Assembly: GCF_002843385.1 (NCBI RefSeq)
Contig: NZ_MVDE01000032.1
Span: 1 to 59,320, forward strand
Source of the DNA: Labilibaculum manganireducens
GTDB taxonomy: Bacteria > Bacteroidota > Bacteroidia > Bacteroidales > Marinifilaceae
Direction of reading: 5' to 3'
Length of the DNA: 59,320 nucleotides
Numbering within the stretch: position 1 is the first letter of the stretch; each line of letters starts with the position of its first letter. The notes beneath the pieces were generated by a model. The model saw only the letters and a list, made by a program, of their open reading frames with translations, was not told the origin of the DNA and did not search any database. This document shows, in pieces, positions 1-59,320 of the stretch. The position numbers were made by a program, and so were the translations under genes.

Positions 1-395
1 TTTGTTGTTTTGGACAACAGGTTATGAGATCTCTCGGGATAAGATAACGTACTTTCGTCACGTCCTACTTGATTTACTCTTAGTGGTTACGGTTGACTTT
101 TGGGTTTTCCCAATCCATAGCTCGGTTACCCACACTAATAAGCCTTATATCAAGTTTCTGTTCGTTAGAACGATGACTTTGCTGATGGCTTCCTTCAGAT
201 TTGGGGTCGCCCCCAACACCCTTGCCAATTGCTAGTTCTTCCTGTCAACTCGGCGAACTCAAGAACGTTTCATCTTGATAGCACGTTACCATGCCCGACA
301 TACTAAGAATACCTGCGATGTAAGAATCGCAGGAACAATGCCACCCCTCTCAACATCGAAACATTGTGCAGTTCCTAACCTCTGGTCAAGATCAC
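1..395 (-). mobile_element. 5' part of a group II intron (truncated by window edge)
   Basis: Read on the minus strand, this stretch has the look of the 5' half (domain I) of a bacterial group II intron: a run such as GAAACGTTCTTGAGTTCGCC, the segment GGAAGAACTAGC, and the late CCCGAGAGATCTC motif that usually precedes the intron-encoded reverse transcriptase. A plausible 5' splice site is the GTGAT at 395-391. No reverse transcriptase reading frame lies in the window; it would be to the left of position 1. Short frames here are not genes. Assignment rests on remembered intron sequence patterns, not on a folded structure. Confidence 0.65.
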
Positions 396-422
396 AAACC
401 AACATTTCCTTTTCCATATCCA

Positions 423-554
423 CGACCACAACGGTCGTGGTGCTACGACTACAACAGTCGTGCTACTACGACCACAACGGTCGTGGTGCTACGACCACAA
501 CAGTCGTGGTACTACGACTACAACGGTCGTGGTACTACGACCATAACAGTCGTG
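423..554. repeat. Six tandem 23-bp hairpin repeats
   Basis: Five full copies and one partial copy of a 23-bp unit start at 423, 446, 469, 492, 515 and 538. Each unit contains a small inverted repeat, for example CGACCACAACGGTCG, with a five-base loop. Copy 1 has CGACC paired with GGTCG and copy 2 has CGACT paired with AGTCG, so the inner base pair changes on both arms; copies 4-6 carry C-A or T-G at that place. Most copies end GTGGTnCTA. The array ends 28 bp from the probable 5' splice site of the left intron. It sits in a gap between that intron and the HU-like gene and has no clear coding content. Confidence 0.8.
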
Positions 555-619
555 AAAAAACAAGAGCCGATTCGTTTGAATCGACTCCTGAATACAATTT
601 CACCGTAAAACCGCACAAC

Positions 620-1330
620 TTAATCTCCCGAACCTACAGGAACCAAATCTGTTAAAAAACGACCTGATCTCATACTCTTATAGTTCTTAAAAATTACTCT
701 CACCTCTACCTGAAAACTACCTCTCTTTAAGACTTCAGGTACAAAAAACAACAATTCAGAGGGTTTGTTTTTTACCACATCAGCAACTTTGGTTACCACA
801 CCATCGCCGGAAATAAAAAAGATTCCCTGATCGGCATCTTCCTCATCGAATTTTAAAAGCGATCCTTTTAGGGAAGCAATCTGACCCGGACTAAAGGTCT
901 CGTTTACGGCTTTGGTTTTTAAATCGGTGAACTGTTGAATCACCGGCTGTGCCACAGATATTTCTACCTTGCGCAATTCAATATTCCCAACCGCTTCGGA
1001 CAAACGACTGCCGGCATTCAGCTTCAAACGAATAGAATGGCGTGATTTATCGAAACTATCGCTCTGATTAACAAACACCCCCGAAATACTCGGATACACC
1101 TTAAACAGCTCGGTGTTTACATTGTTGCCACTGGCCACGGCCTGCACCACAGCATAATTAAATTCTTCGATTACCGATAAAGCTTCGGCCTTGGTTACGG
1201 TAGAGCCTTTGCCAATCATTTGCTCAACAATTTGCTCTGTGCCAATGGTTTCGTTATCGGTTACCATGCCCATGTAATCATCAGGATCATCGGTAAGATG
1301 ATTCGGAATTAATCCGTATCTTAACGTCAT
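620..1330 (-). CDS. HU-like DNA-binding protein with C-terminal DUF4469 domain
   Basis: 236-residue protein of a Bacteroidota family. The N-terminal about 120 residues resemble the HU/IHF-like domain of this family (the YMGMVTDNETIG segment, then the helix-rich KAEALSVIEEFNYAVVQAVA and a strand NTELFKVYPSISGVF). The C-terminal part (about 130-236) matches the DUF4469 beta domain: it contains PGQIASLKGSLLKF, a GIFFI strand and ends LTDLVPVG. No signal peptide or membrane segment is seen, so it should be cytoplasmic and probably binds DNA as a nucleoid-type protein. It stands alone; the hairpin array and left intron lie downstream. The start codon at 1330 gives the family's usual N-terminus. 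Confidence 0.8.
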   Translation of the reverse strand: MTLRYGLIPNHLTDDPDDYMGMVTDNETIGTEQIVEQMIGKGSTVTKAEALSVIEEFNYAVVQAVASGNNVNTELFKVYPSISGVFVNQSDSFDKSRHSIRLKLNAGSRLSEAVGNIELRKVEISVAQPVIQQFTDLKTKAVNETFSPGQIASLKGSLLKFDEEDADQGIFFISGDGVVTKVADVVKNKPSELLFFVPEVLKRGSFQVEVRVIFKNYKSMRSGRFLTDLVPVGSGD

Positions 1331-1797
1331 AATTTGAAAAAATTATATAAAAGGGACAGGGCCCGTTGGCTGCATTTCCTACCCGCAAAAGTTGAAGATG
1401 CTCGGCCAATGGGTTGCCTGTTTTTTTTGTATTGTTAAAAGGCGGCTATTTGTTGCCAAACCCCCTCCCCACGTAACAAAAACAGATTGAAACTATTCAA
1501 TTATCTCCACATATCAAAACCATAATTGGTAAAACAGATTCATTTTTATGCTAACAAGATCACATCAACCCGTGGCATGCTTTCTGTTTACTGGGCTTTG
1601 AAGAAAAATGTAAAAAATGTTAAATTTATCAGATTTACCAAAATTCACCACAACAGCTCACAGCACATAAACAGACATTTATTCCTGACAAACAACACTA
1701 AATCCTTAATAAATCAATTTTCCTTAATAAAGCCAGGCAGGCAACACAAGACACAAACCCCTGACTGCGAATCCTTTCTTCACTATTTATATTGATA
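1331..1797. other. Intergenic region without a supported gene
   Basis: Upstream region of the HU-like gene. It is AT-rich with runs of ACAnnACA-like sequence. One open frame at 1526-1795 exists on the plus strand, but its composition is random-looking, it has no ribosome binding site, and nothing in it resembles a known family. I see no RNA gene or clear promoter. Confidence 0.5.
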
Positions 1798-1922
1798 ATG
1801 AATAAGCGAAGCTACTTTTCTGTTTATATTTTATGCTTACTTTTAGTGGTGTTTGTAAAAAACAGGAGGAACTTACACTGCCACAAGTAAAACATCTCTT
1901 GCAAAAACAGAAAGCCCATTAG
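1798..1922 (+). pseudogene. Possible broken small lipoprotein gene
   Basis: From the ATG at 1798 the frame reads a basic, hydrophobic start (MNKRSYFSVYILCLLLVVF) and then leaves any sensible reading. Moving one base near 1851 restores a lipobox-like LVVFCKKQEE and a hydrophilic tail ending at TAG 1920-1922. This looks like the front of a lipoprotein gene damaged by a one-base change and cut short. It lies just before the first cassette-like junction. The alternative is chance; the frame is very short. Confidence 0.25.
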
Positions 1923-1947
1923 GCGTAATTTTAATGGATAACAAAAA

Positions 1948-2019
1948 GGATAACAACAACTTACACGAGACAACAGATAAGTGATGTAAGACGCATAGCG
2001 TCTTAGCCACTTGTTAGCC
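1948..2019 (+). other. Structured junction with attC-like outer repeats
   Basis: GGATAACAA (1948-1956) and TTGTTAGCC (2011-2019) are inverted with one mismatch, the AAC/GTT cores facing inwards as in integron attC sites. Inside is a perfect 8-bp hairpin, TAAGACGC/GCGTCTTA (1987-2005). It lies just before an orphan gene, as expected of a cassette boundary. The 7-base cores do not fit the attC consensus RYYYAAC/GTTRRRY exactly, and no integrase gene is in the window, so the call is tentative. It shares no obvious sequence with the two later junctions. Confidence 0.35.
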
Positions 2020-2069
2020 TTAATTAAGCGTAGCAAAAAGCTATCTATTATGAACCATAAATAAAATAG

Positions 2070-2633
2070 ATGACAATGTCTGGATTTAACACAATTGTAA
2101 TATCTCAAAAAAGATTTATAGATATTTCACTTTCTGAAATCATGGAGAAACTATTATATGCTGGAGTCATCAATACAATTTCAAGCTTAATAAAAAAATC
2201 ATATCAATTATTAAAAAAATCTAGAAAACCTAATCGCTACGAGGAGAAGAACTATATGATTACAAATATTTGTAGACTTTATGAATTTCCGAAATTCGAG
2301 ATTGAAGACGTGTGGAAAAATGGAGAGTTAAGAAAAGTATTTTATGAAGTATCTATAGACCTACTCAAAAAGTTTAAAGTGAAAGATACTCATAGGCTAG
2401 AATATATTTCTAAAAACTTTGGCGTAAGAACAAATAATCAAGGGGAATTAGTAAAAGAATTAAAGAGGAAATTAAATGACTCAAATGACACAGACTTCCC
2501 GTACAAATTAGGATTTAGAAGCATATATGTATTAATTTCTGACAATATGAAAAAGGTAAAGGAAGAAGACCTGTTCTTAATTCTAAGAAAACTAAAACCT
2601 TTCTTTAAATCTTTTAAATATCCTGAGAGATGA
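2070..2633 (+). CDS. Hypothetical protein, 187 residues, first cassette-like gene
   Basis: I do not recognise this protein. It is lysine-rich and mostly helical in character, with no signal peptide; a moderately hydrophobic segment (ISLSEIMEKLLYAGVINTISSLI, residues about 19-41) could be a helix packing against a partner. Starts at 2070 or, two codons later, 2076 are both possible; neither has a strong ribosome binding site. Base composition is more AT-rich than the housekeeping genes downstream. It is bounded by structured junctions on both sides and reads in the same direction as the next two genes, which is typical of a cassette-borne accessory gene. Its function is unknown. Confidence 0.55.
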   Translation: MTMSGFNTIVISQKRFIDISLSEIMEKLLYAGVINTISSLIKKSYQLLKKSRKPNRYEEKNYMITNICRLYEFPKFEIEDVWKNGELRKVFYEVSIDLLKKFKVKDTHRLEYISKNFGVRTNNQGELVKELKRKLNDSNDTDFPYKLGFRSIYVLISDNMKKVKEEDLFLILRKLKPFFKSFKYPER

Positions 2634-2653
2634 AAGAAAGGACAGACTATTTC

Positions 2654-2709
2654 AATCCCCGCACGGTTCATATGCCCAGCCGTTATGGGCAATTAAGAAA
2701 TGAGCCGTG
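2654..2709 (+). other. attC-like junction overlapping the start of the nuclease gene
   Basis: This junction has two nested inverted repeats: TGCCCA/TGGGCA around GCCGTTA (2673-2691), and CACGGTTCAT (2662-2671) with ATGAGCCGTG (2700-2709), one mismatch. It shares its right part with the junction at 4363-4401: both run AATCC, then TTCATATGCC, then CGTTATGGGCAA. The outer stem includes the GTG start codon of the following gene, so the fold could mask translation initiation. The shared right end argues that both sites are products of the same recombination or insertion process. Confidence 0.5.
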
Positions 2710-4227
2710 AAAGAAAAAAAATACATTATTGAATATAAAGAGCTAATGGCTGAATGGGATTTTGATGCTAATAATCAATTATATCTCGACCCAAATAAAA
2801 TTACTCACGGTTCTCATAAGAAAGCTCATTGGATTTGCAAAACTAATCAGACTCATAAATGGCAAGCAGAAGTAAAAAGTAGAGTAAGTGGAAATGGGTG
2901 TAAATTTTGTGCTGGCCAAGCTGTTTCCGATAAGAACTCATTGTATGTCAACTACCCTGAGTTAATGAAAGAATGGAACTATACGCTTAATGAAGCAAAT
3001 GGAATAAATCCCAATGATTTCTCTTATGGTTCTCGAAAAGAAGTGTATTGGACTTGTTTAAAATGCAATGAAACATACCCATGCAGAATAAGCAACAAAG
3101 TTTTGCTAAATAGGGGCTGTCCATTTTGTAGCAATAAAAAAGTAAATAATAAAAACAATCTAAGCGTTCGGTTTCCATCTCTAGCAAATGAATGGGATAA
3201 TAAAAAAAATGACAAAAAAGCAACAGAGGTTTTACCTCATACAAACAAAGTCTATTTTTGGGTATGTGCCAATGGTCATAGTTATAAAGCATCGCCAAAT
3301 AATAGAACAACTGGAGATGCTTGTCCTTATTGCTCTGGCAATCAAGTTTGCGATGATAATTGCTTAGAAACTCTAAATCCTCAGTTATCCAAAGAATGGC
3401 ATCCTACTAAAAACATAGACTTAACACCTAGAGATGTGACTGCAAATTCCAATAAATCTGTATGGTGGCTTTGTGAATGTGGTTTTTCATATAAGGCAAA
3501 GGTAAACAACAGAGCAAATGGTAAAGGATGTCGTCAATGTGCAAAAAGAATTCAATCTTCCTTTCCAGAACAGGCAATATTTTTTTATATCAAGCAAATA
3601 TTTCCTGACGCAATAAATGGGTATATAGTAGAAGGAAATTATGAGTTGGATATTTACATTCCAAGTTGTCAAATCGGGATTGAATATGATGGATACAATT
3701 GGCATTCTAGTGAAAAATCATCGGAGAAAGATTCAAAAAAGAATGTGTTTGTAAACGAAAAAGGAATAAAACTAATTAGGATAAGAGAGAAAGGTTGTGC
3801 TCAATTATTAAATAATGATTGTATTATTATTAATTGTGTTGCTGAAACTCGAAACTTTCATATAAATGAAGTTGTTTTAGATTTGATAGCAAATATTAAA
3901 AAAATAGTCGAACTAGAAATAGAAGTGAAACCTAACATACAGACTGATAGATTTCAAATTATTGCACAATATAAAACAACTTTAAAGGAGAAAAGTATTG
4001 CTTTTACTCATCCATCTTTAATTGAAGAGTGGGACTCTGAGAAAAATAAACCTTTAAAACCAGAAATGTTTTCATATGGTAGTGATATTGAAGTTAGCTG
4101 GATTTGTAAAAATGATACTAGTCATAAATGGAATGCAAGGATAAATACTAGAACTAAAGGAACGAATTGTCCGATTTGCTATAAAGAAAGAAGAAAAAAA
4201 GCCCATAACAATGCATATAAAACATAA
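2707..4227 (+). CDS. Zinc-ribbon repeat protein with embedded Vsr-like nuclease domain
   Basis: 506 residues, GTG start. Four zinc-ribbon modules of the DUF4379 type come first, at about residues 9-70, 75-145, 148-212 and 217-280. Each has an EW-D/N opening, a (W/F)xC strand and a closing CxxC pair such as CKFCAGQ, CPFCSNKK, CPYCSGN and CRQCAKR. A nuclease-like domain follows (about 285-375) with FPEQ, YELDIYIPSCQIGIEYDG, a following WH, and KLIRIRE, the pattern of Vsr/DUF559-type restriction-endonuclease folds. A fifth zinc ribbon (about 437-500, ending CPIC) closes the protein. The family is known from mobile and defence-linked contexts; a DNA-cleaving role is inferred from the acidic motif. 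It sits between two attC-like junctions. Confidence 0.8.
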   Translation: MKEKKYIIEYKELMAEWDFDANNQLYLDPNKITHGSHKKAHWICKTNQTHKWQAEVKSRVSGNGCKFCAGQAVSDKNSLYVNYPELMKEWNYTLNEANGINPNDFSYGSRKEVYWTCLKCNETYPCRISNKVLLNRGCPFCSNKKVNNKNNLSVRFPSLANEWDNKKNDKKATEVLPHTNKVYFWVCANGHSYKASPNNRTTGDACPYCSGNQVCDDNCLETLNPQLSKEWHPTKNIDLTPRDVTANSNKSVWWLCECGFSYKAKVNNRANGKGCRQCAKRIQSSFPEQAIFFYIKQIFPDAINGYIVEGNYELDIYIPSCQIGIEYDGYNWHSSEKSSEKDSKKNVFVNEKGIKLIRIREKGCAQLLNNDCIIINCVAETRNFHINEVVLDLIANIKKIVELEIEVKPNIQTDRFQIIAQYKTTLKEKSIAFTHPSLIEEWDSEKNKPLKPEMFSYGSDIEVSWICKNDTSHKWNARINTRTKGTNCPICYKERRKKAHNNAYKT

Positions 4228-4399
4228 GGGCTACAGTGGTTTACGGAACGTTTGTGCTTTTAATCAGCCCCGCCAAATTTGCAATTTGACTAGTTGATTA
4301 AAAAGTTTAAATTTGTGTCTAATTGCAAATTTTGCTCGGTGCAAACATGATATGTAAGTGTTTAAAAATCCTTACGTTTCATATGCCAACGTTATGGGC
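4201..4399 (+). other. Long attC-like junction between cassette genes
   Basis: GCCCATAAC (4201-4209) and GTTATGGGC (4391-4399) are perfect inverted repeats that begin in the last codons of the nuclease gene and end before the next gene, the layout of a cassette recombination site. The interior is full of further pairings: AAATTTGCAATT with AATTGCAAATTT (12 bp, about 4276 and 4323), and TTTTAATCA with TGATTAAAA (9 bp). The right-hand 35 bp resemble the junction before 2707. The total of about 200 bp is longer than most attC sites but structured in the same way. Core heptamers deviate from the integron consensus. Confidence 0.5.
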
Positions 4400-4492
4400 A
4401 AGTTGAAAAAAATGCAGTATTATGCAAGTGCACTATATGCATTGCACATATCAGATATATGAATCTAAGATTATAATAAATAAGATAAGTCA

Positions 4493-5245
4493 ATGGGCGA
4501 AATTCTATATCATTACACATCACTTGAAGTATTAAAAAAAATACTTGATTTTGAAAAGATCCGATTTACAAAGATGAATTCTTTAAATGATAGAACTGAA
4601 TATGAATACGGGATTAAGCTTTTGAAAGATAAAATAACTGAGTTTGAAAATAATAATAAAATCAACAATCGCTTTGATTCTGAATTGTTAGACAAATTCT
4701 CATTTTTAGATGAGTTATACTCATTATCATTTACAGAAAGTGGAGACAAGCTATCTTTTTGGAACAGTTATTATGTTGACAAAATGACACCAATATGTAT
4801 TGGTTTTGATTCAGATAAAGTTTTTATTAGTGATTTTATTATTAATCGTTGCATTTATGATGACCCTTATCCATCAATGAGTAAAGAACGATACATTTGG
4901 TTTAAGAATATTTTTGATATCAAAAATATATTGCATATTTCAAAGAATCGTGAATATATTCAAATTACGTTTCAGACAGCCCACATAAAGCAAAAATGCT
5001 TTGACATTGAAAAAGAATGGAGAGCTGTTTCTTTTGGGGTTAAAAATAGCTCATTGGGGACGTTTAACCGAGGAGGAAAAGAGGTTGATTATTTTGACCA
5101 ACCTTTCAATACTGAAAGTATATGTGAAATTATTGTTGGTCCTTCTAGTCAACAAGATTTAAACTATCAAGAAGTTATGTCAGCCTTGTCTAGAAAAGGA
5201 TTAAATAAGTCAGTTAGAAAATCAACTATTCCATTAGTATTGTAG
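4493..5245 (+). CDS. DUF2971 family protein
   Basis: 250 residues. The N-terminus ILYHYTSLEVLKKILDFEKIRFTKMNSLND, the central LSFTESGDKLSFWNSY and the later EKEWRAVSFG segment are the conserved landmarks of DUF2971 (a family common in defence islands and scattered accessory loci). No signal peptide or membrane segment is present. The molecular activity of the family is not established to my knowledge; the opening HYTS motif recalls ADP-ribosyltransferase-like folds, but that is only a resemblance. It is the third gene of the cassette-like array, AT-rich, and preceded by the long junction. A 9-bp inverted repeat (5252-5260/5282-5290) follows the stop codon. Confidence 0.75.
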   Translation: MGEILYHYTSLEVLKKILDFEKIRFTKMNSLNDRTEYEYGIKLLKDKITEFENNNKINNRFDSELLDKFSFLDELYSLSFTESGDKLSFWNSYYVDKMTPICIGFDSDKVFISDFIINRCIYDDPYPSMSKERYIWFKNIFDIKNILHISKNREYIQITFQTAHIKQKCFDIEKEWRAVSFGVKNSSLGTFNRGGKEVDYFDQPFNTESICEIIVGPSSQQDLNYQEVMSALSRKGLNKSVRKSTIPLVL

Positions 5246-5251
5246 ACAAAT

Positions 5252-5290
5252 ATTAGTTAAACATGATTTTTGAAATTACAGTTAACTAAT
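5252..5290. other. Inverted repeat after the DUF2971 gene
   Basis: ATTAGTTAA (5252-5260) and TTAACTAAT (5282-5290) are perfect 9-bp inverted repeats with a 21-base loop. It could be a terminator without a strong T-run, or the end boundary of the cassette-like block. The group II intron remnant begins 25 bp later. Confidence 0.35.
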
Positions 5291-5314
5291 TAATAATTTG
5301 AGTAAACCAGCGCC

Positions 5315-5454
5315 TAGTCGAGTAAGCCAGGGGAATTTGACTTCGCCGATTTTCAATTCACCCCTAACTTCTCACAGAACCGTATCCCGAAAAAAATCGG
5401 GACGGGCAGCAAATCTCTCAATTGGCTTCGCCGAACTTCGTTTCATACGGCTCT
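5315..5454 (-). mobile_element. Group II intron 3'-end remnant (domains V-VI)
   Basis: On the minus strand this reads GAGCCGTATGA (complement of 5443-5453), then later TACGGTTCTGTGAGAAG and a domain VI-like helix ending GGCTTACTCGACT, the usual order of domain V, domain VI and the intron 3' end. The domain V loop is altered by inserted sequence including a CCCGAT...ATCGGG palindrome, so this is likely a degraded or solo 3' end; no reverse transcriptase or 5' part is nearby. A shorter relative lies at 41909-41956. Confidence 0.6.
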
Positions 5455-5495
5455 TATTATGCAGTCAATTCAATATTAGGTCAACTGATAATCCA

Positions 5496-5660
5496 ATGTC
5501 CAATGATAAAATAGATTGGGATAACAATTACAGATACGCCTTAACCATCTCACAGCTTTCACTTTTGCGTTTGTACTGGTTAAAATACGGAAAAACAGGA
5601 ACTTATATAGACCATAGTGATACGTTTACGATTAAGACGATGTCAATAAAAAAATACTAA
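5496..5660 (+). CDS. Possible small protein upstream of the hydrolase
   Basis: 54 codons from the ATG at 5496 to TAA 5658-5660, ending directly at the AAGGAGGA ribosome binding site of the alpha/beta hydrolase. The peptide is hydrophilic with an aromatic LRLYWLKYGK segment; I do not recognise it. The tight spacing to the next gene suggests it could be the tail of a truncated gene imported together with the hydrolase. It may also be meaningless. Confidence 0.25.
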   Translation: MSNDKIDWDNNYRYALTISQLSLLRLYWLKYGKTGTYIDHSDTFTIKTMSIKKY

Positions 5661-5673
5661 GGAGGAATATGGT
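5659..5673 (+). promoter_or_regulatory. Strong Shine-Dalgarno site, Firmicutes-like
   Basis: AAGGAGGA at 5659-5666 lies 7 bases before the ATG at 5674. Such a full anti-16S match is common in Firmicutes and unusual for Bacteroidota, whose genes in this window mostly lack one. It fixes the start of the hydrolase gene and hints at foreign origin. Confidence 0.75.
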
Positions 5674-6567
5674 ATGTCACACATAAAGGCAAATGGTATA
5701 CAAATTGAATATGAAATTTTTGGAAAGAAAATAAATCCTACAATAGTGCTTATTGCAGGAAATGGTGCTCAACTAAATTTTTGGGAAACAGATTTCTGTA
5801 AAATGCTTGCAAAAAACAATTTACAAGTGATACGCTTTGATAACCGCGATGCGGGATTATCTACAAAATTCGACGCAGCTGGGATTCCAGATATGACAAA
5901 AATATACCAAGCAGCACAAGATGGGAAACCAATTAAGACAGCATATTCATTGGAGGATATGGCTGATGATGTAGCTGGTTTGTTAGATACGTTGGAAATA
6001 AGTAAGGCTCACATCTGCGGTGCTTCTATGGGAGGCACGATTGCTCAGGTTTTTGCCTGTAGGCATCCTTCTCGTATATGTAGTTTAATTTGCATTATGT
6101 CATCTACAGGCAATCCGAATAATCCGCAAATATCACCGGAAACATTGGCGATTGTTACAGCCACCCCTCCATCTGAACGAAATGCATATATTGAGTATAC
6201 TTTACGTATGTGGAAAAATATTTGGAGTAAGGGATTTCCTTTTGAAGAAGAACGTGCAAAACGGTATTGTGAAGAAAGCTATGACCGTTCTTATTATCCA
6301 ATAGGAACTGTACGCCAAAATGCAGCGTTAGTAGCTAATGGTGACAGAAGACAACACCTTTCATTATTAACAATTCCAACGCTGGTAATTCATGGGACCG
6401 CAGATGTATTATTCCCTGTTGAAGCAGGTAAAGATATGGCACGCACAATACCTAATGCTAAATTGCTTTTGATTGAAGGAATGGGACATGATATGCCTAA
6501 AGGAACATGGAAATGCATAGTAGAAGCTATTATTAATCAGGTAAAGGACACGTCTCATTCATGTTAA
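5674..6567 (+). CDS. Alpha/beta hydrolase
   Basis: 297-residue single-domain alpha/beta hydrolase. Expected landmarks are present: the oxyanion-region strand VLIAGNGAQ, the nucleophile elbow GASMGG (Ser at about 117), the acid in HGTADVLFP, and the catalytic His in GMGHDMP near the C-terminus. The RFDNRDAGLST segment is typical of esterase/epoxide-hydrolase-like members that act on small esters or lactones; the substrate cannot be told. It is cytoplasmic, with no signal peptide. The strong AAGGAGGA site and neighbouring gene debris suggest recent transfer from a Firmicute-like donor. Confidence 0.85.
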   Translation: MSHIKANGIQIEYEIFGKKINPTIVLIAGNGAQLNFWETDFCKMLAKNNLQVIRFDNRDAGLSTKFDAAGIPDMTKIYQAAQDGKPIKTAYSLEDMADDVAGLLDTLEISKAHICGASMGGTIAQVFACRHPSRICSLICIMSSTGNPNNPQISPETLAIVTATPPSERNAYIEYTLRMWKNIWSKGFPFEEERAKRYCEESYDRSYYPIGTVRQNAALVANGDRRQHLSLLTIPTLVIHGTADVLFPVEAGKDMARTIPNAKLLLIEGMGHDMPKGTWKCIVEAIINQVKDTSHSC

Positions 6568-6658
6568 TGGGGAAAGATGCAATCACGTTTATCATATGTG
6601 CAAAAAATATTTCTAATAGAATTGTATATTTGTATAAATTACAATTTGACTTAAATAT

Positions 6659-6916
6659 ATGACAAGTAAATCTCAAATAGAAGTTGAAAACAAGCTCATT
6701 TCAATTGTAAAACAGGATGAGCAAGACTATATCTGCTTGACCGATATGATTCGGGATGAAGAAGGTTCTGACCATATTCGGAACTGGATGAGAAACCGAA
6801 ATACTGTTGAATTTATTGGACTATGGGAAACTTTAAATAATCCGAATTTTAAACATGTCGAATTCGACACCTTTAGAAAACATAGCATATATTTTTCCTT
6901 TTCGAGATATGATTAA
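6659..6916 (+). pseudogene. Truncated KilA-N domain gene
   Basis: The first about 70 residues match the start of KilA-N proteins: DYICLTDMIRDEEGSDHIRNWMRNRNTVEFIGLWETLNNPNF, then VEFDTFRK. After FRK the frame loses the family sequence and stops, so the rest of the DNA-binding domain and any C-terminal domain are missing. A possible -7 box TATATTTG is at 6625-6632. KilA-N proteins belong to phages and mobile elements, which fits the junk-rich surroundings. The downstream small gene overlaps its end, so a deletion probably joined the two. Confidence 0.7.
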
Positions 6917-7082
6917 TTTATTTACAAAACAAGAAGCAGGAGCAATTGGAATTATTGGAGGAATAGATGGACCAACCGCAATATTTATATCATCACAAAT
7001 TAATTGGTATACAGTTGTTTTGGTTGCTTTAGAGATAATATGCGGAATATATTTGTTACTGACTCATTTGAAGAAGAAATAA
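6909..7082 (+). CDS. Small membrane protein with decarboxylase beta-subunit motif
   Basis: 57 residues from the ATG at 6909. The first half carries EAGAIGIIGGIDGPTAIFIS, which is the signature around the ion-binding region of the beta subunit of sodium-pumping decarboxylases (oxaloacetate/glutaconyl-CoA type). The second half is one hydrophobic helix (WYTVVLVALEIICGIYLLL) with a basic tail. The full beta subunit has about 370-430 residues, so this is either a fragment or one of the small stand-alone proteins with this motif known mainly from Firmicutes. It sits immediately behind the broken KilA-N gene. Confidence 0.55.
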   Translation: MINLFTKQEAGAIGIIGGIDGPTAIFISSQINWYTVVLVALEIICGIYLLLTHLKKK

Positions 7083-7133
7083 ACTCCACTGAATAGTAGT
7101 GGCAAGCTTGCGGATTACAACGACAATCAATGA

Positions 7134-7256
7134 AAAGTTATAAAAGATTTGGAATTAAACTTTGAGAAGACATATTATTACCCCCCAAAAGAATGGGCAG
7201 AGAAAAACTTGAACATCGTACAATGGACAGAGATGCCACCTGGAGAACATTTGTAA
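7134..7256 (+). pseudogene. 3' fragment of an epoxide-hydrolase-like gene
   Basis: After the stop at 7131-7133 the frame encodes YYYPPKEWAEKNLNIVQW and then TEMPPGEHL before TAA at 7254-7256. This matches the C-terminal PP-x-WAE...NIVxWTEMPxGGHF block of alpha/beta epoxide hydrolases, which carries the catalytic His. The rest of the roughly 380-residue enzyme is absent, and the usual GGHF has become GEHL. It is a decayed gene remnant. Confidence 0.65.
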
Positions 7257-7296
7257 ATTTTACAGGAAATTTAGAATTTAATCATCGTTTAAATTC

Positions 7297-8046
7297 TTAA
7301 AATGTAATTGAACAACTAAGACCAAGTTGCTTTGTATTGTAAAATGGTATCATCAGAGCAGTTTGTTTTCTGTTCTTTTTTCTGGTAAGTATTCTTTCAT
7401 AAATCAGATAGGATATTTTTGTACTTAGTATTCCAATTCCTGCTCCTGCCGCAATATCAGTCACCCAATGCTTGTTATTCACAACTCTAAATATCCCAAC
7501 TGAAGCGGCCATAGAATATCCTGCAATTCCATACCAAACTGAAACATCTTTATATTCCTGCCAAAGGAGTTCTGCATTCACAAAAGCCATAGCCGTATGT
7601 CCCGACGGAAAAGATGTAAATCCGGAATGATCGGGCCTCTCCTCTTTTGCCGTATATTTTAAAGTATTAACTACCGCTCCCATAATAAATAAAGAAGTTC
7701 CTTGTAGTAACAACTGATTTGAAAAGCTGTGTTTTCCTTTTACTCCCAGTAAGTTATTTGCATAAACCACACCTGCCGGAGCATACTGCATAAAATCATC
7801 AATCGTAAAACGCCTGTCAATATTCTCGGCCACTTCCTCCTGAATCTCCTCATTAAAAATCTCAAAACCATTACTCTCAAAACCAATTACACCAACAAAT
7901 ACTAAAGAAACCGGAATAATTGTTTTTTTGATGTTCAAGCCGTACTCATATTTATCATTGGACTTTGCATTCAAAGAATCTATTACCGAATAGTTGGCTA
8001 GAACCTGAAGAGGAAGAAGAAAAATAATAAGGAAATAGAATCGCAT
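7297..8046 (-). CDS. PAP2-family phosphatase with signal peptide
   Basis: 249 residues. An N-terminal signal peptide (FYFLIIFLLPLQVLA) is followed by a membrane-associated PAP2 domain with all three phosphatase motifs: KYTAKEERPD, the PSGHT histidine motif, and GIFRVVNNKHWVTD, in which the third-motif SR is replaced by FR. Members dephosphorylate lipid phosphates such as undecaprenyl diphosphate or lipid A on the periplasmic side. It points away from the second PAP2 gene at 8435, leaving a 388-bp divergent gap. Together with the GT39/GT2 genes it suggests envelope lipid-phosphate handling; the exact substrate is open. Confidence 0.85.
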   Translation of the reverse strand: MRFYFLIIFLLPLQVLANYSVIDSLNAKSNDKYEYGLNIKKTIIPVSLVFVGVIGFESNGFEIFNEEIQEEVAENIDRRFTIDDFMQYAPAGVVYANNLLGVKGKHSFSNQLLLQGTSLFIMGAVVNTLKYTAKEERPDHSGFTSFPSGHTAMAFVNAELLWQEYKDVSVWYGIAGYSMAASVGIFRVVNNKHWVTDIAAGAGIGILSTKISYLIYERILTRKKNRKQTALMIPFYNTKQLGLSCSITF

Positions 8047-8434
8047 AATTCTTTTATAATTTAGGTTAATGAATCCTTCTACTCCAACTCAACTATTTTA
8101 AGAGTGCAGATTCCAATTGCTCAATTTAGGAACTAAATGTAATCCGAAAGCCTAAAGAAAATTTGAAGCTTATCTTATTTCTACAGAAGTATTTTTATCC
8201 AAGCATCTGGAAATTACTTGTTTATTTGGAACCAAACAAAATGACAGAAAATAAATTAGATAGAAAAAAGTATTTTCAAGTTAGGTTATTTAACAAATAA
8301 AAGCAATAACTTGTATGTAAACAGATTCATTTTAAGATATGTTCGCTTAATACAGAAGAAAAGCCTGGACGAATTTACTACTTCAATAACGCTAACAAAC
8401 AACTTATATCATAAGTAGAAAAACACTTTGTCTT
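8047..8434. other. Divergent intergenic region between two PAP2 genes
   Basis: 388 bp, AT-rich, expected to carry promoters for both directions. I see no coding frame, repeat or clear hairpin. No exact TAnnTTTG box at a convincing distance from either start was found by eye. Confidence 0.5.
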
Positions 8435-9166
8435 ATGAGAATTATTTCAAAACAGATAATTTACAGCTCACTCATTTTCTGCCTCTTACTTGTATACGGA
8501 GGCTATATTCTGTCTGCTTTTTCCGAAATTGAATTCTCCTTATTCATTAATGCACTTTATACTCCTTTTCTCGATCAGTTTTTTTTCTGGATAACCCTGC
8601 TTGGAGATGGCAGCTTACTCCTGGTTCTTGCCTTTGTTTTCCTCTTCAAAAAATACTATTACGCAATACTTAGTGTACTGCTGTTGATATCCTCGGGTCT
8701 GATTTCCTATCTGTTAAAAAAAATGATATTTGTAAATTCAATGCGTCCGTTGCATTATTTATCAGTCGCCAACATTCACATTCCCAACGGAATTCATTTT
8801 TACTATAAAAATTCATTCCCTTCGGGACACGCAATGACCGCATTTGTTGCCGCAAGCCTGCTCATATGGATTTATCGGAAATCCCTCCTTAGTTACCTGT
8901 CCTTAACCATAGCAAGCCTGGTTTGTATCTCCCGGGTTTATCTTTTGCAGCATTTTTTTATCGATGTGTATTTTGGAGCTATTCTGGGTGTTCTTGAATC
9001 GGCTCTTTTCATTTGGATAGTAGAAACCAAATTAAACCGGCTTCAAAACAGCAAATTAAATTCATCCTTATATTCATTTCTTATCACAAAAATTAAAATT
9101 CCATTGCCATCCATAAATCCTAAAAGTAATGAGAAGCTTCCTTCTAAGTATGCACCCAAAAATTAA
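8435..9166 (+). CDS. Integral-membrane PAP2 phosphatase
   Basis: 243 residues with about five or six hydrophobic helices. Phosphatase motifs: KKMIFVNSMRP (first), FPSGHAM (second), and ISRVYLLQHFFIDVYFG (third). The layout is that of membrane lipid-phosphate phosphatases (undecaprenyl diphosphate phosphatase or lipid A phosphatase type), with the active site facing the periplasm. A basic tail after the last helix overlaps the start region of the GT39 gene, indicating translational coupling in an operon of PAP2, GT39 and GT2. A recycling role for the polyprenyl phosphate left by sugar transfer is a reasonable inference. Confidence 0.88.
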   Translation: MRIISKQIIYSSLIFCLLLVYGGYILSAFSEIEFSLFINALYTPFLDQFFFWITLLGDGSLLLVLAFVFLFKKYYYAILSVLLLISSGLISYLLKKMIFVNSMRPLHYLSVANIHIPNGIHFYYKNSFPSGHAMTAFVAASLLIWIYRKSLLSYLSLTIASLVCISRVYLLQHFFIDVYFGAILGVLESALFIWIVETKLNRLQNSKLNSSLYSFLITKIKIPLPSINPKSNEKLPSKYAPKN

Positions 9167-10712
9167 AATCCCTGTACTTATTCTGCTTTTGTATGTTATT
9201 GTTGCAACAGCTGGAATTAGTGGCTCAATTTATATTTTAGACGAGGCAAAAAATGCTGAGTGCGCCCGCGAAATGCTTGAAAGCGGAAATTATATTGTTC
9301 CCGGATTCAATTATGAATTGCGCACCGACAAACCACCATTGCACTACTTTTTTATGCTTTTGTCGTACAAAATCTTTGGTGTTTCATCCTGGTCAGCCCG
9401 GTTTTTTTCAATCGTTTTTGGAGCCTTAAGCTTACTAATTACATACTTTTTTGTGAAAAAATGGCTGGGCATTAAATCAGCCTATTTCAGTTCATTGGTT
9501 CTGATATCTTCCCTTCATTTTGGGGTTTTCTTTCACATGGCAGTACCCGATCCATACCTCCTGTTTTTCTTTACCGCTTCTTTATTCCTGTTTTTTGAAT
9601 CTCTTCAGGAAAAAAACAGATTCGCTGCAATGGGCATGTATATTTGCCTGGCAATGGGCGTTTTATCGAAAGGTCCTATTGCAGTTTTGCTGCCCGGATT
9701 CATTATGCTCGTCTATTTACTGTTTAGCCAAAAATTACAATTTTCAACCATTTGGAGATTAAAACCCATATCCGGACTTCTCATTTTTGCAGCAATAGCT
9801 TTACCCTGGTACATTTTAGTCCATCTGGAAACCCATGGCGCATGGACGCATGGATTTTTCTTTGAACACAATCTGGAACGCTTTGCCAGTACCAAAGAAG
9901 GTCATGGAGGAAGCTTTTTAATGGCATCTGGTTTTGTACTGATGGGTTTGTTTCCTTTTTCAATATTTCTGGTTCGTGCCCTATCGCATGCTTATCGAAA
10001 TAAAAAGAAGGATGTATTGCTGTTAGCTCTTGTTGCCGGACTTACAATCACCCTGTTTTTTAGTCTGTCGTCAACTCGATTGCCAAATTATACTGCACCG
10101 GCCTACCCGTTTTTTGCGATTCTTATTGGTACTTTGCTCGCCAAACAAAAACAGCTTGCATACAGATGGGAGCTCATTGTTCTGTTTATTGTTACCATTC
10201 TGATTATTACAGCAGGTTATTTCGCGCTGAATATTGAGAAACAATACACTCATTTAAAACCACAGCTATTACTGCTTTTGCCCGGACTCGTTGGAGCCGG
10301 ATTTGCTTTGAAACTCCATAAAAAGAGAGCGTTAAATTTCACGATTCATTTAATCAGCTATTCTTTTATTCTTCTCTCCTTTTTCCTTTCGGAGATTGTT
10401 TTTTTTCAAATTGCCAAACAAAACCCGGTCACCCTGTCGCTGCCATGCATCAATAAAGATGAACCCATTGCCTGCTATAAAAAGTTCAATCCCTCCTACC
10501 CTTTTTATCTAAAGCAAAAAGTTATAAAGCTGGAAAGTATTGAAAGTATAAAAGATTTCCTGCAGAATCATCCTAAAGCTTGTGTTATCAGTACAAGCAA
10601 AAGCCTTCGGGATGTAAACTACTCTGATTTTGCCGTAAAAATATTTGAACAAAAAGATGTTTTCGAGAACAGAACCACCGTACTCTTAAAGAATAAATTC
10701 ACTAAGAACTAA
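9150..10712 (+). CDS. GT39/ArnT-like membrane glycosyltransferase
   Basis: About 520 residues with many hydrophobic helices. The first periplasmic loop has the family's acidic pair in LDEAKNAECAREMLESG followed by RTDKPPLHYF, as in ArnT and other polyprenyl-phosphate-sugar-dependent transferases. The second half has further helices and a short soluble C-terminal domain. The enzyme takes a sugar from a polyprenyl-phosphate carrier and puts it on a lipid or protein at the outer face of the inner membrane. An upstream ATG at 9129 exists; the ATG at 9150 is chosen because it gives a normal short N-terminus before helix 1. It overlaps the PAP2 gene and is followed 4 bp later by the GT2 gene. Confidence 0.88.
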   Translation: MHPKIKIPVLILLLYVIVATAGISGSIYILDEAKNAECAREMLESGNYIVPGFNYELRTDKPPLHYFFMLLSYKIFGVSSWSARFFSIVFGALSLLITYFFVKKWLGIKSAYFSSLVLISSLHFGVFFHMAVPDPYLLFFFTASLFLFFESLQEKNRFAAMGMYICLAMGVLSKGPIAVLLPGFIMLVYLLFSQKLQFSTIWRLKPISGLLIFAAIALPWYILVHLETHGAWTHGFFFEHNLERFASTKEGHGGSFLMASGFVLMGLFPFSIFLVRALSHAYRNKKKDVLLLALVAGLTITLFFSLSSTRLPNYTAPAYPFFAILIGTLLAKQKQLAYRWELIVLFIVTILIITAGYFALNIEKQYTHLKPQLLLLLPGLVGAGFALKLHKKRALNFTIHLISYSFILLSFFLSEIVFFQIAKQNPVTLSLPCINKDEPIACYKKFNPSYPFYLKQKVIKLESIESIKDFLQNHPKACVISTSKSLRDVNYSDFAVKIFEQKDVFENRTTVLLKNKFTKN

Positions 10713-10716
10713 AAGC

Positions 10717-11670
10717 ATGAAAAAACTCAGTCTTGTTATCTGTGTTTACAATGAGGAACTAAATATTGCTCCTTTAAGCGAGAAAATTATTCAATCACTA
10801 ACCGATTACGAATATGAAGTTATTTTCGTAGATGACGGCTCAACAGATGCAACCCGAAACAACATTCTGAATATTAATGATGAACGCTTTGTAATGGTTC
10901 AACTTCGAAAAAATTACGGACAAAGCTCAGCTTTGGCTGCCGGAATTTCGGTGGCCACAGGAGAATACATTGCCACCCTTGACGGGGATTTGCAAAACGA
11001 TCCGGCAGATATTCCCATGATGCTGCAATTGGCCGAAGACGGAGATTGGGATTTGGTAGCAGGAATTCGAAGCAATAGAAAAGATGGCTTGCTTTTGCGG
11101 TTAATTCCCAGCAAAATTGCCAATTACCTAATTCGTTTACTCACTAAAGTGGATATAAAGGACTATGGCTGTACGCTTAAAGTTTACAAAAATGAAATTG
11201 CCAAAGAACTTGGACTTTATGGAGAACTTCACCGGTTTATTCCTATTCTTGCCAGCTCGAACGGAGCAAGCATAACGCAAATACCGGTGAAACATCATGC
11301 CCGGCAATTTGGAAAAACGAAGTACAATTTATCAAGAACCTTTAAAGTTGCAAGCGATCTTATTTTAATGGTTTTTCTTACCCGGTACATGCAAAAACCG
11401 ATGCATATTTTCGGCGGTTTGGGCATTCTGATATTTACAATCGGAGCCATTCTAAATGTTTATTTGTTGGGTCTTAAAATAATGGGAGAAGACATTTGGG
11501 GGAAACCCATCCTTATTTTAGCCTTGCTTATGGTGCTTGGTGGAATTCAACTGATTACCATTGGTATCATATCCGAAATACAAATGCGGACTTACTACGA
11601 ATCGCAGCAAAAAAGTCCCTTTAAAATTAAAAGAATCGTTTCGGGCAAAGCAAATTCTCCTGCCAAATAG
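10717..11670 (+). CDS. GT2 polyprenyl-phosphate glycosyltransferase (DPM1/ArnC-like)
   Basis: 317 residues. The soluble GT2 domain starts LSLVICVYNEELNIAPL, continues with VDDGSTD, the RKNYGQSSALAAG loop, and DGDLQNDP (DxD-like metal site), and ends with HHARQFGKTKYNLSR. Two membrane helices follow (about 228-290), as in GtrB/ArnC-type enzymes. It charges polyprenyl phosphate with a sugar from a nucleotide donor on the cytoplasmic side, giving the donor used by the GT39 enzyme just upstream. The gene pair with the PAP2 gene forms a compact operon for envelope glycolipid modification; the sugar is unknown. Confidence 0.9.
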   Translation: MKKLSLVICVYNEELNIAPLSEKIIQSLTDYEYEVIFVDDGSTDATRNNILNINDERFVMVQLRKNYGQSSALAAGISVATGEYIATLDGDLQNDPADIPMMLQLAEDGDWDLVAGIRSNRKDGLLLRLIPSKIANYLIRLLTKVDIKDYGCTLKVYKNEIAKELGLYGELHRFIPILASSNGASITQIPVKHHARQFGKTKYNLSRTFKVASDLILMVFLTRYMQKPMHIFGGLGILIFTIGAILNVYLLGLKIMGEDIWGKPILILALLMVLGGIQLITIGIISEIQMRTYYESQQKSPFKIKRIVSGKANSPAK

Positions 11671-12022
11671 AAAAATCAAAAAAATGGTCAAACACAGTTC
11701 CATGAATATATCCCACAGTTATATGAACATTCTCCTAAAATGCCTGCAAACACTATCCCCCAGGCATGTACCACCCTCCAATTGGCAAGTTTTCCTCTCC
11801 AATTAGCATTGATGACCCTCCCTTAAGTAAATTTGATGTGAATAATTGGACTGAAAATGACCAATTGATTCCGAATTCCTGGATTAACCATAGAGTTCGG
11901 GATCAGAATGACAATAAGATTGACCTTATTGGAACCCTCTTTTTTAGTGAAAACTTTTAGTTCCCTGTTGGCTCTTACCATTTTTATATTTTCTAATTTT
12001 ACATTTTCCTAAAAATATATCT
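11671..12022. other. Intergenic region without a supported gene
   Basis: 352 bp between the GT2 gene and the lipoprotein gene. Short frames here lack ribosome binding sites and family resemblance. I see no repeats or strong hairpin. Confidence 0.5.
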
Positions 12023-12493
12023 ATGTTGAAATTGAATGCCTTTATCCTTCTTGCAGGTTTTATCAGTTTGGTTTCCTGTCAGCAAAATAATGTTGAAATG
12101 TATGCCCTGCGGTTAAAACCGGGGATGGATCTGAAACAAGAAATGGCGCAATTTGTTGAAACCAATCAGCTGCAATCGGCATCGGTTTCTACCTGTGTGG
12201 GGAGTTTGAGAGAACTGATTATCCGGCCGGCAAATCAGAAAGAGCTTTTGCATTTGAAGGGGCATTACGAAATTGTTTCTTTGACCGGAACATTTGCAGA
12301 CCATGGTAAAAACAATCATATTCATATCTCGGTATCGGATAGCACAGGCAATACGATTGGTGGTCATCTGGTAGATGGCAATATCATTTACACAACTGCA
12401 GAAATTGTTCTTCTCAATAATAAAGACCTGAATTTTACGCGTGTTGTTGATCCTGAAACAACATTTTACGAATTGGAAGTTGTGGGGAACTAA
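12023..12493 (+). CDS. Exported lipoprotein with PPC/DUF296 domain
   Basis: 156 residues. The first about 20 residues are a lipoprotein signal peptide ending LVSCQQ, so Cys 19 would be lipidated. The rest is a PPC (DUF296) domain: the strand MYALRLKPGMDLKQEM, the VGSLRE segment, the histidine pair HIHISVSD and GGHLVDG, which in this family forms the trimer-interface metal site. Most members are cytoplasmic and annotated as DNA-binding, so an exported copy is unusual and probably binds something else. It stands alone with no operon partner on this strand. Confidence 0.8.
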   Translation: MLKLNAFILLAGFISLVSCQQNNVEMYALRLKPGMDLKQEMAQFVETNQLQSASVSTCVGSLRELIIRPANQKELLHLKGHYEIVSLTGTFADHGKNNHIHISVSDSTGNTIGGHLVDGNIIYTTAEIVLLNNKDLNFTRVVDPETTFYELEVVGN

Positions 12494-12771
12494 TTCAATT
12501 AACATCAAAACTCATCTTATAAAAAATAGTGCTTATAGAATGAAGTCATACCCTGACAAGAACGATTTGTATACAGTCAGAGCATAACAAGCAGCTATTT
12601 TAAGCAGGCTGTTGATATTAAATTGGTATCAATTGTAAAACTCATACCAGCTTTTTCATTTTCTGTTTATCACCATGTGATGGCATGGATTTCCCAACAA
12701 ATTTTTCAGCATACCGATCTTATTGGTATCTTCAAGTCTGATAACAAAAAAAGTTTTTAAAAATATTTACA

Positions 12772-13233
12772 ATGAAAGGAATTCAGGATTACTACCCGGA
12801 TCATTTTGCACAATGTTACGGTTGCGGCAGGTTAAATGAACACGGACATCAGATTAAAACTTTTTGGGAGGGTGAAGGAACGCTTACCCGCTTTGTGCCC
12901 AAAGAATATCACACGGCTATTCCTGGTTTTGTATACGGCGGACTACTGGCCTCGCTGATAGATTGCCACGGAACCGGATCGGCGGCATTGGCTCTGGCCA
13001 AAGCACAGGGCATTGAGCTTTCCGAAACCAACGCACCAAGATGTGTTACGGCCTCGTTGCAGGTAAAATATTTAAAGCCAACACCCATTGGCGGCGAAAT
13101 AGTAATTAAAGGAAAAATTAAGGAAGTTGGAGCGCGAAAGGTGATTGTGGAAGCAGAACTGTTTGCAAACGGAGTGCTTTGCGTTGTTGGCGAGGTAATT
13201 TCGGTTCTGGTTCCCGATAATTTTGGCCTGTAA
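12772..13233 (+). CDS. Hotdog-fold thioesterase (PaaI/4HBT type)
   Basis: 153 residues. The opening CYGCGRLNEHG is the typical beginning of a PaaI-like subfamily, followed by the hotdog helix segment GFVYGGLLASLIDCHGTGSA with the catalytic-region GG and Asp, and strands VTASLQVKYLKPTPIGGEI. Enzymes of this fold hydrolyse acyl-CoA thioesters in the cytoplasm; the acyl group is unknown. It is monocistronic, facing a convergent terminator shared with the efflux operon. Confidence 0.85.
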   Translation: MKGIQDYYPDHFAQCYGCGRLNEHGHQIKTFWEGEGTLTRFVPKEYHTAIPGFVYGGLLASLIDCHGTGSAALALAKAQGIELSETNAPRCVTASLQVKYLKPTPIGGEIVIKGKIKEVGARKVIVEAELFANGVLCVVGEVISVLVPDNFGL

Positions 13234-13289
13234 AAAATGAGGATGAACAAAAAGTTGAATCGTATACTATTCAACGACTTTTGCCCTTA

Positions 13290-13345
13290 AATTCACTAAA
13301 GGGAAGTTGTTGAAATTCAGGCTCCCTTTAGGGTCAGGGGTAAAA
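13290..13345. repeat. Short dispersed intergenic repeat of the CCCTAAA...TTTAGGG type
   Basis: CCCTTAAATTCACTAAAGGG and, later, GGCTCCCTTTAGGGTCAGGG form an imperfect palindromic element downstream of the thioesterase gene. A clearer relative is at 37225-37312. Such elements are common between genes in Bacteroidota. Confidence 0.4.
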
Positions 13346-13394
13346 ATGAATTTCATTTTAGTACGAAACAATTCCTTTTCGAACTGTAAATACA

Positions 13395-13427
13395 AAGGCC
13401 ATCAGGATTTTTCCCCCTGATGGCCTT
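13395..13427. terminator. Convergent intrinsic terminator
   Basis: AAGGCCATCAGG (13395-13406) pairs perfectly with CCTGATGGCCTT (13416-13427), followed by a T-rich stretch on the plus strand and an A/T-rich one on the other. It sits between the thioesterase gene and the convergent efflux operon and can serve both. Confidence 0.8.
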
Positions 13428-13447
13428 GTATTTTTCACTTATTACTT

Positions 13448-14737
13448 CTAGTCGGTTAATATTCCACCGGTAATCCGCACCAAAGCTGTTCTCGATTGAA
13501 TGAGATTAAAAATGGCATTTACGCGTGCCAGGGCAACATTCTGATAGGTGATCTGAACATCCCGGTAATTGAATGAATTGATACTCCCCGATTCAAATTT
13601 TTCCTTTGAAATAGTGAGATTAAGCTCTGCCGCGGCCAAATTCTCTTCGGCAAGCTGATACAATTCTTTCCGCACCTCGTACAACTCAAATTGCTGAGCC
13701 AGTAAATTAGTCAAAGTAAGTTTTACATCTTCCGTTTCTATTTTTCCAATTTCTTCCTGAATTTTGGCTATCTGCATGGCTCTTCGGTTCGAATTCCCGT
13801 TAAAAATCATGAAATTCAAGCTTACATTGGCATAAAAGTTATGCGAATCGGTTGTTGAAGCAGGCAGACCATCCAATTTCAATCGGGTTGAATTCTCCTG
13901 TACTCCGGCCCCCAATGAAACTCGGGGATAAAAATTACTTCGTGCCATATCCACATCCCGTTTCAGCAGCATTTCCTGTATGTACCTGTTTTTAAGAGTA
14001 TTGTTTCCCGAAAACATTTTATCCAGCAAGGCTGCCATCTGAAAGTCATCGCTTACGGGTAAAAACTCATCTGCGAAAACATAGGTTTTGCTCTCTTTAA
14101 CCCCCAGTAAAAAATTTAAATCGCGAACAGCATTGTTGAAATTCACCTCCTGAATCAGGAAGGAGGAACGATCCTGCAGCCAGGCATTCTGAGCCTGCAA
14201 AACATCGTAGGTAACCGAACTTCCCAGCTCTTTGCCAATTTTCACCTTCTCGTATCGATCGGAAGACAACTGCATGATTCTTTGGTTCACCTCCATCCGC
14301 TCTTTCTCCAGCAGTACCTTGTAGTAGGCAAGAATGATCAGTTCAATTTTGTTTTCGACGGCAATTATGGTGTTGCCTTTTGATAACTGAGCCAGATCAT
14401 CAAATTTATCTTTTCGAATCTGCACCGCAAAACCATCAAAAAGAGTCCAGCTTACATCCAATGAGGGAATTAAACTGTTTCTCATGAAATCCTTTTCTTC
14501 GTTATAATCTTTTGTATTTCGATACCCAAGATTAAATTCAAGACTGGGATAAGCTCCGGCATTTCCCCAGGTATTATTCAATTCAGATACCTTTTCAGAT
14601 TTTCGATAGATCTTTAACTGATAATTGTTCTCCAATCCCACCTCGATGGCTTTGGACAAACTTAGTTCTTCCTGTGCCTGCACAATAAACTGACTGCTCA
14701 GAATGAAGACTATGAATAATGATACTTTTCTGATCAT
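13448..14737 (-). CDS. TolC-family outer-membrane efflux protein
   Basis: 429 residues with a cleavable signal peptide (KVSLFIVFILSSQFIVQAQ). The body shows the repeated long-helix pattern of outer-membrane efflux proteins, with LSLSKAIEVGLENNYQLKIYRKS at the start of the first repeat and YYKVLLEKERMEVNQRIMQL in a coiled region. It forms the trimeric channel that links an inner-membrane pump to the outside. It is the last gene of the operon adaptor-pump-channel on the minus strand, 75 bp behind the RND gene. Confidence 0.9.
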   Translation of the reverse strand: MIRKVSLFIVFILSSQFIVQAQEELSLSKAIEVGLENNYQLKIYRKSEKVSELNNTWGNAGAYPSLEFNLGYRNTKDYNEEKDFMRNSLIPSLDVSWTLFDGFAVQIRKDKFDDLAQLSKGNTIIAVENKIELIILAYYKVLLEKERMEVNQRIMQLSSDRYEKVKIGKELGSSVTYDVLQAQNAWLQDRSSFLIQEVNFNNAVRDLNFLLGVKESKTYVFADEFLPVSDDFQMAALLDKMFSGNNTLKNRYIQEMLLKRDVDMARSNFYPRVSLGAGVQENSTRLKLDGLPASTTDSHNFYANVSLNFMIFNGNSNRRAMQIAKIQEEIGKIETEDVKLTLTNLLAQQFELYEVRKELYQLAEENLAAAELNLTISKEKFESGSINSFNYRDVQITYQNVALARVNAIFNLIQSRTALVRITGGILTD

Positions 14738-14812
14738 TTGTTTTGTTCTTTATTTGATCCCCGGTCCCCGGATCATAATCCGGGGTAATTTATACAGGGC
14801 GATTCATATTTT

Positions 14813-17800
14813 TTAATCCAAACTTACCTTTGATTCTTTCACCTTGGGCTCAACATCTCTGGGCGAAATTTTTTCGCCTTCCCATATGCCTTTTGTTATT
14901 CTTCTGATATCATTCAGAATTAAAATTAATACCGGGAAGAACAACAGAAGAAACAAGGTGCCGAGTAATACTCCGTATGCCAGGGCAATTGCCATTGGTA
15001 TTAGGAACTGAGCCTGAAATGAATTTTCCAGAATCAAGGGATACAAGCCAACCGAGGTTGTAATTGTTGTTAAAATAATCGCTCTGAATCTGGCTTTACC
15101 TGCTGCTTTAACAGCGGGCTCAGGTTCCATTCCCTCTTCAATCAGCGAGTTGTACTTGGACAGGAAGACCACAGCATCGTTTATAATTACCCCCGAAAGA
15201 GCAACCATTCCCCAAACACTTAACATGGAAACAGGATATCCTTCAATTCCGTGTCCCCAGGCAGAACCAAGCCAGCCCAATGGAATCATCAGCAATATGA
15301 TTATTCCTTGTGTAAAGCTTCGGAAATGAACCATCACAATAAAAACGATCAGCATGAAAGCGATGCTAAAATAGATTTTCAACTCGTGAATATCTTCGGC
15401 AGAACGTTTTTGCTGTCCCTGATACTCAGGACGAACGCTTGGAAATTTCGCTTCCAAATCGGGTAAAATTGTAGTTTCTATGTAATCCAGAATAGGTGGT
15501 ACCGGTTCACTCGGATCTATTAATTCTGCATCAACACGAATCTCACGTGCACCATTGTAACGCTGTATGCTAACAGGGCCGCGTAAAATTTCATAATCGA
15601 TTAATTCCGACAATGGAAATTCTCCTTTTGGCGTACGAATTCTCATGTCTTCCATTTGTCCGATAAAAACCCGGTCGGTTTTCGGATACCGAACCCAAAC
15701 CTTAATCTCATCTTTTCCTTCCTGCAGGCGCTGTGCTTGTCCTCCGAAAAAGCCTTGCCGGATCTGCGATGTTATGGAACTTAAATTCATCCCCAGATAA
15801 TAGGCTTTTGGTTTTAATTTAAGTCTTACCTCACGGCTTCCCAATGGGTTATTGTCGTTGATATTGTAAAGAGAAGACATTTTGCGTAACTCCCCTTGAA
15901 AATAATCGTTGGCCTGATTGAGCTGTTCCAAATCGTTTCCCAGCAAACTAATGGAAACAGGAGCTCCCCAACGGTTGCTGGCTCCAATGGTAAATTTCTC
16001 AAGATCGGAAACATCTCCCAATTTCTTCTTTACTCTGTCCGATATATCAAAACTTGAAACCGGTGCACCTTCCATATCACGCAAAGTAACAGACAGGTTT
16101 CCTGCATGCGGACCAGACTCCTGTCCTCCAAATGCATTACCCGATGAAAGTCTTGTATATTTGATGAAATTCGCTGTATCCTGAAATTCGTTCATCAATT
16201 CATCATTCACCTCCCAAACTGATTTTTCGAACTGCTTTAATCTGGCTATGGTGATTTCCTTATTGCTTCCAGGCTTGTAAGCTATGTTCACAGCAAAGGT
16301 GTCGAAAGCTACATTTGGGAAAAAGGTACTTTGAATGAATCCACCACTAAATAAGCCCATAGTAATAAATAATAGAGCTACAGGAATAAAAACAACAAAC
16401 CATCTCCAACGAACGATACGATCCAGAGTCCCTGCATAAACGCGGTCTCTGACAAAAAGAATTCCCTTTTCAACTTTTCCTCTAAAACGGTTAAAAAAGT
16501 TATCCTTCCGGTTTCTATGCAATACTTTTTCGTTTCCAATATGTCCTGGCAATACAAAAAGACTTTCGAAAAGCGACAGACTTAAACATGCCACCACTAC
16601 AAATGCCATTTCGTACATAAATTCCATATTCCCGGTAACCAGCAAGAGTGGTGAGAAAGCCACCATGGTTGTAGTTACCGAAGTAAGCACTGCAGGAACA
16701 ACCTCCATTGTACCATCTATTGCCGCTCTTCGGGGACTTTTACCACTTTCAAAATGAGAATAAATATTCTCCCCGATCACAATGCCGTCATCCACCAGAA
16801 TACCAATTATTAATATCATCCCAAAAAGAGAAATCATATTAATGGTAACCCCCATTAAGTTGGCAACAATAAACATCCCTAAAAAGGACGCTGGAATTCC
16901 CCACGCAACCCATATAGACAATCGGAAACTCAGAAAAAGTGCTAATGAAATAATCACCAGCAACAAACCATACCCGCCATTTTTAAACAGAAGATTCAAT
17001 CTTGACTGAAGCAGACTAATGAAATCGAAACTGATTTCCAGTCGGGCATCATCATATTTTTCATTAAACTCTTTGGCGTATTTGTTACAGTATACCGATA
17101 TGTCGTCCAAATCTTCATTATTCAGCTTGTTCACCTGAATTGAGATCGCCGGATTTTTATTAACATAGGTTGAATTCGGAACATCCTGAAACTGAAAATG
17201 GGTATTCGCTACATCACGAATCCGGATGTAGCTTCCGTCTGGATTTGCTTTTAAAATAATTTCGCCGATTTGATCCGGATCGACAGATCGGTTGCGCGAA
17301 CGAATTAGAATTTCCTCTACCTCATTCTTAATTGTTCCTCCCGAAATATCGATATTATTATTGGCGATTGCTGCAGAGATCTCACTAAATGTTAGATTGT
17401 ATCTTCGCAAATCATCTTCCTTCACCTCTACTGATAATTCCAGATTTGGAAAACCCGACAGAGATATTTGCGACATGACTTTCGAACGCATTAAATCGTC
17501 GTAAATCAGATCGGCATATTTTTTCAGGCTGATTAAATCGATATCTCCTGTAACCACCATGCGCACAGCAGGTGATGTAGCTCTCTGCTTTGCAATAACG
17601 GCTTTTTCGGCTCCCGATGGAAAGGTGGGAATTCCATCCACCGAATTTTTTACATCAGCTAATGTTTCATCCAAATCATAATCGCCGGTTGTGGTAATGG
17701 TTAATCGGGAAAAGCCCTCTGATGATACGGAATTCATTTCTTTGATTCCAACAATTCCCCGAACAGCATCCTCAATCCGCGAGGTTATGCCTTCTTCAAC

Positions 17801-17977
17801 TTCCTTTGGTGAAGCGCCCGGAAACACCATAGAAACAGTGATGGTTTTAGACTCGGTTTCCGGAAAAAATGATTTCTTCATAAAGATCAAAGAAACAAAT
17901 CCTGCAATAACAAGCACCGCAATAATCATTTTCCCGTAAAACGGATATCTTACAAATTGTGATATTATATTTCTCAT
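14813..17977 (-). CDS. RND-family efflux pump, inner-membrane permease
   Basis: 1054 residues, the normal length of AcrB-like RND pumps, with twelve expected membrane helices in two halves and two large periplasmic loops. The helix-4 proton-relay segment GILVDDGIVIGENI has the acidic pair; the equivalent in the second half is GVIINDAVVFLSKYN. The N-terminus RYPFYGKMIIAVLVIAGFVSL and early SVVFPGA-like SMVFPGASPKEVEEGI are standard. The pump exports hydrophobic or amphiphilic compounds, or possibly metals, but the metal-pump motifs are not seen. Its operon partners are the adaptor (6 bp upstream) and TolC protein. Confidence 0.93.
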   Translation of the reverse strand: MRNIISQFVRYPFYGKMIIAVLVIAGFVSLIFMKKSFFPETESKTITVSMVFPGASPKEVEEGITSRIEDAVRGIVGIKEMNSVSSEGFSRLTITTTGDYDLDETLADVKNSVDGIPTFPSGAEKAVIAKQRATSPAVRMVVTGDIDLISLKKYADLIYDDLMRSKVMSQISLSGFPNLELSVEVKEDDLRRYNLTFSEISAAIANNNIDISGGTIKNEVEEILIRSRNRSVDPDQIGEIILKANPDGSYIRIRDVANTHFQFQDVPNSTYVNKNPAISIQVNKLNNEDLDDISVYCNKYAKEFNEKYDDARLEISFDFISLLQSRLNLLFKNGGYGLLLVIISLALFLSFRLSIWVAWGIPASFLGMFIVANLMGVTINMISLFGMILIIGILVDDGIVIGENIYSHFESGKSPRRAAIDGTMEVVPAVLTSVTTTMVAFSPLLLVTGNMEFMYEMAFVVVACLSLSLFESLFVLPGHIGNEKVLHRNRKDNFFNRFRGKVEKGILFVRDRVYAGTLDRIVRWRWFVVFIPVALLFITMGLFSGGFIQSTFFPNVAFDTFAVNIAYKPGSNKEITIARLKQFEKSVWEVNDELMNEFQDTANFIKYTRLSSGNAFGGQESGPHAGNLSVTLRDMEGAPVSSFDISDRVKKKLGDVSDLEKFTIGASNRWGAPVSISLLGNDLEQLNQANDYFQGELRKMSSLYNINDNNPLGSREVRLKLKPKAYYLGMNLSSITSQIRQGFFGGQAQRLQEGKDEIKVWVRYPKTDRVFIGQMEDMRIRTPKGEFPLSELIDYEILRGPVSIQRYNGAREIRVDAELIDPSEPVPPILDYIETTILPDLEAKFPSVRPEYQGQQKRSAEDIHELKIYFSIAFMLIVFIVMVHFRSFTQGIIILLMIPLGWLGSAWGHGIEGYPVSMLSVWGMVALSGVIINDAVVFLSKYNSLIEEGMEPEPAVKAAGKARFRAIILTTITTSVGLYPLILENSFQAQFLIPMAIALAYGVLLGTLFLLLFFPVLILILNDIRRITKGIWEGEKISPRDVEPKVKESKVSLD

Positions 17978-17983
17978 TATACG

Positions 17984-19105
17984 CTATTTCTTGATTTGTA
18001 CCTGCATGTTTTCAGTTGCTTTAACGGGAGGTTCCACAACCAACATCTCCCCCTCTTTCAAACCATTAAAAACCAAGGTGTTCTCATTTCGTTTGATCAC
18101 CTTAATTTCCTTTTCTTTTAAGATACCGCCTTCAACAACAAACACTTTGTTAGAACTAAAAACTGCGTTTCTGGGAATTTCCATCGCATTGGCAATCTTT
18201 TTTCCATTAAAACGAGCCGTTAAAAACTGTCCCTGATACAATTCATTCCCATTGGTTTTCTCCAACTTTATAAAAACCGAAATGGACTGAGTTCCCTCGT
18301 CAACAAAATCAGATTTCCTCACCAATTTTCCGGTAAAAATAACCTCTCCATCCGAATCCAGAATATCTACCTTTTCATTTAAACTCAACCAGGAAATTTC
18401 TTTCGATTCAATAGGAACCTGAAGTTCCAGATTATTCGATTCAATAATACCGGCCAGCTTAGTGCCCATTCCGGCAACCGATCCAATCTGTGTATTTACC
18501 TCGGCATAAGAACCATCAAAGGGTGCATATATTTTTCTTTTATCAAACTTAACTTCAGCACTTTTAATGGCATAATAATCGCCTAAAATATTTCTGCTTG
18601 CCATAAATACCTTTTCCTGATCGGATTTTACTTTTGGCAATTCAGGAATGCTTTCCTCCAAATTGATCGCATTGAAAAAATTCATCCACGCCTCAAAATT
18701 ATCCGCATAATCAACTTTAATATCAGGCAAATTCTCAGCCAGTTTATTCAGGAAACGACTTTTAAGAGCACGTAAATCCATTTTTGCATCTTCCTCGTAA
18801 ATACGAATGAGCAATTGGCCTTTTTTAAACTTCTGTCCCACTTTTAAAGGAACACCTGCCTCAACAATTCTGCCCGCAACTTCCGAACTTAAATTCACTT
18901 CCAGATTAGAAGCCAATCGTCCTTTCTCAACTATAGGAGAAGATATTTCATTGTACTTTACAGCCTCAACTTTAACAAGTGGCAGCTTTTTTTTATCTAA
19001 ATTCTTTTTAGGGGATTCTTTTAAACTGCTTAAGCCTTTCATAGCGGCAAAAGAAATTGCCAATGTTGCAATTACCAGTAAAACGATGGTTATTTTCCGA
19101 TTCAT
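17984..19105 (-). CDS. RND periplasmic adaptor (membrane-fusion protein)
   Basis: 373 residues, with one N-terminal hydrophobic segment (ITIVLLVIATLAISFAAM) that anchors or exports it. The lipoyl/beta-barrel scaffold is visible in VNLSSEVAGRIVEAGVPLKVGQKFKKGQ and in KIYAPFDGSYAEVNTQIGSVAGMG, and the C-terminal barrel in MEIPRNAVFSSNKVFVV. It bridges the RND pump and the TolC channel. It is the first gene of the three-gene operon; no regulator gene adjoins, so control is unclear. Confidence 0.9.
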   Translation of the reverse strand: MNRKITIVLLVIATLAISFAAMKGLSSLKESPKKNLDKKKLPLVKVEAVKYNEISSPIVEKGRLASNLEVNLSSEVAGRIVEAGVPLKVGQKFKKGQLLIRIYEEDAKMDLRALKSRFLNKLAENLPDIKVDYADNFEAWMNFFNAINLEESIPELPKVKSDQEKVFMASRNILGDYYAIKSAEVKFDKRKIYAPFDGSYAEVNTQIGSVAGMGTKLAGIIESNNLELQVPIESKEISWLSLNEKVDILDSDGEVIFTGKLVRKSDFVDEGTQSISVFIKLEKTNGNELYQGQFLTARFNGKKIANAMEIPRNAVFSSNKVFVVEGGILKEKEIKVIKRNENTLVFNGLKEGEMLVVEPPVKATENMQVQIKK

Positions 19106-19366
19106 TTATAAAATTTATTTGGAGTTTCTTAACAAGAATATTTACGATCAGTAATTTTTATTTATAATGCATAAAGATAGGTATTTATGAGATAATCTTA
19201 ACCGATTTTAAAATTTTCATAAGGATTTCGACAAACCTCCCGATTTAAACTTTCAGTGAAACATATAGCGGGTTTTATTCGTTTCTATTTGAACATTCGG
19301 TTTTCAAAAACCAGTAAATTCAAAAAAAATTCCGATTTTTGACCACCAATTTTATTTGAACACAAA

Positions 19367-19639
19367 ATGGAAAAAGAAAAATACGCAAAACTTAGATATC
19401 AACTCATGGAGTCCTTAACCTGGCCTTCATTATACATGTTTAAATTTATCATTCCCAATTCAGATGAAAAAGTAAAGGCTGTTAAGGAACTTTTCCCACC
19501 TGAAACTGAATTTTCGTTTAAAACTTCCAAAGACTTAAAATTCATAGGAATTACTGTGAAAAAAGAGATGGAATCAGCTGATGATGTAATCGATATTTAC
19601 ATGAAAGCACAGCACATCGAAGGGATAGTGATACTTTAA
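19367..19639 (+). CDS. DUF493 (YbeD-like) protein
   Basis: 90 residues, the usual size for DUF493. The sequence WPSLYMFKFIIPNSDEKVKAVKELFP and the closing strand IEGIVIL fit the ferredoxin-like ACT-type fold of this family. The cytoplasmic function is not settled; ACT-like folds often bind small molecules. It is divergent from the efflux operon (262 bp gap) and separated by 177 bp from the GalM gene. Confidence 0.75.
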   Translation: MEKEKYAKLRYQLMESLTWPSLYMFKFIIPNSDEKVKAVKELFPPETEFSFKTSKDLKFIGITVKKEMESADDVIDIYMKAQHIEGIVIL

Positions 19640-19816
19640 CAAAAGCAACTGTTTACATCCTCATTAAAAAACTGATTATGCTAAAGAGTTGATTTAACTC
19701 TCCATTCCTCTGATTGCCTTTACGTTAATTAATTTGTGAAAAATCCCCTTTCTAAAATGAAAAGTGGATATTTTGTTTTACTTTCGGGCTTCTGAATAAA
19801 ACTAACAACTTTTTAA

Positions 19817-20827
19817 ATGATAGATGTAATTGATTTTGGATTGACTCGTGATGGAGAAAATGTACAACTATACACCCTCCGAAATAAAAATGGCCTGACA
19901 GCAAAAATCACCAATTATGGTGGTATTCTTACCTCATTTACCCTTCCTTTGCCCAATGAGGAGAGAGAAATTGTACTGGGTTTTGATTCGCTTGAAGAGT
20001 ATACAAATGAGGAATACCTTAAAAACTATCCGTATTTTGGTGCTTTAATTGGTCGGTTTGGAAATCGAATTAACAAAGGATTAGTTACGCTTGATGAAAA
20101 AGAAATCCAACTTCCCTGCAACCATGGAATACATCACTTGCATGGTGGAAACATTGGCTTTGACCGAAAAGTATGGAAAGCCGAAATCGGTAACAATACT
20201 GATTTAAAATTAACTTACCTGAGTCCCGACGGAGAAGAAAATTTTCCCGGCAATTTAAATACTGAGGTAATTTATAAGTTGACTGATGATAACGAATTGC
20301 AGATTCATTACAAAGCTGTAACGGATAAAACAACTCCGGTTAATCTAACTCAACACGCCTATTTTAACTTATCAGACAATTTTGAGAGTATCTTAGACCA
20401 TCAACTTCAGATTGATACTGAGTTTATTTTAGAAACAGACGATCTGTTGATTCCAAGCGGCAAAATATACAACATCAAGAATACTCTTTTCGACTTTAGA
20501 GCTAAAAAGCAAATAGACCGGGACATAGAAGATATTGAGAACTACGACGACTGTTTTGCTTTTGGCAAATCGACCGAAACGCCAAGAAAAGTAGCTGAAC
20601 TTTCTGATAAAAATGGTGAAGTGACAATGGAAGTTGCAACTACATTCCCTGGTTTACAGGTTTACACAGGTAAATACATCGAAGCAGGAAAATTCGGTTC
20701 TTTCTCAGGTGTGGCTTTGGAAGCTCAGGGATATCCTGATGCTCCCAATCATGCAAACTTTCAACAGGGGTGGTTACAACCCGGCGAAGTGTACCAGCAT
20801 CAGACAAACTACAAACTTATTTTCTAA
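19817..20827 (+). CDS. galM: Aldose 1-epimerase (galactose mutarotase)
   Basis: 336 residues. It has the mutarotase landmarks: NYGGILTSFTLP, GALIGRFGNRINKG, the histidine region CNHGIHHLHGGNIGFD, NLTQHAYFNL with the second catalytic His, and FPGLQVYTGKYI near the end with a C-terminal Glu region (GVALEAQGYPDAPNH). It interconverts alpha and beta anomers of hexoses in the cytoplasm. No signal peptide. A terminator follows directly, so it is likely monocistronic. Confidence 0.92.
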   Translation: MIDVIDFGLTRDGENVQLYTLRNKNGLTAKITNYGGILTSFTLPLPNEEREIVLGFDSLEEYTNEEYLKNYPYFGALIGRFGNRINKGLVTLDEKEIQLPCNHGIHHLHGGNIGFDRKVWKAEIGNNTDLKLTYLSPDGEENFPGNLNTEVIYKLTDDNELQIHYKAVTDKTTPVNLTQHAYFNLSDNFESILDHQLQIDTEFILETDDLLIPSGKIYNIKNTLFDFRAKKQIDRDIEDIENYDDCFAFGKSTETPRKVAELSDKNGEVTMEVATTFPGLQVYTGKYIEAGKFGSFSGVALEAQGYPDAPNHANFQQGWLQPGEVYQHQTNYKLIF

Positions 20828-20838
20828 AAAAATAGATA

Positions 20839-20870
20839 AGAGGCTGTTTCGAAAAGATTCAGCCTTTTTT
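20839..20870 (+). terminator. Intrinsic terminator after galM
   Basis: GGCTG (20842-20846) and CAGCC (20860-20864) form a short stem, with further A-T pairs possible, followed by a run of six T. It lies 12 bp after the galM stop codon. Confidence 0.7.
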
Positions 20871-21008
20871 ATTGACTGTGTCTCCTCCTGAAATAATCGC
20901 GTTACACTAAAAACAAACTATCTGCCATTACAATTTTATTATCTGAAAGAAAAAACCAATCTTGCAGGCTCAGATTTCAAAACTTATTTTAATAAGATTG
21001 TCACGACT

Positions 21009-21293
21009 ATGCTAACAGACATCATCATTGTTTTATCCATAATGATTTTAGGAATCGGAATTGGTCTCCTCATTGGCAACAGACCAAAGATCATTAAAAT
21101 TACAGGCGTTTTAACTTCCTTTTCAATCTTCCTTTTACTTTTTCTTTTGGGGATAGGTGTTGGAACCAATAAACAAATACTAAACAATCTTGATTCTATT
21201 GGAATACAAGCTTTGGTCCTTACAATCGGAGCTGTTTTAGGTTCTTTACTTTGTGCCTATTTTACCTATATCCTATTTTTCAAAAAGAAATAG
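21009..21293 (+). CDS. LysO-type exporter, N-terminal half
   Basis: 94 residues with three hydrophobic helices: IIIVLSIMILGIGIGLLIG, a second ending LLFLLGIGVGTN, and a third ending AYFTYILFF. This corresponds to the first part of the DUF340/LysO exporter, which is one 299-residue protein (YbjE) in E. coli and exports lysine. Here and in other Bacteroidota the exporter is split: the next gene supplies the remaining about 200 residues. The lengths add up to about one full protein (94 plus 201), which supports a two-subunit transporter rather than a broken gene. Confidence 0.8.
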   Translation: MLTDIIIVLSIMILGIGIGLLIGNRPKIIKITGVLTSFSIFLLLFLLGIGVGTNKQILNNLDSIGIQALVLTIGAVLGSLLCAYFTYILFFKKK

Positions 21294-21352
21294 ATGATTA
21301 TCTCAGCATGGTAAGTTCTCCCGAAACAAGTTCGGGACAGGCTATGTGGCAA
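21292..21352 (+). repeat. Inverted repeat, left copy, before the second lysO gene
   Basis: This segment runs AGATGATTAT, six extra bases, then ATGGTAAGTTCTCCCGAA through to GGCTATGTGGCAA. It recurs in inverse orientation at 21995-22049 with one mismatch in 45 bases and a six-base indel. Its core TCCCGAA/TTCGGGA is itself a palindrome. Confidence 0.85.
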
Positions 21353-21372
21353 TAAAAAACAAATTTAGACAC

Positions 21373-21978
21373 ATGAAAGGCAGTTTAATAATTCTTGGCT
21401 TCTTTATTCTGGGCTTAATCCTTGGACTAACACGCTTTTTACCTTCCTCCCTTTTAGAAGGAGATTTCAGTATATATGCTCTTTATTTACTGATGTTTTT
21501 AGTGGGTGTGGGCATTGGAACCGATCGCGGTTCGTGGAAAGTAATTCGTGAGGTGAACATCAAGATTATTTTGGTTCCTCTATCAGTCATTACAGGATCT
21601 CTTCTTGGAGTTTCTGCTGTTTCCGTTTTGCTTTCGAATATTAGTATTGGTGAAGCAATGGCTGTGGGAGCCGGATTTGGCTACTATAGTTTATCAAGCG
21701 TTATTATTACAGAATTCCATAGCGATACGCTGGGTGTTATTGCTCTTCTTTCAAACATCATCAGGGAAATACTGACTCTTTTAGCAACTCCTTTATTTGT
21801 AAAATACTTTGGAAAATTAGCCGGGATTGCATCTGGCGGCGCAACTGCAATGGATACAACCCTGCCGATTATTGTACGCTATTCAGGAAAAGAATATGCT
21901 GTCATAGCCGTTTTTAGTGGAATAGTACTTACCATATTAGTCCCCGTAATTATTCCAATCATACTTAAATTCATATGA
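21373..21978 (+). CDS. lysO: LysO-type exporter, C-terminal part
   Basis: 201 residues from the ATG at 21373 (an in-frame GTG at 21346 lies inside the inverted repeat and is less likely). About six helices; typical segments are LMFLVGVGIGTDRGSW, the conserved AVGAGFGYYSLSSVIIT, LSNIIREILTLLATP and GGATAMDTTLPII, all landmarks of DUF340/LysO lysine exporters. It partners with the 94-residue protein upstream. A pair of inverted repeats flanks this gene alone, so the segment could have been inverted or moved. Confidence 0.85.
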   Translation: MKGSLIILGFFILGLILGLTRFLPSSLLEGDFSIYALYLLMFLVGVGIGTDRGSWKVIREVNIKIILVPLSVITGSLLGVSAVSVLLSNISIGEAMAVGAGFGYYSLSSVIITEFHSDTLGVIALLSNIIREILTLLATPLFVKYFGKLAGIASGGATAMDTTLPIIVRYSGKEYAVIAVFSGIVLTILVPVIIPIILKFI

Positions 21979-21994
21979 TTATAATTTTAAACTT

Positions 21995-22049
21995 TTGCCA
22001 TATAGCCTGTCCCGAACTTGTTTCGGGAGAACTTACCATATAATCATCT
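21995..22049 (-). repeat. Inverted repeat, right copy, after the second lysO gene
   Basis: Inverse copy of 21292-21352, starting 17 bp after the lysO stop codon. As a palindromic unit it may also act as a terminator, but no T-run follows. Confidence 0.85.
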
Positions 22050-22483
22050 CCCTGTGTGTAGAAAGCTTTATACATGGACGTTTCATATAATTTCTTTTCG
22101 GCTTTAAAAAAGAACTTAATGCAGTTTAAACTCATTTTAAAAATAATACACCAATAAACTAATTTGTTTTTTATAAATTTACTCCGAATCAACAAGCTTA
22201 TCATGTTTTGTTTTAACGAATTTATACTTCTTTACAATTGTTCGTACAAAGGTTTGTTCGAATGTTGGATTTGTTAAATCTCCCCAATACCTCTTTTCAC
22301 AACTTATTTTGTTCTGTGCATTCTAACTGATAATGTCCTTTAGTGAGATTCTTGTATCCCGAAGGCATAATTTAATAGTTTCCTCATTGAACAAATAAAT
22401 TACATCCTGTTTAAATTTACCAATTCGTTCAGGTAATTAAACAAATACGCAATAATTATATATTAATTAACCAAATACCCATA
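22050..22483. other. Intergenic region upstream of the aminopeptidase gene
   Basis: 434 bp, AT-rich. I see no gene, repeat or strong hairpin; it should contain the promoter of the pepP-S37 pair, but no exact -7 box was found by eye. Confidence 0.5.
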
Positions 22484-23869
22484 ATGATGTTCTCAAAAGA
22501 AACCTATATCAACAGAAGAAACAAACTTAAATCTGACGTAAAATCAGGAATCCTGCTTTTTCTTGGCAACGACGAAAGTGGAATGAACTATGCTGACAAT
22601 ACTTATCATTACCGTCAGGACAGTACCTTTCTATATTTCTTTGGTTCCGATTATGCCGGCCTAAATGCAATTATAGATATCGATGAAAATCGTGAAATTA
22701 TTTTCGGCGATGAATTAACCATTGATGATATTGTTTGGATGGGTACCCAGCCTACCATAAAAGAGAAAAGCGAAGCTGTTGGAATTAAAGAGACAGCTCC
22801 CCAGTCAGAATTAAAAACATATCTTGAAAAAGCTTTGACAAAAGGACAAAGAGTACATCACCTGCCCTCTTACCGTCCTGAACATCAAATTAAATTACAG
22901 TCCTTATTGAATGTTCATCCCAATATTTCAGTAAAAAATGCATCTTCTGAATTCATTCAGGCGGTTGTAAATCAAAGAAATTACAAATCAGCCGAAGAAA
23001 TCATTCAAATTGAAGAGGCTGTTAACATTACAGCAGAAATGCATCTCGCAGCCATGCGTATGGCTCGCCCGGGCATGAAAGAATATGAAATTGCTGCCAA
23101 AGTTCAGGAAATAGCAATCAGCATGGGTGGACAACCATCTTTCCCAACAATTGCAACTATAAACGGACAAACACTTCACAACCATTATCATGGCAATACA
23201 TTAAAAAGCGGCGATATGGTATTGCTTGACTGTGGTGCTGAAAATGGAATGCATTACTCGGGTGATATGTCGAGTACATTTCCTGTAGCTAAAACATTTA
23301 CAACCCGCCAAAAAGAAATTTATGAGATTGCTTTGAATGCTCACAATGCTGCCATTGCAAAATTGCAACCCGGTACTAAATTTAAAGATGTTCATCTTAC
23401 TGCATGCCGAACTGTTGCCGAAGGAATGAAGCAAATGGGTTTTATGAAAGGAAATGTTGAAGATGCTGTTCAACAAGGAGCGCACGCCTTATTCTTTCAA
23501 TGCGGTACAGGTCATATGATGGGAATGGATGTTCATGATATGGAAAATTTAGGCGAGGTTTGTGTTGGTTACAACGGCGAGGCAAAAAGCACTCTGTTTG
23601 GACTAAAATCATTGCGCCTGGGAAGAGAACTTGAACCGGGATTTGTATTAACCATTGAGCCGGGAATCTATTTTATTCCTGAATTAATAGACATGTGGAA
23701 AACTGAAAAACGATTCGAAGAATTCATTAATTACGATAAAGTGGAACAATACAAAGACTTTGGAGGCATTAGGAATGAAGAAGATTTCTTAATTACTCCT
23801 GATGGTGCCCGTTTGTTAGGAAAACCTATTCCTAAAAGCATTGCTGATGTAGAAAGAGAAAGAATCTAA
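22484..23869 (+). CDS. pepP: Xaa-Pro aminopeptidase (PepP-type, M24B)
   Basis: 461 residues: N-terminal creatinase-like domain, then the pita-bread M24 domain. The five metal ligands are in place: two Asp in LLDCGAENGMHYSGDMSSTFPV, His in TGHMMGMDVHDM, Glu in LTIEPGIYFIP and Glu in FGGIRNEEDFLIT. It cleaves the N-terminal residue from peptides with proline in position 2, in the cytoplasm, with a dinuclear metal centre. The S37 proline-specific peptidase gene follows 44 bp later, which suggests a shared role in using proline-rich peptides. Confidence 0.93.
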   Translation: MMFSKETYINRRNKLKSDVKSGILLFLGNDESGMNYADNTYHYRQDSTFLYFFGSDYAGLNAIIDIDENREIIFGDELTIDDIVWMGTQPTIKEKSEAVGIKETAPQSELKTYLEKALTKGQRVHHLPSYRPEHQIKLQSLLNVHPNISVKNASSEFIQAVVNQRNYKSAEEIIQIEEAVNITAEMHLAAMRMARPGMKEYEIAAKVQEIAISMGGQPSFPTIATINGQTLHNHYHGNTLKSGDMVLLDCGAENGMHYSGDMSSTFPVAKTFTTRQKEIYEIALNAHNAAIAKLQPGTKFKDVHLTACRTVAEGMKQMGFMKGNVEDAVQQGAHALFFQCGTGHMMGMDVHDMENLGEVCVGYNGEAKSTLFGLKSLRLGRELEPGFVLTIEPGIYFIPELIDMWKTEKRFEEFINYDKVEQYKDFGGIRNEEDFLITPDGARLLGKPIPKSIADVERERI

Positions 23870-23913
23870 AAATTATCATTAACACGCCCTATATTTTCTA
23901 AAATTACTAATCA

Positions 23914-25215
23914 ATGAAACTTAAACAAATTACATTCCTTCTGATTGGATTTCTTATAGTTGGCAGCATCTCCTGCGGACAAACAAAACCAAAAAATCTG
24001 CTGACCCAACTTGAGGAAATCCCTGGAGTAAGTGTAAAAAAGATTGCCGGAGACTCTACTTTTGCAGCGTATTACGAACTCTATTTTACACAAGATCTCG
24101 ATCATCAAAATCCCAAAGCGGGAACATTTCAACAACGGGTCTTATTGGGTCATCAGTCTTTCGATCAGCCTATGGTTGTGGAACTGGAAGGTTATCAAAT
24201 TTGGTCTGAAAAGGCTGGGGAGTTGAGCAAACTATTGAATGCTAATCAATTGACCATTGAGCACCGTTACTTTAAAAATTCAATGCCCGATAGTCTGAAT
24301 TGGCAATACCTAAACATCAAACAAGCGGCTGCCGATCAGCACGTAATCATTCAGGCCTTGCGTAAAATATATCCTAAAAAATGGCTGTCGACCGGAATCA
24401 GTAAAGGAGGGCAAACAACTATTTTTCACAGATATTTTTATCCTGATGATGTTGATGTTAGTGTTCCTTATGTTGCACCACTCAATCTGGCTCGCGAAGA
24501 CAAACGAATCCACGAACGCCTTGCCAGTGTAGGCAGTAAAGAAACCAGAGATCAGATTTATCAATTTCAGCTGGCTTGTTTTACTAACAGAGAAAAATTA
24601 CTTCCTCTTGCTGATGCCTATGCAAAAGAGAAGAACTATTCTTTCTCAATGGGTCTGGAAAGGGCACTTGATTTAAGTATTCTGGAATATCCATTTGCCT
24701 ATTGGCAGTGGGGCGGAATTGACAGCATTCCCAATAAAAATGCCAATTATAAAGAGTTTTTCGAGCATTTGTTTAAAGTATCAAGTATCGATTTTTTCGA
24801 TGTAAGCAACATCAAACCGCTTCTTGCATTTTATCATCAGGCATTAACCGAGATTGGAATGTATAGCTACGAAATTGCACCTTTCAAACAATACCTGAAC
24901 GATGAAAAGGATATCACTTTCGATTTTACTTTCCCCAATGAACCTATCCGGAAATTTGATGCCTCATCGATGATTAAAATTAACAAATGGCTGCAGACTG
25001 ATGCGGAAAAAATATTGTTCATATATGGTGAGAACGATACGTGGTCGGCAACAGCAGTTGATCTGAAAGGAAATGACAAATGCAAAAAATTTGTGAATCC
25101 CAAAGGATCTCACAGATCAAGAATCAACAGCTTTCCTCCTGAAATGAAGAAAGAAATTTTGAACACTTTGGAAGAATGGATGGATGTGCAATTAACCGTT
25201 ATCAATGAACAGTAA
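23914..25215 (+). CDS. S37-family prolyl peptidase, lipoprotein
   Basis: 433 residues. A lipoprotein signal ends VGSISCGQ (Cys about 22). The mature part matches S37 (PS-10) peptidases: FTQDLDHQNPKAGTFQQRVLLGH, TIEHRYF, the nucleophile motif STGISKGGQTTIFHR, the acid region FIYGENDTWSA and the late GSHRSRI histidine. Members remove N-terminal dipeptides or tripeptides ending in proline. It would act outside the inner membrane and deliver peptides to the cytoplasmic PepP encoded just upstream. Confidence 0.88.
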   Translation: MKLKQITFLLIGFLIVGSISCGQTKPKNLLTQLEEIPGVSVKKIAGDSTFAAYYELYFTQDLDHQNPKAGTFQQRVLLGHQSFDQPMVVELEGYQIWSEKAGELSKLLNANQLTIEHRYFKNSMPDSLNWQYLNIKQAAADQHVIIQALRKIYPKKWLSTGISKGGQTTIFHRYFYPDDVDVSVPYVAPLNLAREDKRIHERLASVGSKETRDQIYQFQLACFTNREKLLPLADAYAKEKNYSFSMGLERALDLSILEYPFAYWQWGGIDSIPNKNANYKEFFEHLFKVSSIDFFDVSNIKPLLAFYHQALTEIGMYSYEIAPFKQYLNDEKDITFDFTFPNEPIRKFDASSMIKINKWLQTDAEKILFIYGENDTWSATAVDLKGNDKCKKFVNPKGSHRSRINSFPPEMKKEILNTLEEWMDVQLTVINEQ

Positions 25216-25292
25216 TCATTTAAGGGAATAAGTAGAAAAGAGCAAAGCACTCACCTTTATCCTCTCTTATGAAGGGGATTTAGAAAGCGAAA

Positions 25293-25324
25293 AAAAAGGA
25301 TGCCCATTTATGAGCATCCTTTTT
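25293..25324. terminator. Convergent intrinsic terminator
   Basis: AAAAAGGATGC (25293-25303) pairs perfectly with GCATCCTTTTT (25314-25324). It is placed between the S37 gene and the convergent M16 gene and has A/T runs on both sides. Confidence 0.85.
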
Positions 25325-25344
25325 ATTATACTAATGAATCGGAA

Positions 25345-28176
25345 TTAAATCTCTTTCAGTTTTGGAGACATCACCACTTCAATTTTTGCAGGTGTTGAAA
25401 AATACTTTTTAGCAAAATTCTCAACCTTCTCTTTTGAAATTGAGTTGATCATGCTTTCGAAATCTTCTGTACTCATCATTTCCTCATCGTACACATAGTA
25501 ACGATTGATCGTATTTAACCAATAGCCATTTTTACGAAGATTCTCCTGATGAACCTTAATGAAATTTTTCTTTGCTTCGTGTAAGTCATCTTCCTTAACA
25601 CCTTCATTGAAAAGAGCCTGAACCTCGTTATAAACAATTCCTTTTAATTTTTCAGCCTTGGCAGGATCTGTATCAAAACGAATCACTAATTTATACTCTT
25701 CCCGAGGAAATTTATCAACCGAAGCACCAACTCCCACACCATAAGATCCACCTTCTTTTTCACGAATCACCTCAAGATATCTCTTATCTAAAAGTTTGGC
25801 AACCACATCCATCAATATTGAATTTTCTTTTGAATATTCAATATCACCATGAAAATCAATTTCAATGGTTGTTTTAGGAGTTTCCATCTCTCTGTCAAAA
25901 TGGGTATAAGTATCTTTTTCAGGATAATCCACACCATTGTCTTTCCAGTTATCCTCACGGTCGATATCCTTAATGCTTCCCAAGTATTCTTCTATCATTG
26001 GTTTTGCTTCCGCGGCATCAATATTCCCTACAAAAACAAATGTAAAGTCGCTGGCATCAACAAACCGCTCCTGATAAATGCGTTTCATCGTCTCAAAATC
26101 CAATTTGTCAATCATATCTGTATCAAACAGAATTGTTCTTGGATTGTGATTGGTAGAAGTCATTGATACGGAATCACTAAACGCCTTATTTATATCAGCT
26201 CCCATATTGGCCACATAAGCCATATATCTTCCTTTCAATGCATTAAAAGCTTCCTGATCGAAACGTGGCTGCTCAAAATACATATGCACCAACTGCAATA
26301 AGGTCTCAAAATCCTTTGTAGATGAATTCCCATTAAGTCCTTCTGATAATTCACCTACATATGGTGATACCTTAACCTCTTTACCTGTCAATAATTTTTG
26401 AAGGCTAACCTGATCAAATTTGCCCAATCCAAAATTCGAAACAAAGCCGCCAAGCATTTCAGCCGAAGGCAAATCTTTTACACTGTATAATGAATTTCCT
26501 CCCTTACTAAAAGCTTGCATACTAATTTCATTCTCTTTGAAATCTGTTTTTTTCACAACAACTGTTGCGCCATTAGCCAATGTCCACTCGGCAGCTTCAA
26601 ATCCCTTTAAATTAGATTCTTTCACAACCTTTCCTGCTTTAGGCTGCTCTGAAATTAAAGGTTCGTTTACTACCTTATCTTCATACGGTTTTAGTTCCAT
26701 TTGTTTCACTTTCGCAACCACTGCAAGTAATTGCTCCTTAGTTGGCAATTGTAATCCTTCTTTTTCAGGAGCCGACAAGGTAATCACCTCATTCTCATCC
26801 GTAACCCATCCTTTTGAAATCGCACTTACTTCCTCTGCGCTAATACCAGGTAATAATTGTTTCATTGCTTCGAACTCAAACTCAATTCCAGGAACAGGCT
26901 CATTGGTTAAATAATTTTGCTGATAGCCACGAACCAAACGATCATTGTTCTGCTTGTTCCTTTCTTTATAAGCTCTTTCCATTTTACTCAACATAGCCGT
27001 TTTAGCACGTTCCAATTCAGAAGTCACTATACCATATCTTTTGGCTCTTTCTGTCTCTTTCAAAAGCACTTCAATTCCGCCCAAAATATTATCCTCTTTA
27101 AGGGTAACTCCGTTTTGAAAAACATCCATTTTTCGGGCTTTGTTATAGTATGCGGCATAACCGGTTATAAATGGTGCATTCCCTTTTTGGAGCAGTTCGT
27201 TATAACGATCTCCCAATACGCTTGAATAAAGATCTTCGATTAAAAGCCTGCGATAATAGTTTAGATTTTTTTCGGCAAAAGGAGTCGCTTTGTGTTTGTA
27301 AACAATTTCAAAACTAATTCTGCTGGCTTCAGGATCTGTAATTACACCAACAATTGGCTCTTTATTTTCAGGAACCTCGAAATACACTCTTTCTTCCGGA
27401 TTTTCAACAGCAGGAATATGTGCAAACATATCCTTTATTTTTTGCTCAAATTTCTCTGCATCAATATCTCCAACTACAATAATGGCCTGCAAATCGGTAC
27501 GATACCAATCGTGATAAAAATCCCTGATTACCTGATGGTCAAAATTATCAATGACATTAAGATCTCCAATAACATCACGTTTTTCATATTTAGAGCCTTG
27601 ATAAACGAGTTTGTTTTTTTCTAAATAAACACGCATTCCTCCAGATCGGCGGGTTCTCCATTCTTCATGAATTACTCCACGTTCGCTGTCAATTTCCTCT
27701 CCATCGAGACTTAAGTAATTCGACCAGTCGTGCAGTACTAAAAGGGTAGAATCCAACAAATTTTCATTCGTAGTTGGAACATTACTTAAATTGTAAACAG
27801 TTTCATCTACATTGGTATAAGCATTAATATTACGACCAAATGCAACACCATATTTCTCTAAATAATTAAGAACACCTTTTCCTGGAAAATGTTCAGTTCC
27901 ATTAAAAGCCATATGCTCCAGAAAATGAGCCAATCCATTTTGATTATCATCTTCCAAAATTGCTCCAACATTCTGAACAATGTAAAAGCTTGCCCGGTCT
28001 TTAGGCTCTTCGTTATGCCTAACATAGTAGGTAAGACCATTGTCTAATTTCCCGGTTCTCACATTCGGATCCATAGGAAGTTTAGCATCCATATTGTTTT
28101 GGGCGGACAGCATTCCAGTGCCGGTCAGTGCCAAAACAGTACAAAGACTCATTTTGCTAAATAAATTCTTAATCAT
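25345..28176 (-). CDS. M16 zinc metallopeptidase, exported
   Basis: 943 residues with a signal peptide (MSLCTVLALTGTGMLSAQ). Two M16 halves: the first has the inverted zinc motif HFLEHMAFNG (HxxEH) and the downstream Glu in ERGVIHEEWR; the second half (about 530-943) keeps the fold but no zinc motif, as usual for the pitrilysin-like two-half enzymes. It probably degrades peptides in the periplasm. Bacteroidota often carry such enzymes; no operon partner adjoins. Confidence 0.9.
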   Translation of the reverse strand: MIKNLFSKMSLCTVLALTGTGMLSAQNNMDAKLPMDPNVRTGKLDNGLTYYVRHNEEPKDRASFYIVQNVGAILEDDNQNGLAHFLEHMAFNGTEHFPGKGVLNYLEKYGVAFGRNINAYTNVDETVYNLSNVPTTNENLLDSTLLVLHDWSNYLSLDGEEIDSERGVIHEEWRTRRSGGMRVYLEKNKLVYQGSKYEKRDVIGDLNVIDNFDHQVIRDFYHDWYRTDLQAIIVVGDIDAEKFEQKIKDMFAHIPAVENPEERVYFEVPENKEPIVGVITDPEASRISFEIVYKHKATPFAEKNLNYYRRLLIEDLYSSVLGDRYNELLQKGNAPFITGYAAYYNKARKMDVFQNGVTLKEDNILGGIEVLLKETERAKRYGIVTSELERAKTAMLSKMERAYKERNKQNNDRLVRGYQQNYLTNEPVPGIEFEFEAMKQLLPGISAEEVSAISKGWVTDENEVITLSAPEKEGLQLPTKEQLLAVVAKVKQMELKPYEDKVVNEPLISEQPKAGKVVKESNLKGFEAAEWTLANGATVVVKKTDFKENEISMQAFSKGGNSLYSVKDLPSAEMLGGFVSNFGLGKFDQVSLQKLLTGKEVKVSPYVGELSEGLNGNSSTKDFETLLQLVHMYFEQPRFDQEAFNALKGRYMAYVANMGADINKAFSDSVSMTSTNHNPRTILFDTDMIDKLDFETMKRIYQERFVDASDFTFVFVGNIDAAEAKPMIEEYLGSIKDIDREDNWKDNGVDYPEKDTYTHFDREMETPKTTIEIDFHGDIEYSKENSILMDVVAKLLDKRYLEVIREKEGGSYGVGVGASVDKFPREEYKLVIRFDTDPAKAEKLKGIVYNEVQALFNEGVKEDDLHEAKKNFIKVHQENLRKNGYWLNTINRYYVYDEEMMSTEDFESMINSISKEKVENFAKKYFSTPAKIEVVMSPKLKEI

Positions 28177-28450
28177 TTGTGATTTGTTTTAGTGATTTGT
28201 AGTACAAAATACACAACATAAGTGTAACTTTTATAAATTAAAGAAATAATTAGCTATTTAACAATTTTCTTAATGATTTTTAACACAATATATATACTAT
28301 TCTTTCACCTTTAAAATGATATCATTTACCTGTCAGTCAAAATTTCCGTGATTAATCTAAAACTTGATCGATTTAGAATCAATGAAAAGAAATATAGTAT
28401 CCACATAGGGTCAAATCCTATGAATAAAAATCAAAAGAATAAATACGAAA

Positions 28451-28476
28451 AAAGGAGCACCAACCGGCACTCCTTT
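28451..28476 (-). terminator. Intrinsic terminator after the flotillin gene
   Basis: AAAGGAG (28451-28457) pairs with CTCCTTT (28470-28476), with inner CC/GG pairs. Read on the minus strand it follows the flotillin stop by about 20 bp and is succeeded by a T-rich tail. Confidence 0.7.
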
Positions 28477-28497
28477 CCAATATTAAAAAAAATATGC

Positions 28498-29916
28498 TTA
28501 TTTCTCTTCTTTTTCTTTGGTATCCGAAACATCGTCGAATTCAACGGTTTCACCTTCTTCTACTTTTTTACCCAAGTAGTTTGGCAGTTCCATTCCAGCC
28601 ATTTTGAAAAGTTCTTCCATCGGAGGAATAGATCCCATCATGCCCTGCATAAAGTTAGCGGTAGATGTTTTGCCATCTTTTCCGTTTCCATTCTCCCAAA
28701 CAGTAACCTTATCAATCTTGATATTCTTGATAGCATCAACCTGGGTTTTAACCAATTCCGGTAACTTATCAGCAATCATTAACATTACTGCATCTTTAGC
28801 ATCGCTTCCGGCAGCATGAACAAGTTTGTCGAAACCTTGAGCCTGCTTGCTCAGAATCTCATAAATACCTTTCGCTTCTGCTTCCATTTTCATGAAGATC
28901 GCATCAGCCTCCCCTTTCGCATGTCGACGGGTTTGTTCTGCAATTGCCTCAGCAGCAATCTCAATTTTTTGTTTGTCAATCTCGGCAGGCACCACGACAT
29001 TAGCAGTCTGTGTTGCTTTATCACGGGTTGCACGGGCATTTTCAGCCAATTGTTCTGCAGCATAAGCTTCCTCTAAAGCACGCGCCTGAGTTACTTTCTC
29101 TGCAGCCGAAGCCAAACGTTCTGCTTCTGCTTCTCTCTCTCTTCTGCGTGCATCCGAATTGGCAATGGTAATTTTTGCCGTATTCTCTCCTTCAACTGCC
29201 GATGCATCAGCAGCAGCAACCTGCACACGTTGTGCCTGATGTGCATTTGCTTCACCAATAGAACCATCACGGTTTTTCTCAGCAACACTTTTCTTAGCAT
29301 CATTTATTGCCTTAGCCGCAGCTTCCTTACCTAGTGCTTCAATATATCCCGATTCATCGTTGATATCCGTAACATTCACATTGATCAGTTTCAAACCAAT
29401 CTTTTTCAATTCAGCCTCAACATTATTTGATACAGCTGCAAGGAATTTATCACGGTTGCTATTGATTTCCTCAATATCCATGGTAGCAACTACCAAACGT
29501 AACTGACCGAAAATAATATCCTTAGCCAAATTACTGATATCTGCCTGAGACAATCCTAATAGCCGCTCAGCAGCATTAGTCATTACTCCTCCTTCTGTAG
29601 AAACTCCTACTGTAAAACGAGAAGGTACATCCACACGAATGTTTTGCTTACTCAAAGCACTTTTCAAATTGATTTCAATCGAAAGCGGTGTTAAATCCAG
29701 GAAGGCATAATCCTGAATAATTGGCCAAATAAAGGCTGCACCACCATGAATACACTTGGCCGAACGCGATTCGGTATCTACTCCTTTACCAACTTTTCCA
29801 TACACAACCAAAACGCGGTCGGACGGACACCTTTTGTATCTCTTAAAAAACGATACAATTAAAGAAAAAACGGCAATTACAACGACCGCAATTAATAGAA
29901 CAACATATTCTCCCAT
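28498..29916 (-). CDS. Flotillin-family protein (SPFH domain)
   Basis: 472 residues. An N-terminal membrane helix (YVVLLIAVVVIAVFSLIVSFF) is followed by the SPFH/band-7 domain (about 30-200, with IDLTPLSIEINLKSALSKQNIRVDVPSRF-like strands, here LDLTPLSIEI) and a long Ala/Glu-rich coiled coil (about 200-370, containing repeated AEAERLASAAEK-type segments). Flotillins organise membrane microdomains. The NfeD-like gene 24 bp upstream is the classic partner (as yuaF-yuaG/floT in Bacillus or yqiJ-yqiK in E. coli), so the two form an operon. Confidence 0.92.
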   Translation of the reverse strand: MGEYVVLLIAVVVIAVFSLIVSFFKRYKRCPSDRVLVVYGKVGKGVDTESRSAKCIHGGAAFIWPIIQDYAFLDLTPLSIEINLKSALSKQNIRVDVPSRFTVGVSTEGGVMTNAAERLLGLSQADISNLAKDIIFGQLRLVVATMDIEEINSNRDKFLAAVSNNVEAELKKIGLKLINVNVTDINDESGYIEALGKEAAAKAINDAKKSVAEKNRDGSIGEANAHQAQRVQVAAADASAVEGENTAKITIANSDARRREREAEAERLASAAEKVTQARALEEAYAAEQLAENARATRDKATQTANVVVPAEIDKQKIEIAAEAIAEQTRRHAKGEADAIFMKMEAEAKGIYEILSKQAQGFDKLVHAAGSDAKDAVMLMIADKLPELVKTQVDAIKNIKIDKVTVWENGNGKDGKTSTANFMQGMMGSIPPMEELFKMAGMELPNYLGKKVEEGETVEFDDVSDTKEKEEK

Positions 29917-29940
29917 GATAACTTATTATTAATAGTTTAC

Positions 29941-30528
29941 TTAATAAGGTTTTACAATTAAAATTTGATCATTTAAAACATCTACAACCTGAATTACTGC
30001 ACCGGTAGGAATATCTGAATCACTATCGGTAACCGCATCCAAAGTTTGAAGCCCCTGCACTTCAATTTGTACTTTTCCCATTCCTTTTCTATTGGCCGGT
30101 ACAGACAAATAAACATTGCCGATTTTTCCCTTGGCATTATTTATATTTAAGGTTCCTTCTTCGACCAGTTTTCCCATAAAATACAAAATAGAAGCCATAA
30201 TTAACATCATTGCCAAACCAGCAAGAGTAGCGATTAATGTAGAGACACCGGCTCCTAAACCCATATCCAAACAAATAATACCCGTCCAACCGAATACAGC
30301 AAAAAAGGCAATCAGGTTCTTTAAGCTTATAAACTGAAAATCAATTCCGGCATCTCCTTCCACAGCAGCATCTGCATCTCCTTCAGCACTCATATCATCA
30401 ATATCGCCACCTACGAAAGTAAGTACGATCTGAATTAGAAACAGAAGAGAAAATGGGACTGAAATGCTCCAGAAAATCTTTTCCACCATTTCCATTGAAC
30501 TCCACCAATCTGAAATTTGTAGTATCAT
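29941..30528 (-). CDS. NfeD/YuaF-like membrane protein, flotillin partner
   Basis: 195 residues. Hydrophobic helices at about 15-38 (IFWSISVPFSLLFLIQIVL), 68-90 and 92-118, then a C-terminal OB-fold-like domain: GTLNINNAKGKIGNVYLSVP, GKVQIEVQG, TGAVIQVVDVLNDQILIVKP. This is the layout of YuaF/YqiJ proteins, the OB-fold partners of flotillins in the inner membrane. An acidic loop (residues about 40-62) lies between the first helices. It is first in the operon, with the flotillin gene immediately downstream. Confidence 0.85.
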   Translation of the reverse strand: MILQISDWWSSMEMVEKIFWSISVPFSLLFLIQIVLTFVGGDIDDMSAEGDADAAVEGDAGIDFQFISLKNLIAFFAVFGWTGIICLDMGLGAGVSTLIATLAGLAMMLIMASILYFMGKLVEEGTLNINNAKGKIGNVYLSVPANRKGMGKVQIEVQGLQTLDAVTDSDSDIPTGAVIQVVDVLNDQILIVKPY

Positions 30529-30898
30529 AATTATTGTTTTTTATTTAGGATGAAAATAATAATAAATATCGACCTATTATCCATTATGCTTACTAGTTAT
30601 TATCTTTTTTGTCGTATTCTTATTTTTACATGTTTTTAAGTGTTTTTTGGGGGGTGAAAAAACCTTTTTTACTTCTTCAAAAAAAAAGGTTTGTTTGTAA
30701 ATACAAGCGCCCCTCTTTTCTTCGAACATCTTCCCATTAAAATGTGAGAATTCACCACTTTTAACTTTTGTATGTGTTTTTGCATTGAATCTTTCCCCTG
30801 AAAGGAAACCGCAACGCAGTGAAGATCGTGAAAGCAATTTGAAATAATACGTAAAGGGTGTTGATTCCTGAAATTATCTTACCAAATTTTATACAGAC
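30529..30898. repeat. Intergenic region with a partial copy of a dispersed repeat
   Basis: From about 30709 to 30893 the sequence resembles the middle of the elements at 34487-34883 and 37593-37945: CTTCGAACATCTTCCC, then AAAATG and GAGAAT, later GCAATTTGAAATAATA and AAGGGTGTTGATTCCTGA. The outer arms seen in the other copies are missing, so this is a partial, diverged copy. A frame on the minus strand covers part of it but has no family resemblance. Confidence 0.65.
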
Positions 30899-30927
30899 AA
30901 AAAGGAGCACCGAATGATGCTCCTTTT
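30899..30927 (-). terminator. Intrinsic terminator after the S41 protease gene
   Basis: AAAAGGAGCA pairs with TGCTCCTTTT (ending at 30927). On the minus strand it follows the tricorn-like gene by about 25 bp and ends in a T-run. Confidence 0.75.
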
Positions 30928-30951
30928 ATAGTTTAAGACTTTGTTCATCTA

Positions 30952-33900
30952 TTATTTCACATCCACTTCAATCCAATTGGAACGATTTGGATCAGCAGGA
31001 TCTGTCACCTCTTTTGCTGGTTTGTTCTCTAATTCCTTCATCAGCATTTCAATTGCTTTTTGCAGTGAAGGATCAATTCCTTTAGCTACTAAATGTGGTT
31101 CATCGTACACTTCTACATCAGGATACATGCCAACTCCTTCGATAATCCATTTCTGATTCTCATCGAAAATGCCAAAGCGGGGAACAGCAATGTAGCCGCC
31201 GTCAACTAATCCGGCATTGCCCGACATACCCACTAATCCACCCCAGGTGCGGGTTCCTATCAATTTGCCAAGACCTTTTTTCTTGAAATAATATGGGAAC
31301 GCATCTCCTCCTGAAGATGAGTAAGAATTAATCAGCATTGCCTTTGGTCCATCGTGGGCAACTGCAGGAGTTTGATTCGCCTCAAGACCTCTTCGGTGCC
31401 AGTAAGACAATACATTACGATCTAAAAGACTGACCATTTGATCAGGAATAAATCCACCGCCATTGTAACGATCGTCAATAATTAAGGCTTGTTTATCGTG
31501 ATATGCATACATGCCTCGGTTCAATTCCCTGTTGCCTTCCACTGCGGTATTGGGAACATGGATATATCCAATCTTACCTCCGGATAATTTGTCTGTCATC
31601 TCGCGGCGCTCGTTCACCCAATTCAGATACATCAATTCCAATTCACTTTCAATTGGTTTAATGGTATAGGTTTTTGCTCCCTCAAAACCGGGCAGGCTGT
31701 TCACGGTAATCTCCACCATTTTACCCACCTGATCTTCCAAATAAAGATAAGGATTCACGTCAGTACTTAACTCGTGGCCATTAATGCTTAGTAAATAATC
31801 ACCTTCTTTTACATCAACACCTTGCTCGGTTAAGGGTGATCGTCGGTTAGGAGTCCAGTTTTCGCCCTGATAAATTTTAGAGATGATGTACTTACCGTTT
31901 TTTGTATCAGCTTTTAATTTTGCTCCTAACAATCCTGTTTCCACAGCTTTCACTTTTTCGAAATCGCCATAGTTCACATAGCAATGTCCGGTGTTGGTTT
32001 CCGAAATGATCTCTCCCAAAATGTAATCCAAATCGGCACGATGACTTACATATGGCACCAATAGATTGTAATTGGCTTTAATTTGCGCCCAATCTACACC
32101 ATTCATGTTATCCACATAGTAGAAGTCCCGAAAAATACGCCATCCATCGGTGTAAATCTGATTCCATTCCTTTTTAGGATCAATCTTCATGTCCAAATCA
32201 TCCAATTGGAGTTTGCCGGCATCAGCCGACTGACCAGCAGACAAATCGGTAATTCCATATGCATCACCTGCCCAATACAAGAATTTATCACCATTCCCAG
32301 CTAAAGAATAACCGGAAACCTTATCTAAAATCACTTCATCCTTCTCTTTTTCTATGATATAATGATGTAAGGCTCTATCGCTGGTATATAAGATTCCTCC
32401 TTCAACAGCTTCCAGATTCTCGTAATCTCCTGATGATAAAGGAAAAGCTGTAATGCGATTGGAGATGCCCTCAAAATCAATTTCAACTTTGACCTTCTCT
32501 TCAGGTTTAGCATCATCCTTTTTCACTTTTTTCTTTTCGTCAACAACAGGTTTATCTTCTTTCACCTCTTCAACATCATTTTTTAAAGCAAACAATTTAG
32601 GTCCGTCTGCCTTTAACGACATGGCAAAAATCCGGGTTGCATTGTTGTACAAATAATCAAACTCGAAGCTTGAAAAATCAAGGTTAAAATCACGGTTTGA
32701 TAAAAAGAAGATGAAGTTTCCATCCTTCGAAAATACCGGTGATGAATCACCAAAAGTATCATCCGTTAAATGATAATTCTTTCCGGTCGTGATATTGTAA
32801 ACCCAAACTGCTCCCTGATCATTATTACTGTCTTTCACATAGGCAATCCATTGCGAATCGGGCGAAAACGAGAATTCAGTAATTTCATTTCGTCTGGCAA
32901 CATCAACTATTTTAACTTCTCCGCTTTCAACATTTAAACATTTCAACTTCAAAGTCCGATCGAAAAATAACATGTACTTACTATCAGGCGACCACTTGGC
33001 ATCATACATCCATGCTGACGAACCAAAAGTAACTTGTTTTGCTTTTGCTCCTTTTTTATTCTCTAATAGATAAATTTCGTATTCCCCAGTAGCGTCGGAG
33101 TAATAAGAAATGTATTTCCCGTTTGGTGACCAGCTTGGAGCAGTTTCCCGAACTCCCTGAGTTTGTGTTAAGTTGATACTTGGTCCGTTCTTGGCAGGAA
33201 CCGAAAAAATATCGCCGCGAGCATCAAACAAAGCACGTTTTCCTGAAGGAGAAACGGCAACACTTTGTATAAAATCTTTTACATTCTTATAATAAGGCAA
33301 GGTATTCGGATTATCGAAGTTGATGTTCACAACAACACGTTCCTCTTTCCCTGTTTCCAGATTTAGTTTGAACAATTGACCCCCATTCTCATAAGCAATC
33401 TGTCCGTTTTCCCCCGATGGCCACATTACATCAAATGTTTTATGATGAGTCATCTGAGTAATCTCTTTGCTGTCCACATCATATTTATAGATGTTCAATT
33501 TTAAATCACGATCTGATGCAAAATAAATGGCATTTTTGTACCAGGAAGGAATTTGATCGGAACCTACAAATTTTGTAATTCTCTCCGATTGATCATTTTC
33601 CAAATCATAAATCCATAAATCGGCAGCTCTACCTCCTTTGTAACGCTTCCAGGTACGAAACTCGCGACTGATTGGTGCATAGCATATTTTTTTTGCATCC
33701 GGTGAAAACACTCCAAATCCCCCTTCAGGAATTTGTAATGCCTGTTCCAATCCGCCATCAATATTTACCTGATAATACGTTCCGTTTCGCTCTCCAAAAG
33801 GAGTACGATTCATACGCACCAAAATGGATTTGCTATCCGGATTCCAGTCTAAAATGGCATCATCAAATCCACCACGAGGGGGCATCATTCCAACCGAATT

Positions 33901-34227
33901 GTAATAAGTTAACTGCTTAGGTGTTCCTCCTGTTGAAGGCATTACATAAACCTGACGGCTCCCCGAATACTCAGCAGAAAAGGCAATCCATTGCCCATCA
34001 GGAGAGATTTTAGGAAACAATTCCATTCCTTTGTGCGAAGTCAATCTTTTGGCATCACCTCCATCGGAATTTACTGTCCAAATGTCGCCCGCATAAACAA
34101 AGGCAATTAAATTTTTATTGATATCAGGATATCTCATTAAACGAACATCCTTTTCGGCCTGAGCACTTTTCATTGTCCCAAATAGAATAAGACAAAATGC
34201 CACAATTTTAAGATTGAATTTTAACAT
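30952..34227 (-). CDS. Tricorn-like S41 protease with beta-propeller and PDZ domain
   Basis: 1091 residues with a signal peptide (KIVAFCLILFGTMKSAQA). Order: an N-terminal WD40-like/PD40 beta-propeller region (repeats such as PKISPDGQWIAFSAEYSG, SPSGKRALFDARGD, WSPDSKYMLFFDR, about 25-560), a charged linker rich in Lys/Glu (about 565-600), a helical S41 cap, a PDZ domain (VKEGDYLLSINGHEL, about 820-850) and the S41 catalytic core. The nucleophile is in NSYSSSGGDAFPYYF, followed by GTRTWGGLVG. This is the tricorn-protease architecture, here exported; it would degrade peptides in the periplasm. Confidence 0.92.
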   Translation of the reverse strand: MLKFNLKIVAFCLILFGTMKSAQAEKDVRLMRYPDINKNLIAFVYAGDIWTVNSDGGDAKRLTSHKGMELFPKISPDGQWIAFSAEYSGSRQVYVMPSTGGTPKQLTYYNSVGMMPPRGGFDDAILDWNPDSKSILVRMNRTPFGERNGTYYQVNIDGGLEQALQIPEGGFGVFSPDAKKICYAPISREFRTWKRYKGGRAADLWIYDLENDQSERITKFVGSDQIPSWYKNAIYFASDRDLKLNIYKYDVDSKEITQMTHHKTFDVMWPSGENGQIAYENGGQLFKLNLETGKEERVVVNINFDNPNTLPYYKNVKDFIQSVAVSPSGKRALFDARGDIFSVPAKNGPSINLTQTQGVRETAPSWSPNGKYISYYSDATGEYEIYLLENKKGAKAKQVTFGSSAWMYDAKWSPDSKYMLFFDRTLKLKCLNVESGEVKIVDVARRNEITEFSFSPDSQWIAYVKDSNNDQGAVWVYNITTGKNYHLTDDTFGDSSPVFSKDGNFIFFLSNRDFNLDFSSFEFDYLYNNATRIFAMSLKADGPKLFALKNDVEEVKEDKPVVDEKKKVKKDDAKPEEKVKVEIDFEGISNRITAFPLSSGDYENLEAVEGGILYTSDRALHHYIIEKEKDEVILDKVSGYSLAGNGDKFLYWAGDAYGITDLSAGQSADAGKLQLDDLDMKIDPKKEWNQIYTDGWRIFRDFYYVDNMNGVDWAQIKANYNLLVPYVSHRADLDYILGEIISETNTGHCYVNYGDFEKVKAVETGLLGAKLKADTKNGKYIISKIYQGENWTPNRRSPLTEQGVDVKEGDYLLSINGHELSTDVNPYLYLEDQVGKMVEITVNSLPGFEGAKTYTIKPIESELELMYLNWVNERREMTDKLSGGKIGYIHVPNTAVEGNRELNRGMYAYHDKQALIIDDRYNGGGFIPDQMVSLLDRNVLSYWHRRGLEANQTPAVAHDGPKAMLINSYSSSGGDAFPYYFKKKGLGKLIGTRTWGGLVGMSGNAGLVDGGYIAVPRFGIFDENQKWIIEGVGMYPDVEVYDEPHLVAKGIDPSLQKAIEMLMKELENKPAKEVTDPADPNRSNWIEVDVK

Positions 34228-34486
34228 TTCAATTTATAAGTTAGTGTGTGAATATTATTTGGTGTAAAACAAATCCTTCCTTAATTACAGAAAGTATTGG
34301 CTTTAAGTAGCATGTCAATTTATTTTCATAAAAAACTTTCCGTGAAGCTACAAAAAAAGTGACATTCCTAAAAAAAAGGAATGCCACTTTAACACAATAA
34401 TAATTTAAAACTACGAAGAGTCCTTGTCATTGTTAAAATTTAATTATCCTGATTGACTTGAATTCATTTTAAGAGAAACTTCATCC
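34228..34486. other. Intergenic region with one strong hairpin
   Basis: Upstream region of the S41 gene. A near-perfect inverted repeat, AAGTGACATTCCT with AGGAATGCCACTT (about 34358-34389), is flanked by A and T runs. It could be a terminator for transcription arriving from the GH97 gene. Confidence 0.5.
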
Positions 34487-34883
34487 CCCAACCCCTTCTC
34501 CTGAAGCTACTCTTTATGCACAAATATTTGCTTTCCCAGACAATAGTTTGATTATAAACCTAAGCACCCCTCTGTTCTTCGAACATCTCCCCTTAAAATG
34601 GGAGAATTGTTCACAAACAGAATCTTCCCTTCTTGAGGGTACAGTACCGCAGTGGAGATTGTGAACGCAATTTGAAATAATATTGTGAACAAAGTGCCGA
34701 TCCCGACACGTCGGGAAAAGGGTGTTAATTCCTGATATTATCCTTTTTATACTTCTTGTTGGCTGAAAAAAATCAAGAGCAACAAGATGTGTTTAAAGAG
34801 TTGCTGAAGGAGAAGAGGAGTTCATTCGTAGTGAAGATTGGAATTCCCTCTCCTTCAGGAGAGGGCTGGGTGAGGTTACAGTA
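34487..34883. repeat. Dispersed non-coding repeat, about 400 bp, copy 1 near GH97
   Basis: The element starts with CCCCAACCCCTTCTCCTGAA and ends GAGAGGGCTGGGTGAGGTTA. Its ends carry inverted segments (TTCTCCTGAAGCTACTC against a diverged counterpart near 34795). Internally it shares CTTCGAACATCTCCCC, AATATTTGCTTTCCCAG and GGGTGTTAATTCCTGATATT with the copy at 37593-37945, in the same orientation. It carries an insertion including GATCCCGACACGTCGGGA. No coding capacity is visible. Confidence 0.85.
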
Positions 34884-34890
34884 ATAAACA

Positions 34891-35038
34891 AAAAGAGGAT
34901 GTCCAAAAAGTATTGTTCTATTGTCATTCTGATCCCGATGAATCGGGACGAAGAATCTTTCACTTTAAAAAACAGATGTTTCGACTTCGCTCAACATGAC
35001 AATCCAGTACAAAATATTCCTTTTTGGACACCCTCTTT
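34891..35038. repeat. Long hairpin element downstream of GH97
   Basis: AAGAGGATGTCCAAAAAG (34892-34909) and CTTTTTGGACACCCTCTT (35020-35037) are inverted with one mismatch and enclose a second palindromic segment, GATCCCGATGAATCGGGAC. It lies between the GH97 stop codon and the large repeat and probably terminates GH97 transcription. The inner GTCATTCTGATCCCGA...CGAAGAATCTTTC motif is a frequent dispersed repeat in this phylum. Confidence 0.7.
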
Positions 35039-35060
35039 AACACAATAATAATTCTAAGTC

Positions 35061-37136
35061 TTATAATTCTATCAAACTAATGGCTGCGCCACCACCTTCA
35101 GCCAAATGGTATTCCAATTTCGACGTGTTATCTACCTCTTTATTTAGGATCTGAAACTCGGTTGGATTTTGATCCCAATGAGCATTTTCACCATCCAAAT
35201 AGAGTGTTGCTTTGTATTTCTTCCCTGGAGTAAGAAAATTCAGATCTATATCCATATCGCGGGCATTTTCATCGGTTATTGATCCTACAAACCAATTTTC
35301 AGAATTACGATCCTTACGGGCGATGGTCACAAAATCCCCTATTTCTCCATTCAACACCTTGCTGGTTTCCCAGGTTACGGCTACGTCGCGAATGAACTGG
35401 AATGCATCGTTTCCTTTGTAATTCTCAATTAAATCGGGAACCATCTGAATTGGACTGTTAATTACCACATACAATGCCAATTGCTGCGCCAAAGTAGTAT
35501 TCACCTGATTGTTTGGTTTGTGAGGTGTTAACTTGATATTGAAAATACCCGGCGTATAATCGATAGGCCCTGCCAACATACGAGTAAAAGCTACAATTGG
35601 CAAATGCTCCGGAGGATTTCCACCATCGCTTGCCCAGGCATTAAATTCCTGTCCGCGTAATCCTTCACGGGAAATGATGTTTGGATAAGTTCGACGCAAA
35701 CCCGTTGCTTTGATTGGCTCGTGAGCGTTAACCGCAACCTGATATTTCGCACCTGTTTCAACAGCTCTCCGGTAATTGTTTACCATCCACTGTCCGTGAT
35801 GATATTCTCCTTTTGGAATAATTTTGCCAACATAGCCTGTTTTCACCGAATGAATTCCCAATGAGTTCATTAGCTGATAGGCTGTATCCATTTGTTGATT
35901 GTAAGTTCTTGGGGCAGCTGAGGTTTCGTGATGCATGATCAACTCAACACCTTTTTCTTTTCCGTAACGAACCACTTCCTTTAAATCGTAATCGGCATAA
36001 GGAGTAACAAAATCGAAAACTCCTTCGCGATCCTCAAAACCAATCCAATGTTCCCAACCGGTGTTCCATCCTTCTACCAAAATACCACCAATCTTATTTT
36101 CCGAAGCAAAGTCGATTAACTCCTTCGCATATTTGGTTGTTGCACCGTGCTTGCCGCTGGCCAGATCCCACGATTTGGTTCCCAGATGCATATCCCACCA
36201 AATACCAACATATTTCATTGGTTTAAAATAATCAACCGACCCAATTTTATTGGGCTCATTCAAATTTACGATCAAGTCGGATTCAATTAAACCTCCTGCA
36301 TTTTCAGAAATCTGAATGGTTCTCCAAGGTGTGTTAAAAGGAACAGCTCTTTTTACTTTGTAACCCGTTCTGTCCGATCCAACCAATTCACTTTCCAGCA
36401 TCAATTTCTCTTTGTTTACTTTCAAAGTCATTCCTGCATAATCTGTAAGGTTGGCTTCGTGAAAACTCAAATAAATACCTTCTGCTGTTTTCATAGTAAC
36501 CGGAGTGTTCACCGCATTTTCGGGTATGTAAGTTTGAGCCAGATTGTCGTTGGAACGCAATGCAATTGCATCGATACCAGTAAGCGAAGTAGTATGATAT
36601 AAGTGCTCGTAAATGTCCCAATCACCTGGAATCCACCATACCTTGTGATCGCCGGTGAGATTAAACTGTGTATTTTCATCGGTAATGATAACTTCTTGCA
36701 TAGCTTCTTGTTCTGGAAACTCGTAACGAAACCCAAGACCATCATTGTATACTTTAAACACCAAATTCATTTTTCGGTTTGGAGCCTGTTCTTCTTCTAA
36801 ATTCAATACTAATTGATTGAAATTATCCACAACCTCTCTTTTCTCGCCCCACTGCATTTCCCAGGTAGAATTACTGGATGAAAGCTGTGAGCTGACAATC
36901 TTCCATCCTTTTTCGATGGATGGCATGTTCTGAAAATCGAAACCCAGAGTAGACGGCTCAATTACTTTTTTACCATTGAACAAAACCTCGTAAGTGGCCT
37001 GTCCTTCGACCATACTGAATTGAACGCCAATTTTCCCATCGGGCGATTCAACATTCCGGACTAATTTGCCATTGGCACAGGATGCCAATATCATTGCAAG
37101 ACCAGCAATAAAACACAGTGTTGATTTAAAATTCAT
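35061..37136 (-). CDS. GH97-family alpha-glucosidase/alpha-galactosidase, lipoprotein
   Basis: 691 residues from the ATG at 37136-37134, chosen because it begins directly with the lipoprotein signal MNFKSTLCFIAGLAMILASC; an ATG 18 codons earlier adds an unlikely extension. Domains: N-terminal beta-sandwich (about 25-270), TIM barrel (about 290-560) and C-terminal beta domain. GH97 features include VKRAVPFNTPWRTIQI, GIWWDMHLGTKSW, GGILVEGWNTGWE and LIMHHETSAAPRTYN. The family covers inverting SusB-type alpha-glucosidases and retaining alpha-galactosidases; which one is unclear here. No SusC/SusD pair is next to it. Confidence 0.9.
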   Translation of the reverse strand: MNFKSTLCFIAGLAMILASCANGKLVRNVESPDGKIGVQFSMVEGQATYEVLFNGKKVIEPSTLGFDFQNMPSIEKGWKIVSSQLSSSNSTWEMQWGEKREVVDNFNQLVLNLEEEQAPNRKMNLVFKVYNDGLGFRYEFPEQEAMQEVIITDENTQFNLTGDHKVWWIPGDWDIYEHLYHTTSLTGIDAIALRSNDNLAQTYIPENAVNTPVTMKTAEGIYLSFHEANLTDYAGMTLKVNKEKLMLESELVGSDRTGYKVKRAVPFNTPWRTIQISENAGGLIESDLIVNLNEPNKIGSVDYFKPMKYVGIWWDMHLGTKSWDLASGKHGATTKYAKELIDFASENKIGGILVEGWNTGWEHWIGFEDREGVFDFVTPYADYDLKEVVRYGKEKGVELIMHHETSAAPRTYNQQMDTAYQLMNSLGIHSVKTGYVGKIIPKGEYHHGQWMVNNYRRAVETGAKYQVAVNAHEPIKATGLRRTYPNIISREGLRGQEFNAWASDGGNPPEHLPIVAFTRMLAGPIDYTPGIFNIKLTPHKPNNQVNTTLAQQLALYVVINSPIQMVPDLIENYKGNDAFQFIRDVAVTWETSKVLNGEIGDFVTIARKDRNSENWFVGSITDENARDMDIDLNFLTPGKKYKATLYLDGENAHWDQNPTEFQILNKEVDNTSKLEYHLAEGGGAAISLIEL

Positions 37137-37224
37137 AGTTAATTGAATCAAAAGATTAGTATTAATTAAGTTCAAACTATAGTTAAACAATAAGAATGAA
37201 TAAATGTCGTATTCTTTTCGGATT

Positions 37225-37312
37225 TACCCCTAAATCCCCTAAAGGGGACTTTCTCCGGATGCAGACATTGAGGGTGTTTGCATCGGGAGCCCCCATTAGG
37301 GGATTGGGGGTT
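37225..37312. repeat. Short palindromic intergenic repeat (CCCCTAAA/TTTAGGGG type)
   Basis: CCCCTAAATCCCCTAAAGGG at the left and CCCCCATTAGGGGATTGGGG at the right form an element with inverted outer parts around a unique centre. It is upstream of the GH97 gene. A weaker relative is at 13290-13345. Confidence 0.6.
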
Positions 37313-37592
37313 AAAAAACGACAATAAAGAGTTTTCATTACTTAATTTCTATAAGTTCTGAATAATTATCAAAGTAACCAGAGAATAAGCTCAATAACTA
37401 AATACTAATTGCAAATATAGATGGATTTCAGCTCTCTACACATACAATCCTTTCATTTTATGGCAATTGAACAAATAAGATTCCTTGAAAAATATTGATA
37501 ATATAAAGATGATACAATGAGCTAAACTGGCTTAATCACCACTTTTTGCGCTCAAAATCTTCACTGGAGATAATACTTGAACTTAATATAAA
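37313..37592. other. Intergenic region without a supported gene
   Basis: 280 bp of AT-rich sequence between two repeat elements. I see no gene or clear signal. Confidence 0.5.
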
Positions 37593-37945
37593 AAATTCCT
37601 CGTCCCCCAACCCCTTCTCCTGAAGGAGCTACTCTTTATTCACAAATATTTGCTTTCCCAGGCAATAGTTTGATTATAAACCTAAGCACCCTTCTGTTCT
37701 TCGAACATCTCCCCTTAAAATGGGAGAATCGTTCACAAACAGAATCTTCCCTTCTTGAGGGGAAGTGCCGACAGGCAAAAGGGTGTTGATTCCTGATATT
37801 ATTCTTTTTATACTTCTTGTTGGTTGAAAAAAAATCAAGAGCAACAAGATTTGTATAAAGAGTAGCTTCAGGAGAAGAGGAGTTCATTCGTAGTGAAGAT
37901 TGGAATTCCCTCTCCTTGAGGAGAGGGCTAGGGTGAGGTGACATT
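37593..37945. repeat. Dispersed non-coding repeat, about 350 bp, copy 2 near GH97
   Basis: Same family and orientation as 34487-34883, so the two copies flank the GH97 gene as direct repeats. It has terminal inverted segments: near the left, TTCTCCTGAAGGAGCTACTC; near the right, GAGTAGCTTCAGGAGAA. It ends CTCTCCTTGAGGAGAGGGCT and GGGTGAGGTGA. It has no coding capacity and behaves like a MITE or a folded intergenic repeat. Confidence 0.85.
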
Positions 37946-38069
37946 AATAAAAATAAATTTTAAAAAAAATGCCAATGAAACACCTAGTTAGTAGTACTCC
38001 ATAGAATTATCAGGAGCTATAATCATGTATGAAAGAATAAAATAAAACCAATTCTCAAAAAAAGATGGA

Positions 38070-39677
38070 TTAAACGGACTTTATCGCCATCACTTTTAAA
38101 TCAAACTCTTCATTCGGATAAATGGAGCGATTCCTAATTTTAGTTTTATAGGTATAAATGGTATTCACCGAAAAATTAAGAATACCGGCTATTTTCTCAT
38201 TGTCGTTTATGCCCAATCGAATCAGAGCAAAAATCCGTAAATCGGTAGTTAAACATTGAGAATCTTTTAAACTGATTCGATCTTTCTCTTCGAACAATTG
38301 ATTGAACCGATTTACAAAATCAGGAAATAGTTTCAGGAAAATCCGATCAAAATCTTCAAACAAATTCTCGCGTTCTTTCTTCGAATTGTAATTTTTCAAT
38401 TCCGATTCGATGGCATCGTACTGTTTCGTCATTAATTGGCGGGAAACGGCTTTTTTCATTGCTTCCAGTTTCCCGATAAACTGAGAACTAAAATTGAAAT
38501 AGTAACCAACATACTCTTCTTTAATTTTACTTACCTCACGAAGCTGTTCATTCAATTGCCGAAGATTACCATTGCTCTCCAAAATCTCTTTACGGGCTTT
38601 TTTCAATTCCTTTACCTGCCGGTAGATAATGATGGAAAAAGAAATTAACAGCAAGGCCAAAAGAGATACAATCAGAGAGATATTGGATATGATCTTTTTT
38701 TCCTTTTCTACTTTGCTTAAAACAGCAGCTTCAATATCAGGCCGGATGAATGATATCTCCAATTGCCGGGCATTACTGCCGTAAAAAACAGCATCTTTTT
38801 GAGCTTCGGAGATAAACCGGTTTGCTTTCTCTAAATCTCCATCGTGAAAAAGTAGTTCTGCCAATACTTTCGCAGCCAGTGTTTCTTTTGTGGCAGACTG
38901 AATATCACCAACAACAGCTTTACAGAGATGATATTTTGCTTTTTCTTTTTCCTGTAGTTTTAAGTAGGAAATCCCCAATATGCAGTTGGTAATCGCAGAC
39001 TGATGCGGGGTTAAATCCTTTTTATTTAATAAGGATGTGCAATACTTTTGAACATCGTAACTGGCGTTATTATTTTGACTTTTTAATGCCAAAGCCAGAA
39101 TGTATTCGAAAGAATCAGGATCACCCTCTGCTGCAATTTTCTTCACATATGAATTCCCTGTTTTCCGGTATTTGGGCGCATAATATCCCCAACGGGAATT
39201 GGATAAATCGTAATAGGCACGATAAGCTGCAGAATAAAAATCAATGCGTTTTTTTTGATCCAAGGCCATCGGATCGATGGTCTGAATGCTGTCGATGGTT
39301 TCCTTGTACAATCCGCGGAGCAGAAGAATCAGGGAGATATTTGACTTGGCTTCGGCAATTTTTGATGCCTCCTGTAAACCGTAGGCCGTTTTCAATGCTA
39401 AATTCCCATACTGAAAAGCCGAATCGTAAACAAAATACTCGTATTCTTTGGTCAGTTTCACCAACAAATTGTACTCCTCGTTTCTTCGGTCCTCGAAATT
39501 GGAATGCTGCAGGGAATCTGTAAGCAAAGCGATTTTGTTCTTTTTTACCTGAACAATGCTGTCTTTTGCTTCAATGTATTTATTCGCCTCGGCAAACTGA
39601 AATGCAAGAGAATCATTTTGTCCGAAAGAATTCAGACTTAGTAAAACAAAAAATGTTAGAATGACACTTCTGTACAT
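38070..39677 (-). CDS. DUF6377 regulator: TPR sensor, membrane helix, LuxR-type HTH
   Basis: 535 residues from the ATG at 39677, which begins with the signal peptide MYRSVILTFFVLLSLNSFGQ; an in-frame ATG at 39740 adds 21 unlikely residues. A periplasmic TPR-like helical region (about 25-310) is followed by a membrane helix (IISNISLIVSLLALLLISFSIIIYR), a coiled coil, the DUF6377 segment and a C-terminal HTH: TDLRIFALIRLGINDNEKIAGILNFSVNTIYTYKTKIR. Such one-protein sensors, related in layout to SusR-type activators, often control carbohydrate genes; the GH97 gene downstream on the same strand is a candidate target. It has no kinase or receiver domain. Confidence 0.85.
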   Translation of the reverse strand: MYRSVILTFFVLLSLNSFGQNDSLAFQFAEANKYIEAKDSIVQVKKNKIALLTDSLQHSNFEDRRNEEYNLLVKLTKEYEYFVYDSAFQYGNLALKTAYGLQEASKIAEAKSNISLILLLRGLYKETIDSIQTIDPMALDQKKRIDFYSAAYRAYYDLSNSRWGYYAPKYRKTGNSYVKKIAAEGDPDSFEYILALALKSQNNNASYDVQKYCTSLLNKKDLTPHQSAITNCILGISYLKLQEKEKAKYHLCKAVVGDIQSATKETLAAKVLAELLFHDGDLEKANRFISEAQKDAVFYGSNARQLEISFIRPDIEAAVLSKVEKEKKIISNISLIVSLLALLLISFSIIIYRQVKELKKARKEILESNGNLRQLNEQLREVSKIKEEYVGYYFNFSSQFIGKLEAMKKAVSRQLMTKQYDAIESELKNYNSKKERENLFEDFDRIFLKLFPDFVNRFNQLFEEKDRISLKDSQCLTTDLRIFALIRLGINDNEKIAGILNFSVNTIYTYKTKIRNRSIYPNEEFDLKVMAIKSV

Positions 39678-39828
39678 GTTTATTGGGATATGGGTTTGCT
39701 GAACAAGGGGTAAAAGTAAGATTAATATTTTCTGCGGCAAAAAAAATGCACAGCCCCAACCTTTACATACAAAACACTAAGAATATTTTATTTTCAGCTG
39801 GCTAAAGCTGCAATAGATAAAAACACAA

Positions 39829-39862
39829 GGATAACCGTAAGGACATTGCATCACGTTCCTTG
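39829..39862 (+). repeat. REP-family half element left of the DUF6261 locus
   Basis: GGATAACCGTAAGGACATTG at 39829-39848 is the same left arm as in the REP palindromes at 42078 and 42208, but the right arm has decayed to CATCACGTTCCTTG. It marks the left edge of the DUF6261/RAYT block. Confidence 0.65.
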
Positions 39863-39978
39863 ATAGATTTAACCACACGATGCAATCGTACGGAAGCAGG
39901 GGTAGCAGGGGGCGAATCGGCAAAACACAACAAACTATTGATCATAGAAGAAATGAAAACAATATTTATCACTATTTT

Positions 39979-40007
39979 TTGTTCAATTAAAAAAAATACT
40001 ATATTTG
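39979..40007 (+). promoter_or_regulatory. Bacteroidota-type promoter upstream of the 41-bp array
   Basis: TATATTTG at 40000-40007 matches the -7 consensus TAnnTTTG exactly, and TTG at 39979-39981 lies 18 bases upstream, in the range of the -33 element. Transcription would start near 40013 and run through the whole repeat array into the DUF6261 gene, giving a leader of about 550 nt. Confidence 0.6.
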
Positions 40008-40161
40008 TTATTCTCACTGCACAATAAACTTAAATAAGTTGTTATAAAAGAGATATAGATCTACAGCGCGAGTGTTTTTGATCAGTAAACACATCAACAT
40101 ACATTGAAAAATATTGTTTTTTGATCAATAAACATATAGTTAAAAACAGAGAAATGGATCT

Positions 40162-40518
40162 TTTGCCACGTGTACTCAGTACAAAGCCTGAAAACCTGGG
40201 TTTTTGCCAAATGCACTGAGTACAAAGTTTCACAACTTGAGTTTTTGCCCCGTGACTATTTAGTGAAAGCCCGAAAAATTGGTTTTTTGCTTCGTGACTA
40301 TTTAGTGAAAGCTCGAAAACTTAAGTTTTTGCCACGTGTACTCAGTACAAAGCCTGAAAACCTGGGTTTTCACTCCGTGTAGGGAATACAAAGCTCGGAA
40401 ACTTGAGTTTTTGCCCAATGTACTAAGTACAAAGCTCGAAAACTTGGGTTTTGACACAATGTAGGGAGTACAAAGCTTGAAAACTTGGGTTTTTACACAA
40501 TGTACTGAGTACAAAACA
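40162..40518 (+). repeat. Tandem array of 41-42-bp units with two co-varying palindromes each
   Basis: Units start at 40162, 40203, 40244, 40286, 40328, 40369, 40410, 40451 and 40492 (last partial). Two degenerate units may precede them (TTTTTGATCAGTAAACA near 40075 and TTTTTGATCAATAAACA near 40118, 43 bp apart). Palindrome A sits mid-unit: TGTACTCAGTACA in units 1 and 5, TGTACTAAGTACA in 7, TGTACTGAGTACA in 9, TGTAGGGAGTACA in 8, TGACTATTTAGTGA in 3 and 4. Palindrome B spans unit borders: AAAACCTGGGTTTT (1, 5), AAAACTTAAGTTTT (4), AAACTTGAGTTT (6). Arms change together or to G-T pairs. Units 3 and 4 are 42 bp. There are no unique spacers, so it is not CRISPR. A DUF6261 gene starts 49 bp after it. 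Confidence 0.92.
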
Positions 40519-40566
40519 AAAATAACAGTTGAATAATCCATAAATATTAATTTAAAATAACAAGTT

Positions 40567-41295
40567 ATGACATTGATTTCCAGAATTAAGACAACCAGTC
40601 GCAATGGCGACCTTAGTGCATTATTAAGCCTTATTCTAAAAGCATTTTCACAATACGATTGGAGTACTGACACTTATTTAACTTCTATTATTGCAAAAGT
40701 AAGTGCAATAAACACGGCACTCACCGAGGCTTTGAAGCGATTAACGATTTACTCTCAATTGGCAGAGAAAGACCATGTGCGCGATATGGAAATTAAAGCC
40801 TTGTTTAAGTTGGTAGAAGGCTATGTACATATTCCTATTGTTGAACTACAAAATGCGGCTCTGGTAGTAGACAATGTATTGGAGCAATATGGTTTGAGCA
40901 TACAGAAAGAAGATTATTCCGAGGAATCGGCAGATACTGTCTCCTTACTCAACGATTTAAGTAAACCCGATGTTGCAGCTGCTATAGCAAAACTGCAAGG
41001 GGTCGCAGAAACGGTTGCAAATCTAGATGCAGCTCAAAAAGATTTTGAAAATTTAGCCTTGCAGCAAGCCAAAGGCGAGAGCGTGAAGAAAGATTTAGCT
41101 TCGGCAAGTCAATTGAAGAAAGAAGGCATCACAACGATTAATGATGACTTGATGGGCTATATGAACACCATGGCAAAGGTAAACCCTGCCGTTTATGAGG
41201 CTACCACCAAAACAATTGCCGAGTTAATCGCTAAAAACAATGAATTGGTAAAACGACGTTACAAAACAAACGAGGTAGATACCGAATTGGTTTAA
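40567..41295 (+). CDS. DUF6261 family protein
   Basis: 242 residues, soluble, strongly helical, without signal peptide. It resembles the Bacteroidota family DUF6261: TLISRIKTTSRNGDLSALLS at the start, then long helices (AINTALTEALKRLTIYSQLAEKD, DMEIKALFKLVEGYVHIPIVE), an acidic loop (residues 117-126, EDYSEESADT), and a C-terminal helical hairpin ending NNELVKRRYKTNEVDTELV. The function is unknown. No catalytic motif is visible; it looks like a structural or nucleic-acid/protein-binding helical bundle. It follows the 41-bp array in the same predicted transcript and is closed by a terminator-like hairpin. Confidence 0.8.
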   Translation: MTLISRIKTTSRNGDLSALLSLILKAFSQYDWSTDTYLTSIIAKVSAINTALTEALKRLTIYSQLAEKDHVRDMEIKALFKLVEGYVHIPIVELQNAALVVDNVLEQYGLSIQKEDYSEESADTVSLLNDLSKPDVAAAIAKLQGVAETVANLDAAQKDFENLALQQAKGESVKKDLASASQLKKEGITTINDDLMGYMNTMAKVNPAVYEATTKTIAELIAKNNELVKRRYKTNEVDTELV

Positions 41296-41305
41296 AACTA
41301 CAGCT

Positions 41306-41333
41306 AAGGGTTTCGCAAGATGTGAAGCCCTTT
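41306..41333 (+). terminator. Terminator-like hairpin after the DUF6261 gene
   Basis: AAGGG-TTC pairs with GAA-CCCTT across 41306-41332, with single mismatches in each arm, followed by TTTG. It starts 10 bp after the stop codon. Confidence 0.55.
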
Positions 41334-41464
41334 GTTTAAAATCATCCCACGCTGGCGGGATTGACTTAGTGCACATATTATAATACAAATAGAAATAAAC
41401 GATTCAATATTAACCGGTAGCCGAAAAGGTTTATAGAGTAGGCATCATTAATAAATTAAAAAAA

Positions 41465-41833
41465 ATGAAAAAGATTTTAATCATTACATTTATGTTGTTT
41501 TTAGGAATAACCAACTTAAAAGCACAAACTAACGAATTAATTGCTAAGACTAAAGAGGTAGCAATACTTGATGCTGTTTTAGATAAAGGATTATTTAATG
41601 ATAATTCCCAAAAATTAGATATTACACTATTTGAATATTACTCTACAGCATATAAAAACAAAAGAAAAGAAATAACTCAATCAACCGGAAGTTCTGCAAG
41701 CCACCCGTCATCCTTATCAGATTATAAAGAGAGATTAGCCGAGTCTAAAGGGCTATGGTCCATAATAGGAAGAATGATGTCATGGGTAAAGAGTGATATC
41801 CCAGAAAATAGTGATGACACGGGAATAAACTAG
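41465..41833 (+). CDS. Small exported protein of unknown function
   Basis: 122 residues starting with a clear signal peptide (MKKILIITFMLFLGITNLKA, cleavage before QTNEL). The mature part is about 100 residues, polar, with a Ser-rich stretch (STGSSASHPSSLSDYK) and a C-terminal helix GLWSIIGRMMSWVK. I do not recognise the family. It lies 170 bp behind the DUF6261 gene on the same strand, between that gene and the REP/RAYT region, so it could be a partner or an unrelated passenger. Confidence 0.6.
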   Translation: MKKILIITFMLFLGITNLKAQTNELIAKTKEVAILDAVLDKGLFNDNSQKLDITLFEYYSTAYKNKRKEITQSTGSSASHPSSLSDYKERLAESKGLWSIIGRMMSWVKSDIPENSDDTGIN

Positions 41834-41908
41834 GTTAAGCTAATAACTAGTTTACTTCCTTGAAGTTAAATTATTATTGTTATCAGAAATGGAAAAACAA
41901 CTACACAC

Positions 41909-41956
41909 AGTCGAGTAAGCTAGGGGAATTTCGCTCCTAGCTTTTCACAGAACCCG
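41909..41956 (-). mobile_element. Short group II intron 3'-end remnant
   Basis: On the minus strand GGGTTCTGTGAAAAGCTAGG, then a short loop and CCCCTAGCTTACTCGACT correspond to the end of domain V and to domain VI of the remnant at 5315-5454. The rest of the intron is absent. Confidence 0.55.
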
Positions 41957-41974
41957 ATTCTTCGCAAGAAATAA

Positions 41975-41997
41975 AAGACATTGCATGCAATATCCTT
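41975..41997. repeat. REP-like palindrome
   Basis: GACATTGCATGCAATATC (41977-41994) is a near-palindrome with the GCATGC centre shared by all REP elements of this locus. Confidence 0.7.
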
Positions 41998-42077
41998 AAA
42001 AAAGAAGAAGAAAACCTTGCAAACGCCCCAGATCTAAATTAATACGTAATATGGCTAAGGATGCTGTTTTTAAAAAT

Positions 42078-42118
42078 GTAGGGTAACCGTAAGGACATTG
42101 CATGCAATGTCCCTACCC
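42078..42118. repeat. REP palindrome
   Basis: GGACATTGCATGCAATGTCC (42093-42112) is a perfect 20-bp palindrome inside a wider frame GTAGGG...CCCTAC. The left arm carries the GTAACCGTAAGG sequence common to the other copies. It is one of several copies upstream of the RAYT gene. Confidence 0.85.
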
Positions 42119-42207
42119 CATACAACAAAAACACGAAGACCTTGGCAAATGCGCCTTATCTAAATTAACACCTGATATGGCTAAAAATGTTGGTTTTTTT
42201 TTAATAA

Positions 42208-42293
42208 AGGATAACCGTAAGGATCTTGCATGCAAGATCCATACAAGCATGCAAGATCCATACAAACACACAATGTCCCTACCACACAATCAC
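42208..42293. repeat. Cluster of REP palindromes directly upstream of the RAYT gene
   Basis: GGATCTTGCATGCAAGATCC (42221-42240) is a perfect palindrome preceded by GGATAACCGTAA; half copies GCATGCAAGATCC and ACAATGTCCCTACC follow up to about 42293. Compared with the copy at 42093 both arms changed together (ACATTG to ATCTTG), so the palindrome is kept. Confidence 0.85.
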
Positions 42294-42309
42294 AAATAAA
42301 TAAAGATCG

Positions 42310-42906
42310 ATGCATCCCAATCGTAAAAATATCCGAAAAAGAAACTACGATTATACCAATACAGGCTGGTATTTTGTGACAATCTGCACAAAAAACAGGG
42401 AGCATTTCTTCGGTGAAATCAGGAATGAAGAAATGCAATTGTCTGTAATTGGGAAACAGGCTCAGATCTTTTGGCTGGAGATCCCTAAACATTTTCCGAA
42501 TGTTGAATTGGGAGAATTCGTAATTATGCCAGATCATATCCACGGAATAATTGGAATTGTAAACCGTAAGGGCGTTGCATGCAAGATCCCTACGGATATA
42601 TCAAACATTGCATGCAAGATCCCTACGAGCAAGATCCCTACGGATACATCAAATAAAAACGAATACATGGCATCCATCTCACCAAAATCAGGAAGCTTAT
42701 CTGCAATAATCAGATCCTATAAATCTGCGCTAACACGATGGTGCGGATTAAATGATTCCCATTCATTTAGCTGGTTAGCCCGCTTCCATGAAAGAATCAT
42801 TCGAAATCAGGAAGAATATAACAGAATTGAGGAATACATTCATTCCAATCCAAAAAAATGTCAAATACAGACGTTGCATGCAACGTCTACATTGAAAAAA
42901 TGTTAA
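42310..42906 (+). CDS. REP-associated tyrosine transposase (RAYT, Y1 HUH family)
   Basis: 198 residues. The Y1-transposase landmarks are present: YTNTGWYFVTICTKNREHFFG, the HUH motif in VIMPDHIHGIIG, and WLARFHERIIRNQEEYNRIEEYIHSNP with the catalytic Tyr region. RAYTs are domesticated IS200-like enzymes that act on REP palindromes. Between residues about 86 and 113 the protein carries an insertion encoded by REP sequence itself (repeated ACKIPTD/SKIPTD peptides), and the C-terminal QTLHATS also comes from a REP palindrome. The flanks carry the same palindromes. It is apparently intact apart from these insertions. Confidence 0.88.
   Translation: MHPNRKNIRKRNYDYTNTGWYFVTICTKNREHFFGEIRNEEMQLSVIGKQAQIFWLEIPKHFPNVELGEFVIMPDHIHGIIGIVNRKGVACKIPTDISNIACKIPTSKIPTDTSNKNEYMASISPKSGSLSAIIRSYKSALTRWCGLNDSHSFSWLARFHERIIRNQEEYNRIEEYIHSNPKKCQIQTLHATSTLKKC
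42562..42642. repeat. REP sequences inside the RAYT reading frame
   Basis: Three copies or part copies: AACCGTAAGGGCGTTGCATG onward (42562-42595), ACATTGCATGCAAGATCCCT (42605-42624) and GCAAGATCCCTACGG (about 42629-42643). They keep the frame open and add about 28 residues between the HUH motif and the tyrosine helix. Confidence 0.85.
42868..42890. repeat. REP palindrome at the 3' end of the RAYT gene
   Basis: GACGTTGCATGCAACGTC (42870-42887) is a perfect palindrome with the shared GCATGC centre and encodes the last residues of the transposase. Confidence 0.85.
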
Positions 42907-42940
42907 TCACCCTAAGAAAATCATCAAACAATTGGACACA

Positions 42941-42977
42941 AAAAAAGCGATAACCAATTACTGGCTATCGCTTTTTT
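42941..42977. terminator. Bidirectional intrinsic terminator
   Basis: AAAAAAGCGATA (42941-42952) pairs perfectly with TATCGCTTTTTT (42966-42977), with inner CC/GG pairs. It separates the RAYT gene from the convergent ilvA gene and works in both directions. Confidence 0.9.
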
Positions 42978-42997
42978 GATTGTTATCAACTAATATT

Positions 42998-44257
42998 TCA
43001 GACTATGAACTGAAACAAATCCGTTTTATCGTTTAGGTATTCGAAAATAAAGTTACGCTCGGTCATTCTCTCTTGCAATCTTTGTAAATCGGTAGGATTT
43101 TGTACTTCGATTCCGATAACTGCCGGGCCTTTTTCCCTGCTGCTCTTTTTGTAGTACTCAAAATGGGTAATGTCATCACCCGCATCCAACACATCGTTTA
43201 CAAATTCTTTTAGCGCTCCCGAACGCTGCGGAAAACGCACCATGAAATAGTGCTTTAAGCCTTCGTAAAGCAAGCTTCTTTCTTTGATTTCCTCCATTCG
43301 GGTAATGTCGTTGTTGCTGCCACTTAACACACAAACCACATTCTTCCCTTTAATTTCTTCTTTCATTAATTGCAAAGCGGCAATGGATAAAGCTCCTGCA
43401 GGTTCTGCCACAATTGCATCCTCGTTGTACATCTGCAAAATGGTTGAGCAGATGAGTCCCTCCGGAACCACCACAATTCCATCCAAAACCTTTTCGCATA
43501 TTTTCCAGGTAAGATCTCCCACTTTTCTTACTGCAGCACCATCTACAAAGCGGTCAATTGTCTCCAAAGCAACATTGTCCTTTTTTTCAAATGCCATTTT
43601 CATGGAAGCAGCCCCTTCGGGCTCAACACCTATAATTTTTGTATTCGGACTAAATTCCTTGATCCATGCCCCTACTCCTGAAGCCAAACCGCCTCCGCCA
43701 ATCGGCAGAAACAGATAATCAATGCACTCTTTAAGCTGCCTTAGTATTTCCAAACCAATGGTTCCTTGTCCTTCAATAATCTTTGGATCATCAAACGGGT
43801 GAATAATGGTTTGTCCGAGTTCTTTGGCATCTGCATTTGCTTTGGCCGAGGCATCATCAAAAGTATCGCCGGTAAGGATAATTTCCACCTGATCGCCGCC
43901 AAACATTTTCACCTGCTTAACCTTCTGACGAGGGGTTGTTTCGGGCATGTAGATTTTTCCGAAACATTTCAGTTTACTGCAGGAATAGGCAACTCCCTGA
44001 GCATGATTGCCCGCGCTTGCACACACAATTCCTTTTGCCAGCACCTCTTTCGAAAGACTGGCTATTTTATTGTAAGCTCCTCTTATTTTATAGGAACGAA
44101 CCTGTTGCAGATCCTCCCTTTTTAAATAAATATTTGCTTCGCTTTTTGATGATAGATTTAAGTTTTTGAGTAAAGGAGTTTCCAACACCACCTCCTGAAC
44201 CCGCCTGTTTGCCTTAACAATATCCGCCATTAGCGGATAATAATTTTCTTTTGACAT
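42998..44257 (-). CDS. ilvA: Threonine ammonia-lyase (threonine dehydratase)
   Basis: 419 residues. PLP-dependent fold type II: the Schiff-base lysine is in YLKREDLQQVRSYKIRGAYNKI, the glycine-rich phosphate loop in PIGGGGLASGVG and the closing VVCVLSGSNND. The C-terminal about 90 residues form a single regulatory ACT-like domain (HYFMVRFPQRSGALKEFVNDVL). It turns threonine into 2-oxobutyrate, the entry to isoleucine. Last gene of the branched-chain cluster, but behind a terminator-like hairpin (44286-44322), so it may have its own promoter or be reached by read-through. Confidence 0.93.
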   Translation of the reverse strand: MSKENYYPLMADIVKANRRVQEVVLETPLLKNLNLSSKSEANIYLKREDLQQVRSYKIRGAYNKIASLSKEVLAKGIVCASAGNHAQGVAYSCSKLKCFGKIYMPETTPRQKVKQVKMFGGDQVEIILTGDTFDDASAKANADAKELGQTIIHPFDDPKIIEGQGTIGLEILRQLKECIDYLFLPIGGGGLASGVGAWIKEFSPNTKIIGVEPEGAASMKMAFEKKDNVALETIDRFVDGAAVRKVGDLTWKICEKVLDGIVVVPEGLICSTILQMYNEDAIVAEPAGALSIAALQLMKEEIKGKNVVCVLSGSNNDITRMEEIKERSLLYEGLKHYFMVRFPQRSGALKEFVNDVLDAGDDITHFEYYKKSSREKGPAVIGIEVQNPTDLQRLQERMTERNFIFEYLNDKTDLFQFIV

Positions 44258-44285
44258 TTCGTCCCCCTTTTCTTTTGTTAAAATA

Positions 44286-44322
44286 AATAAGCCTGAAAGT
44301 AACCAATTCCTTCAGGCTTATT
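44286..44322 (-). terminator. Hairpin between leuB and ilvA
   Basis: AATAAGCCTGAA (44286-44297) and TTCAGGCTTATT (44311-44322) are perfect inverted repeats; on the minus strand an AT-rich tail with TTTATTTT follows, then the ilvA start. It should terminate most transcription from leuB or act as a leader hairpin for ilvA. Confidence 0.65.
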
Positions 44323-44325
44323 CTT

Positions 44326-44487
44326 AGAAACTGTTTCAAATTTATCCTTCAGTTTTTTTATATGAAGAAATAAAGCCTAACTGCGTTAAATTCCATTTAA
44401 ATAGAACCACTATTCTCATAAAATTTGCCTTATTACGCTTCATTTTTCATCAATAATAAATTCTAAAAACAAATTTAAACAGCTTCT
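44326..44487 (-). repeat. MITE-like intergenic repeat, copy A
   Basis: Bounded by AGAAACTGTTT on one side and AAACAGCTTCT on the other (inverted ends). It shares TTTATCCTTCAGTTTTTTTA, AAAGCCTAACTGCGTTAA and TTACGCTTCAT with copy B at 49654-49779, and has an extra segment of about 34 bp. Non-coding. Confidence 0.85.
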
Positions 44488-44695
44488 GACTTATGATGTG
44501 TATTAAGCTGGGTTCAATTGTTAACTTATTGATAACCTATGGAATTTACTTTTAGCTTAGCTGCTTTTAGCAGGAAAAGTAACTAGTAGTTAGAAAACTC
44601 ATTACCAAGTACTATTTACCTGTTGCTTAAAGATCTGTTCACAGGATAACTCAACGGTTTATGAAAGGAAACAATCATCGAACTCAGATCATTAA
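44488..44695. other. Intergenic region between leuB and the repeat
   Basis: Together with the repeat and hairpin it makes a 438-bp gap between leuB and ilvA. I see no coding frame and no leader peptide rich in branched-chain codons here. Confidence 0.5.
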
Positions 44696-45766
44696 CTAAG
44701 CATTTTGAATGTAATTTGCCAGCCAATCTCCCACTTCACTCGTTGAGTAAGCCTTTTTGCCATCAGCAATATCTTCGGTAACCACACCGGCTTCCAACGA
44801 TTTATCAATTGCTTCCCGAATTAAAGCTCCTTCTTTCATCAAGCCAAATGCGTATTCGAACATCATGGCTGCAGAAAGAACCGTAGCGCAAGGATTGGCA
44901 ATATTTTTACCTGCAGCTTGTGGATAAGATCCATGAATTGGCTCAAATACCGAAGTGTGAACACCTATCGATGCTGAAGGCAGCATTCCCATTGAACCTG
45001 AAATTACACTCGCCTCATCGGTAAGGATATCTCCAAACATATTTTCGGTAACCATTACATCGAAACGTTTTGGCCAGGTAATTAACTGCATAGCTGCATT
45101 GTCAACAAACATGTATTCTACTTCAATTTCAGGAAATTCAGGCTCAATTCTTTGAGAAACTTCTCTCCACAATCTTGATGTGGCCAATACATTTGCTTTG
45201 TCAACAATGGTTAATTTTTTGCGGCGTTTTCCTGCATATTCAAATCCCAAACGAACGATACGTTCAATTTCATCGGCCGAATACACACATGTATCGTAAG
45301 CAGTTTGTCCATCTTCAGTACGTCCCTGCGGACGGCCAAAATAAATTCCTCCCGTTAGCTCACGGATGCACATAAAATCTGCACCGTCAACCAGTTCGGT
45401 TTTCAATGGAGATTTATGAATCAGCGACTTAAATGTATTTACAGGTCGAAGATTTGCATACAAACCCAATTTTTTCCGCATGGCAAGTAAACCTTGCTCA
45501 GGACGAACTTTTGCACCTGGATCGTTATCGAACCGGGGATGTCCGATGGCTCCAAATAAAACGGCATCCGAATTCATACACAATTCATGCGTTTCATCAG
45601 GATAAGGGTTACCAACTTTATCAATTGCAACAGCTCCTACCAAAGCTTCAGTATATTCAAATTCGTGTCCAAATTTTTGAACAACTGCATCGGTAACTTT
45701 TCTTGCCTGTGCTACGATTTCCGGACCAATTCCGTCTCCGGCCAATACTGCTATTTTATACTTCAT
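44696..45766 (-). CDS. leuB: 3-isopropylmalate dehydrogenase
   Basis: 356 residues, full length for LeuB. Landmarks: [26 protein letters not shown], the substrate arginine region [16 protein letters not shown], the [10 protein letters not shown] loop, and the metal-binding [28 protein letters not shown]. It oxidises and decarboxylates 3-isopropylmalate with NAD+ to 2-oxoisocaproate. Last of the leu genes, 198 bp behind the LeuA/CimA-like gene. Confidence 0.96.
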
Positions 45767-45964
45767 TATGTTGAAAGATCTTTAGATTAATAGTCCGTTA
45801 GATTTTAGTAATTAGTTTGATTTACAAGATGTTTATTTTTCAATATTTTAACCAATAACACGTTATTCATAAAACACACTAAAAAATCAAATGCTTACAA
45901 AATGGTAACAAACTATTATTAGATATGAGATGAATTAATTCAATCACCATCTAATTACATATTT

Positions 45965-47536
45965 TTAGTTTTCTTTATTGTTATTTGATAATTGCCCTGT
46001 GAGTACATTGTCATGCTGCTCAATTAGATTAAGCATCCGAAGAGTAGCTTTTATTGCAGCTTCTATCTGGTCAGGATCCAATCCACGGGTTTTAAATTCC
46101 TTACCCTTGTAATTCCATGCGATAAAAGCTTCCACCAAAGCATCTGTCTTTCCTCCCGGTGGAATCCGAACCAGATAATCGGTCAATATTGGCCGTTCTC
46201 TGCCCAATTCGTCATAAATGCTCCAAATGGCATTCATAAAAGCATCGAATTGACCATCACCAGACGATGTTCCTTCGTACATTTTCCCGTTTACTTCCAG
46301 ATTAATAGAAACAAACGGACGCATTCCTTTGGATAAAGACAAAGAATAATGTTTGATCTGAATTGGCATCTCATCCATTGTCTGATTCAAAACATCAGAA
46401 ACAATGTAAGGCAAATCATCTATGGTAACTACTTCTTTTTTATCTCCCAGTTCGATGACCCGCTTTGTAACCAGTTTCATGGTTTCTTCTTCCAAAGTAA
46501 TCCCCAGCTCTTCCAGATTTTTTTTAATGTTCGCCTTACCCGATGTCTTGCCAAGAGCATATTTGCGTTCACGTCCAAATCTTTCGGGCATTAAACGGTT
46601 AAAATACAAATCATCCTTTGAATCGCCGTCGGCATGAACGCCACAGGTTTGTGTGAAAACATTCTCTCCTACCAAAGGTTTATTTCTGGGTATCCGAATT
46701 CCTGAGAAAGTCTCTACAATTCGACTAACAATATTGATTTTGTTCTCATCAACATTTATTTTACGAGCCAAATGATCGTTTATTACTCCTATTACGGAAG
46801 CCAAAGGAGCATTTCCCGCTCGTTCGCCTAAACCATTCACTGTTGTATGAATGCCATTAATACCAGCTAAAATTGAAGAATAAACATTAGCCACTGCCAA
46901 ATCGTAATCATTATGAGCATGAAAATCGAAATGCAGTTTTGGATATCTTTCGCGGCAAGCATAACAAAAATCGAAAGCCTGCACCTGATTTAATACACCT
47001 AAAGTATCGGGCAACATGAAACGCTGAATGTTTTCATGTTGAAGTTCATCCATCAGATACCAAACGTAATCTCTTGAAGAAATCATCCCATTCGACCAAT
47101 CCTCAAGATATAGGTTTACCTTGATTCCTAGATTTGATGCATAGGCCACGGCGTCTTTTATATCCTGAACATGCTGTCCCGGTGATTTTTTCAACTGTCC
47201 CTGTAAATGCTTTAATGAACCTTTCGACAGCAAATTCACTACTCTTGCACCACTTGCATGAATCCAATCAAGAGAGGCAGTTCCGTCAATAAAACCCAGA
47301 ACTTCAATTTTGTCCAGACAATCGTTCTCTTCTGCCCATTTGGTAATTCGCTTTACTGCTTGAAATTCTCCTTCAGATACTCTGGCTGAGGCTACCTCTA
47401 TCCGATCTACTTTTAAGGATTGCAGTAATAATTTTGCAACGCCTAACTTTTCCTCGGAATTAAAGCTTACCCCAGAAGTCTGCTCACCATCCCGCAGAGT
47501 GGTGTCCATTATTTCTAAGCTACGCAGTTCGTTCAT
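45965..47536 (-). CDS. LeuA/CimA-type Claisen-condensing enzyme (second copy)
   Basis: 523 residues. N-terminal HMGL-like TIM barrel with [14 protein letters not shown], the metal/active-site HAHNDYDLAVANVYSSILAG and VNGLGERAGNAPL, then linker and a C-terminal regulatory LeuA dimer domain (about 390-505). It differs clearly from the canonical LeuA at 49803-51296 ([12 protein letters not shown] there). It could be citramalate synthase (acetyl-CoA plus pyruvate), giving a threonine-independent route to 2-oxobutyrate through LeuCDB, or a second isopropylmalate synthase. Its place between leuD and leuB fits both. Substrate choice cannot be read with confidence. Confidence 0.8.
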   Translation of the reverse strand: MNELRSLEIMDTTLRDGEQTSGVSFNSEEKLGVAKLLLQSLKVDRIEVASARVSEGEFQAVKRITKWAEENDCLDKIEVLGFIDGTASLDWIHASGARVVNLLSKGSLKHLQGQLKKSPGQHVQDIKDAVAYASNLGIKVNLYLEDWSNGMISSRDYVWYLMDELQHENIQRFMLPDTLGVLNQVQAFDFCYACRERYPKLHFDFHAHNDYDLAVANVYSSILAGINGIHTTVNGLGERAGNAPLASVIGVINDHLARKINVDENKINIVSRIVETFSGIRIPRNKPLVGENVFTQTCGVHADGDSKDDLYFNRLMPERFGRERKYALGKTSGKANIKKNLEELGITLEEETMKLVTKRVIELGDKKEVVTIDDLPYIVSDVLNQTMDEMPIQIKHYSLSLSKGMRPFVSINLEVNGKMYEGTSSGDGQFDAFMNAIWSIYDELGRERPILTDYLVRIPPGGKTDALVEAFIAWNYKGKEFKTRGLDPDQIEAAIKATLRMLNLIEQHDNVLTGQLSNNNKEN

Positions 47537-47550
47537 CTTTGCATGTTCTA

Positions 47551-48135
47551 TTAGTTATTGGCTTCAAAAGCCTCTATCTTTTCTTTTCTTGCGAGAAGGA
47601 AATCGATATCGTCGAATCCGTTCAGTAAACAATTTTTCTTGTAAGGATTAATTGCAAAACTTTCGCTTTCTCCATTCAGACTAATGCTTTGCTTCTCCAA
47701 ATCAACTACGATTTTTTGTTCCTTATTTTTCTCTACGGCATCGAATATTTTCGCTAAAAATTCAGGCGAAACCATAACAGGAAGTACTCCGTTATTCAAT
47801 GCATTATTTTGGAAAATATCAGCAAAGAAACTACTCACAACAACTTTAAAACCATAATCGTGAATTGCCCATGCTGCATGTTCCCTTGATGAACCACTTC
47901 CGAAATTTTTTCCTCCCACTAAAATTTCGCCTGAATATTCAGATTTATTCAAAACAAAATCAGGGTTTTCTTTTCCGTCAGAAGTATATCTCCAATCGCG
48001 GAAAAGATTTTCACCAAATCCTTCACGGCTTGTCGCCTTTAGGAAACGTGCAGGAATAATTTGATCTGTATCCACATTTTCAACGGGAAGCGGTACATAT
48101 GTCGATTCCAATGTGGTAAATTTATCTATTGGCAT
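47551..48135 (-). CDS. leuD: 3-isopropylmalate dehydratase, small subunit
   Basis: 194 residues. It contains the swivel-domain motifs [12 protein letters not shown], the [21 protein letters not shown] substrate loop and [17 protein letters not shown]. With LeuC it isomerises 2-isopropylmalate to 3-isopropylmalate. The gene lies 88 bp after leuC and 14 bp before the LeuA/CimA-like gene. Confidence 0.95.
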
Positions 48136-48223
48136 AATTATTTCACTTTTAGCAGTTAGCCGATAGCTATCGTTACGCTAACCAAATACTGTTTAATTAC
48201 TATTTACTGATAACTGAATTTGA

Positions 48224-49624
48224 TTAAAACAATTCTCTAGGATCGGAAACAACTCCGGTGATTGCAGCCGCTGCAGCCGTAAGCGGACTGGCCAACATTG
48301 TTCTTGCGCCAGGTCCCTGTCTTCCTTCAAAATTTCTATTTGATGTAGAAACGCTGTATTTTCCTGCCGGAATTTTATCGTCGTTCATGGCTAAACATGC
48401 AGAACAGCCAGGCTGACGCATTTTAAATCCTGCTTCTTCCAAAATTTCAACCAAGCCTTCTTCTATAGCCTGTTTTTCAACTTGTTTTGATCCGGGAACA
48501 ATCCATGCAGTAACTGAATCTGCCTTTTTCTTTCCTTTAACCGCAGCAGCCAAAATTCGAAGATCTTCAATACGACCATTGGTACAACTACCCACAAAAA
48601 CGTAATCAACTTTCTTACCCAATAGTTTGTCTCCTAAACCAAATCCCATATAATCCAATGACTTTTTGAAAGTTGGCAATTCGGTTGGATCCACATCTTT
48701 TGCCGTTGGGATACTTCCGGAAACTCCAATTCCCATTCCTGGATTGGTTCCATAAGTCAGCATTGGTTCAATGTCCGAAGCCTTGTATGTATATTCTTTA
48801 TCGAACTTAGCTCCTTCATCAGTTTTTAACTCTTTCCATTTGGCCAAAGCTTTTGTCCAGTCCTCACCTTTTGGTGCGAATTCACGACCTTCTACATAAT
48901 CAAAAGTAGTTTGATCGGGAGCAATCATTCCTCCGCGGGCTCCCATTTCGATACTCATGTTACAAACAGTCATTCGACCTTCCATACTCAAAGCACGAAC
49001 TGCCGATCCTGCATATTCAACAAAATATCCGGTTGCACCGCCGGTTCCCAGCTGTGCTATCACATAAAGTGTAAGATCTTTTGCGGTAACGCCTTTTTGC
49101 AGTTGCCCATCAATAGTAATCCGCATTTTTTTAGGCTTCGGCTGCAAAATACACTGAGTTGCCAAAACCATTTCTACCTCCGAAGTACCAATACCAAAAG
49201 CTACAGCTCCAAAAGCACCGTGTGTTGAAGTATGACTGTCACCACAAACCAGAGTCATTCCCGGTTGTGTATGTCCAAGCTCCGGACCAACAACATGAAC
49301 AATCCCATTATATGGATGATTTAAACCATAAAGTGTAATGTTATTTTTCTCGCAGTTAGCCGTTAAAGTTTCAACTTGCTTTCTCGACAATTCATCCTTA
49401 ATCGTTAAATGCTGATTTTCTGTCGGAATGTTATGATCTGGAGTTGCAATGGTATTTTCAGGACGAAAAACTTTCATTCCTCTTGCCTCTAATCCGGAGA
49501 ATGCCTGCGGACTGGTTACCTCGTGAATCAAATGCTTGTCAATATAAAATACACTGGGGCCTCCCTCAATTTTCTCAACCACGTGGGCATCCCATACTTT
49601 ATCAAATAGTGTTTTTGGTTCCAT
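48224..49624 (-). CDS. leuC: 3-isopropylmalate dehydratase, large subunit
   Basis: 466 residues. Aconitase-type subunit; the [4Fe-4S] cysteines are in [14 protein letters not shown] and [12 protein letters not shown]. Other signatures are [17 protein letters not shown] and [15 protein letters not shown]. It forms the isomerase with LeuD. It is separated from leuA by a 178-bp gap that contains a MITE-like repeat. Confidence 0.96.
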
Positions 49625-49653
49625 ATTACTCTTTTAATACGATTATGTATTTG

Positions 49654-49779
49654 AGAAACTGTTTTAATTTATCCTTCAGTTTTTTTATATGAATAAATAA
49701 AGCCTAACTGCGTTAATTTGCCTTGTTACGCTTCATCTTTCACCGAAAAAAATTCTAAAAACAAATTCAAATAGTTTCT
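49654..49779 (-). repeat. MITE-like intergenic repeat, copy B
   Basis: 126-bp relative of 44326-44487 in the same orientation, between leuC and leuA. Ends are AGAAACTGTTTTAATTT and the inverted CAAATAGTTTCT. It leaves the operon reading frames untouched. Confidence 0.85.
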
Positions 49780-49802
49780 GAATATTTTTATCTAAATCTG
49801 TC

Positions 49803-51296
49803 TTATACTATTTTGGAAAGCGCATCAACCAATGCTTCAACAGAAGCTGTAATGATATCAACATTCGCAGCAAACCCGTAGACTGTACGACCTTTGTGTT
49901 CAACCTGAACATGAACTTTTCCCAAATCATTGCTTCCGCGGGTAAGCGCCTGAACAAGGAATTCACCCAAAGTGAATTTTTGTTCTATCAGTTTTTTAAC
50001 CGCATTGAAACAAGCATCTATCGGCCCGTTTCCTTCAGCAGTTGCCGCACAGCTGACTCCTTTTATTTTCAGATGTACCGTAGCCATCGGAATGGTTGAT
50101 TTACCGGAAACAACCTGCAGCAATTCCAATTCCACTGATTTCTGCAAATCATTGGCATCACCCATTAATTCCGAAAGATCTTTCTCTGTCAAATTCTTTT
50201 TCTGATCAGCCATCACCAAGAACCGATTATAGGCATCATCCAGCTGATCTTTGGTTAATGTATAGCCCATTTGACTTAGGTGATGATTTAATGCTGCACG
50301 ACCACTTCTGGCTGTTAAAACAATTGCTGATTCCTTAATCCCAACATCAACAGGATCGATAATTTCGTAATTCTCTCTGTTTTTCAAGAATCCATCCTGA
50401 TGGATTCCTGATGAATGAGCAAATGCATTTCTTCCAACAATGGCTTTATTTGCCTGAACAGGCATGTTCATTAAAGACGAAACCAAACGACTGGCAGCAT
50501 AAATTTCCTTGTTCTTGATATCGGTATAGAAAGGCAAGGCATGATGCGTTTTAATGGCCATCACCACCTCTTCCAATGAAGTATTTCCTGCCCGTTCTCC
50601 AATTCCGTTTATGGTAACCTCTACCTGACGGGCTCCATTAATTACGCCGCTTAAAGAGTTCGCAGTAGCCATACCCAAATCATTATGGCAATGGGTTGAT
50701 AAAATTGCTTTGTGAACATTGAAGACATTTTCCATCAGGTACTTAATTTTCGCACCATATTCTCCGGGAAGGCAATATCCTGTTGTATCAGGAATATTAA
50801 TAACTGTAGCTCCGGCTTTAATAACCGCTTCAACTACGCGGGCCAAATATTCATTATCTGAACGCCCGGCATCCTCAGCATAAAACTCAACATCCTCGAC
50901 ATAACGCTTGGCATACTTTACTGCGCGAACAGCACGATCAAGTATTTCCTCGGGGGTTGAATTTAATTTTGATTTTATGTGATAAGGAGAAGTACCAATT
51001 CCGGTATGAATCCTCCCTCTTTTTGCAAATTTAAGAGCCTCGGCAGCTACATCGATATCCTTTTCAACAGCGCGGGTAAGTGCACAGATAATGGGATTAC
51101 TAACCGCTTTGGCTATTTCGACGACTGAATTGAAATCTCCCGGACTTGAAACAGGAAAACCTGCTTCTATAACATCCACTCCAAGAGCCTCTAAAGTTCT
51201 GGCAACTTCAATTTTTTCAATTGTATTCAATTGACATCCCGGAACTTGTTCACCATCTCTAAGTGTGGTGTCGAAAATAAATATTTTATCACTCAT
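49803..51296 (-). CDS. leuA: 2-isopropylmalate synthase
   Basis: 497 residues, typical length. TIM-barrel motifs [17 protein letters not shown], the metal ligands in [19 protein letters not shown] and [16 protein letters not shown], then a C-terminal regulatory domain (about 390-497) that normally binds leucine for feedback inhibition. It condenses acetyl-CoA with 2-oxoisovalerate. It is the first gene of the leu segment, and a leader peptide with a terminator lies upstream (51339-51481). Confidence 0.95.
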
Positions 51297-51338
51297 TGTA
51301 TTTGTGTTTTTACGTATGCTACTACTCGTTTTTGCTGC

Positions 51339-51368
51339 AAAAAAAAATTCTCCCTGTCTTTGGAAGAA
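51339..51368 (-). terminator. Attenuator terminator before leuA
   Basis: On the minus strand UUCUUCC pairs with GGAGAA (one bulge) around an eight-base loop, followed by nine T (51347-51339). The 5' arm UCUUCC (51367-51362) can instead pair with GGAAGA (51414-51409) inside the last codons of the leader peptide, giving the competing antiterminator. Confidence 0.65.
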
Positions 51369-51400
51369 CCTTGCATGATAACCTTACATTAGTTAGAATA

Positions 51401-51481
51401 TTATACAGTCTTCCTTGTTGATTCTCCAATAATGAGATCAATAATCAGGTTAAAACCAATAAGGATACTATCATAAATCAT
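51401..51481 (-). CDS. Leader peptide of the leu segment, Ile/Leu-rich
   Basis: 26 residues from the ATG at 51481-51479 to TAA at 51403-51401. Residues 6-18 read ILIGFNLIIDLII, so 7 Ile and 3 Leu codons occur among the first 18. The terminator 33 bp downstream and the antiterminator pairing with its last codons give the classic attenuation layout. A stalled ribosome at Ile/Leu codons would leave the antiterminator free. The leucine content is modest for a pure leucine sensor. Confidence 0.65.
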   Translation of the reverse strand: MIYDSILIGFNLIIDLIIGESTRKTV

Positions 51482-51536
51482 CTTACTAAAGTTTTGGACT
51501 ATTTTAGAATAATGGGAGAAATCTCCCAATCCCTGA

Positions 51537-51571
51537 CAAACCTAAAAACTTATGGTCTTTGGGAAAAACAA
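51537..51571 (-). promoter_or_regulatory. Possible promoter for the leu leader
   Basis: On the minus strand TAGGTTTG (complement of 51537-51544) matches TAnnTTTG; a TTG lies about 24 bases upstream, a little further than usual. A perfect hairpin, TGGGAGA/TCTCCCA (51513-51528), follows at the expected transcript start. Confidence 0.4.
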
Positions 51572-51707
51572 TTATTCAATTGCAACTACGATCTTCAAAC
51601 TAATTCAAATACATTTCCCGAAACACAAACTAAAACACAAAACCCTATTAACCTGCAAACTAAGCCAATCTTTGTTTTCTAATTAATGGGATATCCAAGC
51701 TTGAAAT

Positions 51708-51740
51708 AAACCTGACAGGTTTTAAAAATCTGTCAGGTTT
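51708..51740 (-). terminator. Terminator after ilvC
   Basis: AAACCTGACAG (51708-51718) and CTGTCAGGTTT (51730-51740) are perfect inverted repeats 12 bp after the ilvC stop on the minus strand. It divides the cluster into an ilvDBNC unit and a leu unit. Confidence 0.8.
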
Positions 51741-51751
51741 TGAATGTATTT

Positions 51752-52798
51752 CTAGTTATTTTCAGGTCTTAATTTACGAACAGCAGTACCCGCCTGCCAC
51801 ATTTCACTTTCGCGAAGTTCTTTTAATTCAGCATCTAATTTCACACGATAATCGCTTTGACTGTTGGAATCAATAGAACGTTGTGCTTCGTTACCCGCAG
51901 CAACCTCTTTATACAATTTTTCGAAAACCGGTTTGGTAGCATCACGGAAAGGCTTCCACCAATCTAATGCTCCACGTTGTGCTGTTGTTGAAGTATTTGC
52001 ATACATCCAATCCATTCCATTTTCAGCAACCAATGGCATTAAACTTTGAGTTAACTCTTCAACAGTTTCGTTAAACGCTTCAGAAGGAGAATGTCCGTTA
52101 GAACGAAGAACTTCATACTGTGCAGCAAAAATTCCTTGAATACATCCCATCAATGTTCCACGCTCACCAGTTAAATCGGAGTAAACTTCTCTTTTAAAAG
52201 TAGTCTCGAACAGGTAACCTGAACCAACACCAATTCCCAATGCCACAACACGGTCGAAAGCTCTTCCAGTTGCATCCTGAAAAATCGCATACGAAGAATT
52301 CAAACCACGTCCTTCCAAAAACATTCTTCTCAAACTGGTTCCTGATCCTTTTGGAGCCACCAAAATTACATCAACATCCTTCGGAGGAATAATATTCGTA
52401 CGCTCTTTGTAAGTGATACCAAAACCATGAGAAAAGTAAAGTGCTTTACCTGGCTTCAAGTATTTCTGTACTGTAGGCCAAACAGCAATCTGTCCGGCAT
52501 CTGATAACAAATATTGAATAACGGTAGCTTTGTCAAGAGCTTCCTCAATTTCGAATAAAGTTTCTCCTGGAACCCAACCATCAGCGACAGCTTTATCCCA
52601 GGTTTTAGAATCTTTACGCTGACCAACGATTACGTTAAAACCATTATCTTTTAAATTTAATGATTGACCTGGTCCCTGAACACCATATCCGATAACCGCA
52701 ATGGTTTCATCTTTCATTACCTCACGTGCTTTTTCCAACGAAAATTCTTCACGTGTAACTACTTTTTCTTCAACGCCACCAAAGTTTATTGTTGCCAT
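51752..52798 (-). CDS. ilvC: Ketol-acid reductoisomerase
   Basis: 348 residues, class I size. The Rossmann motif is IAVIGYGVQGPGQSLNLKDNG with the cofactor loop GQRKDSKTW; the all-helical domain has ETTFKREVYSDLTGERGTLMG (metal-binding Asp and Glu) and QYEVLRSNGHSPSEAFNETVEELTQSL. It converts acetolactate or acetohydroxybutyrate to the dihydroxy acid with NAD(P)H and Mg2+. It is fourth in the ilv unit and followed by a terminator. Confidence 0.96.
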   Translation of the reverse strand: MATINFGGVEEKVVTREEFSLEKAREVMKDETIAVIGYGVQGPGQSLNLKDNGFNVIVGQRKDSKTWDKAVADGWVPGETLFEIEEALDKATVIQYLLSDAGQIAVWPTVQKYLKPGKALYFSHGFGITYKERTNIIPPKDVDVILVAPKGSGTSLRRMFLEGRGLNSSYAIFQDATGRAFDRVVALGIGVGSGYLFETTFKREVYSDLTGERGTLMGCIQGIFAAQYEVLRSNGHSPSEAFNETVEELTQSLMPLVAENGMDWMYANTSTTAQRGALDWWKPFRDATKPVFEKLYKEVAAGNEAQRSIDSNSQSDYRVKLDAELKELRESEMWQAGTAVRKLRPENN

Positions 52799-52902
52799 TT
52801 TTTCTATTTTTTAGATATTAGATTTTAGATATTAGATTTTGAGAGTGAAATGTGAACGATTCTATTTTCTCACATCTCATTTCTATCATCTTACATCTAT
52901 TT

Positions 52903-53418
52903 TTAATTTGATAATTCTTTTAAATAACTTGTAAATTCTTTCTGTTGACAGGATACTGCAACCCGACCCGAACGGGCAAACTGCAATACACCAAACTGTT
53001 CCAGCTCATTAAACAATTCCTGGTTATCAGCCTTATACCCAACCTTTTCAATCACCAGAAAATCTGGATGAACAGTAAGAATTTTTGCATTCTGACTTCT
53101 CATTAATGCTTCCAGATTTCCATTTAAATCGGGAGAATTTGCAATTTTAAACAATGCCACTTCCTGATGAACAATCTCATCAGCCTCAAAAAAGAAGGCC
53201 TTGAATACCCCAATGATCTTTTCGATTTGACGAACCACATTCTCAACTTTCATTTCATCCATAAAAGCAACAATGGTATATCGTGAAACCCCTTTTACTT
53301 CCGATTCGGAAACAGTTAAGCTTTCTATGTTAATTTTTCTTCTCGAGAAAACGATGGTAACCTCATTCAACAAACCGATGTCGTTTTCAGAAAAAACCGT
53401 AATTGTATATTCTTTCAT
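52903..53418 (-). CDS. ilvN: Acetolactate synthase, small regulatory subunit
   Basis: 171 residues. The N-terminal ACT domain reads YTITVFSENDIGLLNEVTIVFSRRKINIESLTVSESE, where Asn11 and neighbours form the valine-binding site; the C-terminal part (about 80-171) is the second ACT-like region. It confers feedback control on IlvB. The gaps on both sides (about 100 bp) contain short TTAGATATTAGAT-type direct repeats, often seen between Bacteroidota genes. Confidence 0.92.
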   Translation of the reverse strand: MKEYTITVFSENDIGLLNEVTIVFSRRKINIESLTVSESEVKGVSRYTIVAFMDEMKVENVVRQIEKIIGVFKAFFFEADEIVHQEVALFKIANSPDLNGNLEALMRSQNAKILTVHPDFLVIEKVGYKADNQELFNELEQFGVLQFARSGRVAVSCQQKEFTSYLKELSN

Positions 53419-53515
53419 TTTATTTAGATATTAGATGTGAGAAATGAGATACGAGATAAAACTCAATAAAATGGTTTATTCTCTTCACTTTAAACCTTCT
53501 CCTTTTACTTTAAAC

Positions 53516-55273
53516 TTATTCCAACCGCATATCCGATACTGCAGCTCCCGGTGCAATCATTGGCAAAACATTACACTCCGTTTCAACAATCACTTCTAAA
53601 AAGAAAGCTCCCGGTGTTTCCAGCATTTCTTTTATTGCAGCATCCAAATCTTCTCTCTTCGATACTCTTTTTCCTTTGATTCCGTATCCATCAACAATCT
53701 TTACAAAATCAGGATTCTCCAGCTGAGTATTTGAAAATCGTTGTTCGAAAAACAAATCCTGCCACTGACGTACCATTCCTAAAAACGAGTTGTTTAATAC
53801 AATTGTTTTAACCGGCAGGTTATACTGTTTGATTACCGCAAGCTCCTGTAAAGTCATTTGGAATCCACCATCTCCGGAAACAGATACAACCGTTGCATCC
53901 ATATCAGCTATTTGAGCTCCAATGGCTGCAGGCAAACCAAATCCCATGGTTCCTAGTCCTCCTGATGTAATCTGAGTATTTGGGTTTTTAAACTCATAAT
54001 ACCTGGCACTTGTCATTTGGTGCTGTCCAACATCGGTACACAAAATAGCTTCGCCATTAGTCTGCTCCGACAGCAATCGAATTACCTCGGCCATGTTAAT
54101 GTTTTCCTTATTGGCATAAGCCTGCTTACTAATTACTTTATCAAATTCAAGCTGATAGTAATCTTTAAAAGTCTTCATCCATGCTGCTTTTTCTCCACCA
54201 CTAACCAACTTATTCAGTTCGGCTAAAGCTTGCTTGGCATCAGCAAATACAGGTACATCAACTATAATATTCTTGTTGTGCTCTGATCTGTCTATATCGA
54301 TATGAATGATTTTTGCCTGTTTGGCATATTTTGCTGTATCTCCGGTTACTCTGTCGTCGAAACGCATACCAACTGCAATCAAAACATCGCACTCGTTGGT
54401 GTTCATATTCGGTCCGTAATTTCCATGCATTCCCAACATTCCAACATACAACGGATGATCGGTAGGGAATGATGACAATCCTAACAAAGTACAAGCAACA
54501 GGAACCTGAGTTTTCTCAACAAATTCCATCAATTCTTTTTCAGCTCCCGAAAGAGAAATTCCTTGTCCGGCCAAAAGCAATGGTTTTTTTGCACCATTGA
54601 TTAATGCGGCGGCGGCTTCAATCTCCGACTGATTTATTTTTGGAACCGGCTGATAAGAACGTACCCTTTCGCATTTTTTATATTCGTAATCTGCTGTGGC
54701 AATCTGAGCATCCTTAGTGATATCAATTAAAACCGGACCCGGACGACCTGAACGGGCAATATAGAATGCTTTAGCAATTACCTTGGCAATTTCATCAGCA
54801 CTTGTAATTTGATAATTCCATTTTGTTACAGGCATTGACAGACCAACCATATTGGTTTCCTGAAAAGCATCTGTTCCCAATAAACCACTGGCTACTTGTC
54901 CGGTAATTACAACCATAGGAGTCGAATCCAGATATGCATCCGCCAATCCGGTAATTACATTTGTTGCGCCAGGACCCGAAGTCGTAAAACACACACCTGG
55001 TTTTTTACTGATTCGTGCATAAGCCTGAGCAGAATGCATTGCTCCTTGTTCATGCCTCGACATGTACTGTTTCATTTCATCCTGATAATCGTACAAAGCA
55101 TCGTAAACAGGCATGATTGCACCACCAATGTATCCAAACATGGTATCTACATCTTCCTGAATAAGCGTTCGAACCAAAATCTCGGCTCCCGATATTCTTT
55201 CAATGGTTTTAATCATTCCATTTGTATTTTTTGTTTTTGCTGCTACTTCCATTGTGTTTGTTGTTTTAGCCAA
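53516..55273 (-). CDS. ilvB: Acetolactate synthase, large catalytic subunit
   Basis: 585 residues. ThDP enzyme: the catalytic Glu is in [17 protein letters not shown], the FAD-binding middle domain follows, and the ThDP/Mg motif is [33 protein letters not shown]. It joins two pyruvates, or pyruvate and 2-oxobutyrate. The first about 20 residues are extra and an internal ATG (residue 20, [10 protein letters not shown]) is an alternative start. It lies 71 bp after ilvD. Confidence 0.95.
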
Positions 55274-55344
55274 AAGTCGAAAGCAGTGAATTCCTTAAAA
55301 TTTTTTGACTCCTTTGACTCTATTATTAATTCTTAATTAATAAT

Positions 55345-57180
55345 TTATAATTGTCTAATTGCTCCTTTATCTGCCGAAGACACAAGTCTTGAATAGGCTT
55401 GCAGAGCTTTTGAAACCTGACGGTTACGTCCTCGCGGCACAAATGCTTCCTGACCAAATGCTTCTTCGTCTTTTCTTCTTTGTGCTAACTCTTCATCAGA
55501 AATACAGACATTAATGCTTCTTTTAGGGATACTGATTTCAATTTTATCACCATTCTGAATTAAAGCAATTGCTCCTCCGGCTCCTGCCTCAGGAGACACA
55601 TGACCGATTGATAATCCGGAAGTTCCACCAGAAAAACGTCCATCGGTAATCAAAGCACATTTTGCTCCCAATCCCATTGATTTCAGGTAAGAGGTTGGAT
55701 ACAGCATTTCCTGCATTCCGGGTCCGCCAGCTGGTCCTTCGTAACGAATCACAACAACATCACCAGCATTAATCTGTTTTGTAAGAATGGCTTCGCAAGC
55801 ATCTTTCTGTGAATAATATACTTTTGCCGTACCAGTAAAATTGAAAACTGACGAATCTACTCCTGCCGTTTTTACAATGCTCCCGTTTGGAGCAATGTTT
55901 CCAAACAAAACGGCCAATCCACCATCTTGAGTGTAAGCATTTTCCATGCTTCGGATACAACCGGCTTCTCTGTCTTTATCCAGCTCCTTAAAAGCAGTAT
56001 TTTGAGAAGCAAACGTTAAGTTCCTACCCGATTGACCTGGTGCAGCATGATATATTTCCAGTGCTTTAGCAGTCAACTTTTCAGAAAAAAGATCATTCAA
56101 TTCCAAAGCTTCTTTTAGGTTGGCAGAGTCAACACGATACACATCAGTATTTAAAAGATTTCCACGATCCAATTCTGCAAGTATACTCATGATTCCTCCC
56201 GCCCTGTTCACATCTTCGATGTAATATTTAGGCGAATTTGGAGCTACTTTACACAAATTTGGTGTTTTACGAGACAGTTCATCCATATCTTTCATGGTGA
56301 AATCAACTTCGGCTTCATGGGCAATTGCCAACAAATGAAGCACAGTGTTTGTTGATCCTCCCATTGCAATATCCAATGTCATTGCATTTCTAAAAGCATC
56401 CACTGTGGCAATTGATCTAGGTAAAACCCGATCGTCCCCCTCTTTGTAGTATTTATTCGTAATATCTACAATGCATTGCGCCGCATCAGTAAACAAATCT
56501 TTACGAAGTTTATGAGTAGCCAATAAAGTTCCATTTCCTGCCAAAGCCAAACCTAATGCTTCATTCAAACAGTTCATAGAATTGGCGGTGAACATTCCCG
56601 AACAGCTGCCACATGTCGGACAAGCTGATTCTTCAATTTCCTGCATGCGCTCATCGCTGACACTATCGTCACCGGCTTTTACCATGGCATCCACCAAATC
56701 AAGCTTCTCGCCTTTCGACTCACCGGCTTCCATTGGTCCACCCGAAACAAAAACAGTAGGGATATTTAACCGCATGGCAGCCATCATCATTCCAGGAGTA
56801 ATTTTATCACAGTTGGAAATACAGATCATAGCATCAACCTTGTGAGCGTTGCAAACATATTCAACACTATCGGCAATTACGTCGCGTGAAGGCAGAGAGT
56901 AGAGCATTCCGTCGTGTCCCATTGCTATTCCATCATCGATAGCTATCGTATTAAATTCAGCAGCAAAATAGCCGGCCTTTTCAATTTCCGTCTTCACCAT
57001 TTGCCCTACATTTTGCAAGTGCACATGTCCCGGTACAAATTGGCTGAAAGAGTTCACCACCGCAATAACCGGCTTTCCGAACATTTTTTCTTTCATTCCG
57101 TTTGCCCGCCACAAGCTTCTTGCTCCGGCCATTCTTCGGCCTTGTGTGGTCTGATCACTGCGTAATTTATTTTTATACAT
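55345..57180 (-). CDS. ilvD: Dihydroxy-acid dehydratase
   Basis: 611 residues, full length. Iron-sulfur cysteines lie in [15 protein letters not shown] and [19 protein letters not shown]; the C-terminal barrel has [22 protein letters not shown]. It makes 2-oxoisovalerate and 2-oxo-3-methylvalerate. First structural gene of the cluster; the ATG at 57180 is preceded by a 460-nt leader that carries two attenuators. Confidence 0.96.
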
Positions 57181-57228
57181 TTTGGTTAATTCGTTAATAG
57201 TTTATTCTTGTTTGTTTCAGTTTGCGTC

Positions 57229-57259
57229 AAAAAAAACGCCCTTTCGTTGGAAAGAGCGC
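57229..57259 (-). terminator. Proximal ilv attenuator terminator
   Basis: On the minus strand CGCUCUUUC pairs with GAAAGGGCG around CAAC (57258-57237), followed by eight T (57236-57229). The 5' arm GCGCUCUUUCC (57259-57249) can alternatively pair with GGAAAGCGUGC (57304-57294) in the last codons of the leader peptide: ten pairs out of eleven. Confidence 0.85.
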
Positions 57260-57282
57260 TAATAATTTCGTTTTACCGAAAG

Positions 57283-57372
57283 TTATTGTCTGTGCACGCT
57301 TTCCCTCCTTGTCATTCTAATAATGACAATTGAAATAATAATGACGATAATGACTACCTTAAATGATAACAT
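57283..57372 (-). CDS. Proximal ilv leader peptide, Val/Ile-rich
   Basis: 29 residues from the ATG at 57372-57370 to TAA at 57285-57283. Residues 6-18 read VVIIVIIISIVII, that is 12 Val/Ile codons out of 13, followed by a charged tail. The next 55 bases hold the terminator, and codons for Arg-Glu-Ser-Val near the end form the antiterminator strand. Lack of charged Ile- or Val-tRNA would stall the ribosome upstream and allow antitermination. Confidence 0.88.
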   Translation of the reverse strand: MLSFKVVIIVIIISIVIIRMTRRESVHRQ

Positions 57373-57386
57373 ACAATAACCGGATC

Positions 57387-57416
57387 AAAAAAAAAGCCCC
57401 TTCGTTTTGAAGAGGC
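57387..57416 (-). terminator. Distal ilv attenuator terminator
   Basis: On the minus strand GCCUCUUC pairs with GAAGGGGC around AAAAC (57416-57396), followed by nine T (57395-57387). The arm AGGCCUC can instead pair with GAGGCU at the end of the distal leader peptide (about 57466-57461). Confidence 0.85.
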
Positions 57417-57459
57417 CTTAGATATTTTGTAAAATTAAATTCGTTTAATTTAAATATGC

Positions 57460-57528
57460 TCAGCCTCGAATCGTGTCCAGAAGGACGCGAATAATGACGC
57501 TAATAATAATTACTGAATTAAATTGCAT
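57460..57528 (-). CDS. Distal ilv leader peptide, Ile/Val/Leu-rich
   Basis: 22 residues from the ATG at 57528-57526 to TGA at 57462-57460. Residues 6-17 read VIIISVIIRVLL, so it includes Leu codons that the proximal peptide lacks in its core. Its final codons (Arg-Gly-stop) supply the antiterminator strand. It is followed by its own terminator, making a complete attenuator in front of the proximal one. Confidence 0.85.
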   Translation of the reverse strand: MQFNSVIIISVIIRVLLDTIRG

Positions 57529-57637
57529 ATTCTTTTTGTTGATTCGAACCTCTAAAGATTCATAATTTGTTTTTAATTTTGTCAACGAACATCTACAATC
57601 TCTCTTTCGATCTGATTACGTTGACAAATCTATGCGA

Positions 57638-57670
57638 CAAATATAAGAGGAAAAATCCCTTATTTGCAAA
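57638..57670 (-). promoter_or_regulatory. Promoter of the ilv operon
   Basis: On the minus strand TATATTTG (complement of 57638-57645) matches TAnnTTTG and TTTG (complement of 57667-57670) lies 21 bases upstream. Transcription would begin near 57631 and include both leader peptides. Confidence 0.65.
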
Positions 57671-58014
57671 TCTTACGATTCCCAATTGCTTTTTTTAATC
57701 TGATAACAATCTAAATAATCATCATTAAACACTGATTATCAACACTTATAATTTTTAAGGTAATTGTGATTAAATGTAACTTTCAATTGGCAAAAAACAG
57801 ATAAAATAAACCAAAAATAATTTTATGCAAAGCTTTGCACCCCTCTGCTTTTGGCCGAATTCGAAACAAAATACTTAATCCTTCTTTCTTAGTTTCCATC
57901 TACTATTCTGCCAAAAAAAGAGACTATTGATATTTAATTTTTCAACAGCCTCCAATTTTCATCACTTTTTACTTCGGATTTTTCTGTATTCCAGAGTATT
58001 CCCTCTATGGAAAT
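57671..58014. other. Intergenic region upstream of the ilv promoter
   Basis: 344 bp, very AT-rich. I see no gene, repeat or strong hairpin. Confidence 0.5.
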
Positions 58015-58218
58015 TTAAGGATTGGTTTTTTTCCTGATGAATCGTCCAATTGTTCTTCCAATCCAATTCCCAACACTGTTCTCCAAAAAATTTTCAGCAC
58101 TAAAATTTGTTCTGGTATTTCGAAAGAAATATTCCAGTTTGTAACCAGCCAATTCTTTTTCCAGATAAAGGCGATATCTTTCTTTTTCAATATCCTTAAG
58201 TGACCGAAAGCGCTTCAT
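58015..58218 (-). CDS. Small basic protein, last gene of the YtxH cluster
   Basis: 67 residues, rich in Arg/Lys, without signal peptide or clear membrane helix. It opens MKRFRSLKDIEKERYRLYLEK and ends GNWIGRTIGRFIRKKTNP. Small proteins of this sort follow YtxH and holin-like genes in many Bacteroidota; the function is unknown. It lies 88 bp behind the holin-like gene. Confidence 0.65.
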   Translation of the reverse strand: MKRFRSLKDIEKERYRLYLEKELAGYKLEYFFRNTRTNFSAENFLENSVGNWIGRTIGRFIRKKTNP

Positions 58219-58306
58219 TTAGTATCTATTTTTTTTACAGTGTACCGTATTTTGTGAAAAGTTTGGAATAATAAACCCATAGCTTTGGCGTTAGAATCGA
58301 TAGAAT

Positions 58307-58675
58307 TCAGCTTGGTTCATTATTTTTATTTTCCTTTTTGAAAAGGAATCGATGAAAGAATCTGATCAATGGGCGCTCAATCAATGGTTTTTTAAGAAGA
58401 TAAACCAATAACAACAAAAAGAGATAAAAGAAACCTATGCCCAGATAACCTGCGGCTTCATTTCCCAGCAAATCGCCCAGCCATATAGCAGCACTAAATC
58501 CAAAAAGGAACAATGCCAGCATAAGCAATATGAAAAACACAGCTGCAAACGTGATGGCAACAACGAAACGCATTAATTTTTCGAAACCAGCCAACTTATA
58601 GTATTCAACATTAGAATCGAAATACTCAATAAGCAACTCCTTTAATTGTGTGAACTGTTCGGCGATTTTTCCCAA
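58307..58675 (-). CDS. Phage-holin-like membrane protein (PF07332 type)
   Basis: 122 residues: an N-terminal amphipathic stretch, two membrane helices (FVVAITFAAVFFILLMLALFLFGF and AAGYLGIGFFYLFLLLLVYLL) with a short loop, and a basic tail. This is the usual form of the 'phage holin family' proteins found in chromosomal stress clusters; it is not evidence of a prophage. Its partners are YtxH upstream and the small basic protein downstream. Confidence 0.75.
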   Translation of the reverse strand: MGKIAEQFTQLKELLIEYFDSNVEYYKLAGFEKLMRFVVAITFAAVFFILLMLALFLFGFSAAIWLGDLLGNEAAGYLGIGFFYLFLLLLVYLLKKPLIERPLIRFFHRFLFKKENKNNEPS

Positions 58676-58744
58676 TATCTTTTTGTTTTAGTAAACTGAA
58701 ACTTCAATAATTTGATTCCAATAACAAACAGATGCCAGAAAGAA

Positions 58745-59011
58745 TTATGCTAATTCTTCTTCTTCCTTTTCTTTTCTTCTGAAGTCTTCTAATTTCTTCT
58801 CTAACGCCACAATTAATTCGTCCATTTTAACACGCATATTTTCTACACTCTTATCGAAGACAGCATCTAATTCTTCAGCCTTTTCTTTTGCCTTCGCCTT
58901 CACTTTTTTACGGGTTACCTCCCCTTTATCGGGAGCATATAAAACACCTAAACCAACACCAATTGCACAGCCAGCTAACAAGCCCGCAACAATTCCTCCT
59001 GTACTTGACAT
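58745..59011 (-). CDS. YtxH-domain protein
   Basis: 88 residues. The Gly-rich N-terminal helix GGIVAGLLAGCAIGVGLGVLYAPDKGEVTRK is the YtxH signature, followed by a Lys/Glu-rich coiled coil (about 35-88). It is probably an inner-membrane or envelope protein induced by stress, by analogy with its family. First gene of the three-gene cluster. Confidence 0.85.
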   Translation of the reverse strand: MSSTGGIVAGLLAGCAIGVGLGVLYAPDKGEVTRKKVKAKAKEKAEELDAVFDKSVENMRVKMDELIVALEKKLEDFRRKEKEEEELA

Positions 59012-59194
59012 ATCATATAATTTTTAAATGAAACAATAAATATATTATAAAGATTTGATGTATAACACCTTATATCAAGTTAAGGATTTTTACTGCAGTA
59101 GTCAATTTTTTCATTCTGCATCAGGTATTTTTTTTATATGTATATTTTGTCCGATCATACTATTAAAAACTATCTACACATGGAGTTTTACATA

Positions 59195-59320
59195 ATCGAG
59201 TAGGTAGAGGGATTACTCCCTCGCCCTCTCACACCACCGTACGTACTCTCGTATACGGCGATTTCAAATTAATTTTGTAACAGTACATATTTATTCGACA
59301 TATTAAACAAACCTAAATCC
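59195..59320 (-). mobile_element. 3' end of a group II intron (truncated by window edge)
   Basis: On the minus strand this reads CGCCGTATACGAGAGTACGT followed by ACGGTGG and TGTGAGAGG (domain V), then a domain VI helix GAGGGAGTAATCCCTC and the end CTACCTACTCGAT (59195). The reverse transcriptase gene and 5' half would lie beyond 59320. Orientation is the same as that of the left-hand intron. Confidence 0.75.

Follow-up and report, generated by a model that had tools for sequence, protein, structure and literature searches.

Tandem arrays of fixed period and free sequence upstream of DUF6261 genes

Most of the DUF6261 (PF19775) genes surveyed here are preceded by a tandem array of 41-42-bp units, and the view that array and gene belong together is strongly supported. 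As a pair, they resemble a DNA-binding or chromosome-organising system of a kind not yet described. The explanation that we favour, to which we give an even chance, is a DNA-level system in which helically phased dyad sites are bound by a protein, control the DUF6261 gene and mark solo sites, where arrays stand without that gene. DUF6261, a family of no known function, gains in this way a strong partner, namely a DNA array in cis of fixed length and free sequence. If the binding is true, these loci would supply naturally occurring array-protein pairs that may be orthogonal, and a way into the study of regulation or of chromosome organisation in Bacteroidota.

The array in the window and its recurrence beside DUF6261 genes

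The original prediction, made on the window (i.e. the whole 59,320-nt stretch of Labilibaculum manganireducens DNA analysed), had placed about nine tandem units, and perhaps two degenerate ones, between an exact promoter and a DUF6261 gene. All of these elements were recovered (Table 1). The promoter-like motif, TTG followed by 18 nt and TATATTTG, is of the Bacteroidota type. TRF returned a period of 41 and 8.6 copies for the array, the placement of units gave nine of them with successive steps of 41, 43, 41, 41, 41, 41, 41 and 41, and a masked scan added the two degenerate ones. In the unit alignment, stem centres lie at 21.0 and 41.5, with a third at 6.5. The array matched no Rfam family (E up to 1), and coding repeats were rejected because the period breaks the reading frame. 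The downstream protein scores 82 bits with PF19775, which exceeds the curated cut-off of 27.

Table 1. Positions of the features found in the window
Feature	Positions	Strand	Basis or remark
23-bp tandem repeat, 5.8 copies	422-554		
Stretch similar to TTTCAG..GGCTAAAGCC..CTGCAATAGATAAAAA	~39790-39825		upstream of the promoter-like motif
Promoter-like motif, Bacteroidota type	39979-40007	+	TTG 39979-39981, 18-nt spacer, TATATTTG 40000-40007, exact match
Two degenerate units	40082-40160	+	masked unit scan; starts ~40082 and ~40125
Nine-unit array, 41-bp units, dyads ~20.5 bp apart	40161-40515	+	TRF, unit steps, unit alignment
DUF6261 (PF19775) gene, 242 aa, predicted all-helical, acidic	40567-41295	+	Pfam E 5.6e-23
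Rfam RF02914 (DUF805b cis-regulatory RNA)	41411-41444	+	E 3.6e-8; just upstream of the next feature
122-aa secreted-looking protein	at 41465		
Palindromes of form GGACATTGCATGCAATGTCC and 19-bp tandem repeat	42060-42265		beside the next feature
RAYT-like Y1 transposase	42310-42906		PF01797, below cut-off

The recurrence of the arrays was measured by comparing 60 DUF6261 genes, over their 900 upstream bp, with 392 other genes from the same loci in ten genomes, an array being a tandem repeat with a score of at least 100 and a period of 40-43 bp or a double or triple of it. When only the best TRF row was considered, an array was found upstream of 41/60 DUF6261 genes vs 3/392 control genes, and in 1/102 of the controls whose intergenic DNA reached 250 nt or more; the count downstream of the DUF6261 genes was 1/60. 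When any row was accepted, the corresponding numbers were 42/60, 3/392, 1/102 and 1/60. With this any-row rule, the enlarged set has an array upstream of 71/88 distinct DUF6261 genes, after exclusion of the loci whose last 300 upstream nt are more than 90% alike and of four rows with less than 350 nt upstream (L006 and L114, which are the same gene, L031 and L032). The 17 other genes have no array by this criterion, which counts against the DNA-level reading. A later set from three other families, treated with the same rule, has arrays at 10 of its 12 genes, seven of the 12 coming from one genome. The link between arrays and DUF6261 claimed by the original prediction was open to two checks, for DUF6261 genes mostly lacking arrays and for arm covariation (see below), and it was refuted by neither of them.

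Among 21 inspected loci, 15 have a repeat of the 41/42 type, three have no repeat (L102, L022 and L032), and L105, L014 and L039 have other periods only, L039 qualifying as an array when the longer upstream of the 88-gene survey is used. The arrays are present in seven family labels (f1, f3, f29, f41, f69, f70 and f82), and the single DUF6261 gene of f26 (L102) has none. The distribution of DUF6261 is patchy (20/59 relatives, 5/247 genomes of the phylum sample and 7/395 of the class sample), and the gene is multicopy, with up to 16 matches per genome. The genome of the window has nine matches by family search and ten by protein search (E up to 1), and several of these copies have, by eye, differing repeats upstream. 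We also considered carriage by plasmids, phages or viral contigs, which was rejected as relatives of the window protein had no match on them.

Unit period, dyads and co-varying arms

In the 78 arrays, 335/357 steps between units are of 41 or 42 bp. This count allowed steps of 38-45 bp on arrays preselected by a period of 39-44, and a wide scan of periods from 12 to 150 bp placed 41/43 arrays scoring at least 100 at 40-43 bp or at the double or triple of this period (3/71 arrays lacked three placed units and were left out of the unit analysis). Direct repeats of such near-constant spacing, in apparent register with the helix, are a feature of the iteron or centromere type. The array sequences at different paralogues, for their part, look unrelated.

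The best dyad of the units scored 0.604 vs 0.540 after column shuffling (p 2.5e-8), and a second dyad occurs at half the period (p 6e-4), both in 68 arrays. The two palindromes per unit initially described in the window thus hold as a group trend; only 19/68 arrays reach p 0.05 individually, which weakens the DNA-level reading. Two good stems were found in 11/78 arrays, with centres 20.5-21 bp apart in nine of them. As 41-42 bp represent about four turns of DNA, with dyads about every two turns, the sites would lie on one face of the helix.

The two arms of the palindromes had also been proposed to change together, and their pairing is indeed far above chance. In 23 arrays of the orthologue group, the arms form 3.33 of 5 pairs vs 2.27 when the 3' arms are swapped between arrays (maximum 2.52 in 1000 swaps), and perfect hairpins number 25/123 vs 3.2 (maximum 10). 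This test used unfiltered hairpins and left out four arrays; an earlier pairing figure of 0.82 vs 0.49 was discarded, as it considered only the hairpins with at least 3/5 pairs and overstated the effect. One of the arm pairs cited in the original prediction, TGACTA/TAGTGA, does not stand up fully, for its second pair is a G-G mismatch.

Such covariation could be selected in RNA or in DNA. In a repeat-RNA system resembling type III toxin-antitoxins, which we regard as unlikely, the array would form the leader of the DUF6261 transcript, and the protein would be bound and restrained by the hairpin repeats. Knowing that a selected RNA stem tolerates G-U, but not A-C, whereas a DNA dyad should show both equally, it is worth comparing the numbers of G-T and A-C. 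They are 108:108 in a crude count and 22:22 in the first palindrome of the window's group (a count that omits seven hand-chosen arrays of the window's cluster, mostly without the AAGC anchor, and includes L137, a broken gene for which the array was measured from an ATG inside it). At the level of events, on the 47 strong stems (270 pairs) kept from the 78 arrays, they are 44:36 overall (p 0.43), vs 12:0 in four tRNAs used as control. This total comprises 22:8 in the window's cluster, as RNA would show and contrary to the DNA-level reading, and 22:28 elsewhere, including 10:10 in the new families, which together with the first palindrome tells against the repeat-RNA. The sense strand folds slightly better than the antisense strand (44/71 arrays, p 0.025 after correction), a point against the DNA-level reading, and the z value of -5.7 for the sense strand of the window array suits the repeat-RNA, whereas the -4.9 of its antisense strand does not. 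Because the G-T and A-C counts are similar overall, and the sense strand has only a slight advantage in folding, RNA does not seem to be what selection acts on in general; an RNA fold in the repeats may nonetheless apply to the window's cluster.

The distribution of the arms among loci bears on their specificity. In the tree of the window's group, sister paralogues of the same genome differ in their arms (L120/L121 and L131/L133), and three pairs from different genomes, of the handful available, have arms in common (window/L064, L041/L074 and L097/L136). Against the DNA-level reading, some cross-genome comparisons show differing arms (L116 vs the window; L096 vs L125), and single arrays mix different arms, which is unwelcome to a sequence-specific protein. 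A segment of DUF6261 that follows the arm sequence was also sought, and rejected for want of a clear signal.

Promoter-like motifs and solo arrays

In the window's group, 18/23 arrays have the promoter-like motif on their upstream side (2.6 expected), so the order there is motif, repeats, gene, as the repeat-RNA predicts, which is a point against the DNA-level reading. A further point for the repeat-RNA is the unit length, which is close to that of ToxI (36 nt) and CptI (45 nt) (PMC4627078). Against it, in the other groups the motif is commoner in the stretch from array to gene (15/45, 4.6 expected) than ahead of the array (6/45, 3.8 expected). From this motif, and from conserved blocks seen by eye between array and gene in aligned orthologues, it appears that the array probably lies outside the DUF6261 transcript in a fair share of the other groups. 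On the other side, 30/45 arrays of these groups have no motif on the gene side, and cluster 5 (three arrays, counted apart) comprises two arrays with an upstream motif and one with the motif on the gene side; both facts count against the DNA-level reading. In the window, the + strand lacks a terminator-like site in the interval from array to gene, a further point against the repeat-RNA.

The units of the window recur without a DUF6261 gene in its own genome (C2:77496-77862 and C34:14620-14834), and similar solo copies occur in other genomes. Named by eye, the genes that adjoin these copies are heavy-metal-domain-lipoprotein-like in four genomes and thioredoxin-like in four genomes. A second repeated element, TTTCAG..GGCTAAAGCC..CTGCAATAGATAAAAA, follows the solo arrays L155, L156, L178, L180, L182 and L184. 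Of the 15 solo loci, 12 were used for the tests (omitted: the near-copies L179 and L186, and L188), and 11 for that of the arms. Promoter-like motifs upstream of them (2/12, 1.1 expected) are no more frequent than by chance, again unlike what the repeat-RNA requires. Hence the hairpin RNA put forward by the original prediction finds no support as a general rule, whereas its alternative of paired protein-binding sites fits better.

Solo arrays and the linked arrays of the same genome have arms in common in 10/29 cases vs 3.2 expected (permutation p 0.01). This sharing fits sites used in trans, with gene conversion as a plain alternative; to the detriment of the DNA-level reading, 6/11 solo arrays have no arm in common with the linked arrays of their own genome.

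Arm sharing within a genome would also suit a selfish or mutational satellite, which replication slippage, gene conversion or a Y1/RAYT transposase would spread and homogenise and template switching would render perfectly palindromic, with no benefit to the cell. Solo arrays that persist where DUF6261 is absent or a remnant agree with it (by eye, the gene start seems retained at two solo sites, L186/L187 and L189), as do the Y1 transposases within 10 kb of DUF6261, which are somewhat frequent (10/94 matches, some of them orthologous, with roughly 4 expected, by hand count in 20 genomes). Nevertheless, we hold the satellite to be improbable: it leaves unexplained both the single period across seven families with unrelated sequences and the concentration upstream of DUF6261, and Y1-like neighbours lie within 5 kb at only about 10/60 loci.

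Proposed mechanism and comparison with known systems

The DUF6261 protein itself gives few clues. The window protein has a pI of 5.0, and 85 DUF6261 proteins have a median pI of 5.2 and a net charge of -6. The family is thus acidic overall, but carries a short basic segment close to its C terminus. The structure models are all-helical and poor (pLDDT 65, the mean for the window protein, and 58) and no PDB entry matched them at E 0.001 or better, so that inferring function from fold was abandoned. All 25 members analysed with Pfam match DUF6261; the other matches, each of a single member with E 2.6e-4 or weaker and none of them ToxN-like, were S_100, ARM_UBP24, DUF6377 and LigXa_C, then PRK00893 and DarG in NCBIfam, and HEC-01B and SP_VI in PADLOC. 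In these searches we found no relatives of known function, and we recognised no RNase family, including endoribonucleases of the ToxN/AbiQ kind, which is unfavourable to the repeat-RNA.

We also recognised no DNA-binding family or fold, and this, with the acidity, is an argument against the DNA-level reading and for an operator array, in which the repeats would serve an unrelated regulator and DUF6261 would merely be the regulated output. The nearness of the arrays to promoter-like motifs agrees with such a scheme. We nonetheless judge it very unlikely, as one and the same regulator would have difficulty in recognising the unrelated sequences of all paralogues, and as there is no constant partner gene: no family occurs at more than 12/60 loci (ORFs of at least 100 aa within 5 kb).

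Returning to the DNA-level system, we propose it from the following lines of evidence. First, the arrays are associated with the gene. Second, their period is fixed, their sequence is free and dyads occur as a group trend. Third, their arms co-vary without overall wobble preference. Fourth, the position of the promoter-like motif is variable and solo arrays exist. In the proposed mechanism, the array would be a row of dyad sites every 41-42 bp, with a second dyad near half a unit, and with this spacing of about four turns all sites would lie on one side of the helix. The array would be covered cooperatively by a dimeric or multimeric protein, perhaps DUF6261 itself, to form a nucleoprotein structure, which would control the adjacent DUF6261 gene and mark further chromosomal sites, i.e. 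the solo arrays. Each paralogue would have its own arm sequence, so that the systems of one genome need not cross-talk. The purpose of the structure may be autoregulation, perhaps chromosome organisation or segregation. A bolder extension, which we think doubtful, is a chromosomal address system: the paralogues would polymerise on, or bridge, the arrays with their own arms, at their own gene and at solo sites, arms and protein would diverge together, and up to sixteen mutually insulated systems would organise one chromosome.

We found no description of the array-DUF6261 pairing in the open-licence literature; subscription papers may contain one. In that literature, PF19775 was not found, Labilibaculum with tandem repeats gave nothing, the 41/42-bp tandem repeats were all eukaryotic among the matches listed, and DUF6261 appears in daptomycin-resistance work on a Streptococcus.

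Three known systems can be compared with these loci. Similarly to REP elements and their RAYTs, the window has palindromic intergenic repeats of 20-40 bp and a RAYT-like gene 1 kb downstream. REPs carry a GTAG or CGTC end (PMC3733652). Unlike them, the DUF6261 units form tandem arrays of locus-specific sequence with no enrichment of these tags: 4/78 arrays have GTAG in half or more of their units vs 14.8 after column shuffling, and 8/78 have CGTC vs 10.0.

Similarly to the type III toxin-antitoxins ToxIN, CptIN and TenpIN, whose repeats vary in sequence and length between members (PMC4627078), tandem repeats of similar length stand directly upstream of one protein gene. Unlike theirs, the units of the DUF6261 arrays have a fixed length and are dyads that show no wobble preference overall. 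Moreover, outside the window's group the promoter-like motif often stands on the gene side, solo arrays of the DUF6261 type exist, and DUF6261 is not a recognised ribonuclease.

Lastly, plasmid rep iterons and centromere-like arrays such as parC and parS are helically phased repeats that precede the gene encoding their binding protein, sometimes with extra sites. Whereas iterons of one replicon family share sequence, DUF6261 arrays share the period only, and their genes are multicopy (up to 16), have no plasmid match and belong to an unrelated protein family. The likeness lies in the repeats upstream of a gene, presumably phased and bound by a protein, with extra sites elsewhere.
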